Assembly (NCBI GenBank): GCA_905480595.1
Contig: CAJQQY010000280.1
Coordinates: 1-39,475, forward strand
Direction: 5' to 3'
DNA length: 39,475 bases
Source of the DNA: an uncultured Saprospiraceae bacterium
GTDB taxonomy: Bacteria > Bacteroidota > Bacteroidia > Chitinophagales > Saprospiraceae
The notes beneath the pieces were generated by a model. It worked only from the letters and a program-made list of their open reading frames with translations, was not told the DNA's origin and ran no database searches. Position 1 is the stretch's first letter, and every line of letters begins with the position of its first letter. This document shows, piece by piece, positions 1 through 39,475 of the stretch. The translations under genes were made by a program, and so were the position numbers.

Positions 1-677
1 CCTCTACTTTTTTTCTTTTTTAATTCTTTTCGAGTAGAAGTAGCAATCTTCAAATGATAGTCACCTTCCTTTCCATCGATTACCGTAAACTCATCACTCA
101 AAAATGAAGAGTAATATAAAACTCCATCATCAGTTAAAAATGGAGAAGATTCCGTTGTTTTAGTATTGGCTTTTCCAGCATTTTCGATAAAAACTCCAGT
201 TACTGGAGTCATTCCTAATGCCATCTGAGCACCTGTCAATTCAGCTTCTGCCAACGGTTTATTAACGGCGTTCTTAGATTCTTTTAAATACATTTCTAAC
301 TGAACAATTGCTTCATCGTAATTTTCAGCCATTTTTAATGTTCGCCCATAAATGAATCTTGCTTCTGGTAAATAAGGGTTAGTACCTTTTCTGTATTTTT
401 TAGTCACTACCTTTTTGTACCATCGTACCGCTTTTTTATAATCACGCAACATATAATGTAAGTTGGCAATTTTGTATGCCAAGTCATTATCTCGCAAATC
501 TTTATCTGCATCATATGCCTTTTCATACCATTCTAAGGCACCATAAAAATTAAGCAATTCTACTTGCTCATCACCTGTGGTAATCATCATGGCAGAAGTT
601 TGTTTGTTAAGTGGTTGAGCCATCATAACATTTGCCATAAGTGTAAAAATCGCAGAAAAGAGAATTAATTTTTTCAT
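1..677 (-). CDS. OmpA/TPR-type outer-membrane-associated protein, N-terminal part (cut by window edge)
   Basis: Reads leftward from an ATG at 675-677 and stays open to base 1, giving 225 codons without a stop. The start is a signal peptide (MKKLILFSAIFTLMANVMMAQ). Residues about 40-150 hold TPR-like helices (GALEWYEKAYDADKDL, NYDEAIVQLEMYL). From about residue 185 a PD40/TolB-like strand motif begins (ESSPFLTDDGVLYYSS). This order (signal peptide, TPR, PD40 and, in complete members, a C-terminal OmpA peptidoglycan-binding domain) is typical of proteins encoded next to porP/sprF in Bacteroidota. Here it lies 142 bases downstream of a porP/sprF homologue on the same strand, so co-transcription is likely. 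The OmpA domain would be outside the window and is inferred. A role in T9SS or gliding assembly at the outer membrane follows from context only. Confidence 0.8.
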   Translation of the reverse strand, partial: MKKLILFSAIFTLMANVMMAQPLNKQTSAMMITTGDEQVELLNFYGALEWYEKAYDADKDLRDNDLAYKIANLHYMLRDYKKAVRWYKKVVTKKYRKGTNPYLPEARFIYGRTLKMAENYDEAIVQLEMYLKESKNAVNKPLAEAELTGAQMALGMTPVTGVFIENAGKANTKTTESSPFLTDDGVLYYSSFLSDEFTVIDGKEGDYHLKIATSTRKELKKKKSR

Positions 678-690
678 ATTCTAAGTTATA

Positions 691-746
691 ATTTTGAATA
701 TCGAATTTTGAATGATTGAATTTTTTTTTGATTCAAAATTCAAAAT
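691..746. repeat. Imperfect AT-rich inverted repeat between porP-like and OmpA-like genes
   Basis: The arm at 691-713 pairs with 731-746 (built from TTGAAT/ATTCAA units) if about 7 bases of the left arm bulge out. Runs of T and A flank it. It could attenuate transcription between the two minus-strand genes or be a decayed dispersed repeat. Confidence 0.35.
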
Positions 747-819
747 AGTTTTTTTTTAAAACGAAAAAATACTTGATAATAGTGAGTTAACCATTCACTA
801 TTAACAGTTCACAATTATA

Positions 820-1863
820 TTAAAATCGTGGACAGAAGATAACTGGTTTAACATTAGGTTTTTTGAAAATCCTAGCGGTGTATGCAAGACCTAATTCAAA
901 ACCTCCACCAGTTCCAACATCTGACAAATCAGAAACAGTCAAATCATACGCAGCTCCTACTCGAAATTGCTTATAATCCATACCTACGATGAACTGAGTT
1001 GCATCTCGCAATCGGTATCCGATTCCGACATTCAAGGTCATATCTTTTGTTTCATTTAAGTGATATCCACCTATTGCTTGCACTTGAATATTATTAGCAC
1101 CTGAAAGTACTCTAAACATAAAGGCTGGTTTGATTACAATTTTCTCATTTAAGTCAACAAAAAATTGACCATGCAAAGTAAAATCGCCTGGCAAATCATA
1201 AGCATCTCTACCTTCACTACTCAAAGAATCACTTGGATTTTGATGAAGGTCTGGAGTTAATAAATGACTCATAGATGATCCTATTTCGAGACGCATCTTG
1301 TCATTCATTTGAGCTTTTAACAAAACTCCTACACTCATATCAAATTTATTAGTGTTGAAATCATTTTCCTCACTCCCCACATTACCTCCAAACTCAGTAC
1401 TAGTATTTCCACTTGCCAATCCATCTGCAAACTGTGCTTGCCCTAGATTTAATGTTCGGCTAGTATATCCAGCCTGAACTCCAATTGAGAAAATAGATGT
1501 TGATTTTTTATTCAAAGGAATATGTACTGCTGCACTTCCCATTGCTTGAGAAGTTGCTAATTCCAAAGCACCTGCTTTGTCACTATATACCATTCCACCT
1601 ACTCCTAACCATGCTTTTTTGCCCAACATAAAAATAGGGGCATCAACATAAAAAGAAGGTGTTCGATAAGGACTAGAAGATACTCCTCCCCATTGATCTC
1701 GGTAAATTCCTCCAATTCGGAAAGTTCCTTCAAAAGCTCCTGAGTACGCTGGGTTAGTCGTCAAGGGAGATAAGTAAAACTGAGTAAAGTGAATGTCTTG
1801 TGCATTCATACTTCCAGCCAACGAAATAAAAAAGAAAAAAAGTAAACCTTTTAGAATTTTCAT
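820..1863 (-). CDS. PorP/SprF family type IX secretion system membrane protein
   Basis: 347 residues. A signal peptide ends near residue 21 (GSMNAQ) and is followed by the family's hallmark N-terminus, DIHFTQFYLSPLTTNPAYSG, then FRIGGIYRDQWGGV. The rest is a run of amphipathic strands with glycine and aromatic residues, as in an outer membrane beta barrel (for example GIGYRLRDATQFIVGMDY near residues 280-300). Family members, including Flavobacterium SprF and Porphyromonas PorP, are outer membrane proteins that anchor or help export particular T9SS cargo such as gliding adhesins. Length is normal for the family. The gene precedes an OmpA/TPR-type gene on the same strand, the usual pairing. 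Bacteroidota carry many paralogues, so this one need not be the core PorP of the secretion machine. No matching adhesin gene is adjacent. Confidence 0.92.
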   Translation of the reverse strand: MKILKGLLFFFFISLAGSMNAQDIHFTQFYLSPLTTNPAYSGAFEGTFRIGGIYRDQWGGVSSSPYRTPSFYVDAPIFMLGKKAWLGVGGMVYSDKAGALELATSQAMGSAAVHIPLNKKSTSIFSIGVQAGYTSRTLNLGQAQFADGLASGNTSTEFGGNVGSEENDFNTNKFDMSVGVLLKAQMNDKMRLEIGSSMSHLLTPDLHQNPSDSLSSEGRDAYDLPGDFTLHGQFFVDLNEKIVIKPAFMFRVLSGANNIQVQAIGGYHLNETKDMTLNVGIGYRLRDATQFIVGMDYKQFRVGAAYDLTVSDLSDVGTGGGFELGLAYTARIFKKPNVKPVIFCPRF

Positions 1864-2073
1864 AAAAGCGAATAGTTTATGTTTTGAAATCTTAGTTTAA
1901 AGTGGTGATCGGTTTATTTCCAATTTGTTAAAAACAAACGATTATAATGTCGAAAGATAGGATTTTTTGTTTAAATCACCATACGTCGAAGTGCAAGATA
2001 TTTTGAAATTATTTTTTGACCAAAAATATCAGCATTTTTAATACCTAATTAGCGACAAAACAGGAGGCAGTTG

Positions 2074-2116
2074 GTAGTTTTCAGTAGGCAATTCCTGCTA
2101 ACCGAAAACTGTCTAC
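2074..2116. repeat. GTAG...CTAC inverted repeat overlapping the end of the GT9 gene
   Basis: Begins GTAG (2074-2077), ends CTAC (2113-2116), and has imperfect arms (GTTTTCAGTAGGCA against TGCTAACCGAAAACT). The stop codon of the adjacent minus-strand glycosyltransferase gene (2113-2115) is formed by its CTAC end. It may be a decayed member of the GTAR-headed palindromes seen elsewhere in the window, or a terminator for that gene. Confidence 0.4.
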
Positions 2117-3087
2117 TTCAAACTGTCTATTATCTTCTCTTCATCAATTTCCATCATACATTTAAAATGGCCTTTAGGACATTTCTCAAAACCAATTTTT
2201 GAACATGGGCGACATGACAAATTTTCTATCTGAATAATGATATTTCGATCAATTCCATCTGCATAAAAAGGTGTCATCCCGAATTCAGGAATCGTATTTC
2301 CCCAAATCGAAACAATCTCTTTTTGAAAAGAAGCTGCAATATGCATCATTCCTGTATCATGGGTGATAACTTTTTTAGCATTTTTGATTAATTGCATGGA
2401 TTCTTGCAATGTAGTTTTGCCACACATATTAATCACTCGATCTTCATTTATAGCTAGTACAATTTTTTCTCCAACGATTGCATCATCCTTTCCTCCAAGT
2501 AAAACGATGGGCGATTTTATTTTAGAGCAAATGGAAATAATTTTTGAAACGGGCAACCGCTTCGTCGCATGAGCACCACCGATAGCAAAGACTATATTAT
2601 CTTGAAGAGGTTGTTCCTCCGTTTTTTGTGGTTCTAATCCTTTTCCATCATATGTCACACCCAATCCCTTTACTGCAGCCATATATCGATCAACAATATG
2701 TATTTTTGGAAGACGATTAATTTTAAAATTAACCATCAACCATTTTTCCCAATTCAATTTATCAAATGAAAAATATGGTACTCGCAACACCCAACGCACT
2801 TGCAGAGTTCTTAGGTTTTTATGCAAGTCGATAATGGCATCATAGTTTTCCAATTTTAATTGAGGTAAAACTTCTGACACCTTCTTATTGATCGTATAAA
2901 TTTTATCGAGATGAGAATTAAAAACAAGAATGGATTCAAAAGATTTTTTGGTTAAAAAATGTACTTCGCAATTCAATTGCTCTTTCACACACCGAATCAC
3001 AGGAGTTGTCAAAACGATGTCTCCAATCGAACTAAATCTAATGATAAGTACCTTTTTAATTTTTTCTTTCGTCAAAGGTGTATTCAC
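2113..3087 (-). CDS. Glycosyltransferase family 9 (heptosyltransferase-like)
   Basis: 324 residues with the GT9/GT-B pattern. The N-terminal Rossmann half starts KKVLIIRFSSIGDIVLTTPVIR (residues about 12-33), the standard GT9 opening. The C-terminal half has VFAIGGAHATKRLPV, the nucleotide-sugar-facing SPIVLLGGKDD, and the donor-site signature HDTGMMHIAASF (residues about 244-255). A Cys-rich tail near residues 292-310 (SCRPCSKIGFEKCP) is common in GT9 proteins. Members transfer heptose or other sugars to lipopolysaccharide core in the cytoplasm, at the inner membrane face. The acceptor cannot be read from sequence, and no other lipopolysaccharide gene is adjacent, so an exact name such as waaC or waaF is not justified. 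The gene ends in an inverted repeat that supplies its TAG stop. Confidence 0.9.
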   Translation of the reverse strand: MNTPLTKEKIKKVLIIRFSSIGDIVLTTPVIRCVKEQLNCEVHFLTKKSFESILVFNSHLDKIYTINKKVSEVLPQLKLENYDAIIDLHKNLRTLQVRWVLRVPYFSFDKLNWEKWLMVNFKINRLPKIHIVDRYMAAVKGLGVTYDGKGLEPQKTEEQPLQDNIVFAIGGAHATKRLPVSKIISICSKIKSPIVLLGGKDDAIVGEKIVLAINEDRVINMCGKTTLQESMQLIKNAKKVITHDTGMMHIAASFQKEIVSIWGNTIPEFGMTPFYADGIDRNIIIQIENLSCRPCSKIGFEKCPKGHFKCMMEIDEEKIIDSLK

Positions 3088-3106
3088 GTTTTCGTTGAAA
3101 AATAGA

Positions 3107-3114
3107 TAATTTTG
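3107..3114 (+). promoter_or_regulatory. Possible -7 promoter box (TAATTTTG)
   Basis: An exact match to the Bacteroidota -7 consensus TAnnTTTG, 62 bases before the ATG at 3177. I do not see a convincing TTTG -33 box at the usual 19-21 base spacing, so this is a weak candidate. Confidence 0.3.
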
Positions 3115-3176
3115 ATTCTTGAATTTTGAGCATCCTCAAACTCAATTCAAAAATCCTTCAAACCTAATTTTTTTTT

Positions 3177-3623
3177 ATGAAAAAAATAACTTACTCGATT
3201 TTTCTCTTAATATTCCTTCTTGGTTTTTCTTTTTGTAAAATTCAAAACTACACTCCTGTAGATTATCCAAAAGGTCAAATTATTTTTGGAAGTGGTGGTG
3301 GAATTACTGGCGCCGTTAATGAAACTTTCATCTTTGACAATGGAAAAGTGTTTTCAAAAAATGGACTCGACACTAATTATGTCGCCTTAAAAACATTAAA
3401 AAGTCAAGTGGTAGAACAAGTTTTTAGTAACGTTGAGTTTCTAAACCTAAGAGAGGTCAATGTGAACAAACCTGGCAATATGTATAATTTTATTCGAATA
3501 AAAGATAAGGATGTTGACCACCAAATCGTTTGGAGTGGGCAAGATGCAGTATCGGAAGAGATCCTTAAATTTTATGCAATTTTAAAGCATCTCGCAAAAG
3601 TTGAAGAACAATCCAGTAACTAA
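3177..3623 (+). CDS. Small exported protein of unknown function (possible lipoprotein)
   Basis: 148 residues. The N-terminus MKKITYSIFLLIFLLGFSFCK is a clear secretion signal. The Cys at residue 20 could be lipidated, but FSFC is a poor lipobox. The mature part is small and beta-rich: a glycine-rich stretch GQIIFGSGGGITGA (about 33-46), then ETFIFDNGKVFSKNG and IRIKDKDVDHQIVWSG. I recognise no domain. It lies 50 bases upstream of the M4 protease gene on the same strand with no hairpin between, so the two may be co-transcribed. A periplasmic or membrane-anchored accessory role is possible but unproven. Confidence 0.7.
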   Translation: MKKITYSIFLLIFLLGFSFCKIQNYTPVDYPKGQIIFGSGGGITGAVNETFIFDNGKVFSKNGLDTNYVALKTLKSQVVEQVFSNVEFLNLREVNVNKPGNMYNFIRIKDKDVDHQIVWSGQDAVSEEILKFYAILKHLAKVEEQSSN

Positions 3624-3673
3624 AATTATTACATTTTCAACTGGCGCTTTTTATAAAAAATTCTACTTAAAAT

Positions 3674-6600
3674 ATGAAATATTCAATCCTATTTACCCTC
3701 TGTTTTTTGTTTTGTTTTTCTCAAAACACTTTTAGTCAAACTCAGAAAACAAAAGAATCACAAAATTTAAAATCGGAACAATTGGCTCCTCCAACTTCGA
3801 TTTTAAAAGATATTAGAACTGTTCCAAAAGCACCAAAAACGATTTTGGAGAATCCTTTAAAAAACTTCAAAGCAACTAATGCTTTTCCAAAACAAACTGG
3901 CAATCAGCGTTTTATAAAAATAAAAAAAGACGAAGCAACTGGTTTACCGATTTGGATTTTTGGAAAATTAGAAAATGCTCCTCAACAAAGAAATGCTTCT
4001 CTCGAAGATAGAACCATCAATTATTTGGAAGCGCTAAAAGAACCTTTACAAATCGAAAATCCATCAGAAGAATTTTTTATCCAAAAGATAAATACTGATG
4101 AAATTGGGCAACAACATATTCGAATGCAACAGCAATTTCAAGGAATTAAAATCTATAATTCTGAAATAATTGCTCATACAAAAGACAATGACATTTACCT
4201 AGTCAATGGTCGTCACTACCCTACTCCTCAATTGGAAAACATCACTCCAACAATCGATCAACATAATGCCATACAAATCGCTCGATATGATGTCGGAACT
4301 TTTAAAACACTTTCATTTGAAGAGAAAAAATATGTAGCTGGTGAGCAATTTGAAAGTGAGTTAGTTATTTATTTTCCAGAAAAAAATATTACTAATCCGA
4401 AGTTAGCGTATCATTTAACTGTGATTCCAAACATGACCGAAAGATGGGAATATTTGATTGATGCAGCGGATGGAAATGTGCTCAACAAATATAGTAGCAT
4501 CTGTAAATTTCATGCTCATCTTGAAAATCATGCTGCTCACAAATCCGAAATATCAAAACCTGTTTTGGGAAAAAATGAAAATGCTGTAGAAGTTGTCAAT
4601 GGCCCATTTACTGCCAATGAAACTGATTTATTGGGCATTAACCGGACGATCAATACTTACGAAGTGAACGGCACTTATTTCATGTATGATGGTTCGCGAC
4701 CGATGTTTGATGTAAACTCTGATTTACCATCTGACCCAAAAGGAATGATTGTAACGGTTGATGGTTTAGGAACATTTCCAAACAACAGCAATTTTGATTA
4801 CTCCGTTCTTACCTCTCCCAATAATTCTTGGAATTATCCAGCGGCAGTTTCTGCTCATTATAATGGTGGAAAAGCTTATGAATATTTTAAATCTACTCAC
4901 AATCGTGAATCTATAAATGGGCAAGGAGGAACGATCATTTCCTTTTTTAATATCTCAGATGAAAATGGAAGTGATATGGACAATGCCTTTTGGAATGGTG
5001 CTGCAATGTTTTATGGAAATGGAAATCAAGCATTCAATCATCCTTTGCAAAGAGCGTTGGATGTAGCAGGTCATGAGATGTCTCATGGAGTAATCCAAGG
5101 AACAGCTAACCTTGAATATCAAGGTCAATCAGGAGCCATGAATGAATCTTTCGCAGATATTTTTGGAGCTATGATTGATCGAGATGATTGGCAAATCGGC
5201 GAAGATATTACCAATCCAAGTTACATCTCTACAGGTGCTTTGCGAAGTCTTTCTGACCCAAATAATGGAGGTTCATCGCTTAACACTCCAGGTTGGCAAC
5301 CAAAAACTATGACTGAATATCAAAATCTTCCAAACACCCCGCAGGGTGACAATGGAGGTGTTCATATCAATAGTGGAATTACAAATTATGCCTATTATCT
5401 ATTTGCATCAGACATTGGAAAAGATAAAGCTGAGTTAATTTATTATCGAGCTTTGGATGTATATTTAGTAAAATCTTCTCAGTTTGTGGATCTTCGAAAT
5501 GCAGTAGTTCAAGCTTCAAATGATCTTTATGGAAGTACTGAAGTGAATGCTGCCAATGCTGCTTTTGATGCAGTAGGAATTGGTCAAGGTGCAGGAGGGA
5601 CATACCAAAATGATGTGGATTTAAATGATGGAGACGAGCGAATTTTGCACTCGGATGCTGGTTTGGATAAATTATATTTAGCCGATTTAGCAGGAAATAA
5701 TTTAGCTGATCCTCAACTTTCTTTGACGAATGTAACGAGCAAACCAAGCATTACTGATGATGGTCGAGTAATCGTTTTTGTAGACGATCAAAACAATTTA
5801 AGATTCATTGATATTGATTGGGCAACAGGAGATGTCATCGAAGATTATCTCGAAAACAATCCTACTGGTGAATGGCGAAATATTGCTATCTCGAAAGATG
5901 GAAATCGAATTGCAGCGGTGAGAACTACTGTAGAAAACATCATTTGGGTTTATGACTTTGACTTGTTAGAATGGAATGATTTCGAATTATACAATCCTAC
6001 TACTTCAGATCCAAATGGAGGAATTGTCACCACGGGCGAAGTTCAATATGCTGATGCAATGGAGTTTGATTTTTCAGGTGAATATGTAATGTATGATGCA
6101 TTTAACAAAGTGGCCAGTTCGCAAGGAAATAATGAAGTGGAGTATTGGGACATTGGATTTTTAAATGTTTTCGAAAATGGCAATTTTGCATTCGGTAATG
6201 TTGAAAAATTATTTACAGGTTTGCCTTCTGGAGTAAGTATTGGCAATCCAACTTTTGCGAAAAATTCACCATACATCGTGGCTTTTGACTTTAGAGAAGA
6301 AGGGTTTTTTAGCGATAATTATCAAATTCTTGGAGCTAATATTCAAACAGGTGATAACGATGTTATCCGAGAAGGTGAAACTTGGGCATATCCAAATTAC
6401 TCAGTCAATGATGAGCAAATGATTTTTGATTTACCATACCAAGGCTCTACTCTTTTGGGAATAATAAATATCAATGCGAATAAAATTAGTGGTGATGTTT
6501 CTTCCGAAAATTTCCTTTTCCCCAACGGAACAATTTTTGAAAAATGGGGAGTTTGGTTTGCTACAGGTGAGCGAGATTTAGTTGCTAATGAAAATATCGA

Positions 6601-6859
6601 ATTGGCTGAATTGAATGGAAGAATATATCCAAATCCTTTTGATAATAAATTGATTTTGGAATTAGACAGTAAGCAAAATGAAAAGACGAGAATTCAAGTT
6701 TTCAACCTTTTAGGACAATCTGTTTTTGAGAAAAATGTAGATATTTCTTTAGGGAAAAATATATTGGTTTTGCCTTTAGAAAAATTGAATGCAGGAACCT
6801 ATTTTATTCAACTACAATTGGAAGAGGGAAATGTAACAATGAAAGTGATTAAAAACTAG
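3674..6859 (+). CDS. Secreted M4 (thermolysin-type) metalloprotease with TolB-like domain and T9SS sorting domain
   Basis: 1061 residues. A signal peptide ends near residue 22 (NTFSQ). An FTP/PepSY propeptide region (about 90-275) acts in this family as inhibitor and foldase. The M4 catalytic domain spans about 330-640. Zinc ligands and the general base are in HEMSH (H467, E468, H471), and the third ligand is E491 in NESFADIFGAMID, exactly 24 residues after the first His as in thermolysin. GGVHINSGI carries the transition-state His (H564). A WD40/TolB-like propeller-type region follows (about 655-960: PSITDDGRVIVFVDD, YVMYDAF). The last 82 residues, from LNGRIYPNPF, are a type A T9SS sorting domain (NLLGQSVFEK, NAGTYFIQL). 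The protein should be exported by Sec, moved across the outer membrane by the T9SS and released or anchored. The start has a normal signal peptide directly after the ATG. M4 domains in Bacteroidota often carry extra C-terminal modules; the TolB-like addition is less routine. Confidence 0.95.
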   Translation: MKYSILFTLCFLFCFSQNTFSQTQKTKESQNLKSEQLAPPTSILKDIRTVPKAPKTILENPLKNFKATNAFPKQTGNQRFIKIKKDEATGLPIWIFGKLENAPQQRNASLEDRTINYLEALKEPLQIENPSEEFFIQKINTDEIGQQHIRMQQQFQGIKIYNSEIIAHTKDNDIYLVNGRHYPTPQLENITPTIDQHNAIQIARYDVGTFKTLSFEEKKYVAGEQFESELVIYFPEKNITNPKLAYHLTVIPNMTERWEYLIDAADGNVLNKYSSICKFHAHLENHAAHKSEISKPVLGKNENAVEVVNGPFTANETDLLGINRTINTYEVNGTYFMYDGSRPMFDVNSDLPSDPKGMIVTVDGLGTFPNNSNFDYSVLTSPNNSWNYPAAVSAHYNGGKAYEYFKSTHNRESINGQGGTIISFFNISDENGSDMDNAFWNGAAMFYGNGNQAFNHPLQRALDVAGHEMSHGVIQGTANLEYQGQSGAMNESFADIFGAMIDRDDWQIGEDITNPSYISTGALRSLSDPNNGGSSLNTPGWQPKTMTEYQNLPNTPQGDNGGVHINSGITNYAYYLFASDIGKDKAELIYYRALDVYLVKSSQFVDLRNAVVQASNDLYGSTEVNAANAAFDAVGIGQGAGGTYQNDVDLNDGDERILHSDAGLDKLYLADLAGNNLADPQLSLTNVTSKPSITDDGRVIVFVDDQNNLRFIDIDWATGDVIEDYLENNPTGEWRNIAISKDGNRIAAVRTTVENIIWVYDFDLLEWNDFELYNPTTSDPNGGIVTTGEVQYADAMEFDFSGEYVMYDAFNKVASSQGNNEVEYWDIGFLNVFENGNFAFGNVEKLFTGLPSGVSIGNPTFAKNSPYIVAFDFREEGFFSDNYQILGANIQTGDNDVIREGETWAYPNYSVNDEQMIFDLPYQGSTLLGIININANKISGDVSSENFLFPNGTIFEKWGVWFATGERDLVANENIELAELNGRIYPNPFDNKLILELDSKQNEKTRIQVFNLLGQSVFEKNVDISLGKNILVLPLEKLNAGTYFIQLQLEEGNVTMKVIKN

Positions 6860-6877
6860 GAGTCAAAAAAAGAATAT

Positions 6878-6900
6878 GGAATATCGAACATGGATATTCC
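6878..6900. terminator. Short hairpin after the M4 protease gene
   Basis: Perfect 8-base arms GGAATATC (6878-6885) and GATATTCC (6893-6900) with a 7-base loop, 19 bases past the stop codon. There is no T tract, so termination is only a guess. Confidence 0.3.
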
Positions 6901-7008
6901 CAACTGTCAACAAGTTGTTAAAAAATTGGAAAACCCGAATCTATGGCGTAATTTTAGACAACTTTTAGGTAAATAATATTATTAATTCAATTAAAATATA
7001 ATCTTGAC

Positions 7009-7473
7009 ATGAAGAAATTATTCTTATTCCTAGCATTTTTTGGATGCATCGCGTTTTCTGCCAATGCTCAAAAATCTTGTTGTGCTAGTAAAACAGCTGC
7101 TAAATCTTGTAGCAAAACTACAGCTGCTGATTCAGAAGCTGCTGCTAAATTTGCATCTTTAGATAAGTCAATTGAAACTAAAGTTTGTAGTACATCTGGG
7201 AAAGTATCTTACGTAAAAAATTATGTTTGTTCTGAAAGTGGAAAAATGACTTCTACTCCAGTTGAATTTGATGCTGCAACTCAAAAATTTGTAACTGTTT
7301 CTCCTCAGAATGCTGAGCAAGGAGTTGGTGGTCAAAATGCTGAAGTAAAAGCGGTGAAAGCAGTAAAAGCTGTTAAAACTACTAAGGCAGTAAAAACTAC
7401 TAAGAAAAAATCCTGCTGTGCTTCAAAAGCTGGAAAATCTAGCTGCTCAAAAGAAGCAAAGACTGAAAACTAA
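7009..7473 (+). CDS. Exported Cys- and Lys-rich protein with mirrored KSCCASK motifs, unknown function
   Basis: 154 residues. A signal peptide ends at AFSANAQ (about residue 21). The mature protein begins KSCCASKTAAKSCSK and ends KSCCASKAGKSSCSK, so the same CC...C module occurs at both ends. Two further cysteines sit in a repeated frame in the middle (KVCSTSGK and YVCSESGK). A low-complexity stretch at about 112-132 alternates VKA/VKT/TK units and is very basic. Eight cysteines in the mature chain, all followed by Ala, Ser or Lys rather than hydrophobic residues, suggest metal binding or disulfides at the cell surface. I recognise no family. Codon use matches the neighbours. It is followed by a strong terminator at 7490-7530 and has its own 149-base upstream spacer, so it is probably a single-gene unit. 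Confidence 0.75.
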   Translation: MKKLFLFLAFFGCIAFSANAQKSCCASKTAAKSCSKTTAADSEAAAKFASLDKSIETKVCSTSGKVSYVKNYVCSESGKMTSTPVEFDAATQKFVTVSPQNAEQGVGGQNAEVKAVKAVKAVKTTKAVKTTKKKSCCASKAGKSSCSKEAKTEN

Positions 7474-7489
7474 TTTTTAGTTCGAAATA

Positions 7490-7530
7490 AAAAAAGGCTT
7501 TCAACTTAATTGCTGAAAGCCTTTTTTTAT
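7490..7530. terminator. Bidirectional intrinsic terminator
   Basis: The stem AAAAAGGCTTTCA / TGAAAGCCTTTTT has a short loop and T tracts on both strands. It sits between the convergent Cys-rich and NUDIX genes, and the NUDIX stop codon lies inside its 3' edge. Confidence 0.85.
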
Positions 7531-7964
7531 TTATTAATTCCCCTTAAAATGTTCTCTTCAGAAAAGAACTCATGGGAGAAGTATTTTGAAACCAAATGTT
7601 CAGTTGTTTGAGATACATTTTTGGGAAGTACAGACTTATCAAACCAACTCACTTTTTTAAATTTATCCAACTCTTTCGATACTGGTTCTCCTTTCCACTT
7701 TTTTGCCGCAAACAATAAAATCAATTCACTTCCAGAATGTCTCTGAAAAATGTGAATCAATCGTAAATGTTTTTTCTTAATTACAATATTAGCCTCTTCA
7801 TGACTTTCTCGAACAATCGCATCATGCGCAGATTCTCCGCTATCCACTTTTCCTCCAACTAGAGAAAAGCCGCCGCCATTTTGAGCCGTTTTTTTTAAAA
7901 AGAGAAGCTTACCCTCTTTTTCTAAAATTAGTCGAACTACTACTGTAGTTTTTTGTCCATTCAT
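7527..7964 (-). CDS. NUDIX hydrolase
   Basis: 145 residues from the chosen ATG at 7962-7964 (MNGQKTTVVVRLILEKEGKL). An in-frame upstream ATG at 8021 would add 19 residues that do not look like a NUDIX N-terminus and would run further into the intergenic spacer. The NUDIX box reads GKVDSGE...RESHEEANI, matching Gx5Ex7REUxEExGU except that the usual Gly near the end is Asn and the hydrophobic residue after RE is Ser. The REXXEE glutamates that bind magnesium are present. KTAQNGGGFSLVGGKVD precedes the box as usual. Family members hydrolyse nucleoside diphosphates linked to another group, such as 8-oxo-dGTP, nucleotide sugars or ADP-ribose. The substrate cannot be assigned. It converges on the Cys-rich gene at a shared terminator. 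Confidence 0.88.
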   Translation of the reverse strand: MNGQKTTVVVRLILEKEGKLLFLKKTAQNGGGFSLVGGKVDSGESAHDAIVRESHEEANIVIKKKHLRLIHIFQRHSGSELILLFAAKKWKGEPVSKELDKFKKVSWFDKSVLPKNVSQTTEHLVSKYFSHEFFSEENILRGINK

Positions 7965-8214
7965 ATTTATGGGTAAAATTGTTCCGCAAAGATATTTTAA
8001 AAAAAAAGAATATAAAACCAAAAGTGTCCCTTTTGACCATTTTCCTCATTTTTTTCACCCTAAAAAAGATATCATTCACCATTTCTCAATTGCAATCCAC
8101 CATTTCATATATAAAAGGTATCTCCAAAAAATCATCTTTCCTTACTTTTATACTTTTACAACTCATTACGATAATCGAACATTTTGTTCATTTATAAAAT
8201 TAAAAATTTCAACT

Positions 8215-9456
8215 ATGGATTTATTTGCACGAATACAAAATGATGCAGGCCCATTCGGCAAGTATGCAGGGACCGATAAAGAAGGCTATTTTCTCGCTCC
8301 GAAATTAGAAGGACCAATTGCCAATAGAATGATGTTTCAAGGTAAAGAAGTCGTTTGTTGGAGTGTCAACAATTACCTTGGTTTGGCTAACCTTCCTGAA
8401 ATTCGAAAAGCAGATACGGACGCGACTGCTGACTGGGGATTAGCTTATCCAATGGGATCTAGATTGATGACTGGAAATACTTCTCAACACGAACAACTTG
8501 AAACAGAACTAGCATCATTTGTCAATAAAGAATCAGCCGTTTTGGTCAATTTTGGCTACCAAGGTATTCTTTCTGCGATTGATTGTTTAGTTACCAGGAG
8601 AGATGTAATTGTTTATGATGCAGAAAGTCATGCATGCATTGTGGATGGTGTTAGATTACACATGGGTAAACGATTTGCATTTGAGCATAACGATATCGAA
8701 AGTCTTGAGAAGGCTTTGATTAGAGCTGAAAAATTAGTTGAGGGTACTGAGGGAGGTATTCTAGTAATTTCTGAAGGTGTATTTGGGATGCGAGGTGACC
8801 AAGGTAAATTACGTGAAATAGTTGCGTTGAAAGAAAAGTATAATTTCAGATTAATGGTCGATGATGCACATGGATTTGGAGTACTTGGTGCAACTGGTGC
8901 TGGTGCATGTGAGGAGCAAGGAATCATGGATGGGATTGATGTGTACTTCGCTACTTTTGCTAAATCTATGGCAAGTATTGGAGCTTTCTTCGCAGGAGAT
9001 TTGGCTTTAACACAGTACTTAAGATATAATATGCGTTCACAAATTTTTGCAAAATCATTGCCGATGCCATTTGTAGTTAGCGCAAGGAAACGATTAGCCA
9101 TGATACGTGAAAGTACTACTCAAAAAGATAAATTATGGACGATTGTAAATGCATTGCAATCAGGATTGAAAGAGCGTGGATTTGATATTGGTTATACCAA
9201 TAGTTGTGTGACGCCAGTTTACATGAAAGGTTCGGTGGAAGAAGCACTCGCATTGGTTCATGATATGCGTGAGAATCATAGCGTTTTTTGTTCTATCGTA
9301 GTTTATCCAGTTATTCCTAAAGGAATGATTTTATTAAGATTAATTCCTACAGCTTCACATACTTTGGAAGATGTTCAAATTACTTTAGAAGCATTTTCTG
9401 CGGTAGCTGTTAGATTGAAAGCTGGAGATTATAAAGTAGAAGCTGCTAATTTCTAA
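8215..9456 (+). CDS. PLP-dependent alpha-oxoamine synthase family enzyme, resembling serine palmitoyltransferase
   Basis: 413 residues from ATG 8215. An open frame continues upstream to 7969 but encodes AT-rich nonsense overlapping the NUDIX start region, and the recognisable protein begins at MDLFARIQ. Fold-type I PLP enzyme: VNNYLGLANLPEI (about 55-67), MGSRLMTGN, the cofactor-binding VDDAHGFGVLG with D216 and H219, and Schiff-base Lys K250 in TFAKSMASIGAFF. That Lys context resembles serine palmitoyltransferase (TFSKS-ASIGG) more than 7-keto-8-aminopelargonate synthase or 2-amino-3-ketobutyrate CoA ligase (TFGKALG). If so, it would condense serine with an acyl-CoA or acyl carrier protein in the cytoplasm, the first step of the sphingolipids many Bacteroidota make. 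No biotin or threonine-degradation gene is nearby. The family call is firm; the substrate call is inference. Confidence 0.85.
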   Translation: MDLFARIQNDAGPFGKYAGTDKEGYFLAPKLEGPIANRMMFQGKEVVCWSVNNYLGLANLPEIRKADTDATADWGLAYPMGSRLMTGNTSQHEQLETELASFVNKESAVLVNFGYQGILSAIDCLVTRRDVIVYDAESHACIVDGVRLHMGKRFAFEHNDIESLEKALIRAEKLVEGTEGGILVISEGVFGMRGDQGKLREIVALKEKYNFRLMVDDAHGFGVLGATGAGACEEQGIMDGIDVYFATFAKSMASIGAFFAGDLALTQYLRYNMRSQIFAKSLPMPFVVSARKRLAMIRESTTQKDKLWTIVNALQSGLKERGFDIGYTNSCVTPVYMKGSVEEALALVHDMRENHSVFCSIVVYPVIPKGMILLRLIPTASHTLEDVQITLEAFSAVAVRLKAGDYKVEAANF

Positions 9457-9483
9457 GCGAATACTTTTTCTTTTTAAAATATT

Positions 9484-9525
9484 AAGGCTGTTAGCGCTTC
9501 AAGTGAGTGCTAGCAGCCTTTTCGT
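9484..9525 (+). terminator. Intrinsic terminator after the oxoamine synthase gene
   Basis: The arms AAGGCTGTTAGC and GCTAGCAGCCTT pair fully with one G-U, around a 13-base loop, and are followed by a T-rich run. It starts 28 bases after the stop codon. Confidence 0.85.
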
Positions 9526-9590
9526 TTTTGCTAACCTATTGACGCTCAACCAAATACAAAAAAACATTTTCCAAAACATAAGATTCACTT

Positions 9591-9623
9591 TTTGATTTTT
9601 TACTATATTGCGTTTTATATTTC
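9591..9623 (+). promoter_or_regulatory. Candidate Bacteroidota-type promoter for the subtilase gene
   Basis: TTTG at 9591-9594, a 21-base spacer, then TATATTTC at 9616-9623 (7 of 8 to TAnnTTTG). Spacing fits the Bacteroidota -33/-7 pattern. Transcription would begin about 9630, giving a leader of roughly 55 bases that contains a GTAR-type palindrome. Confidence 0.45.
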
Positions 9624-9635
9624 TTACAAAAAACC

Positions 9636-9660
9636 AATCGGGTTTAGAAACTCGGCTTAC
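9636..9660 (-). repeat. Single GTAR-headed palindromic repeat unit
   Basis: Read on the minus strand it begins GTAAGCCGAGTTT and folds as a 7-base stem around a CT loop. It matches the unit at 37675-37699 at 20 of 25 positions, by eye. It sits in the leader of the subtilase gene. Confidence 0.55.
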
Positions 9661-9686
9661 AAAAAGACAACCTTTAACCATAAATT

Positions 9687-11582
9687 ATGAGCAACATCAA
9701 AGTCAAAATAGGAAAACGAGAAGTTAAACTTGCTAAAAGCAAAAAACTCGTAGGCCTTAAAAGAAATCCTCAATTCAATCAACCTGATAAAAATTTTAAA
9801 AATTCTTCCTTCGTTAGAACGTCAATTTACGATTCTCTTGGAGGATTCAATGTCGTCAGCCTCGATAAAAAAGGAAAATCTCTTGATAAAAAATTAGATG
9901 AAGTTCGGGAGTATGATGATGTGGAAGTGGGAACCCATGTCTATTATGCAGATGGAAGTAATAGAATATTGATTCCAACAGGTGAAATTTATATTACTTT
10001 CCAGGAAGGAGTTGGTGAAGAAGAGCAAGAGTTGGTTTTGGATGAGTATAAGTTGGAAATGGTACGCCGAAGAAGTGATGAATCGATTGTAGCCAAAGTA
10101 ACTGCTCGTTCTAAAAACCCTTTAAAGGTAGCTGCCGAATTAGAGCAATTTTCTTTAGTAAGAGTTGTGGAACCTGACATGGATGCAGTAGTTGATGAAT
10201 ATGATTTTGTGGAACCTGCTGATGATTTGTTGGAACATATGTGGCATTTGAAGAATTATGGTTTCGTTGCTGATACCAATTGGAGATTAAAAAAAGATGC
10301 AGATTCTAAAGTAGTTGATGCTTGGAAACGAATAGGAAACTTAGGTTCAAGAGAAGTGGTGATTGCTGTCATTGACAATGGGTTTGATCTTTCCCATCCA
10401 GATTTAAAATCAAAAATTTATAAGCCTTGGGACTTGTGGTCGCAAAGTACTCAAATCCAACATGGTGATCCTCGATTCACTCACGGAACACCTTGTGCAA
10501 GTGTAGCCTTAGCTGCTTCGAATGGAGTCGGCATGGTCGGTTCTGCTCCCAATGCCAAATTTATGCCGGTGAGTGGAACTTCATTTTCTCTAAAAGCAAC
10601 TGAGGAAATGTTTGAATATTGCACTAAGACTAATGCAGACATTATTAGTTGTAGTTGGGGATCAACCGATCCAGCTTTTTCGCTGAGTGCTGTAAAAGAA
10701 GATGTTTTAACCAAGGCAGCTACCAAAGGTCGAAATGGAAAAGGTTGTGTCATTTTATTTGCCGTAGGTAATGATTCAAAAGATTATGTGAATTATTATT
10801 CCGCTCATCCAGATGTGATTGCAGTTGGCGCAACGACCAGTAAAGATGAACACGCAACCTATTCCAATCGAGGAAGAGAAGTAACTGTTTGTGCTCCATC
10901 CAATGGTGACTGGCCAATTATTGCTGCTCGAGCTTGGTGGGACGAAGGCGTGCATTGGGAAACTGGAGCTTATAAGTTTTGGAGAGATGGAAAAGAACGA
11001 GGAAAGGAAGGAATGTATAAACACTTCGGAGGTACGTCGAGTGCTACACCTTTGGTCGCTGGAATTTGTGGATTGATGCTTTCGGTAAATCCTGATTTGA
11101 CAGCTCAACAAGTAAAAGAAATTTTAATTAAAACTGCTGATAAAATTGGTTCTCCGTTGGAATACAATTCTACTGGCCATTCTCTTAAATATGGCTATGG
11201 AAAAGTCAATGCCGACAAAGCAGTTAAAGAAGCTCTTCGATATAAAGATGAAAGCCTCGGAACTTCGCCGCCTGCCGTGGATGAGCCTGTAAAAAAAGGT
11301 CGAGGTATTTTCCAATTCAATGTGAAACGACAAGCACCTGAAGGTTACGGAGTTCAAATTGGTGCATTTGCAGAATATGGAAATGTTTTGATTCAAGCAG
11401 AGAAATTGCAAAAGAAATATGATCATCCAATCGTGGTAAGTATCAATGAGTTGGAAGGTCGAACGGTTTATAAAATTGTAGTGGGTACTTTTTCTAAAAA
11501 ATCTGATGCTTCTAGTTTATTAAAAAAAATGAAGGATAGTGGTCAGAATGGATTTGTGCGAGCGATCAAAGATTTGGCTTAA
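9687..11582 (+). CDS. Subtilisin-family (S8) serine protease with C-terminal SPOR domain and no signal peptide
   Basis: 631 residues. The N-terminus (MSNIKVKIGKREVKLAKSK) is basic and soluble with no signal peptide or membrane segment. Residues about 90-190 form a prodomain-like region (IYITFQEGVGEEEQELVLDEY). The S8 triad is complete: D230 in AVIDNGFDLSHPDL, H266 in THGTPCASVA, S451 in FGGTSSATPLVAG; the oxyanion Asn is in LFAVGND. Residues about 555-630 form a SPOR-type repeat (GYGVQIGAFAEYGNV and VYKIVVGTFSKKSDASSLLKKMK), a fold that in other proteins binds denuded peptidoglycan. Nothing else in the cell-wall context explains a cytosolic start. Either export is unconventional, or the SPOR-like fold has another job, or the true start lies elsewhere. 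I see no upstream in-frame signal sequence. No T9SS sorting domain is present, unlike the other large proteases here. Confidence 0.93.
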   Translation: MSNIKVKIGKREVKLAKSKKLVGLKRNPQFNQPDKNFKNSSFVRTSIYDSLGGFNVVSLDKKGKSLDKKLDEVREYDDVEVGTHVYYADGSNRILIPTGEIYITFQEGVGEEEQELVLDEYKLEMVRRRSDESIVAKVTARSKNPLKVAAELEQFSLVRVVEPDMDAVVDEYDFVEPADDLLEHMWHLKNYGFVADTNWRLKKDADSKVVDAWKRIGNLGSREVVIAVIDNGFDLSHPDLKSKIYKPWDLWSQSTQIQHGDPRFTHGTPCASVALAASNGVGMVGSAPNAKFMPVSGTSFSLKATEEMFEYCTKTNADIISCSWGSTDPAFSLSAVKEDVLTKAATKGRNGKGCVILFAVGNDSKDYVNYYSAHPDVIAVGATTSKDEHATYSNRGREVTVCAPSNGDWPIIAARAWWDEGVHWETGAYKFWRDGKERGKEGMYKHFGGTSSATPLVAGICGLMLSVNPDLTAQQVKEILIKTADKIGSPLEYNSTGHSLKYGYGKVNADKAVKEALRYKDESLGTSPPAVDEPVKKGRGIFQFNVKRQAPEGYGVQIGAFAEYGNVLIQAEKLQKKYDHPIVVSINELEGRTVYKIVVGTFSKKSDASSLLKKMKDSGQNGFVRAIKDLA

Positions 11583-11606
11583 TTTTTTGCTTCTGACTGA
11601 CACAAC

Positions 11607-11661
11607 GTAATTATGACTTTTCACAGAGTTCTTTTCTTAATCTATGAAAAGTCATAATTAC
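11607..11661. terminator. 17-base perfect inverted repeat between convergent genes
   Basis: The arms 11607-11623 and 11645-11661 (GTAATTATGACTTTTCA and its complement) are perfect, with a 21-base loop. Lying between the subtilase stop and the end of the next minus-strand gene, it overlaps that gene's stop codon. It probably terminates both, although there is no T tract. Confidence 0.55.
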
Positions 11662-13820
11662 AAACTCAATCGAATACCCGGACCAATCAAAAAGAAAAAT
11701 TTCGACTCAGATAAAAAATAGCCTCCTCCCAAAAAAAGAGGAAAACTCAATTTACTTCGCTCCCTTTTGGGAATAGGATATAAACTACCAAGTATCACAA
11801 CCCCAACATCTCGGTTCGTATTGTTTTCCGAAAAATTAAAAGCATTCAATGCTAAAAAACCTGCACCTATTTTGAAAGGTCGAGGTTTCGCAATTCGATT
11901 AGGTTGATAAAAACTAAACTGGGCGATGATCGCCATACTTACCCCATTCAGATTTCCGAATCCTTCCGTTCCTACTCTTTTAGTTAATAAGCCTGCGGGG
12001 AAAGAAACATCCAAATCAAAAGAGGACGTTTGCCTTAAAATGATTTCTGCTTTTTTGTAAATTCCTTGTCCTCCGTACTTCGAACGATCATGTTGAATAA
12101 TGATTTCGATACGATCCCATCCTTCCAAATCGTAAAGTTTACGCCTCAAATATTGATTAAGGCTGAGCGCCTCTGACCGACATTTTTTGGAATCATAATA
12201 ATCAAAACGAGGAGAATTTTCACCTGGACAAACCACGATATCCGGCAAAGTCTGTTTGTCCAAAAGACGATTACTTTTATCAGTAACAATGACTTCAATT
12301 TTTAAATTTTGTTTTCCGAAAATCCGATTTGGAGAGTCAATTTTTTTAGGATCAAACTGAATTATAATGTCTGAAATCCTATCGTCAAAATAGATCGTAT
12401 TCTCGATGTTCGCAAAATCCTTTGGTTTTTCTTCCCCAATTTTTAGACTCACAAAATCTAACGGATGAGCAATATGAAATTCGTCTAAAGACAAAGTCTT
12501 TCCCGTAGGTTTTCCAAAGTTCAAAACTCGAATCGTCGGAGCATTAATCTTCATCGGTACTTTTACTTCAAATACCATTTCGCGCTCTTGCCGACTCAGC
12601 GAATCTTTAGGAATTATTTCTAACTGCTCAAAGGAAAATTTAGCTTTTTGTAAACCTTCTCCTTCTATTTTTATTTCGACCGTCTCTCCTGGATAAATTT
12701 TATTCCCTCGACTATAGTTCCCTTTTTTTGGTAAAACCGATACTCGATCTATTTGTGTTTTGGGAGTGATATCAAAATTAGTAATGAACTTCGCCTTATC
12801 TCCATCCTTCAAATATAGATAACCTTCTGACTGCCGATGATAATTGTAAGTTCTCAAATCACATAAAACTCTCCGATTTGATAAAACATTTTTCGTATAA
12901 ATTTCTGCCACTAACCAACCTCCAGACTCTTCCTTCTTTTCCAAACGGTAAGTTTTTTTCAAAGCCAAAGAAGGATGATATTCTAATTCAACTTCTACAC
13001 CCTCTACTTTATTTTCAGGTTTTAAGGTGAAGTCTTTTCGGTTCGTATGAAGAAAAACCAGTTTACTTGTTTGTACTTCAAACTGAGTGATCAAGGGAGG
13101 TAATTCATTAATAAACTGCCCCATAGTTTCATCAAAATTAGGGATATGCAAAGAGAGTGGAATTTTTAATTGATGGGTTCCTGCTTTGAATGGACGCAGT
13201 TGTAACAGTAGTTCGCCATTTTGTAATGAAAGTTTATAATTTATATTTTTGCCTCTTGTCCATTGGTTATTAGTTTTGATATTTGCAGAACGGTTAGAAG
13301 AAATTTTAAAGGTTTTTTCCTCACCAATGAACAATCGATTATTCGTCGTTTCCAAAAAAGCATCAGTAAAAGTAGAATGAAATAATTTGAGCTCATGAAG
13401 ATACTCTTGAACGAAAACATCAGATTGGATAGAAAAAGTAAATTGCAAAAATCTACTTTTCGTCAATTGTTTAAACTTTACTTTGAACCGAAAATACATA
13501 TCATTGATATTGACTAGACTATCAACGATGTCATAATCATCAGAAGGCAATAATTTAATTGCTCGGATAGAATATAATTTATTTGGATAAAGTTCGACTT
13601 CGACAACGGAATTGTCTTGTTCGTATTCAAAGTGAAGTTGCTCTTTTCCTGAAATGGTTACCCTATTTGACTCCCAAGAAAACTGCTGATCATCCACTTT
13701 CAACAAAACATTATCGAACAAATCAATAGGCGTTATTTGTGCGATACTTTCAAAAGTGCAAATAGTAAAAATGAAAATAATAGCTAATATTCTGAAGATT
13801 GGATATTTTGTTTTGTTCAT
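11658..13820 (-). CDS. Large exported protein of unknown function with beta-rich repeats and barrel-like C-terminus
   Basis: 720 residues from the ATG at 13818-13820, chosen because MNKTKYPIFRILAIIFIFT begins a proper signal peptide cleaved near ESIAQ. An ATG 45 bases upstream adds a charged stretch that would spoil it. No domain is recognised. The chain is beta-rich throughout. The middle (about 330-520) has strand motifs with short polar turns like Ig-type or PapD-type modules (GETVEIKIEGEGL, FEVKVPMKINAPTIRVLNFG). The last 110 residues have Gly-rich amphipathic strands (FKIGAGFLALNAFNF, LFLGGGYFL, FFLIGPGIRLSL) and end in an aromatic-hydrophobic strand, as outer membrane barrels do. It could be an outer-membrane-associated scaffold. 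It stands alone between convergent and same-strand genes. Confidence 0.75.
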   Translation of the reverse strand: MNKTKYPIFRILAIIFIFTICTFESIAQITPIDLFDNVLLKVDDQQFSWESNRVTISGKEQLHFEYEQDNSVVEVELYPNKLYSIRAIKLLPSDDYDIVDSLVNINDMYFRFKVKFKQLTKSRFLQFTFSIQSDVFVQEYLHELKLFHSTFTDAFLETTNNRLFIGEEKTFKISSNRSANIKTNNQWTRGKNINYKLSLQNGELLLQLRPFKAGTHQLKIPLSLHIPNFDETMGQFINELPPLITQFEVQTSKLVFLHTNRKDFTLKPENKVEGVEVELEYHPSLALKKTYRLEKKEESGGWLVAEIYTKNVLSNRRVLCDLRTYNYHRQSEGYLYLKDGDKAKFITNFDITPKTQIDRVSVLPKKGNYSRGNKIYPGETVEIKIEGEGLQKAKFSFEQLEIIPKDSLSRQEREMVFEVKVPMKINAPTIRVLNFGKPTGKTLSLDEFHIAHPLDFVSLKIGEEKPKDFANIENTIYFDDRISDIIIQFDPKKIDSPNRIFGKQNLKIEVIVTDKSNRLLDKQTLPDIVVCPGENSPRFDYYDSKKCRSEALSLNQYLRRKLYDLEGWDRIEIIIQHDRSKYGGQGIYKKAEIILRQTSSFDLDVSFPAGLLTKRVGTEGFGNLNGVSMAIIAQFSFYQPNRIAKPRPFKIGAGFLALNAFNFSENNTNRDVGVVILGSLYPIPKRERSKLSFPLFLGGGYFLSESKFFFLIGPGIRLSL

Positions 13821-13911
13821 ACTTTCAAAGTAAAAACATTTCGAAAAAATACTATATGTTTTCACCAGTATTTTTTCACAAAAATTTATTTAGCTTTTGA
13901 ATTGACAAATA

Positions 13912-14658
13912 TCAATAATAATCCTCCCCTTCCATTTCCTCTCGTCTTCTTTCTTCTTTCGTTTTTTCAAAAATATCTCTTGGCAAAAAATATTTCCCAC
14001 CTCCATTTTGTGCCTCAAATTCTTCTCCCCAAGTTCGAGGTTCTTCCAATTGTTTTAATCTTTCCACTTCCTCTAGCAAATCATCTTTATAAAAATAAGC
14101 GGTAAAAATCCCAATCAATCCTCCGAACAAATGACTCTCCCAAGAGATCCCAGGTTGGTCTGGCAAAATCCCCGCAAACATACCTCCGTACAAAACTAAA
14201 ACTGCCAAAGCTAAAACTATCGACTCCCTACTTTTGACAAAGACCCCATTCCAAAATACAAAAGCCACTAATCCATAAACTACTCCACTCGCTCCAATAT
14301 GTGAAAAGTTCCCTGTGTCATTATCAAAAAAATTACCCATCAACCAAACTGCTCCTCCTGTCAAAATCCAAATCATCGCCAACCCTCTCACCGCTACAAT
14401 TCGATAAAAATACATGCTCACTCCCAATAAACTCAAAAACGGAATTGCATTAGAAAACAAGTGTTTCCAACTTCCATGTATTAATGGAGCTGTCAAAATA
14501 CCTTTTAACCCATAAAATTTTCGTGGAAAAATACCCCAATAGATAAAATCGATACTTGTAAATTCTTTTATGATATGAATTACCAACATGATTAAAATTA
14601 AAATCACAGGCAATTGTAAACTTTCAACGAAACGATTTTTTTCTTCTTCAGTATTCAA
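13912..14658 (-). CDS. Rhomboid family intramembrane serine protease
   Basis: 248 residues with about six hydrophobic segments. The family signatures are in order: HGSWKHLFSN near residues 61-70 (N70 would help form the oxyanion site), HIGASGVVYGL with nucleophile S124, and SHLFGGLIGI with H176 on the last core helix, completing the Ser-His dyad. The cytoplasmic C-terminal tail (about 190-248) is highly charged and ends MEGEDYY. Family members cleave membrane proteins inside or just above the membrane; the substrate is unknown. Length is normal for a short bacterial rhomboid. The gene lies 91 bases upstream of the unknown exported-protein gene on the same strand. Confidence 0.93.
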   Translation of the reverse strand: MNTEEEKNRFVESLQLPVILILIMLVIHIIKEFTSIDFIYWGIFPRKFYGLKGILTAPLIHGSWKHLFSNAIPFLSLLGVSMYFYRIVAVRGLAMIWILTGGAVWLMGNFFDNDTGNFSHIGASGVVYGLVAFVFWNGVFVKSRESIVLALAVLVLYGGMFAGILPDQPGISWESHLFGGLIGIFTAYFYKDDLLEEVERLKQLEEPRTWGEEFEAQNGGGKYFLPRDIFEKTKEERRREEMEGEDYY

Positions 14659-14729
14659 TAGTTATTATTTTAGAAATGAAGTGGAAAGTTAATTATTAAG
14701 AGGCTAACAATCAAGGGTAGTTTTTTTTC

Positions 14730-14776
14730 TAAAAAAAATCCCGAAACTTAGTTTTAAACAAAAGTTTCGAGATTTA
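14730..14776 (-). terminator. Intrinsic terminator for the proline-rich protein gene
   Basis: On the minus strand an imperfect 13-base stem (AATCTCGAAACTT / AAGTTTCGGGATT, one mismatch) is followed by eight T residues. It begins about 70 bases beyond the stop codon at 14845. Confidence 0.75.
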
Positions 14777-14844
14777 GTTTTTTGACTCAATATATACTCA
14801 GAAACTTCAGCCTCTGAACTATGAAGCAAGAGCTTCATAATACA

Positions 14845-15588
14845 TTATACAAATCTTCGGCGAATCAGTTTTACAAAAACTTTTGCCTTTTTCTTTTTCT
14901 TCTTTGATGTCCATTCATAAATTTCGGCAATATTAGCAAGGTAATCTTTCGCCTCGTTAAAATTACTTAATCTATTAATTGTCGATAAAGCATCTTTCAT
15001 AGCATCTCCATTTCCATCAAATAACTCATTGGTCGTCAAAATTCTTTCATTGATTCCCATCGCCTTATTCAAATCTTTGATCGGACTTTGACTCAATCTT
15101 TCTGACAAATCTGTCGCTTCTTTGAATTCAAACAGTTCCTCTTGGTCTTCGCTAATTTTTGCTTTGACAGGTTTAGGGGCAGGAGGTGGAGCAACCTTCA
15201 CAGGTGGTGCTTTCTTCTCTACTTTTGGCGTTTCAACTAGCACCTGTCGAGGTGCTGGCGTAGGTTCAGGTCTAGGTTTTGGAGTTGGCTCAGGAGCTAC
15301 TTCAACTTTTGGTGGCGGTGGTGGAGGTGTTTCTACCACTCGTTCTACCCGAACTGGAGGTGTCACAACCTTCGGTGTTTCCTTCACAGGTGGAGCCACC
15401 TTTATTGGTGCTGCTTTTTGAAGAGGTGCCGCTTGGGCTCCGCTATCAGGCATAAATTCCTCGTAAAGCGATTTCACATAATTCCGCATTAATTCCTTCT
15501 CAATTTCAGAAATATGATCGTCCATTGTCATGCTTTGAAATAAACGATTAATTTTTTCTAAAAGAATTTTTGCTTGCTTAACATTCAT
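14845..15588 (-). CDS. Proline-rich protein with conserved Bacteroidota C-terminal helical domain, unknown function
   Basis: 247 residues from the ATG at 15586-15588; an ATG 39 bases further upstream adds a basic stretch unlike a family start. There are three parts. Residues 1-65 are helical (QAKILLEKINRLFQSMTMDD). Residues about 66-155 are a Pro/Lys/Val/Ala linker (TPPPPPPKVEVAPEPTPKP), likely extended. Residues about 160-247 are a compact helical domain with the motif SPIKDLNKAMGINERILTTN followed by ELFDGNGDAMKDALSTINRL, ending FVKLIRRRF. I know this motif (IND-F-FINELF-G and a terminal VxRRF) from many uncharacterised Bacteroidota proteins; no function is established that I can name. There is no signal peptide, so it is cytoplasmic. 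The poly-proline linker raises local GC. It is divergent from tdk, with about 190 bases between the two starts. Confidence 0.8.
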   Translation of the reverse strand: MNVKQAKILLEKINRLFQSMTMDDHISEIEKELMRNYVKSLYEEFMPDSGAQAAPLQKAAPIKVAPPVKETPKVVTPPVRVERVVETPPPPPPKVEVAPEPTPKPRPEPTPAPRQVLVETPKVEKKAPPVKVAPPPAPKPVKAKISEDQEELFEFKEATDLSERLSQSPIKDLNKAMGINERILTTNELFDGNGDAMKDALSTINRLSNFNEAKDYLANIAEIYEWTSKKKKKKAKVFVKLIRRRFV

Positions 15589-15775
15589 ACGGTATATCTT
15601 TTTTAATTTCGCAAAACGCGATTTCAATAATTTTGGTAAAAATAAAGAATTTGATTGAATTATAGAGAATTGTGTTTAAGTATTAATTTGTTTGTGTATA
15701 TATGTTTACTCAAACGATTTATATTATAAAAAGTCACCTTACAACGACATTCATAAACACCTAAGTACATCGTAA

Positions 15776-16369
15776 ATGTTTTTAGAACCACATTTTAAAG
15801 GACAAAGAAGTGGATGGATTGAAGTCATCTGCGGTTCCATGTTTTCAGGAAAAACGGAAGAATTAATTCGACGACTCAAACGAGCTAAAATTGCTAGTCA
15901 AAAAGTAGAAATTTTTAAACCTGGAACTGATACTCGGTATGATGTGCAAAATGTTGTATCACATGACTCGAATTCTATTTTGGCCACTCCAGTAGAGCAC
16001 TCTTCTAAAATTTTAGATTTAGCGGAAGGAATAACTGTAGTAGGAATTGATGAAGCTCAATTTTTCGATAATGACCTGACAGAAGTTTGTGAAAAATTAG
16101 CATTGAAAGGAATTAGAGTTATCATCGCAGGTTTGGATATGGATTATAAGGGAAAACCTTTTGGTCCAATGCCTAATCTTTTGGCAGTTGCTGAATACAT
16201 CACAAAGGTACATGCGATTTGCCAACATTGTGGAAACCTCGCCACTCATTCTTATCGATTAAGTGATGAAAAAGGAACTGTTGTTTTGGGTGAAAAAGAT
16301 CGATATGAACCTCGTTGTAGAACTTGTTACCAAATGGGTAATATTTTGCATTTGCAGGTGAAGGAGTGA
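15776..16369 (+). CDS. tdk: Thymidine kinase, type II
   Basis: 197 residues, normal for bacterial type II thymidine kinase. P-loop GSMFSGKT (residues 20-27) for ATP; the DEAQFF Walker-B-like motif with catalytic base E93; a lasso zinc site formed by C149/C152 (CQHCG) and C181/C184 (CRTC); and the thymidine-contacting loop around EKDRYEPR. It phosphorylates thymidine and deoxyuridine in the cytoplasm, salvaging them to dTMP. Another dTTP-pathway gene, dcd, lies 21 kb away in this window, but the two are not clustered. The gene stands alone, divergent from the proline-rich protein gene and followed by a hairpin. Confidence 0.97.
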
Positions 16370-16378
16370 TCAATCAAA

Positions 16379-16450
16379 ATCAAAATGCCAATCAAAAGAA
16401 AATTTTAAACAAATTCCATGTTTTTAAGGTTTTTTGATTGGTATTTTGAT
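16379..16450. terminator. Long hairpin after tdk
   Basis: Arms of 19 bases, 16379-16397 and 16432-16450, pair fully with one G-U (ATCAAAATGCCAATCAAAA). The loop is 34 bases and AT-rich. It lies 10 bases after the tdk stop. The long loop and missing T tract make it as likely a dispersed inverted repeat as a terminator. Confidence 0.5.
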
Positions 16451-16603
16451 CTTAATTTTGATTCTTAAAATTTAATCAACCTACCGACATATAACCATTT
16501 CTCATTTTTATAATCAAAAAGGAGAAAGTATTTTTACAGAACAGAAAAACAGCCCCTCAAAAAACCATCCTCCATTTTTTTAATTAAAAAAAATACAACC
16601 TAG

Positions 16604-19600
16604 ATGAAAAAGTTTGTACTACTTTTTTGCGTGTCCTTATTATTTTTTTCAAATCTCTTTTCACAAAATATTGCGGACCATTGGTTTGATGCCAATGAGG
16701 CTAATATTCTTATTCCAGACAATCAAGAGCGTAAAATTATTCCTGAAAAATATAGAACATTAGCATTGGATTTAGATGCTCTTAAATCAAGTTTAGTTAA
16801 TGCTCCGGTAGAATTCACTTTTGCGGCAGCGAGTAATCCAAAACAAGTAATTCTACCTATGCCTGGTGGCGAGGATGTTGTTTTTCAAGTAGTTGAGTCA
16901 TCAGTAATGTCTCCTGCCTTGGCTGCAAAGTTTTCAGATATAAAATCCTATTCAGGAAATGGAGTTAAAAATAAACTATTGCAAGTACGTTTTGAAATTG
17001 GTGTTAAGGGATTTCGAGCAATGATTGGTTCACCAGAAGGTATCATTTATATTGATCCATATTTGGACGGAAATAACAACAACTATATTTCTTATTATAA
17101 AAAAGATCGATTACCGAATGATTCGGAAAAAGCTTTTTTGAATTCAACGCATATTGACCATGATCCATTGGCAGGTTTCAAAGCGATGCAACCACTTAAA
17201 GATAATGAGGGCGGTCCAAATAGTCCTTTCCAAAATAAAGAACCCAATACTCCTACTCCTACTCCTACTCCTACTCCTGAATTTACTACCACAGCAGGAG
17301 ATCCTGTTGAATTAAAAATTTACCGATTAGCTTTAGGTACTTCCGGAGAATTTTCTGCGACTCAAGGGGGGACTGTAGACGCAGTCATGGCTGAATTGGT
17401 TTATGCCGTCAGTCGATTAAATTTTGTTTATGAAAAAGAAACAGGTGTTCGTTTTCAGTTAGTAGATAATAATGATGAATTAATATTTTTAGATGGAGCT
17501 ACTGATCCTTACGAAGGAGTTGAGATAACCAACACGACTGATATTAACGGTAATGTTATATCATTTGGAACTTTTGCGCAACATACTAACACTCTTAATA
17601 CAATTATTGGAGTTGACAATTATGACATTGGGCACTTATTTAAAACACCCTCCTGTCAAGTTAATGGAAATGGTGTCGGAGGTGTATCAGCAGGCCTAGG
17701 AACTATTTGTGATAATACATTAAAATCTCGTGGAATTTCTTGTAATAGTAACCCTAGTGATAATTTTTACCTAGGAACTTTCTCTCATGAGATTGGACAT
17801 CAATTAGATGCACCACACCCATGGAGTAATTGTAATCCATTTTATAATGGAACAGATCCTGATGGAAGTGATCAACTTAGTGATGGAGATGCCTACGAAC
17901 CAGGAAGTGGATCGACAATAATGTCTTATGGAAATGGTGCATGTGGTAGCAATGATATTCAAGGTTATAGGGATCCTTATTTACATGTCAACTCAATTGA
18001 AGCCATCCAATTTTTCACTCGAGAAGGCAATGGATCATGTGCGACAGTACTGGCTACTGATAATTTTGAACCAGATGTAGAGATCCCTTTTGGTGATGGA
18101 CTGAGAATTCCAATTAGTACTCCTTTTCAATTGACGGCAGTTGCTAGTGATGTTAATCCTGATGATACATTGACTTATTGTTTTGAACAATATGATTTGG
18201 GACCAATTAGCCCATTAGGAAGTCCAATGGGAAATGCTCCAGCTTTTAGAAGTTATTTACCTACGGAAAATCCAACACGTATTTTTCCAAAAATTCAAAC
18301 GATTGTCAACAACCAAAGTAATAAGACAGAAGTCCTTCCTACTTATTCTCGAGACTTAACTTTTAGATGTACTGTTAGAGATAGCAAGTGGGGAGGCGGT
18401 GGATCAGTTTGGGACGAAATCGCGTTCAAATCGGTAGAAACTGCTGGACCATTTTTAGTTACGCATCCTAATGTTAATCAAACTTTTGAAGTTGGTGATT
18501 ATGTAGAAGTAACTTGGGATGTTGCCAACACCGAACTTGCACCTGTAAATTGTCAATATGTAAATATATTGTTATCAACTAATGGCGGTTATGAATATCC
18601 AATTTCTTTAGCCCAAAATGTTCCGAACACAGGAAGTTATACGGTCGTAATTCCAGATGCATTAACAGGATTGGCTAGAGTAAAAATTGAAGCAGCCGAT
18701 AATATCTTTTTTGATATTTCAAATGTAAATTTTAAAATAGTTGAACCTTCAATCCCTGGATTTTCGGTATCATCAGGCCCATTTTTCCAAAAAGTGTGTT
18801 TACCTGAATTACCTTCAATTAGTATCAATACGCTTTCATTATTAGATTATGACAGCTTGATTTATTTTGAAGCAATTGGCTTACCTAGTGGTGCAACTGC
18901 GGAATTTAGTGCTAATCCAATTATGCCTTCCGAAGATGCTACCTTGACCATTAATACTGATAATATTCCAACAGCTGATGGTGTATTCACTTTCCAATTA
19001 ATGTCATATGTTCCTGGAGAAGATACAGTTTACCAAGAATTAATTTACGAAACTGTAGCTACTGATTTTTCTGATTTCTCAACAGTATCTCCTGCTAATG
19101 GTGTAGAAGGAATACAGGAACTTCCCGCTTATACTTGGAACGAAGCTATTGCTGCAGACAATTATCAGATCGAAATTGCAAGTGATCCTTCTTTCTCTGC
19201 TGCTTCCATTGTTGAAACCAATGTTGTAACAGGAGGAAGCTACCAAGCAGGGGCTCAACTTGATCTTGGAGGTGTTTATTTTTGGAGAATTAAACCTCAA
19301 AATGAATGTGCCTCACAAGATTGGTCTCCGATAAATACTTTCGCAGTTAAATCATTATCATGTACTAGTACTGTTAGCTCAGATGGTCCAGTAACTATTC
19401 CAAGTAATGGATTGCCAACTATTGAGTCTACAATTAATGTTCCTTTTGATGGATTAATTAATGATTTAAACATCACTAACATAAACGGAAATCATAGTGC
19501 CTTTAAAGATTTTGATATGTCCTTAGTTGGTCCTGATGGAACTACTGTAAAATTATTTTCTTCTATTATTTGCCAAGCAACTTTATTTGATTTTGGAATG

Positions 19601-20419
19601 GATGATGAAGCTGCTACTTTCATAGGTTCAGATTGTCCTGTGAATACTGGAATTAGTTATAAGTTGGAAGATGAATTTTTAAGCATTTTTGATAATACAA
19701 GTTCACTTGGTGATTGGAAACTTCAAGTTGAAGTAACTAACACCGCAGGGAATGGAGGAAAATTAAATGAATGGACTTTGCAGATCTGCTCTGAAGCTAA
19801 TTTGAGTCCACCAGAATTAATTAAAAATGAAACGATGCCTCTTCCTCCTGGATTCACTCGACCGATCGATGAAGAATTTTTATTGACTGAAGATCCTAAT
19901 AATGGCCCGGAGGATATCACTTACACGATTGTCACACTTCCTGCAAATGGAAAATTATATTTCCTAACTGATGAGTTAGAAGTAGGTGATAAATTCACTC
20001 AAAATTCATCTAGCGCAGGAAACATTCGATACACTCATGATGGAGGTGTTTCTACGGAAGACAGCTTTACATTTGTTGTAGATGATAGCGAAGGTGGATT
20101 AATTGCCACTCCTCAATTCAATATAATTATTGATCCTGATGTAATAATTTCTACAGAAGACCTGGTAGAGCAAAATAAAATTTCTATTTTCCCAAATCCT
20201 GCAAATGATCTAATCAATATTGGTTTTACAAAACCAGTTAATGAGGAAATCATCGTTCGCATTTTTAGCGTACAGGGAAAATTGTTGGCGGAAAAAATGG
20301 TAAAAAATTCTCAGGATTTAATTCAAATGGAAACGAGTCGTTTTGCGAATGGAATCTATTTTGTACAAGTTAGAACGGAAGGACAGATGATGACGGAACG
20401 CGTGACCATACAGAGATAA
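16604..20419 (+). CDS. Very large secreted metzincin (reprolysin-like) with P-domain, cadherin-like domain and T9SS sorting domain
   Basis: 1271 residues. A signal peptide ends near residue 20 (NLFSQ). A prodomain occupies about 25-210. A TP repeat linker (about 215-225) is encoded by five tandem ACTCCT units. The metalloprotease domain follows (about 232-480): HEIGHQLDAPH gives ligands H395, H399, H405 and base E396, and the Met-turn is in STIMSYG (M440). The metzincin consensus HExxHxxGxxH has Gly at position 8; here it is Asp (D402). Downstream are Ig/FnIII-like modules (about 600-915), a proprotein-convertase P-domain (about 920-1063: FDMSLVGPDGTTVKL, GDWKLQVEV, WTLQIC), a cadherin-like module (about 1075-1180: LPANGKLYF, DSFTFVVDD), and a type A T9SS sorting domain from residue 1191 (ISIFPNPANDLINI). 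It is an extracellular protease or adhesin-protease. Confidence 0.93.
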   Translation: MKKFVLLFCVSLLFFSNLFSQNIADHWFDANEANILIPDNQERKIIPEKYRTLALDLDALKSSLVNAPVEFTFAAASNPKQVILPMPGGEDVVFQVVESSVMSPALAAKFSDIKSYSGNGVKNKLLQVRFEIGVKGFRAMIGSPEGIIYIDPYLDGNNNNYISYYKKDRLPNDSEKAFLNSTHIDHDPLAGFKAMQPLKDNEGGPNSPFQNKEPNTPTPTPTPTPEFTTTAGDPVELKIYRLALGTSGEFSATQGGTVDAVMAELVYAVSRLNFVYEKETGVRFQLVDNNDELIFLDGATDPYEGVEITNTTDINGNVISFGTFAQHTNTLNTIIGVDNYDIGHLFKTPSCQVNGNGVGGVSAGLGTICDNTLKSRGISCNSNPSDNFYLGTFSHEIGHQLDAPHPWSNCNPFYNGTDPDGSDQLSDGDAYEPGSGSTIMSYGNGACGSNDIQGYRDPYLHVNSIEAIQFFTREGNGSCATVLATDNFEPDVEIPFGDGLRIPISTPFQLTAVASDVNPDDTLTYCFEQYDLGPISPLGSPMGNAPAFRSYLPTENPTRIFPKIQTIVNNQSNKTEVLPTYSRDLTFRCTVRDSKWGGGGSVWDEIAFKSVETAGPFLVTHPNVNQTFEVGDYVEVTWDVANTELAPVNCQYVNILLSTNGGYEYPISLAQNVPNTGSYTVVIPDALTGLARVKIEAADNIFFDISNVNFKIVEPSIPGFSVSSGPFFQKVCLPELPSISINTLSLLDYDSLIYFEAIGLPSGATAEFSANPIMPSEDATLTINTDNIPTADGVFTFQLMSYVPGEDTVYQELIYETVATDFSDFSTVSPANGVEGIQELPAYTWNEAIAADNYQIEIASDPSFSAASIVETNVVTGGSYQAGAQLDLGGVYFWRIKPQNECASQDWSPINTFAVKSLSCTSTVSSDGPVTIPSNGLPTIESTINVPFDGLINDLNITNINGNHSAFKDFDMSLVGPDGTTVKLFSSIICQATLFDFGMDDEAATFIGSDCPVNTGISYKLEDEFLSIFDNTSSLGDWKLQVEVTNTAGNGGKLNEWTLQICSEANLSPPELIKNETMPLPPGFTRPIDEEFLLTEDPNNGPEDITYTIVTLPANGKLYFLTDELEVGDKFTQNSSSAGNIRYTHDGGVSTEDSFTFVVDDSEGGLIATPQFNIIIDPDVIISTEDLVEQNKISIFPNPANDLINIGFTKPVNEEIIVRIFSVQGKLLAEKMVKNSQDLIQMETSRFANGIYFVQVRTEGQMMTERVTIQR
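17249..17279. repeat. Five tandem ACTCCT hexamers inside the metzincin gene
   Basis: A perfect hexanucleotide repeat encoding a Thr-Pro linker between prodomain and catalytic domain. As the unit is a multiple of three, copy-number change would alter linker length without shifting frame. Confidence 0.9.
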
Positions 20420-20446
20420 TATTTTTTAAAATATAAAACATGCGTC

Positions 20447-20487
20447 ATCCCGAATTTCCAAAATAGGAAGTTCGGGATCTTTTTTTT
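20447..20487 (+). terminator. Intrinsic terminator after the metzincin gene
   Basis: The arms ATCCCGAATTTCC and GGAAGTTCGGGAT (13 bases, one G-U) enclose a 6-base loop and are followed by C and eight T residues. Confidence 0.92.
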
Positions 20488-20542
20488 ACTAAAAATTAGA
20501 AAAAAGAGTTAAACAGTAAATTAAGTAATTTACTTTTTTTCC

Positions 20543-20550
20543 TAACTTTG
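20543..20550 (+). promoter_or_regulatory. -7 promoter box TAACTTTG
   Basis: An exact TAnnTTTG match 16 bases before the ATG of the 123-residue gene, implying a very short leader. No clear TTTG -33 box. Confidence 0.45.
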
Positions 20551-20566
20551 AAAAAAACAAACACAT

Positions 20567-20938
20567 ATGAAATTACGAATTAGAGGGAACTCCATCCGTT
20601 TGCGATTGAGTCAACAGAACGTGAAAGTATTTGAAGAAAATGGACGAGTAGAAGATAGCATTCAGTTTGGAGTAGCTGCTGGAGGTAAACTAATTTATGC
20701 TTTAGAAACTGCCGATGTAAAAAAATTAAAATGCGAATTCAAAGATAATACGCTTACCGTTTTTGTTCCAAACGAATTAGCAAAAATCTGGATAGAATCT
20801 CAACTTGTTGGCCTAGAACATTTAGACTCAACTACAGAAAATGATCAAGTGCGAATTTTAATAGAAAAAGATTTTAAATGTATGCATGTGCGTATCAATG
20901 AAGATGAAAGTGATTCATTCCCGCATCCGAGAACTTGA
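20567..20938 (+). CDS. Small conserved protein of unknown function (DUF7009-like)
   Basis: 123 residues, cytoplasmic, without signal or membrane segment. The opening MKLRIRGNSIRLRLSQQNVK is characteristic of a short Bacteroidota protein family that I believe is catalogued as DUF7009; the number is from memory. The body is beta-rich (QFGVAAGGKLIYALET, NTLTVFVPNELAKIWIES), and the end is acidic with a Cys and His (DFKCMHVRINEDESD). Family members I recall share this length, so it looks complete. No biochemical function is known to me. It has its own promoter box and terminator-bounded position, so it is monocistronic. Confidence 0.75.
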   Translation: MKLRIRGNSIRLRLSQQNVKVFEENGRVEDSIQFGVAAGGKLIYALETADVKKLKCEFKDNTLTVFVPNELAKIWIESQLVGLEHLDSTTENDQVRILIEKDFKCMHVRINEDESDSFPHPRT

Positions 20939-21094
20939 TTCATTCTTAATCGCAATCTGTTTTTTTTGACACTAAATTAATATGTCCTTTGAAAATTACA
21001 ATAACAGAAATATATGCAAATGTTATGTACCTATAATGAAGGAATTTTAGTCACTTTTCGAAGAGTCTTAGCATAATATATTTTCAAGAAAAGT

Positions 21095-21142
21095 AAATAT
21101 TAAAAGCCAGTTAGTTACACAACTAACTGGCTTTTAATATTT
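21095..21142. terminator. Perfect 22-base-pair hairpin with 4-base loop
   Basis: The arms 21095-21116 and 21121-21142 are exact complements (core AAAAGCCAGTTAGTT) around ACAC. The stem ends are A- and T-rich on both strands, as in a bidirectional terminator. It lies 156 bases beyond the nearest upstream stop codon. Confidence 0.7.
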
Positions 21143-21363
21143 TACAACCTAGTTTTCAATATATATCATTTTCCTTTATTCATTTTATCTTCAAAACCAT
21201 CGTCACAAATACTACGTTTTTTATAAAAAAAAACTAACCTGCAATTTTACCTTTCCGACATACTACAATGAAGATGTCCCTTCACACATGAAGAAAGTAT
21301 TCTTTCTTATAACACTATTTCAAAAAAGAAGGAGCCATTCCAAAACCGTTTGTTAAAAAAGAT

Positions 21364-21407
21364 AAAAGAGGAAGCTTGATTTGAGAAAAGTCAAGTTTCC
21401 TACTTTT
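21364..21407 (+). promoter_or_regulatory. Leader hairpin 1 upstream of the 117-residue gene
   Basis: The stem GGAAGCTTGA / TCAAGTTTCC (one G-U) is extended past a small internal loop by AAAAG / CTTTT, around an 11-base loop. With the second hairpin it makes a structured leader or an upstream terminator. Confidence 0.35.
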
Positions 21408-21443
21408 GTCAAAAATGGAAGGCCTGTCACACGATTTTTTTAC

Positions 21444-21473
21444 ACCTTTCGATTTAAAAGGAAGTCGAAAGGT
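21444..21473 (+). promoter_or_regulatory. Leader hairpin 2 directly upstream of the 117-residue gene
   Basis: Perfect arms ACCTTTCGA (21444-21452) and TCGAAAGGT (21465-21473), ending 26 bases before the ATG. It may influence translation of the downstream gene; there is no match to a known riboswitch that I can name. Confidence 0.35.
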
Positions 21474-21499
21474 TTTAATGACAAAAAATTACCTCCTGT

Positions 21500-21853
21500 A
21501 TGATTGAAAATTTGAAGAAGGGTATGCTTTTAAAGATAGGCGATACATTAGAAACACTACAACTTCGATTGATGCTTAACAAAGAAACAATCGTCAACGA
21601 AGAAAACATTTCGCCTACGCTAAAAGAAGCTATTGACTTTTACAAAAGCGTTACCCAACAAAATCGACAAGCACATCAAGTAATTCAAGAATGTGAAGAC
21701 ACTATTGAAAAATTATTATTACTCAAAAAACATTCATCCGATTTATCCCTCGATACCATGGTCAAACTTTATAATAATTATGAGGCTTTTCCAAAGGCAG
21801 ACTTTCAAAAAGAGTTATGGAATAATCTCGGAATTCAACAAGCATCACAGTAA
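21500..21853 (+). CDS. Small helical protein of unknown function
   Basis: 117 residues, predicted almost wholly alpha-helical (TLKEAIDFYKSVTQQNRQ, VIQECEDTIEKLLLLKKH), with heptad-like Leu/Ile spacing near residues 60-75 suggesting a short coiled coil. No signal peptide or membrane segment. I recognise no domain. Codon use and amino acid balance look genuine, a terminator follows 54 bases after the stop, and no better frame competes, so I accept it as a gene. There is no strong ribosome binding site. Two hairpins precede it. Confidence 0.6.
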   Translation: MIENLKKGMLLKIGDTLETLQLRLMLNKETIVNEENISPTLKEAIDFYKSVTQQNRQAHQVIQECEDTIEKLLLLKKHSSDLSLDTMVKLYNNYEAFPKADFQKELWNNLGIQQASQ

Positions 21854-21906
21854 AATTAGAATGTGTAATTAACAAATTATTTTCCCTCTACATTTATGTC
21901 TCAAAA

Positions 21907-21942
21907 AAAGAACCAACTCATAATTAAATGAATTGGTTCTTT
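21907..21942. terminator. Bidirectional terminator between convergent genes
   Basis: The arms AAAGAACCAA and TTGGTTCTTT (10 bases, perfect) have a 16-base loop, with an A run before and T-rich sequence after. It serves the helical-protein gene and the convergent monooxygenase-like gene. Confidence 0.8.
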
Positions 21943-21974
21943 CCTTTTTATAAAATGTTAAACGTCCAAACTTT

Positions 21975-23657
21975 TTACTCTATCGAAATTTTCCCCGTTG
22001 CATATTTTCCACTAACATCTTCTACTCTAAAGAAATAAATTCCTTTTGGTAAATTCCCTTTTTGAAATGTGAATGTATTGATAGAAATACTTTCCATTCG
22101 TTTCACTTCTTGCCCTGTGGCATTAAAAAGTGAAAAGCTAACATCAGTCATTCCATCCGCTAAAACTACGGTTGCTTCGTCATACATCGGATTTGGAAAA
22201 ACTTGAACGTCTTGTTTAAGATCATCAATATCTTCTAAACTCGTTGATAAATCAAGGCCAGTTGTATCTGAAGTATACATCATTACCATGACCATCATTT
22301 CATCATCAGACGTTGGTCCAAACCAGACATTGTTCGGTCCATTATTAACATAACTTGCTGAATGAATAAATCCTGGATTCATTGGTAAAGCAAATAAATT
22401 ATCGAAATACCTAATTGGAATATGTTGGTAATCGAAAAACGGGGCAACACAGCCTGGTGCTCCATCTAGTGAACAAGATGCATCATAAATCATTTCACCT
22501 TTTGTTCCATTTGAATTTCGGAGATACATTTTATAATCAGTTCCCCATTGGTGCGTATGCCCCATAAGTCCCCATACATATCGAGTCCCCACTCCTAGTT
22601 CTGTTTTATCAAAATCATATTGATTACCATTATTCGGAATAAAAATATCATCCTTGAGTAACAAATCTGTTTTCATTTCTTGAATTGCTGTCCCCGCTGG
22701 CTGAGTGTATACATTAAAGTAAACTTCCGCTTGATAAGTATTTGAAGCATCATAATTGATGTAATGTGAATTTAAATCCAAAACAATATCATTGTCCCAA
22801 ATGAACGCAGTTCCTTCAGGTAGTTTTAAATCCGTCGCTTCCTGAACCGCAGTAGTCAAACTAATCGCTGAATGATCTGGATCAGTTCGAAATCCAGGAT
22901 CAATATTATTCGCAGCAAATGCAAATGGAAAATTATAAATGATAAAGTGATGTGACGAAGAAGAAATTTGCATATCAATTCGAGTCACATCCACATCAGC
23001 AGGAAGATCTAAAGCATACTTTTGAAATAGCTCCATCTCTGAAAAATTTTGCCCAGCTGGATTTAAATAAAATGGTCCCATCTTAACTTGAAATCCTTCG
23101 GATGGATCTGGTGCAGCAGGAGCTCCATTTGGAAAACTTGCCAATCCATTTCCATTATAATATTCATTTACCAAAGTTGGAATTTGGTCAACGTAAGCAA
23201 CCGGAAGGTTTGCATCATTATTTGTCCCAGGTGCTCCAAGAAGGATCCATTGGCGAATTAACTCTTTTTCGACATTAGTTAACTCAGGTTGATACAATGG
23301 CATTTGATCACCTTCCACACTTGAATCAAGTACGACTGAAGGTTCGAGTGTTCCATTTATTTTTCGGAATATATAACTCAAATCTGGGCGACCTTTATAA
23401 ATATATTGGTATCCCTCAGCAATCGCATGAGTGTTTGTATTTGGTGTTTTCCCAACAATATTATTGTAAACATCGAGTGCCTTCAATGCGACATTGGCAC
23501 CTGAACCTTCCAAGTCCAAACCACCCTGTTGATCAGCATTACTATGGCAAGACATGCATTTATTTTGGAAAATATTATACACTTCTAAACTCAACTGAGC
23601 AGTAGATATTTGAAGTGTAAAAAAGAATAGGGTGAGAAATAAGTAGATTTTTTTCAT
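21975..23657 (-). CDS. Secreted cytochrome c / copper type II monooxygenase-like protein with T9SS sorting domain
   Basis: 560 residues. A signal peptide ends near STAQ (residue 21). Residues about 25-145 are a cytochrome-c-like domain: heme motif CMSCH (C34, C37, H38), likely axial Met M119 in GDQMPLY, then a terminal helix ELIRQWILLGAPG. Residues about 190-465 carry, in order, the metal ligands of PHM/DBH-type copper monooxygenases: a His pair H236/H237 in SSSSHHFIIYNF and H298 in DLNSHYIN (site CuH), then H367 and H369 in GLMGHTHQWG and a Met (M454 or M455) in SDDEMMVMVMMY (site CuM). Residues about 485-560 are a type A T9SS sorting domain (VFPNPMYDEATV). In animals such enzymes hydroxylate peptidyl-glycine or dopamine using ascorbate; here the fused heme domain could deliver electrons. 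Substrate unknown. All ligands appear present, so activity is plausible but inferred. Confidence 0.85.
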   Translation of the reverse strand: MKKIYLFLTLFFFTLQISTAQLSLEVYNIFQNKCMSCHSNADQQGGLDLEGSGANVALKALDVYNNIVGKTPNTNTHAIAEGYQYIYKGRPDLSYIFRKINGTLEPSVVLDSSVEGDQMPLYQPELTNVEKELIRQWILLGAPGTNNDANLPVAYVDQIPTLVNEYYNGNGLASFPNGAPAAPDPSEGFQVKMGPFYLNPAGQNFSEMELFQKYALDLPADVDVTRIDMQISSSSHHFIIYNFPFAFAANNIDPGFRTDPDHSAISLTTAVQEATDLKLPEGTAFIWDNDIVLDLNSHYINYDASNTYQAEVYFNVYTQPAGTAIQEMKTDLLLKDDIFIPNNGNQYDFDKTELGVGTRYVWGLMGHTHQWGTDYKMYLRNSNGTKGEMIYDASCSLDGAPGCVAPFFDYQHIPIRYFDNLFALPMNPGFIHSASYVNNGPNNVWFGPTSDDEMMVMVMMYTSDTTGLDLSTSLEDIDDLKQDVQVFPNPMYDEATVVLADGMTDVSFSLFNATGQEVKRMESISINTFTFQKGNLPKGIYFFRVEDVSGKYATGKISIE

Positions 23658-24019
23658 TTTAAAGTGGTTTTAATAATTTTTAAATAAGCTGTATGTTGAA
23701 AAATATGATTGTGAAAATAGTATTTCTGAGTTGAGTTAAAAACAATTATTCAATAACGATATGTAATTTATCTTTGAAATGGGTTAAAACGTAGGTATTC
23801 TATTCAGTTAGTGTTTTTCAATAACTTTAAGTTACAACTAAGACGGCAAAAATGAAACTTGCCCCTATCTCCTCTAAAATTAATTTTAATCCATTAATTA
23901 AAAAAGGGATTGCAGTCTTTTGTAAAAATCTTAACTTTTGTTAAATAAAAAGGTGAGGGGATTACACCCTTCTCATAAAAAAGGAAAAAATAATTAATTT
24001 CGCTATTCAAAAAAAACTC
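23658..24019. other. 362-base divergent intergenic region
   Basis: Lies between the starts of the minus-strand copper-protein gene and the plus-strand 2-hydroxyacid dehydrogenase gene, so both promoters should be here. A TATCTTTG (-7-like) occurs at 23769-23776 on the plus strand, 243 bases from the dehydrogenase ATG, without a clear -33 partner. I see no gene or strong hairpin. Confidence 0.6.
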
Positions 24020-25054
24020 ATGAATAACTTCCGAAACATCTGGGATATTAAAAATGCTTCTAAAGAAAAATTAACTCAACACGCCTTCGACTATCTCGTT
24101 GGTGGAGCAGATGATTTAAGAACATTTAATCGAAATATCGAAGCATTCCAACATTTTCAAATTCGACCTCGAAGATTAATTGATGTCCGAGAAGTTGATA
24201 CTTCAATTGAATTGTTTGGAAAAAAATATGCAAGTCCTATTTATTTATCCCCAGTTGGATTCCAAGGATTATTTCATCCTGATGGAGAAATTCCTTCAGT
24301 CAAAGCTGCTGCTGCAAAAAGTATTTTATCCGTAGCATCAACCGTAACGAGCAAATCATTTTCTGAAATTTGCGCAGCCGTAGACACTCCACCTTGGTTT
24401 CAGTTATACACCACTTCTGATCGAATCATCACCGCTCGCCTACTCGATCAAGCGCAAAAAAATAATTGTAAAACTATTGTTTTAACCATCGATGTGCCTG
24501 TGCCTGGCAACCGAGAAAAGCATATAGGAATTCTCACGGGCAACATGCGAACAGAAAATGCACTTGGTAATTTTAAAGATGGAGGAGCTGATTTTGATGC
24601 AACATTGACTTGGGATTTTATTTCTTGGTTTCGAAAAAATTATGATATGAATCTTTTACTCAAAGGCATCATGACTGCCGAAGATGCTGCACTTGCTCTT
24701 GATCATGAAGTCGATGGAATCATTGTTTCGAATCATGGCGGACGACAATTGGAAAGTGATTTGAGTACTATCGAAGTTCTAGAAGAAGTTTCAAAAACGA
24801 TCAATGGAGCTATTCCAATTTTAATTGACGGAGGCATTCGTCGGGGAACTGATATTTTTAAAGCATTGGCTTTAGGTGCAACTGCAGTTGGAATAGGACG
24901 ACCTTATATTTATGGTTTGGCTGCGGAGGGGCAAGTAGGGGTGGAAAAAGTTATCGACATTTTACAAACTGAACTAATGCGAAATATGCAGCTTGCAGGT
25001 GCAACTTCCATTTCTAAAATCAATAAAAAACATGTGAGAGAAAAGAGATTTTAA
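24020..25054 (+). CDS. FMN-dependent alpha-hydroxy-acid dehydrogenase/oxidase (lactate dehydrogenase/glycolate oxidase family)
   Basis: 344 residues, a TIM barrel of the LldD/glycolate oxidase/lactate oxidase family. Visible sites: Y25 in FDYLVGGADD, LSPVGFQGLFHPDGE (FMN phosphate-side loop), Y130 in WFQLYTTSD, K215 in LLLKGIMTAEDA, the catalytic base and substrate Arg in SNHGGRQL (H239, R242), and the FMN phosphate loop DGGIRRGTDIFKALALGA through GIGRPYIYGLA. It oxidises a 2-hydroxy acid such as L-lactate or glycolate to the 2-oxo acid and passes electrons to quinone or oxygen. The exact substrate and acceptor are not readable. It is slightly shorter than E. coli LldD. The stop is followed immediately by a GTAG-headed palindrome pair. 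A decayed copy of its 3' end lies at 29371-29466. Confidence 0.93.
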   Translation: MNNFRNIWDIKNASKEKLTQHAFDYLVGGADDLRTFNRNIEAFQHFQIRPRRLIDVREVDTSIELFGKKYASPIYLSPVGFQGLFHPDGEIPSVKAAAAKSILSVASTVTSKSFSEICAAVDTPPWFQLYTTSDRIITARLLDQAQKNNCKTIVLTIDVPVPGNREKHIGILTGNMRTENALGNFKDGGADFDATLTWDFISWFRKNYDMNLLLKGIMTAEDAALALDHEVDGIIVSNHGGRQLESDLSTIEVLEEVSKTINGAIPILIDGGIRRGTDIFKALALGATAVGIGRPYIYGLAAEGQVGVEKVIDILQTELMRNMQLAGATSISKINKKHVREKRF

Positions 25055-25121
25055 GTAGGACGGATTTCCAAATTCGTTTATTTTTTTTTACATCATTAAC
25101 AGATTTGGAAATCCGTCCTAC
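25055..25121. repeat. Head-to-head pair of GTAG-headed palindromic repeats (REP/BIME-like)
   Basis: A perfect 19-base inverted repeat: 25055-25073 (GTAGGACGGATTTCCAAAT) and its complement 25103-25121, with a T-rich centre. Each half starts GTAG on its own strand and contains a small hairpin CGGATTT-CC-AAAT(T/C)(C/T)G. It begins at the base after the dehydrogenase stop and probably also terminates transcription. Confidence 0.8.
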
Positions 25122-25163
25122 GTTTATGGCGGTCAACAGAACTTTAAAAACTGATTAGCCTTT

Positions 25164-28100
25164 TTATTTAATTACTTTAAGTATTGCTTTTTCTCCATTA
25201 TTGATTACAGAAACTAAATACATTCCTGATGGAAAACTTCTCATATCATAAGTAAATAGGCGTTCGGAAACAATCGTTCTCGACAGTATCTTTCCCGTAA
25301 GACTGTAAACTGTTATTTCATTTTCGCCTTCAGGTAATTCTATATTTAAATTATCAGTTACTGGATTTGGATAATACTTTAAGTCCATGTTTTGCAACTC
25401 CTTAATAGAAGTAAACTCTTTACAGGTACCAATTACGTATATATCTTGATTCGCAGCATTATTCTTTTCACCCGCTCCAGGGAAAGAATAGGTATAGTAA
25501 AAATAAATCCTGGTTCCTTCTGCAGCGTTAAGGGAAAAAGGCACATTTGGCGTAACAATATATCCTGGCAGATTTCCTGGATCTGTTCCATAATACAAAA
25601 TACAGGTTGGCGAACCAACACCAGGCTGAGAAGGTATAAAGGTTAAAGTCGGATTATTATCATCAGGTGAAAATAAGTAATCAAAGTCCCCATCCCAAGA
25701 TGTACCATAACAAGAAGGTGCGGGAATTATATCTACATTTACCACACTTGAAATGGTAGAGTCTCCATTATTATCATAGGCAATAGCCGTCAAAGAATAG
25801 TTTCCAATTTCAGGCATCCAATCAATATTAAATGGAGATTGTGTTACAGTAGATAAGAAGTCTCCATTAGCATAAAAATTCACTTTCTGAATACTATCAT
25901 TCAAATCTGAAGCTAATACTTCAATCGTTATCATTTCTTCTTCGTAGAATTCTGAATTATCAAATGGTGTAAGAATAGCAACTGTTGGAGCAACATTATT
26001 TGTGGTACTCGAAATAATATATACTTCATCAATATCAGTATAACTGCCATTATCAACTTCCAACTGCATTAGATATACACCTTCTATTAAGGATGAAATT
26101 TCTGGTGAAGCTGCTTGGTTATTTGAAAAGTTCAATACCGAGGGACCGTAAATTTGTGTCCAATTATAGGTTAGATTTCCTCCTCCTGGATCGCTACTTG
26201 TTGTTCCATCTAGAGTAGCAGTACTTTGAGGTAAAACAATGATTTGATTATCTCCAGCATTTGCAATTGGTTGATCATAATTTAGCGGTGAATTATACGT
26301 AAAGGTAAATGCCCCAATATTTACTTCACCATTATCAAAAAATAATCGCAATACTTGACGCCCACTTTTTAATGGGATATTGCTTACCGTCTTTGTTGCC
26401 CAACTCGACCAACTACCTGTATTATTAACAGTTATTCCAGCGCTAACTACGATACCATCTGATTCAATATTAAATGGTCCTCCTCCAGCTGAATTATCAC
26501 AAGCATATCTAAATTCGAGATCATAATTTCCAGCTTGCTGAACATCGACTGTATATTCTAACCATTCGCCTGAAGATATCCAACCAACTCCATGACCTTC
26601 TGATACATCATCAAGTGCATCAACATATTCATCTAACCTAAAGTCTCCTTGATTGGCAACAGTCAAATCAAGATAAGCAATACCATTTCCATTTCCTCCT
26701 TCAAAAATATCGTAATCACCTGCATAGAGTGTTCCTGGAATTTCAGTAGGTAATCCGTAATAAGGTACTTGATCACCAACTGTTACAACTACGATATTGG
26801 TAATAACATAATTAGTGCCTTCATAAATTCTTGCATAAAAGTTATGTTTTCCAACCGTTAAATTACCGGCTGTAATTACATAAGGCGCTTGGGTTATTTC
26901 ACCAATAAAATTTTCTCCATCATAGAATTCTACTTTGGTTGCTGTTCCATCATTTACCTCTGCGGTCAAGTCAACACTACCATCTGGATAAGCTCTTGCA
27001 AAACTAGAGGTTAGAGAACCATTTAAATTAATATCCAAACTTGTCGCTAAGGTATTTGGTGGGATTTGTAAAACATAGCCATCAGAAAAATTAACAGCAA
27101 TACTATCTGAACTATAATTTTGCCCTACATAAATGATAGAATCATTTTTATTAAAAGCCGCTGCTAATGGATGATCCGCAGTTAAGGAAGCATCCACATT
27201 TCCTAAAACATTCATAGCATGCAACCAATGATAAGTTTGAGCATCAGAAACTCCAAATTTCAAATTTCTATCTGGATATGAATCATATAAATCAATTGCT
27301 TTTTGAGGATTAACAAATGCCAAATACTCCCACATCAAATCATGCCATAAATTTACATTTGGTTCATTTATTAAAATGCCGGTGTTTTGTTCTATTTCAT
27401 TCCATAGTTTATTAACGTAATTTGTATCCTGTCCTAAATACAATGATCCTCCATGAATTGGATATAACTGAATACCGTAAGAAGCTTCAATATCACTTGT
27501 CCAAAAAGTACCATTATCATAACTATTTCCCCATACTCGAGAAACTATACTATACTGTTGTGTCGCTTGAAAATTTCGTTCATGTACATCCAACCAATAC
27601 TCTTCTATCGCTGTCTGCTCCGTCGTGTATAGATAAATTCCCAAATCTCTAATTGAATCATTACCCGTAATGGATCCCCAATGAATTAAGGAAGAATTGA
27701 ATTGCATACTTTCAGAAGTTGATTCTTGATCATTCCCTTGCGGAAAAGAGGCAAAACCATTTGCCCAACAATGCCCTGCATAAGGACTAAAATTTCTTAA
27801 AAATGGAAACAAATCATCTTGACGACTAGGGTTAGATGCATCACGAACCAACAGGTCAATCATTCCTCCCCATTCTGCTACCCAGCCCGGATTAAATTGT
27901 TCGACAAAGGAAGCTGCATGAATAAAATAGCCCCAATGAAAATGGTGATCATTGATATTTCCATCTTGCCCATGTCCCGCTGGATAACCCAACATGGCTG
28001 ACCAAGTATCATTATAGTAAAATAAAAAAGCCACCTCTCCAGCATTGTATCCTAGCCAATTTTCAAGGCGAGTTTGGACAGTTGTTCGTAATTTATTCAA

Positions 28101-29279
28101 AGCAATAGTATCACCAGTTAATTCTGCAATTCTTGCCGTTTGAATTAAACGATTCATTTCCTGGCCTTCGTTATAAGAATCTGTCCAACTGTTCAATGCA
28201 TCATTTTCTAATAGTTGAATTTTAGTTTGTAGCTGCGCAGGACTAAATCCATCGCTGTAATAATCTACATATGGTAGGGTTGGTAAAATTCCATGAAAGG
28301 TATTTTCAACGGTAAAAGTATTTCCGTTGAGTGTTTTTAATTCGCCTCTAACTGTTTGATAAGATGCTTGATCTGGCGTCGGAGAAGTTCCACTTAAGTT
28401 ATCCCATTGGTGTGGCAACAATCCCAAAAGCATAGTCGAATCAAGACCTTCTTTAACATCGGTTTCTACTAAAAATTCTGTAGTAACAATTGAAGTGGTT
28501 TCATCATAAGACCATTCAACTTTTGTTTCTGATGGAAAAACATAAGCGTATTGTTTGTACTCATTGGCAACCGTAGTGACATCAGTAGCATCCAATGGGA
28601 TGAATCCTAATGACCAATAATTTTCACCATTCAAATCAGAAGTATAAACATTTCCATTCTGCACCCAACTGCTTCCCGAAGGAGCATAAACTGCAAAATC
28701 TGCTTCATACCTTGCGTCCTCAATAATCATCATTTCATCCACAATAGTTACCGTTCCTTGATTAACTTTAATTTCTGCTACATCATCTGCATTTTTTGTA
28801 AAATAAAGAAAAGGCATTCCAATCCCCGCAGTTGTAGTAAAATTATGAGTGGAATTACTCCAATCCATTTCTACTGTCCAATCCGTAAAATCGGAAACAT
28901 TTGCAGCACTAGCATTCAACCCTGAGACGCCAACCACAACTGGTTGAATATCATCAATTACTCCCCAAGGAATATAAGTCACAACCAATCCACTATTAAC
29001 AGTTTTTAAAGTAAATGGATAATTAAATAAATTATCTGAATGTTCATTTTTCACCTTATGTGACCACCAATCATTTGTCGGAACTGGTTTATTCGCAGCC
29101 GCTCCTGACAAAAAAGGTGTCCCCTGAGGAAAAGTATTCCTCCCTGCAGCATCTACGCCAGGAAAAGTAGTAGTATAACTTCCGCTACCTACATTGACAA
29201 CTTGGCTAAATAAATTTGGAGATATTCCTAATAAAAAAAGAAAGGAAAATAAAAAATGGAGTGATCTGTTGATTTTCAT
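25164..29279 (-). CDS. GH81 endo-beta-1,3-glucanase, multidomain, T9SS-secreted
   Basis: 1371 residues. A signal peptide ends near NLFSQ (residue 26). The GH81 domain spans about 35-700: PTNDWWSHKVKNEH, NDHHFHWGYFIHAASF (443-458), FLRNFSPYAGHCWANG and GNDQESTSESMQFN, which carries the likely catalytic glutamates E519/E523. It should cleave laminarin-type or curdlan-type beta-1,3-glucan by inversion. After it come an Ig-like module (about 750-835: VEFYDGENFIGEITQAPY), a CBM6-type carbohydrate-binding module (about 850-997: GGNGNGIAYLDL, GWISSGEWLEYTVDV), a PKD-like domain (about 1003-1095: ANAGDNQIIVLPQST, LDGTTSSDPGG), a second Ig-like module (about 1100-1190: VNFYANGDFLSTVTQSPF), and a T9SS sorting domain from about residue 1300 (YYPNPVTDNLNIEL). 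It is extracellular or surface-held, for algal, fungal or plant glucan. No SusC/SusD pair is adjacent, and the gene is flanked by duplicated sequence. Confidence 0.93.
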   Translation of the reverse strand: MKINRSLHFLFSFLFLLGISPNLFSQVVNVGSGSYTTTFPGVDAAGRNTFPQGTPFLSGAAANKPVPTNDWWSHKVKNEHSDNLFNYPFTLKTVNSGLVVTYIPWGVIDDIQPVVVGVSGLNASAANVSDFTDWTVEMDWSNSTHNFTTTAGIGMPFLYFTKNADDVAEIKVNQGTVTIVDEMMIIEDARYEADFAVYAPSGSSWVQNGNVYTSDLNGENYWSLGFIPLDATDVTTVANEYKQYAYVFPSETKVEWSYDETTSIVTTEFLVETDVKEGLDSTMLLGLLPHQWDNLSGTSPTPDQASYQTVRGELKTLNGNTFTVENTFHGILPTLPYVDYYSDGFSPAQLQTKIQLLENDALNSWTDSYNEGQEMNRLIQTARIAELTGDTIALNKLRTTVQTRLENWLGYNAGEVAFLFYYNDTWSAMLGYPAGHGQDGNINDHHFHWGYFIHAASFVEQFNPGWVAEWGGMIDLLVRDASNPSRQDDLFPFLRNFSPYAGHCWANGFASFPQGNDQESTSESMQFNSSLIHWGSITGNDSIRDLGIYLYTTEQTAIEEYWLDVHERNFQATQQYSIVSRVWGNSYDNGTFWTSDIEASYGIQLYPIHGGSLYLGQDTNYVNKLWNEIEQNTGILINEPNVNLWHDLMWEYLAFVNPQKAIDLYDSYPDRNLKFGVSDAQTYHWLHAMNVLGNVDASLTADHPLAAAFNKNDSIIYVGQNYSSDSIAVNFSDGYVLQIPPNTLATSLDINLNGSLTSSFARAYPDGSVDLTAEVNDGTATKVEFYDGENFIGEITQAPYVITAGNLTVGKHNFYARIYEGTNYVITNIVVVTVGDQVPYYGLPTEIPGTLYAGDYDIFEGGNGNGIAYLDLTVANQGDFRLDEYVDALDDVSEGHGVGWISSGEWLEYTVDVQQAGNYDLEFRYACDNSAGGGPFNIESDGIVVSAGITVNNTGSWSSWATKTVSNIPLKSGRQVLRLFFDNGEVNIGAFTFTYNSPLNYDQPIANAGDNQIIVLPQSTATLDGTTSSDPGGGNLTYNWTQIYGPSVLNFSNNQAASPEISSLIEGVYLMQLEVDNGSYTDIDEVYIISSTTNNVAPTVAILTPFDNSEFYEEEMITIEVLASDLNDSIQKVNFYANGDFLSTVTQSPFNIDWMPEIGNYSLTAIAYDNNGDSTISSVVNVDIIPAPSCYGTSWDGDFDYLFSPDDNNPTLTFIPSQPGVGSPTCILYYGTDPGNLPGYIVTPNVPFSLNAAEGTRIYFYYTYSFPGAGEKNNAANQDIYVIGTCKEFTSIKELQNMDLKYYPNPVTDNLNIELPEGENEITVYSLTGKILSRTIVSERLFTYDMRSFPSGMYLVSVINNGEKAILKVIK

Positions 29280-29370
29280 ATCAAGGTTTTTAGTTTTTCA
29301 ATAATGATCTAAACCTAGGTATAAAAATTTCAACCCTCGTTTTTAAAGCTACATCACAGCTACATCAAAT

Positions 29371-29466
29371 AATATTATTGATGTTTTATTGCGAAATAGA
29401 CACCTTGTAGTCATAAACTCTATCATTAAAATGAAGAAAAAATAGGTGAGGGAAAAGAGATTCTAA
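29371..29466 (+). pseudogene. Decayed 3'-end copy of the 2-hydroxyacid dehydrogenase gene
   Basis: Read in one frame this encodes IIDVL-LRNRHLV, then SIIKMKKK, a TAG, then VREKRF and TAA. The intact gene ends VIDILQTELMRNMQLAG, SISKINKK, HVREKRF and TAA. The last 23 bases including the stop match at 21 of 23 positions, and the two differences fall at codon third positions (AGA/AGG, TTT/TTC). Four codons (QTEL) are missing and the His codon is replaced by TAG. No start codon or upstream domain remains. The fragment runs into a palindrome pair just as the intact gene does. Confidence 0.7.
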
Positions 29467-29529
29467 GTTAGACGGATATCCTAATCCGTCAATTGTTTCC
29501 ATAAAAACGGATCTGGAGATTCGTTTTAC
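29467..29529. repeat. Second palindrome pair, diverged copy of the 25055-25121 element
   Basis: The left unit (29467-29491, GTTAGACGGATATCC...) and right unit (29505-29529, reading GTAAAACGAATCTCC on the minus strand) form an imperfect inverted repeat. Position and sequence correspond to the pair after the dehydrogenase gene, with several paired base changes. Confidence 0.65.
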
Positions 29530-29531
29530 AT

Positions 29532-30197
29532 TTAAGCAACTGGCACATTAAAGGTCTTTGCATAGCTTTCAATTATTTCTACCAAAGATTTTGAACTTTT
29601 ATCTTTTCCAAATTCTCCGTCCAAAACATCATATTCCACCTCCGCAGTTAACTTTCGATAATCCACCTCATCAACCAAATCAAAATCTAATTCAAAATCT
29701 TTTTCCAAACCAATCAAACGAAGTTTTTCATTTTCCAAATCAATTCGGCTCAAATCTGCCCAATTCCATTTGTCAATAAAATAATCATCGTAAGAAAAAG
29801 AGTCATCATCCAAGTAAATAGTCGGATTAGAATTCAATACAATTTGCGCCCAATAATATAACCCTAGCAAAGTAATCACCAAGGTATCTACACTTCTCAA
29901 ACTCCCATAAGCTTGCACAAATCCCAAACCTAAAATTGCTAAAACAACACCTTGGATCAATAAATTATTTTGATAATCACTCTTTTTACCCAAACTAACT
30001 ATATTGATATTTCCTTTCAATCGATAAAAAAGTACTCGTTTCAAAACCAAGTATGCGCCTATGGTAAATAAATAAATCTTCAATGAAGTAATATAATAAT
30101 CAGCAAATGCAACATTAGTTCTCAATGCATCACTCATTAACATGAAAACTCCTAAACCAAGAAATAACCATATAGCATTTGTAAGAATTTTAAACAT
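29532..30197 (-). CDS. Membrane protein of unknown function
   Basis: 221 residues from the ATG at 30195-30197 (MFKILTNAIWLFLGLGVFML); an in-frame ATG 63 bases upstream would add a non-family-like stretch. Four hydrophobic segments lie at about 6-22, 38-55, 85-105 and 108-125. Then comes a soluble C-terminal domain (about 128-221) with acidic strands such as PTIYLDDDSFSYDD and WNWADLSRIDLENEKLRLI, which resembles a bacterial PH-like fold after a membrane domain. It is probably an inner membrane protein with the tail in the cytoplasm. Function unknown. It is divergent from the mutarotase-like gene. Confidence 0.72.
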   Translation of the reverse strand: MFKILTNAIWLFLGLGVFMLMSDALRTNVAFADYYITSLKIYLFTIGAYLVLKRVLFYRLKGNINIVSLGKKSDYQNNLLIQGVVLAILGLGFVQAYGSLRSVDTLVITLLGLYYWAQIVLNSNPTIYLDDDSFSYDDYFIDKWNWADLSRIDLENEKLRLIGLEKDFELDFDLVDEVDYRKLTAEVEYDVLDGEFGKDKSSKSLVEIIESYAKTFNVPVA

Positions 30198-30394
30198 AAT
30201 TTGGAACTTTTGAATAACGAAGTCGAAAATTAAACGATTATTTACCAAAAAGAAACTCATTCCTTTCAGTTAACAACTCATTATGATTAATTAACACCCA
30301 CTTATAGAAAAAACGCTTTTTTCCATTTAAAATATACATGCATCTTTTTTATTTTTAACCATTCGTAAGTTTAATTTATTCTGAAATTCTTAAT

Positions 30395-31279
30395 ATGGGA
30401 CATATACTTAAAAACAAAAATCTGGAAATTCAAATTGACCTTCCTCTTCAAAATTATAATTTTTCACGATTTGATTGGACTGGAAAAATTGTGAAAATAA
30501 AATTTAAAAATATGCTTTTATCAAGTGTCGAAAGAACTGATTGCGAAAATGGGCATTTGTTTGGAAAAGGATTTTATAACGAATTTGGAATTGATCATGC
30601 CCTAGGATTTGAAGAAACCAAAACAGGTGATTGGTTTCACAAAATAGGCGTTGGCCTTTTAAAAAAAGATGACCAGCCTTATCTGTTTAGTAAAAAATAC
30701 GAGGTCAAGCCAGCAGATTTTAAAATTGAAACAGTACTGAACAAGATCATAATTATTTGTAAATCGGAAGTGGTCAATGGCTATTCTTATATTTTAAAAA
30801 AAGAAATAAAATTACTCGAGAGTGGTTTCACCATCAAATATGACTTGCAGAATACGGGCGAAAAAAATATTATTACAGATGAATACGCCCACAATTTTGC
30901 TTCCATTAATAAGGATACAATAGGTAGTAATTATATCTTAAAATTTCCTTTTCAATTAAGGCCACAGCTTTTTGAAGAGACCGTTAACCCTGAACAAAAA
31001 GTCGAGATTAAGCAAAATGAAATAAAATTTAACGGCTCTCCTGAAAAAGAATTCTTTTTTAGTAATCTATCAGGCAATGAAAAAGTAGATGCAAATTGGG
31101 AATTAATAAACTTAAAAAGCAAAATAGGAATAAGTGAAACAGGAAGTTTTCAAACCAACAAAGTAAATCTTTGGGGATGGAAACATGTGATTAGTCCTGA
31201 ACTATTTTTTAATATATCTATTAAACCTAGTCAAGTTGTTCAATGGTCTAGAACCTATAATGTGTTTAAACTAAATTGA
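30395..31279 (+). CDS. Galactose-mutarotase-fold protein (aldose epimerase-like)
   Basis: 294 residues, all-beta, with features of the galactose mutarotase superfamily. NLEIQIDLPLQNYNFSRFDW opens the fold, EIKLLESGFTIKYDLQNTGEK is the strand pair typical of the core, and DEYAHNFASINKD carries a His at the place of a family catalytic His. The end, INLWGWKHVISPELFFNI-like (NLWGWKHVISPELF), is the usual closing strand. No signal peptide, so cytoplasmic. The catalytic Glu expected near the C-terminus of true mutarotases is not obvious, so it may bind a sugar without epimerising it. No sugar operon surrounds it. Confidence 0.65.
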   Translation: MGHILKNKNLEIQIDLPLQNYNFSRFDWTGKIVKIKFKNMLLSSVERTDCENGHLFGKGFYNEFGIDHALGFEETKTGDWFHKIGVGLLKKDDQPYLFSKKYEVKPADFKIETVLNKIIIICKSEVVNGYSYILKKEIKLLESGFTIKYDLQNTGEKNIITDEYAHNFASINKDTIGSNYILKFPFQLRPQLFEETVNPEQKVEIKQNEIKFNGSPEKEFFFSNLSGNEKVDANWELINLKSKIGISETGSFQTNKVNLWGWKHVISPELFFNISIKPSQVVQWSRTYNVFKLN

Positions 31280-31304
31280 AAAAAATCTATTGGATATAAA
31301 AGCA

Positions 31305-31556
31305 TCAATTACTACTAAAGTCGGAAGAGTTCGGATTATTCATTTTATCCGCTTCTTCATTTTCTTTTAGCTTTTGCTTTAGTTTAAGAATCTCTTTTTC
31401 CTTCGCTATAATTTCTTTTTCCTTTTGGAAATTCTTCTTTTTCTCTTCCCATTGGTTATTCCAATTTTTGTCTGCTGCCCTTTTTTGTTTTAAATATTCA
31501 TTGATAAAAAGATAGATAAAAAACAAAGGTATGGCAAAAATGAGTAGTCTGATCAT
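31305..31556 (-). CDS. Small membrane-anchored coiled-coil protein
   Basis: 83 residues. One N-terminal membrane segment (IRLLIFAIPLFFIYLFINEY) is followed by a very charged helix rich in Lys, Glu and Gln (KEKEIIAKEKEILKLKQKL), likely a coiled coil, and a short Asn/Ser tail. The gene converges on the mutarotase-like gene 25 bases away. No family recognised. Such single-pass proteins are common as uncharacterised small genes in this phylum. The start is the only reasonable ATG and the composition is consistent with a real membrane protein. Confidence 0.65.
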   Translation of the reverse strand: MIRLLIFAIPLFFIYLFINEYLKQKRAADKNWNNQWEEKKKNFQKEKEIIAKEKEILKLKQKLKENEEADKMNNPNSSDFSSN

Positions 31557-31768
31557 AACTATTTTTTTTAATCAAAAAAAATGAATTTTTATTTTTTCTA
31601 AAATTATATATTATTATTATTTTACATATCTTAGCGGCGCTCTTGCACTATGTCCATAGTCTACTTATTCTAATAATCGGGCTATTCTAAAATCACTATC
31701 TTTTTCTTCTCTACAGACGCTTAAAAACAATAAATCTTTTCGACTAAAAACGTAGAGATTAAACTCTT

Positions 31769-31803
31769 AGAGTTGCAAATAATTATTTGCAACTCTTTTT
31801 TTA
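31769..31803 (+). terminator. Perfect 14-base palindrome with T tract
   Basis: AGAGTTGCAAATAA is directly followed by its complement, then seven T residues on the plus strand. It abuts the stop codon of the minus-strand MBL gene, but its T tract faces the plus direction, where the nearest upstream plus-strand gene ends 490 bases earlier. Confidence 0.7.
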
Positions 31804-32739
31804 TAATTCAAAAATTTGCCCTTCTTCTGCAACTTGAAATCCTCGCTTTTCCACTTCCTCCCTTGCTTTACTTTCTTTTTGTAAAACAGGATTTGTATGG
31901 TTAAAATGTATAAAAAATACTTTTGACTTTTCCTCCTCAGGTATAGTATCAAAAAGAGCCATACTTTCCTCCATAAATGGATGTGGGATTAAACTCATAT
32001 CTCGCCCAGGAATTTCTCCATTTTGATAAAAAGTGCCATCCAAAAATGCATAATCAACTGACTTGATTTCATCTAAGATGCTATTTTCCCATATTCTCCA
32101 TTTATTGATATCAGGAATAAAAAGTGCGGTTTTATTTTTTCCAAAAATCTTAAACCCAACTGTCTCTGAAAATTCATCTCGATGTGGAACTTGCATTGGA
32201 GTTACTTTTATATTTTTCAAAACAATCATCGAATCATTTCGAAGCGGTTGGATTTTTATATTTTCTAATTTAACTAATTGGCTCCAAGGAGCATTTTGTT
32301 CCAACATCTCTTGCATTTTAGGCATAGCAAAAACGGGTACTTTTTTAGCCCCCATCGCCTCCCGCCCCAAATGCATCAAACCTGTATAATGTCCCATGTG
32401 GGCATGTGTCAAAAATACGCCAGCCAAGTCATATTGATCTTTTTGCAAAATATTCAACTGATCTTTTATATCTGGTGTGGCATCAAAAAGGAAACATTCA
32501 TTTGACTTTTGATCAATCACTCCGATGGAAGAAACCATTTTTCGCAAACTTTTATCACTCCAAAGATTCTTGCAACAATCTTTTTGGCAGTTGATTTGGG
32601 GAAAACCGGCATCCTGAGCTACACCTAGTATTTGAATATACGTTTCAGGTAAAACGGGTGCTGGTTCGCTTTTCTTTTTTTCTTCAGCGCAACTGAGAAA
32701 TAGAATTGCAAAAAATAAGAATGATGATATTTTTTTCAT
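31801..32739 (-). CDS. PqqB-like metallo-beta-lactamase-fold hydrolase, lipoprotein
   Basis: 312 residues. Lipoprotein signal MKKISSFLFFAILFLSC with lipidated C17. The mature part opens LGVAQDAGFPQINCQKDCC (residues about 39-56), as in PqqB and PhnP-type proteins, where these cysteines (C51, C55, C56) can hold a structural metal. The MBL motif is LTHAHMGHYTGL: H112, H114 and H117 are kept, but the Asp of HxHxDH is Gly (G116). Further metal-site candidates are VPHRDEF, FIPDINKW and FFIHFNHTNP. PqqB takes part in PQQ synthesis, but no pqqA, pqqC, pqqD or pqqE gene is present here and a lipoprotein is out of place for that role. It is better read as an uncharacterised periplasmic or surface MBL hydrolase. 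Confidence 0.85.
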   Translation of the reverse strand: MKKISSFLFFAILFLSCAEEKKKSEPAPVLPETYIQILGVAQDAGFPQINCQKDCCKNLWSDKSLRKMVSSIGVIDQKSNECFLFDATPDIKDQLNILQKDQYDLAGVFLTHAHMGHYTGLMHLGREAMGAKKVPVFAMPKMQEMLEQNAPWSQLVKLENIKIQPLRNDSMIVLKNIKVTPMQVPHRDEFSETVGFKIFGKNKTALFIPDINKWRIWENSILDEIKSVDYAFLDGTFYQNGEIPGRDMSLIPHPFMEESMALFDTIPEEEKSKVFFIHFNHTNPVLQKESKAREEVEKRGFQVAEEGQIFEL

Positions 32740-32790
32740 AAAAATGTTGTTTTGATTGATCGCAGAATTAACTCATTAAATCTAAAATAA

Positions 32791-32823
32791 AAAAAGGGTA
32801 CGACGAAACCGCCGTACCCTTTT
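32791..32823 (-). terminator. Intrinsic terminator after the Bax inhibitor-1 gene
   Basis: The arms AAAAGGGTACG and CGTACCCTTTT (perfect) have a 10-base loop; on the minus strand a run of seven T follows. It lies 23 bases past the stop at 32846, and separates that gene from the downstream MBL gene. Confidence 0.9.
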
Positions 32824-32845
32824 CTTTTTATCTTAAAAACTAAAT

Positions 32846-33640
32846 TTAGTCACCTCCTGCAAAAATCGCTACCAAGCGAATAATTTCCATGTACAACCAA
32901 ACTAGTGTGAATACTAATCCCATTCCGAAATACCATTCCATGTATTCAGGTGCTCTCATCTCTTCTCCTTTGTAGAAATTATCAAAATCCAACAAAAGAT
33001 TCAATGAAGCGATTCCGATAATCACTAAGCTAATTCCAATCCCGATTGGAGACGCTTCATGTAAAAATGGAATATTGATACCAAACATATACAATGCAAA
33101 TTCCACTAAATAAACTACCATAATCGCACCTACAGCAACTGTTACGATACTCCTAAATTTTTCTGTAACCTTGATCGTTCCAGTTTTATATAAGGTCAAC
33201 ATCACAAAGAAAATAGACATTGTGATTATGATTGCTTGTGAAATTACACCGCCTTCTGGCCCCATTGGCCCACCATAAACATACGATGCTGTACCAGCTG
33301 AAAATCCAGCTGCAATTGAAAACAAAGGTGCCCAAATATGAGATCTTTCTTTATCACGATTAGCGATAAAACTAATAGCAATAATGCCGATAAATCCAGC
33401 CCACATAAACATTGGGTTAGCAAACATATAAGCAACAACTGCTGCTGATACCATCACACCACCTAAAATAAAAGATTTATTGACTGCTCCATTTACAGTC
33501 ATTGGTTCTGAAACCACATCATATCCTGAAATATGACCATCTAATGTCTGGCTTCCTTGTGCACCTCCTTGTGCATTTTGGAAAGTGTTTTTTCCAAACA
33601 TTGGATTACTTGATTTACTGAACATGCCTCTTCTAGCCAT
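32846..33640 (-). CDS. Bax inhibitor-1/YccA-like membrane protein
   Basis: 264 residues. A soluble, Gly/Asn/Gln-rich N-terminus (about 1-50) is followed by seven hydrophobic segments. Family landmarks: VNKSFILGGVMVSAAVVAYM at the first helix, ASYVYGGPMGPEGGVISQAI between helices, LLLDFDNFYKG before the last segments and a final MEWYFGMGLVFTLVWLYMEI carrying the conserved Glu/Trp. Members of this family are calcium-leak or stress-related inner membrane proteins in bacteria, with weakly defined function. Length matches the Bacteroidota subgroup annotated as Bax inhibitor-1/YccA. It is monocistronic, with a terminator on its 3' side. Confidence 0.92.
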   Translation of the reverse strand: MARRGMFSKSSNPMFGKNTFQNAQGGAQGSQTLDGHISGYDVVSEPMTVNGAVNKSFILGGVMVSAAVVAYMFANPMFMWAGFIGIIAISFIANRDKERSHIWAPLFSIAAGFSAGTASYVYGGPMGPEGGVISQAIIITMSIFFVMLTLYKTGTIKVTEKFRSIVTVAVGAIMVVYLVEFALYMFGINIPFLHEASPIGIGISLVIIGIASLNLLLDFDNFYKGEEMRAPEYMEWYFGMGLVFTLVWLYMEIIRLVAIFAGGD

Positions 33641-33805
33641 AATATTTTTTTTTTAATTGAACAATATTTTAAATAATTAGCCAAAAATAAGGCTTTTTAT
33701 TTGATTTTAAAATAATTTTTATCTGCAAAGATTTCTTATTTCTTTGAAATCTACAGTAAAGTCTGAACAATCATTTAGACGGAAAAGTTATAGATAATCA
33801 CACTT

Positions 33806-35272
33806 TTACTTCAATTTTTCTACCAACCAGCTCTTAATATCTAAATAATCCAAGATATTATCGTTTAAAATCGGAGGTTCCGCATCCAACAAATCCACCT
33901 TTAATTTCTCAAAAAGCTGCGGATAATGGGAATGTGGAGCTTTGCATATTTTTGAAAAAAAATGAAGCAATACTTTTGCAAAAGGTAAAACAGTAGTTTC
34001 TCCTCGAAAATCTGCAGGTTTCTTCAAAAACCGACGACAATTTTCTATCGCATATTTCAATACTATAATATTGCCCAACTCGAAATGAATCATCAAATTC
34101 AAAATGCGTGCATAACTTTGTAAATCCTTTCGATAATTTTTAAACGGAGTTTGGATAATTTCGTTCACCCATTTTAAGGAGTTCGAATAGTCTTTTTGCA
34201 TAAAATAAATGTAGGCAAATTGATATCTCAACATCACATGATAGTCAGGGGAGATAATTTTTTCATTTTCCAACAGGTACTTTTCAGCTTGAACAATCAC
34301 TTCTATTCCTTTTTCAAATTCGTTGATGTCGCGATACATTTCGAGTTCGATATTATACGTTCGGAGCTGAAGTTTAATGGAAAATTTTTGAGCATTTTTT
34401 AATTGATAAATTGTTGGAATAGCTCGGATTTTGTCTAACAAAGGTAATACCTGTGCATATTGTTTTTGATAAATAAAATAGCTCACTTTATTATTCATCA
34501 CTCTCGCGTAGGACGAAGGATCATCTTTAATTCGAGCAGGATTTTTTTCATATAAATCAATCATATAATCCAAACTCGCCAATCCTTTCCTCGGTTCTCC
34601 ATTCATGACATTGAAAATATAATCGAGATTATAAAAAAGAATTTGACGTTGTAAAGGAGAATCAGTTGATGGTTTATTTTGTAAAAAATCCTCAAGCTTT
34701 TTCTTATTAGTTTTAAAAAATCGAAAAACATCAAAAGTCAATTCCCAATTTTCATTTTGTAAAACGATTCCTTGGATGATTTCTTTTTCTTTTAAAATGA
34801 TGCCTTGAAGTGATTCGATATCTGTTCCCGATTTCGTCAAACGAAACTTCTTCTTCCAATTGATGATTTCTAAAAGCGCAGTTTGGTTTTCAAATTTAGT
34901 CGCTAGCTTCTCCGCTTTTTTTAATTCAGAAAAACTAGCATCGTATAACTCTTTGACAAATAGAATTTCAACATTTCGCAGTAATGATTTGATCTCAGCA
35001 TCGGCAGAAATCGAAGAATGATAGTTGCGCAAACTTTTTAAAAGTAGTTGATACAAATAGTTCTTCGTGACATGAAGTTGTTTTAAAAAACGTTCGCCTT
35101 TAAATTTCTTATGAATCTTTTCTTCATCGTAATCTTCTTGTTTTACTAACAATTCAAATAACTTCAAGTAGTTATTATCTACTTTTTGAGAGAAACAAAA
35201 TATTTTAAAATATCGTTTCTCCGCTTGACTCAATGATTGGATCAAAGAAAATAATTGTTCCTTTTTTGCCAC
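33806..35272 (-). CDS. Large alpha-helical (TPR-like) protein of unknown function
   Basis: 488 residues, no signal peptide or membrane segment. It starts MAKKEQLFSLIQSLSQAEKRYFKIF and continues as repeated helix pairs resembling degenerate TPRs (ELYDASFSELKKAEKLATKF, FAYIYFMQKDYSNSLKWVNE). The ordering suggests a helical solenoid. Similar long proteins beginning with a short helix containing SLSxxEKRYFK occur in Saprospiria-like genomes, to my recollection often in several copies, without known function. It could be a scaffold or sensor. It has a 195-base AT-rich spacer upstream and is not in an operon. Confidence 0.8.
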   Translation of the reverse strand: MAKKEQLFSLIQSLSQAEKRYFKIFCFSQKVDNNYLKLFELLVKQEDYDEEKIHKKFKGERFLKQLHVTKNYLYQLLLKSLRNYHSSISADAEIKSLLRNVEILFVKELYDASFSELKKAEKLATKFENQTALLEIINWKKKFRLTKSGTDIESLQGIILKEKEIIQGIVLQNENWELTFDVFRFFKTNKKKLEDFLQNKPSTDSPLQRQILFYNLDYIFNVMNGEPRKGLASLDYMIDLYEKNPARIKDDPSSYARVMNNKVSYFIYQKQYAQVLPLLDKIRAIPTIYQLKNAQKFSIKLQLRTYNIELEMYRDINEFEKGIEVIVQAEKYLLENEKIISPDYHVMLRYQFAYIYFMQKDYSNSLKWVNEIIQTPFKNYRKDLQSYARILNLMIHFELGNIIVLKYAIENCRRFLKKPADFRGETTVLPFAKVLLHFFSKICKAPHSHYPQLFEKLKVDLLDAEPPILNDNILDYLDIKSWLVEKLK

Positions 35273-35467
35273 TTGAATTATTATTTTTTACTAAAAAAAC
35301 TAACCTAATTAACTGATTATCAATACTATAAATAAAAAAATATATTTTTTAAAACCTACAAATAAAATATTTTTCATTTTAAAAACAAAATGTTTTACCT
35401 GATATTTGTTTTATCAAAAGAAACAATCGATTCGTTTTACATTATTTAACTGAAAAAAAATTATCAA

Positions 35468-35842
35468 ATGGCAAATGCAATTAACTGGTTTGAAATTCCA
35501 GCAACCAATTTTCAAAGAGCAAAAGATTTTTATTCTAAACTTTTCAATGAAGAACTTCATGTTCAAACTATCATGGATAACCAAATGGCTTTTTTACCTG
35601 CAGGTCAGGATGGAAAAAGTGTAGGCGGAGCGATTTGCACAGGCGAAGGTTATGAACCGTCAGCAAAAGGTACTATGCCTTATCTCAATGGTGGAGAAGA
35701 CCTTACTGAGATGCTTGGGCGCATCAACGATGCTGGTGGAAATGTCGTACTTCCAAAGACAAAAATTTCTGATGAAGTCGGTTTTATGGCTATCTTTATG
35801 GATACCGAAGGGAATAAAGTTGCTTTACATTCTCCTGGCTAG
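35468..35842 (+). CDS. VOC (glyoxalase-fold) family protein
   Basis: 124 residues, typical for a single VOC domain. It opens NAINWFEIPATNFQRAKDFYSKLF, the classic first half, and ends VGFMAIFMDTEGNKVALHSPG, with the Asp-x-Glu-Gly-Asn-x-Val-x-Leu closing motif. In catalytic relatives metal ligands lie on equivalent strands; here the first-strand position is Glu (WFEIP) and the last is His (LHS), so metal binding is possible. Members range from glyoxalase and dioxygenase to resistance proteins, and the specific role is unknown. Cytoplasmic. It is followed by the repeat-rich spacer 35849-35972. Confidence 0.88.
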   Translation: MANAINWFEIPATNFQRAKDFYSKLFNEELHVQTIMDNQMAFLPAGQDGKSVGGAICTGEGYEPSAKGTMPYLNGGEDLTEMLGRINDAGGNVVLPKTKISDEVGFMAIFMDTEGNKVALHSPG

Positions 35843-35848
35843 TTGATT

Positions 35849-35972
35849 GATTAAACAGGGAATTAGGAAATCAGGGAATCGGTTTATTGATCAAATAATC
35901 GTATTTCCCGGTTTCCTAATCAACTGTTTAATCACTTTACTAATTAACAGATTACCTAATCAACTGATTAAC
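35849..35972. repeat. Inverted and direct repeat cluster
   Basis: Imperfect 30-base arms 35849-35878 and 35904-35933 (GATTAAACAGGGAATTAGG against CCTAATCAACTGTTTAATC) are followed by a second partial copy, CCTAATCAACTGATTAAC, at 35955-35972, a direct repeat of 35915-35932. It fills the spacer before the broken DUF2461 gene. Confidence 0.65.
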
Positions 35973-35980
35973 AAAAAACT

Positions 35981-36648
35981 ATGGCACATTTCACTAAAGA
36001 CTTTTTAAGATTCTTCCAAAGCCTTGCGAAAAATAATGAACGTGAATGGTTTCATGCAAATAAAAAAGATTATGAAGCGCATGTCAAAAATCCATTCAAA
36101 GATTTTGTTAATTGATTATCGACAAAATGCAGGAGGTTGATCCGACGGTTGTGATTTTGCCGAAGGATGCGATTTTTAGAATCAATCGAGACATTCGTTT
36201 TGCAAAAGATAAGACACCTTATAAAACAAATGTCTCTGCAGCAATTTCTGCAGGCGGACGAAAAGATCATTCCAAACCAGGAATTTATTTTGAGATGGGT
36301 GCTGAGAAATTCGGCATCTACAGCGGTGTTTATCAGCCTGATAAAAATCAGCTGCAAAGTATTCGAGAAGGGATCGCATCGCAACCGAAAGAATTTGAGC
36401 AAGTTTTAAAAGATCGAAAATTTAAAAAATTTTGGGGTGAAATCCATGGAGAAAAAAATAAACGGATTCCAAAAGAATTTAAAGAAGATGTCGAAACACA
36501 ACCTTTGATTGCGAATAAACAATTTTATGTGATGATGCAATTTGATGCGGATAAAATCCTTGATCCAAAGTTGGATAAAATTGTCATGGATCATTATTTG
36601 GCTGCGAAGCCGATGGGTGATTTTTTTTATGAAGCTATTTATCGGTAA
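35981..36648 (+). pseudogene. DUF2461 (TIGR02453) family gene with a single-base frameshift
   Basis: An ATG at 35981 starts MAHFTKDFLRFFQSLAKNNE, continues EWFHANKKDYEAHVKNPFKD, then FVN, and hits TGA at 36113. The frame then resumes one base back at 36112 (LIIDKMQEVDPTV) and continues through FRINRDIRFAKDKTPYKTN, which carries the family's core motif, to the stop at 36648. Adding one T near 36110-36112 restores a continuous 223-residue protein, the usual length for DUF2461. The family is cytoplasmic and of unknown function; the nearby TfoX-N gene follows on the same strand. A real disabling mutation, a sequencing error and recoding are all possible. There is no obvious slippery heptamer at the junction. 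Confidence 0.85.
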
Positions 36649-36680
36649 CCTTTTATTTTTTATAACAATAGAATTACATC

Positions 36681-37001
36681 ATGGCCTACAGCGAAGAAGT
36701 TCATCAATATGCTAGCGAACAACTTTCTGAATTTAAAGAATTCACTTGCAAAAAAATGTTTGGAGCCATGTCCTACATGAGAGATGGAAAAGCTTTCGCC
36801 TGCTTCGTTGACGACAAGTTTTACTTAAAAGTGGATGAGAGTAATTTAGAAGATTACACTTCTAGAGGAATGGAACAATTTAACCCTCGAAAAACGGCTA
36901 AGGGCATGCCTTATTGGACTGTTCCGAAAGAGATTTCAGATGACAAAAAAGAATTAAAAAAATGGGCAACCAGATCATGGAAAATTGCGATAGGAAAATA
37001 A
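36681..37001 (+). CDS. TfoX N-terminal domain protein
   Basis: 106 residues, a complete stand-alone TfoX-N (Sxy-like) domain: CKKMFGAMSYMRDGKAFACFVDDKFYLKVD (residues about 23-52), with the RGMEQFNP and MPYWTVPKEI motifs following. In gammaproteobacteria TfoX regulates competence, but stand-alone domains are widespread and their role is unknown, so no gene name is given. It lies 32 bases after the DUF2461 gene on the same strand, so the two could be co-transcribed. Cytoplasmic. Confidence 0.88.
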   Translation: MAYSEEVHQYASEQLSEFKEFTCKKMFGAMSYMRDGKAFACFVDDKFYLKVDESNLEDYTSRGMEQFNPRKTAKGMPYWTVPKEISDDKKELKKWATRSWKIAIGK

Positions 37002-37017
37002 TTTTTTGATGAAGATT

Positions 37018-37045
37018 GTAGAGACAAGACATACTTTATCTCTAC
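37018..37045. repeat. Single GTAG...CTAC palindrome between convergent genes
   Basis: GTAGAGACAAGA at the left and its near-complement TTTATCTCTAC at the right; outer pairing extends to 37014-37049 (11-base perfect arms). It may act as a terminator for the TfoX-N and dcd genes and resembles the other GTAG-headed repeats. Confidence 0.65.
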
Positions 37046-37056
37046 AATCATTGGGT

Positions 37057-37593
37057 CTAAAATTTGTTCTTCCACATCATCGACTCCATCGGCTTATTTG
37101 TCCGTTTATTATATTTTGCGTTTTCCTTTTTGTTGTAATAATTTTCGATATCACCTTCCACCGAAAAGTAAATCAATTGCCCAATCGGCATCCCCGCATA
37201 AACTCGCACCGGCTGTACACACGAAATTTCCAATGTCCAATGATTGCAAAATCCAACGTCTCCTTTCCCTGCTGTAGCATGAATATCAATTCCTAATCGT
37301 CCAACACTTGACTTCCCTTCTAGAAACGGAACCGAATTATGTGTCTCCGTATACTCCTCTGTTGCACCTAAATAAAGTGTTCCAGGTTCGAGTACAAAAC
37401 CACCTTTTGGAATAAGTACTTCTTCAATTTGGTTATGTTTTTTAGCATCCAAAACTCGGTCTTTATACACCGCTAAATACTTACCTAAATGTACATCGTA
37501 AGAATTTGTACCTAAACATTTTCTTCGAAATGGTTTGACGACAATCTCGCCTGCTTTGATTGCTTTAAGAATTTTTTTATCTGATAAAATCAT
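37057..37593 (-). CDS. dcd: dCTP deaminase
   Basis: 178 residues, slightly shorter than E. coli Dcd (193). It starts MILSDKKILKAIKAGEIVV, has the substrate-binding SSVGRLGIDIHATAGKGDVG (residues about 95-114) and the catalytic Glu in HWTLEIS (E122), and ends in a basic tail. The trimeric enzyme converts dCTP to dUTP in the cytoplasm, supplying dUMP for thymidylate synthesis. Whether this member also hydrolyses dUTP (the bifunctional type) cannot be told by eye. It converges on the TfoX-N gene, with a 102-base spacer on its 5' side towards the WD40 gene. Confidence 0.96.
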   Translation of the reverse strand: MILSDKKILKAIKAGEIVVKPFRRKCLGTNSYDVHLGKYLAVYKDRVLDAKKHNQIEEVLIPKGGFVLEPGTLYLGATEEYTETHNSVPFLEGKSSVGRLGIDIHATAGKGDVGFCNHWTLEISCVQPVRVYAGMPIGQLIYFSVEGDIENYYNKKENAKYNKRTNKPMESMMWKNKF

Positions 37594-37674
37594 GTTTGAT
37601 ATTTGCTATTTTTTTGAAGATGCAAAGGTAATTTTTTATTTGAAAACTATGCACTTGCTTTTTGCTTTTGATGT

Positions 37675-37699
37675 AATCGGTTTTGGAAAACCGACTTAC
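37675..37699 (-). repeat. Single GTAAG-headed palindrome supplying the WD40 gene's stop codon
   Basis: On the minus strand it reads GTAAGTCGGTTTTCCAAAA..., a 7-base stem around a CC loop. The WD40 gene's TAA stop is inside its GTAAG head. It is 20 of 25 identical to the unit at 9636-9660, by eye. Confidence 0.65.
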
Positions 37700-38622
37700 G
37701 CTATTTCCCAAACAATAATACTTCGATCATCACTTCCTGAGATCAGCCAATTATTATATTTCGACCACAACAATGTATTGACTGAATTAATATGTCCTCC
37801 GTTTCGGACAGTATCGAGAACCTTGAGTAATTTGAAGTTTTCGGCATCCCAAATTTTTATCGTTTTGTCTCGACTAGCAGTAGCCACAAATTTTCCATTA
37901 GGAGAAAAAACAATTTCATTTATGGTAAACCAATGTCCTGGTTCGGAAAAAATTTGCTCGCAGTTTTTTTCCAAATCCCATATTCTCAACAAGGCATCTC
38001 GTGCCCCACTCCATAGAAATTTTCCATCAGGCGAATAACTTAATGCGAAGACTGAATTTTCATGAGCAGCTTCAATTATATTTTTTATGGAAAAATTTTC
38101 GACTCCAATAAAGTAAATATTCCCATCACTTGAACCTATGGCTAACTCATTTCTTTTTTTAGAAAAAGCCATTTTACGAAGACTTTTTTGAGAAAGTTGA
38201 AGACTTTCAATTGCTCGTTGTTCATCCATGTCCCATTTTGTCAAAATACCTTTTCCTCCAATGGTAAACATCTGATGATCAATCAATTGAATATCAAAAA
38301 CGCCTTTTTTATGAGCTAAAATATCTTTATTTTTAGATACTTCATTTGGATAAATCCAATGTAAACCACCATTCATATTTCCAGCGACAATCCGATCGTT
38401 TTTTTCCAAAAGAGAAAAAACACTTGCTCGACCAGAGGTTTGAGTATCTTCTGCTTGAGCAATCAATCTCCCATTCTCAGGATTCGTCAAATCCCATTCT
38501 ACAATCCAACCGTCACCTGCACCAGACAGAAATAGATGCTCTTCTTTCCCTTGGACTAGAGAAAAAACACCACCTTTATGACCAGTGAGATGAGCTATTT
38601 TATTGATACTAATTTTATTCAT
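37696..38622 (-). CDS. WD40 repeat protein (beta-propeller)
   Basis: 308 residues from the ATG at 38620-38622 (MNKISINKIAHLTGHKGGVF). An upstream in-frame ATG at 38667 would begin inside a palindromic repeat and adds an unlikely stretch. About seven WD40 blades are visible, with GH...WD spacing: GHKGGVFSL, SGAGDGWIVEWDL, GGKGILTKWDM, GSSDGNIYFIG, WSGARDALLRIWDL, ATASRDKTIKIWDA and ISGSDDRSIIVWEI. Seven would make one full propeller without extra domains or a signal peptide, so it is a cytoplasmic scaffold-type protein; the partner is unknown. Stand-alone WD40 proteins occur in Bacteroidota. Its stop codon lies in a GTAAG palindrome. Confidence 0.88.
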   Translation of the reverse strand: MNKISINKIAHLTGHKGGVFSLVQGKEEHLFLSGAGDGWIVEWDLTNPENGRLIAQAEDTQTSGRASVFSLLEKNDRIVAGNMNGGLHWIYPNEVSKNKDILAHKKGVFDIQLIDHQMFTIGGKGILTKWDMDEQRAIESLQLSQKSLRKMAFSKKRNELAIGSSDGNIYFIGVENFSIKNIIEAAHENSVFALSYSPDGKFLWSGARDALLRIWDLEKNCEQIFSEPGHWFTINEIVFSPNGKFVATASRDKTIKIWDAENFKLLKVLDTVRNGGHINSVNTLLWSKYNNWLISGSDDRSIIVWEIA

Positions 38623-38642
38623 TCTGTTTGTTTGACCAATAC

Positions 38643-38717
38643 GTAACGATCTGCTAAAGCAGGTCATTTTTTTTTGAAAAAATCTACTTTTCTAGTTCAG
38701 CTAAAGCAGACCACTAC
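38643..38717. repeat. Head-to-head pair of GTAR-headed palindromes with CTGCT core
   Basis: The left unit 38643-38665 (GTAACGATCTGCTAAAGC...) and right unit 38695-38717, which reads GTAGTGGTCTGCTTTAGC on the minus strand, each fold round a short loop. They differ in core sequence from the CGG/CCAA family but share the GTAR head and paired layout. The pair lies between divergent genes. Confidence 0.65.
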
Positions 38718-38795
38718 GTAGAATTTGAATCCACAAAAATAAAATTTTTAAGAACATCCAAATAATAATTATTTTTGCGCAGCTAAAAATATAAT

Positions 38796-39443
38796 ATGCC
38801 AATTCTCAATCATCAACATATTCAACCTGAAGGAGAACTCGGACTGTGGGATATCACAGAACCGCCTAGTTATTTCCTTCGTAGATTAAAACCAGAAGGA
38901 GATGAATTAGTTCAACTCGAAAAACTGACGGGGAAAAGTCGTCGACTCGAATGGATGGCTGTTCGGTGGCTTTTACATAAAATGTCGCGCCGTCGAAAGC
39001 GGAGTGTATGTTTAAAAGATGAATTCGGAAAACCGCACTTGGTGGACTCTGATTATGAAATTTCGTTCAGTCATTCCAAGCAATTGGTGGCAGTAATTGC
39101 TTCTCCATATTCATGTGGTGTGGATATTCAAAATATTACTCCAAGTGTTGAACGGATTGCTCATAAATTTATGAGTGATAAAGAAATGAAAAGTCTCAAA
39201 CCCAAAACTAGAATGGAACATTTATCCGTTTATTGGGGAGCAAAAGAAGCATTGTACAAAGCCTATGGTCGAAAAAAATTAGACTTTAAAGAACATATTT
39301 TAATCGAACCATTTAATTATAATTTAAAAAAAGGAACTTGTAAAGGTCATGTTATAAAAGGTGACTTTTCGGCAACTTATTCATTATGCTATCAAATAAT
39401 CGATAATCACATGTTGGTTTACTGCCTTGAAACACAATCATAA
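38796..39443 (+). CDS. 4'-phosphopantetheinyl transferase superfamily protein (Sfp-like)
   Basis: 215 residues, matching the Sfp/EntD pseudodimeric type. The C-terminal motif set is clear: SFSHSKQLVAVIAS, then GVDIQ with metal ligand D110, and WGAKEALYKAYG with E151 and K155, plus a preceding FMSDKEM. It transfers 4'-phosphopantetheine from CoA to a Ser of an acyl or peptidyl carrier protein. No carrier protein, PKS or NRPS gene is in the window, and stand-alone copies in this phylum may serve fatty acid or other carriers. Divergent from the WD40 gene. The start is the only ATG that keeps the N-terminal half in frame. Confidence 0.9.
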   Translation: MPILNHQHIQPEGELGLWDITEPPSYFLRRLKPEGDELVQLEKLTGKSRRLEWMAVRWLLHKMSRRRKRSVCLKDEFGKPHLVDSDYEISFSHSKQLVAVIASPYSCGVDIQNITPSVERIAHKFMSDKEMKSLKPKTRMEHLSVYWGAKEALYKAYGRKKLDFKEHILIEPFNYNLKKGTCKGHVIKGDFSATYSLCYQIIDNHMLVYCLETQS

Positions 39444-39475
39444 ACCACTCATTATCAATTAATTAAAAATATTTA

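Follow-up and report, generated by a model that had tools for sequence, protein, structure and literature searches.

The open reading frame at positions 21975..23657 (minus strand) of the window, i.e. the whole 39,475-nucleotide stretch of DNA analysed in this study, encodes a protein of 560 aa, in which a signal peptide, a heme c domain, a PHM/DBH-like core and a T9SS sorting domain follow one another. Our preferred interpretation, to which we give a probability of roughly two in three, is that this protein acts as a copper monooxygenase belonging to the PHM/DBH superfamily, either secreted or located on the cell surface, and that a heme c domain joined covalently to it serves as the electron inlet. 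The fusion of cytochrome, copper core and T9SS domain in a single chain had been proposed in the original prediction; the exact coordinates of the ORF (strand: minus) as well as the order of its domains were confirmed.

The genome carrying this ORF (approximately 6.27 Mb, 508 contigs) is of the Saprospiraceae type of Bacteroidota. Orthologues are present in three species of the genus (90, 87 and 74% identity), and the nearest named records to residues 21-472 (91, 90 and 77% identity) all come from Saprospiraceae MAGs. Relatives of the protein were collected from genomes at four taxonomic levels, namely genus, family, order and phylum. Searches of Pfam, NCBIfam and the PDB with the single 560-aa sequence recovered the tail and, beyond it, no more than weak matches to cytochromes; the PDB gave the tail alone and no PHM. 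The scan of a viral collection produced no match, and promoter and terminator scans stayed at chance level.

The two-copper core occupies residues 181-468 (22254..23117, minus), and its membership of the PHM/DBH superfamily is, on the basis of profile comparisons, firm. A profile of the core from the protein's own clade matched PHM best in the PDB (3.9e-4), with PHM entries being the only ones at E<0.05, and aligned with PHM positions 23-280 of 284, all six copper ligands being in register. The profile of all bacterial clades, comprising the own-clade core plus two other bacterial clades, gave E-values of 3e-13 for PHM and 3e-12 for DBH, with no other protein matching in the PDB at E<=1, in agreement with the PHM/DBH-like core originally predicted. 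Comparison of the window clade profile with the Pfam-recognised bacterial members by hhalign gave an E-value of 1e-15. A search of the single sequence with the Cu2_monooxygen and Cu2_monoox_C models, which had been proposed as a check, fails: neither PF01082 nor PF03712 matched the 560-aa protein in Pfam even at E<=10. Cu2_monoox_C (PF03712) is nevertheless found at E<=1 in 12 of the 29 relatives (best 2.8e-6, above the cut-off), and we read the missing match of the window protein as a limit of the model and not as evidence against homology. AlphaFold runs of 450 and 288 residues, supplied with four input sequences only, gave mean pLDDT values of 28 and 30.

In the own-clade profile alignment, PHM H107, H108, H172, H242, H244 and M314, the copper ligands of that enzyme (numbering assumes that chain 1OPM_A begins at residue 45), fall exactly on six columns of the window protein. 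Those corresponding to CuH are H236 and H237 (22947..22952; PHM H107 and H108) and H298 (22764..22766; PHM H172), precisely the set named beforehand, while CuM is represented by H367 and H369 of an HTH triplet (22551..22559; PHM H242 and H244) and by M454 (22296..22298; PHM M314), all on the minus strand. For the CuM methionine, both M454 and M455 had been put forward; since position 455 varies among the relatives and M454 aligns with PHM M314, M454 and not M455 is the Met ligand. All six residues proved invariant in 29/29 relatives, and the HHHHHM set is kept in 57/57 bacterial cores from three clades. Among the first 29 relatives only 17 of the 288 core columns are invariant, the six copper ligands included, and the probability that six columns named in advance would all lie within these 17 is approximately 1.6e-8. 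When the alignment was widened (34 more divergent sequences), nine invariant columns were left, six of which are the copper ligands. Together with the profile matches, this conservation gives strong support to a core that is homologous to PHM/DBH and has the complete set of six copper ligands. In monooxygenases of this superfamily the two coppers lie approximately 11 Å apart and face a solvent cleft, or come much closer in a closed form such as that of DBH.

Residues 21-146 (23220..23597, minus) represent a putative mono-heme c-type cytochrome domain, an identity strongly supported by its conserved residues and by its homology to a free-standing cytochrome gene (see below). The heme attachment motif CMSCH is present, as predicted, at residues 34-38 (23544..23558, minus), with C34, C37 and H38 kept in all 27 relatives having this domain. 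M119 (23301..23303, minus), located in an MP motif and already named as the candidate axial heme ligand, occupies a column with Met in 22/27 relatives, and the other five have His there or within a few residues; axial ligation of the heme by Met or His is therefore likely. No curated family scored above its cut-off (PSCyt1 0.0017, Cytochrome_CBB3 0.0038 and a weak Cytochrom_C match in Pfam), and the profile of the domain gave only weak matches in the PDB (FoxE 0.043, cytochrome c6 0.15). The heme motif occurs among the relatives as CX2CH, CX3CH and CX4CH, the widened CX3CH or CX4CH forms being present in many of them (L018, L022, L028, L029, L030, L033-L037 and others).

The hydrophobic N-terminus, approximately residues 1-20 (MKKIYLFLTLFFFTLQISTA; 23598..23657, minus), was recognised by eye as a probable signal peptide. 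At the opposite end, residues 486-557 (21987..22202, minus) match the Por_Secre_tail/T9SS type A C-terminal sorting domain (PF18962, 2.8e-8; NCBIfam TIGR04183, 5e-9) and contain the motif VFPNP, in line with the YPNP-like sorting domain of the original prediction. The same genome contains the SprA/Sov secretion channel (SprA at 2377 bits) and a cytochrome c assembly gene, and 150 further T9SS tails were scored in it. That the protein is a T9SS cargo is strongly supported by its tail. The window also encodes a large T9SS-tailed reprolysin-like (M12B) protease at 16604-20419 (+) and a large T9SS-tailed GH81 glucanase with CBM6 at 25164-29279 (-).

A tree of 57 cores resolved three groups. The window clade (support 99/97) is T9SS-tailed and comes from the same order; a lipoprotein-type group, located mostly elsewhere in the phylum, consists for the most part of heme fusions, and three stand-alone cores fall within it or next to it; and the Pfam-recognised group (support 100/100) is heme-fused too. 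The occurrence of heme c in the lipoprotein and Pfam-recognised clades indicates that the fusion is general among these Bacteroidota rather than specific to this gene. A fused heme is missing from the cores of L032 (whose cytochrome is encoded by a gene of its own), L038 and L055. One Pfam-recognised member, L120, has an additional N-terminal region that looks redoxin-like by its sequence, and redoxin (AhpC-TSA) genes adjoin the lipoprotein form at L101:9163-9723 and L104:5464-6078. The core was detected in 89/199 genomes sampled from the order, frequently as multiple copies, and in 22/395 sampled genomes across the phylum. The bacterial branch to which the protein belongs is large and escapes standard database models. 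Neither a characterised bacterial PHM homologue in the open-access literature nor a solved bacterial PHM-type structure in the PDB was found, absence from these sources being no proof; for this reason, the enzymatic activity rests on homology.

One genome (G022) has a 176-aa cytochrome and a 311-aa core as products of separate, adjacent genes, which suggests a joint function of the two domains. The free-standing cytochrome matches the window heme domain at 2e-14, and the G022 core matches Cu2_monoox_C at 2.8e-6. This run of genes also holds MbnP (PF20243, 1e-46) and a MauG/MbnH-type di-heme gene, and in a second locus (L092) homologues of both adjoin the fused form. As the pairing was seen in 2 of approximately 40 neighbourhoods, the link between MbnP/MbnH and the heme-copper protein is suggestive only. 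Cytochrome and PHM-like genes beside MbnP and MbnH/MauG-type genes are located at L083:4493-8532 and L092:7023-11186, a possible copper-handling link, and the genome of the window has MbnP genes as well, at other loci.

No neighbour that is conserved beyond the genus and indicates a pathway was found around the gene. A link to the divergently oriented FMN-dependent alpha-hydroxy-acid dehydrogenase at window 24020-25054 (+) was set aside, this gene being kept in all four genus members and not beyond. A large gene for an FdhF-like oxidoreductase, present in two members of the genus (L067:9939-12230, L068:10269-12560), is absent at window 20938-21500, and a similar gene lies near a relative of the protein in L070 (4069-6363). 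A DUF7009 protein is encoded at window 20567-20938 (+).

Concerning the substrate, the PHM residues R240, N316 and Y318, which hold the peptidylglycine carboxylate, are replaced in the window protein by M365, V456 and V458. Arg at the R240 position and Asn at the N316 position were never observed among the 29 relatives. The residues found at these positions make peptidylglycine less likely and point to an apolar site, and the substrate probably belongs to a non-peptidylglycine, rather apolar class.

In PHM and DBH, CuM binds O2 and CuH passes electrons, with ascorbate as the reductant (PMC4846438), the electron source that the original prediction had named for the known eukaryotic enzymes. For the heme-to-copper principle there is a direct precedent in bacterial copper LPMOs, which receive electrons from, and are activated by, a small c-type cytochrome domain (PMC8981238). 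The window protein would be exported by the Sec pathway and receive its heme in the periplasm, after which the T9SS would carry it across the outer membrane, with removal of the tail. The heme domain might then take electrons from an external reductant or redox protein and deliver them to the CuH side, heme-borne electrons replacing ascorbate or acting beside it. CuH (H236, H237, H298) would accept single electrons in turn and pass them to CuM (H367, H369, M454), which would bind O2 and hydroxylate a C-H bond of the substrate. The position of the heme in the chain appears suited to feeding CuH, and a built-in electron relay via the heme is the most likely mechanism. The term 'self-supplied', originally used for this electron route, is too strong, as the heme is a relay and not a source. 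Copper loading, O2 chemistry, heme-to-copper transfer, the final location and the substrate class of the protein are what we infer. A bolder proposal, to which we give somewhat less than even odds, is that these proteins form an unannotated large bacterial PHM/DBH branch, in which covalent heme c replaces ascorbate, two-copper hydroxylation outside the cell is connected to a redox chain of the outer membrane or the extracellular space, and the substrate class is new to the superfamily.

It is also conceivable, though unlikely, that the two-copper monooxygenase is reduced directly by small reductants, as PHM and DBH are by ascorbate (PMC4846438), and that heme c serves another purpose, for instance docking, O2/redox sensing or peroxide removal. 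The DOMON domain of DBH, which is heme-less although folded like the heme domain of cellobiose dehydrogenase, illustrates that cytochrome-like domains of this kind are not always electron carriers, and cores without a fused heme (L032, L038, L055) do exist. However, heme c is retained in three separate clades with its heme-binding residues conserved, and where cytochrome and core are encoded separately, in the split locus, their genes still adjoin; both observations speak against this alternative.

The same heme, a fused redox group pointing to electron flow, speaks against a copper-binding or copper-scavenging surface protein that uses the PHM scaffold for copper uptake or storage, with no monooxygenase turnover. 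Such a role, which we regard as improbable, would agree with the MbnP and MbnH-type genes adjoining in two loci and with the MbnP genes elsewhere in the genome of the window, since MbnP is a named copper-binding family and the MbnP/MbnH pair has been treated alongside copper proteins such as MopE (PMC3621798). Storage, however, would not demand that both copper sites, including the His-His-Met set of CuM, be invariant over very distant relatives. Finally, the failure of single-sequence Pfam and PDB searches to find PHM might suggest that the resemblance is due to chance and that the core represents some secreted, beta-rich domain without relation to PHM. This possibility is effectively refuted by the exact register of the six ligands, the nine-column invariance, the profile E-values of 3e-13 and 3e-12, and the hhalign value of 1e-15 to the Pfam-recognised bacterial members. 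A copper monooxygenase fed through its own heme c remains the preferred reading.

In animals, enzymes of the PHM/DBH type make amidated hormones and noradrenaline. The protein described here touches two long-standing questions, namely how electrons move from CuH to CuM and how the hormone- and neurotransmitter-making enzymes of animals originated. Electron entry would be directly observable in bacterial enzymes that combine these copper ligands with a coloured heme, acting as a reporter, in a single chain, and the bacterial core might offer an enzyme without the animal disulfide network. Moreover, many Bacteroidota (89/199 sampled genomes of the order) would carry a putative extracellular oxygenase.

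Compared with PHM (PDB 1OPM, 1PHM), the window protein has the same core from end to end and the same six copper ligands in the same order, with ligand spacings of 61/69/85 versus 64/70/70 in PHM. On the other hand, PHM is devoid of heme, whereas the window protein has heme c and has not kept the peptidylglycine-binding residues, and its core shows no sign of the animal disulfide pattern, with two partly conserved Cys only. DBH (PDB 4ZEL) shares the core (3e-12) and likewise has an extra N-terminal domain ahead of it. The DOMON of DBH lacks the heme ligands (PMC4846438), whereas the window protein bears what appears to be a genuine heme c domain. At the C-terminus, DBH has a dimerisation domain and the window protein a T9SS tail.

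The bacterial proteins matching PF03712 (L066, L108-L113, L118, L120) resemble the window protein in having a CxxCH cytochrome ahead of the core, the same six ligands and, in several cases, a T9SS-like tail. They nevertheless form a separate clade (100/100) with another type of cytochrome (MPPW approximately 35 residues after CxxCH), and the window protein lies below the Pfam model. The closest parallels for the proposed electron route are Cellvibrio Cbp2D X183 with LPMO and fungal cellobiose dehydrogenase with LPMO, in which electrons pass from a cytochrome to a copper monooxygenase outside the cell (PMC8981238). In these LPMO systems donor and copper enzyme are different proteins, the latter with mononuclear copper, whereas the window protein unites the putative donor and a two-copper core in one chain.
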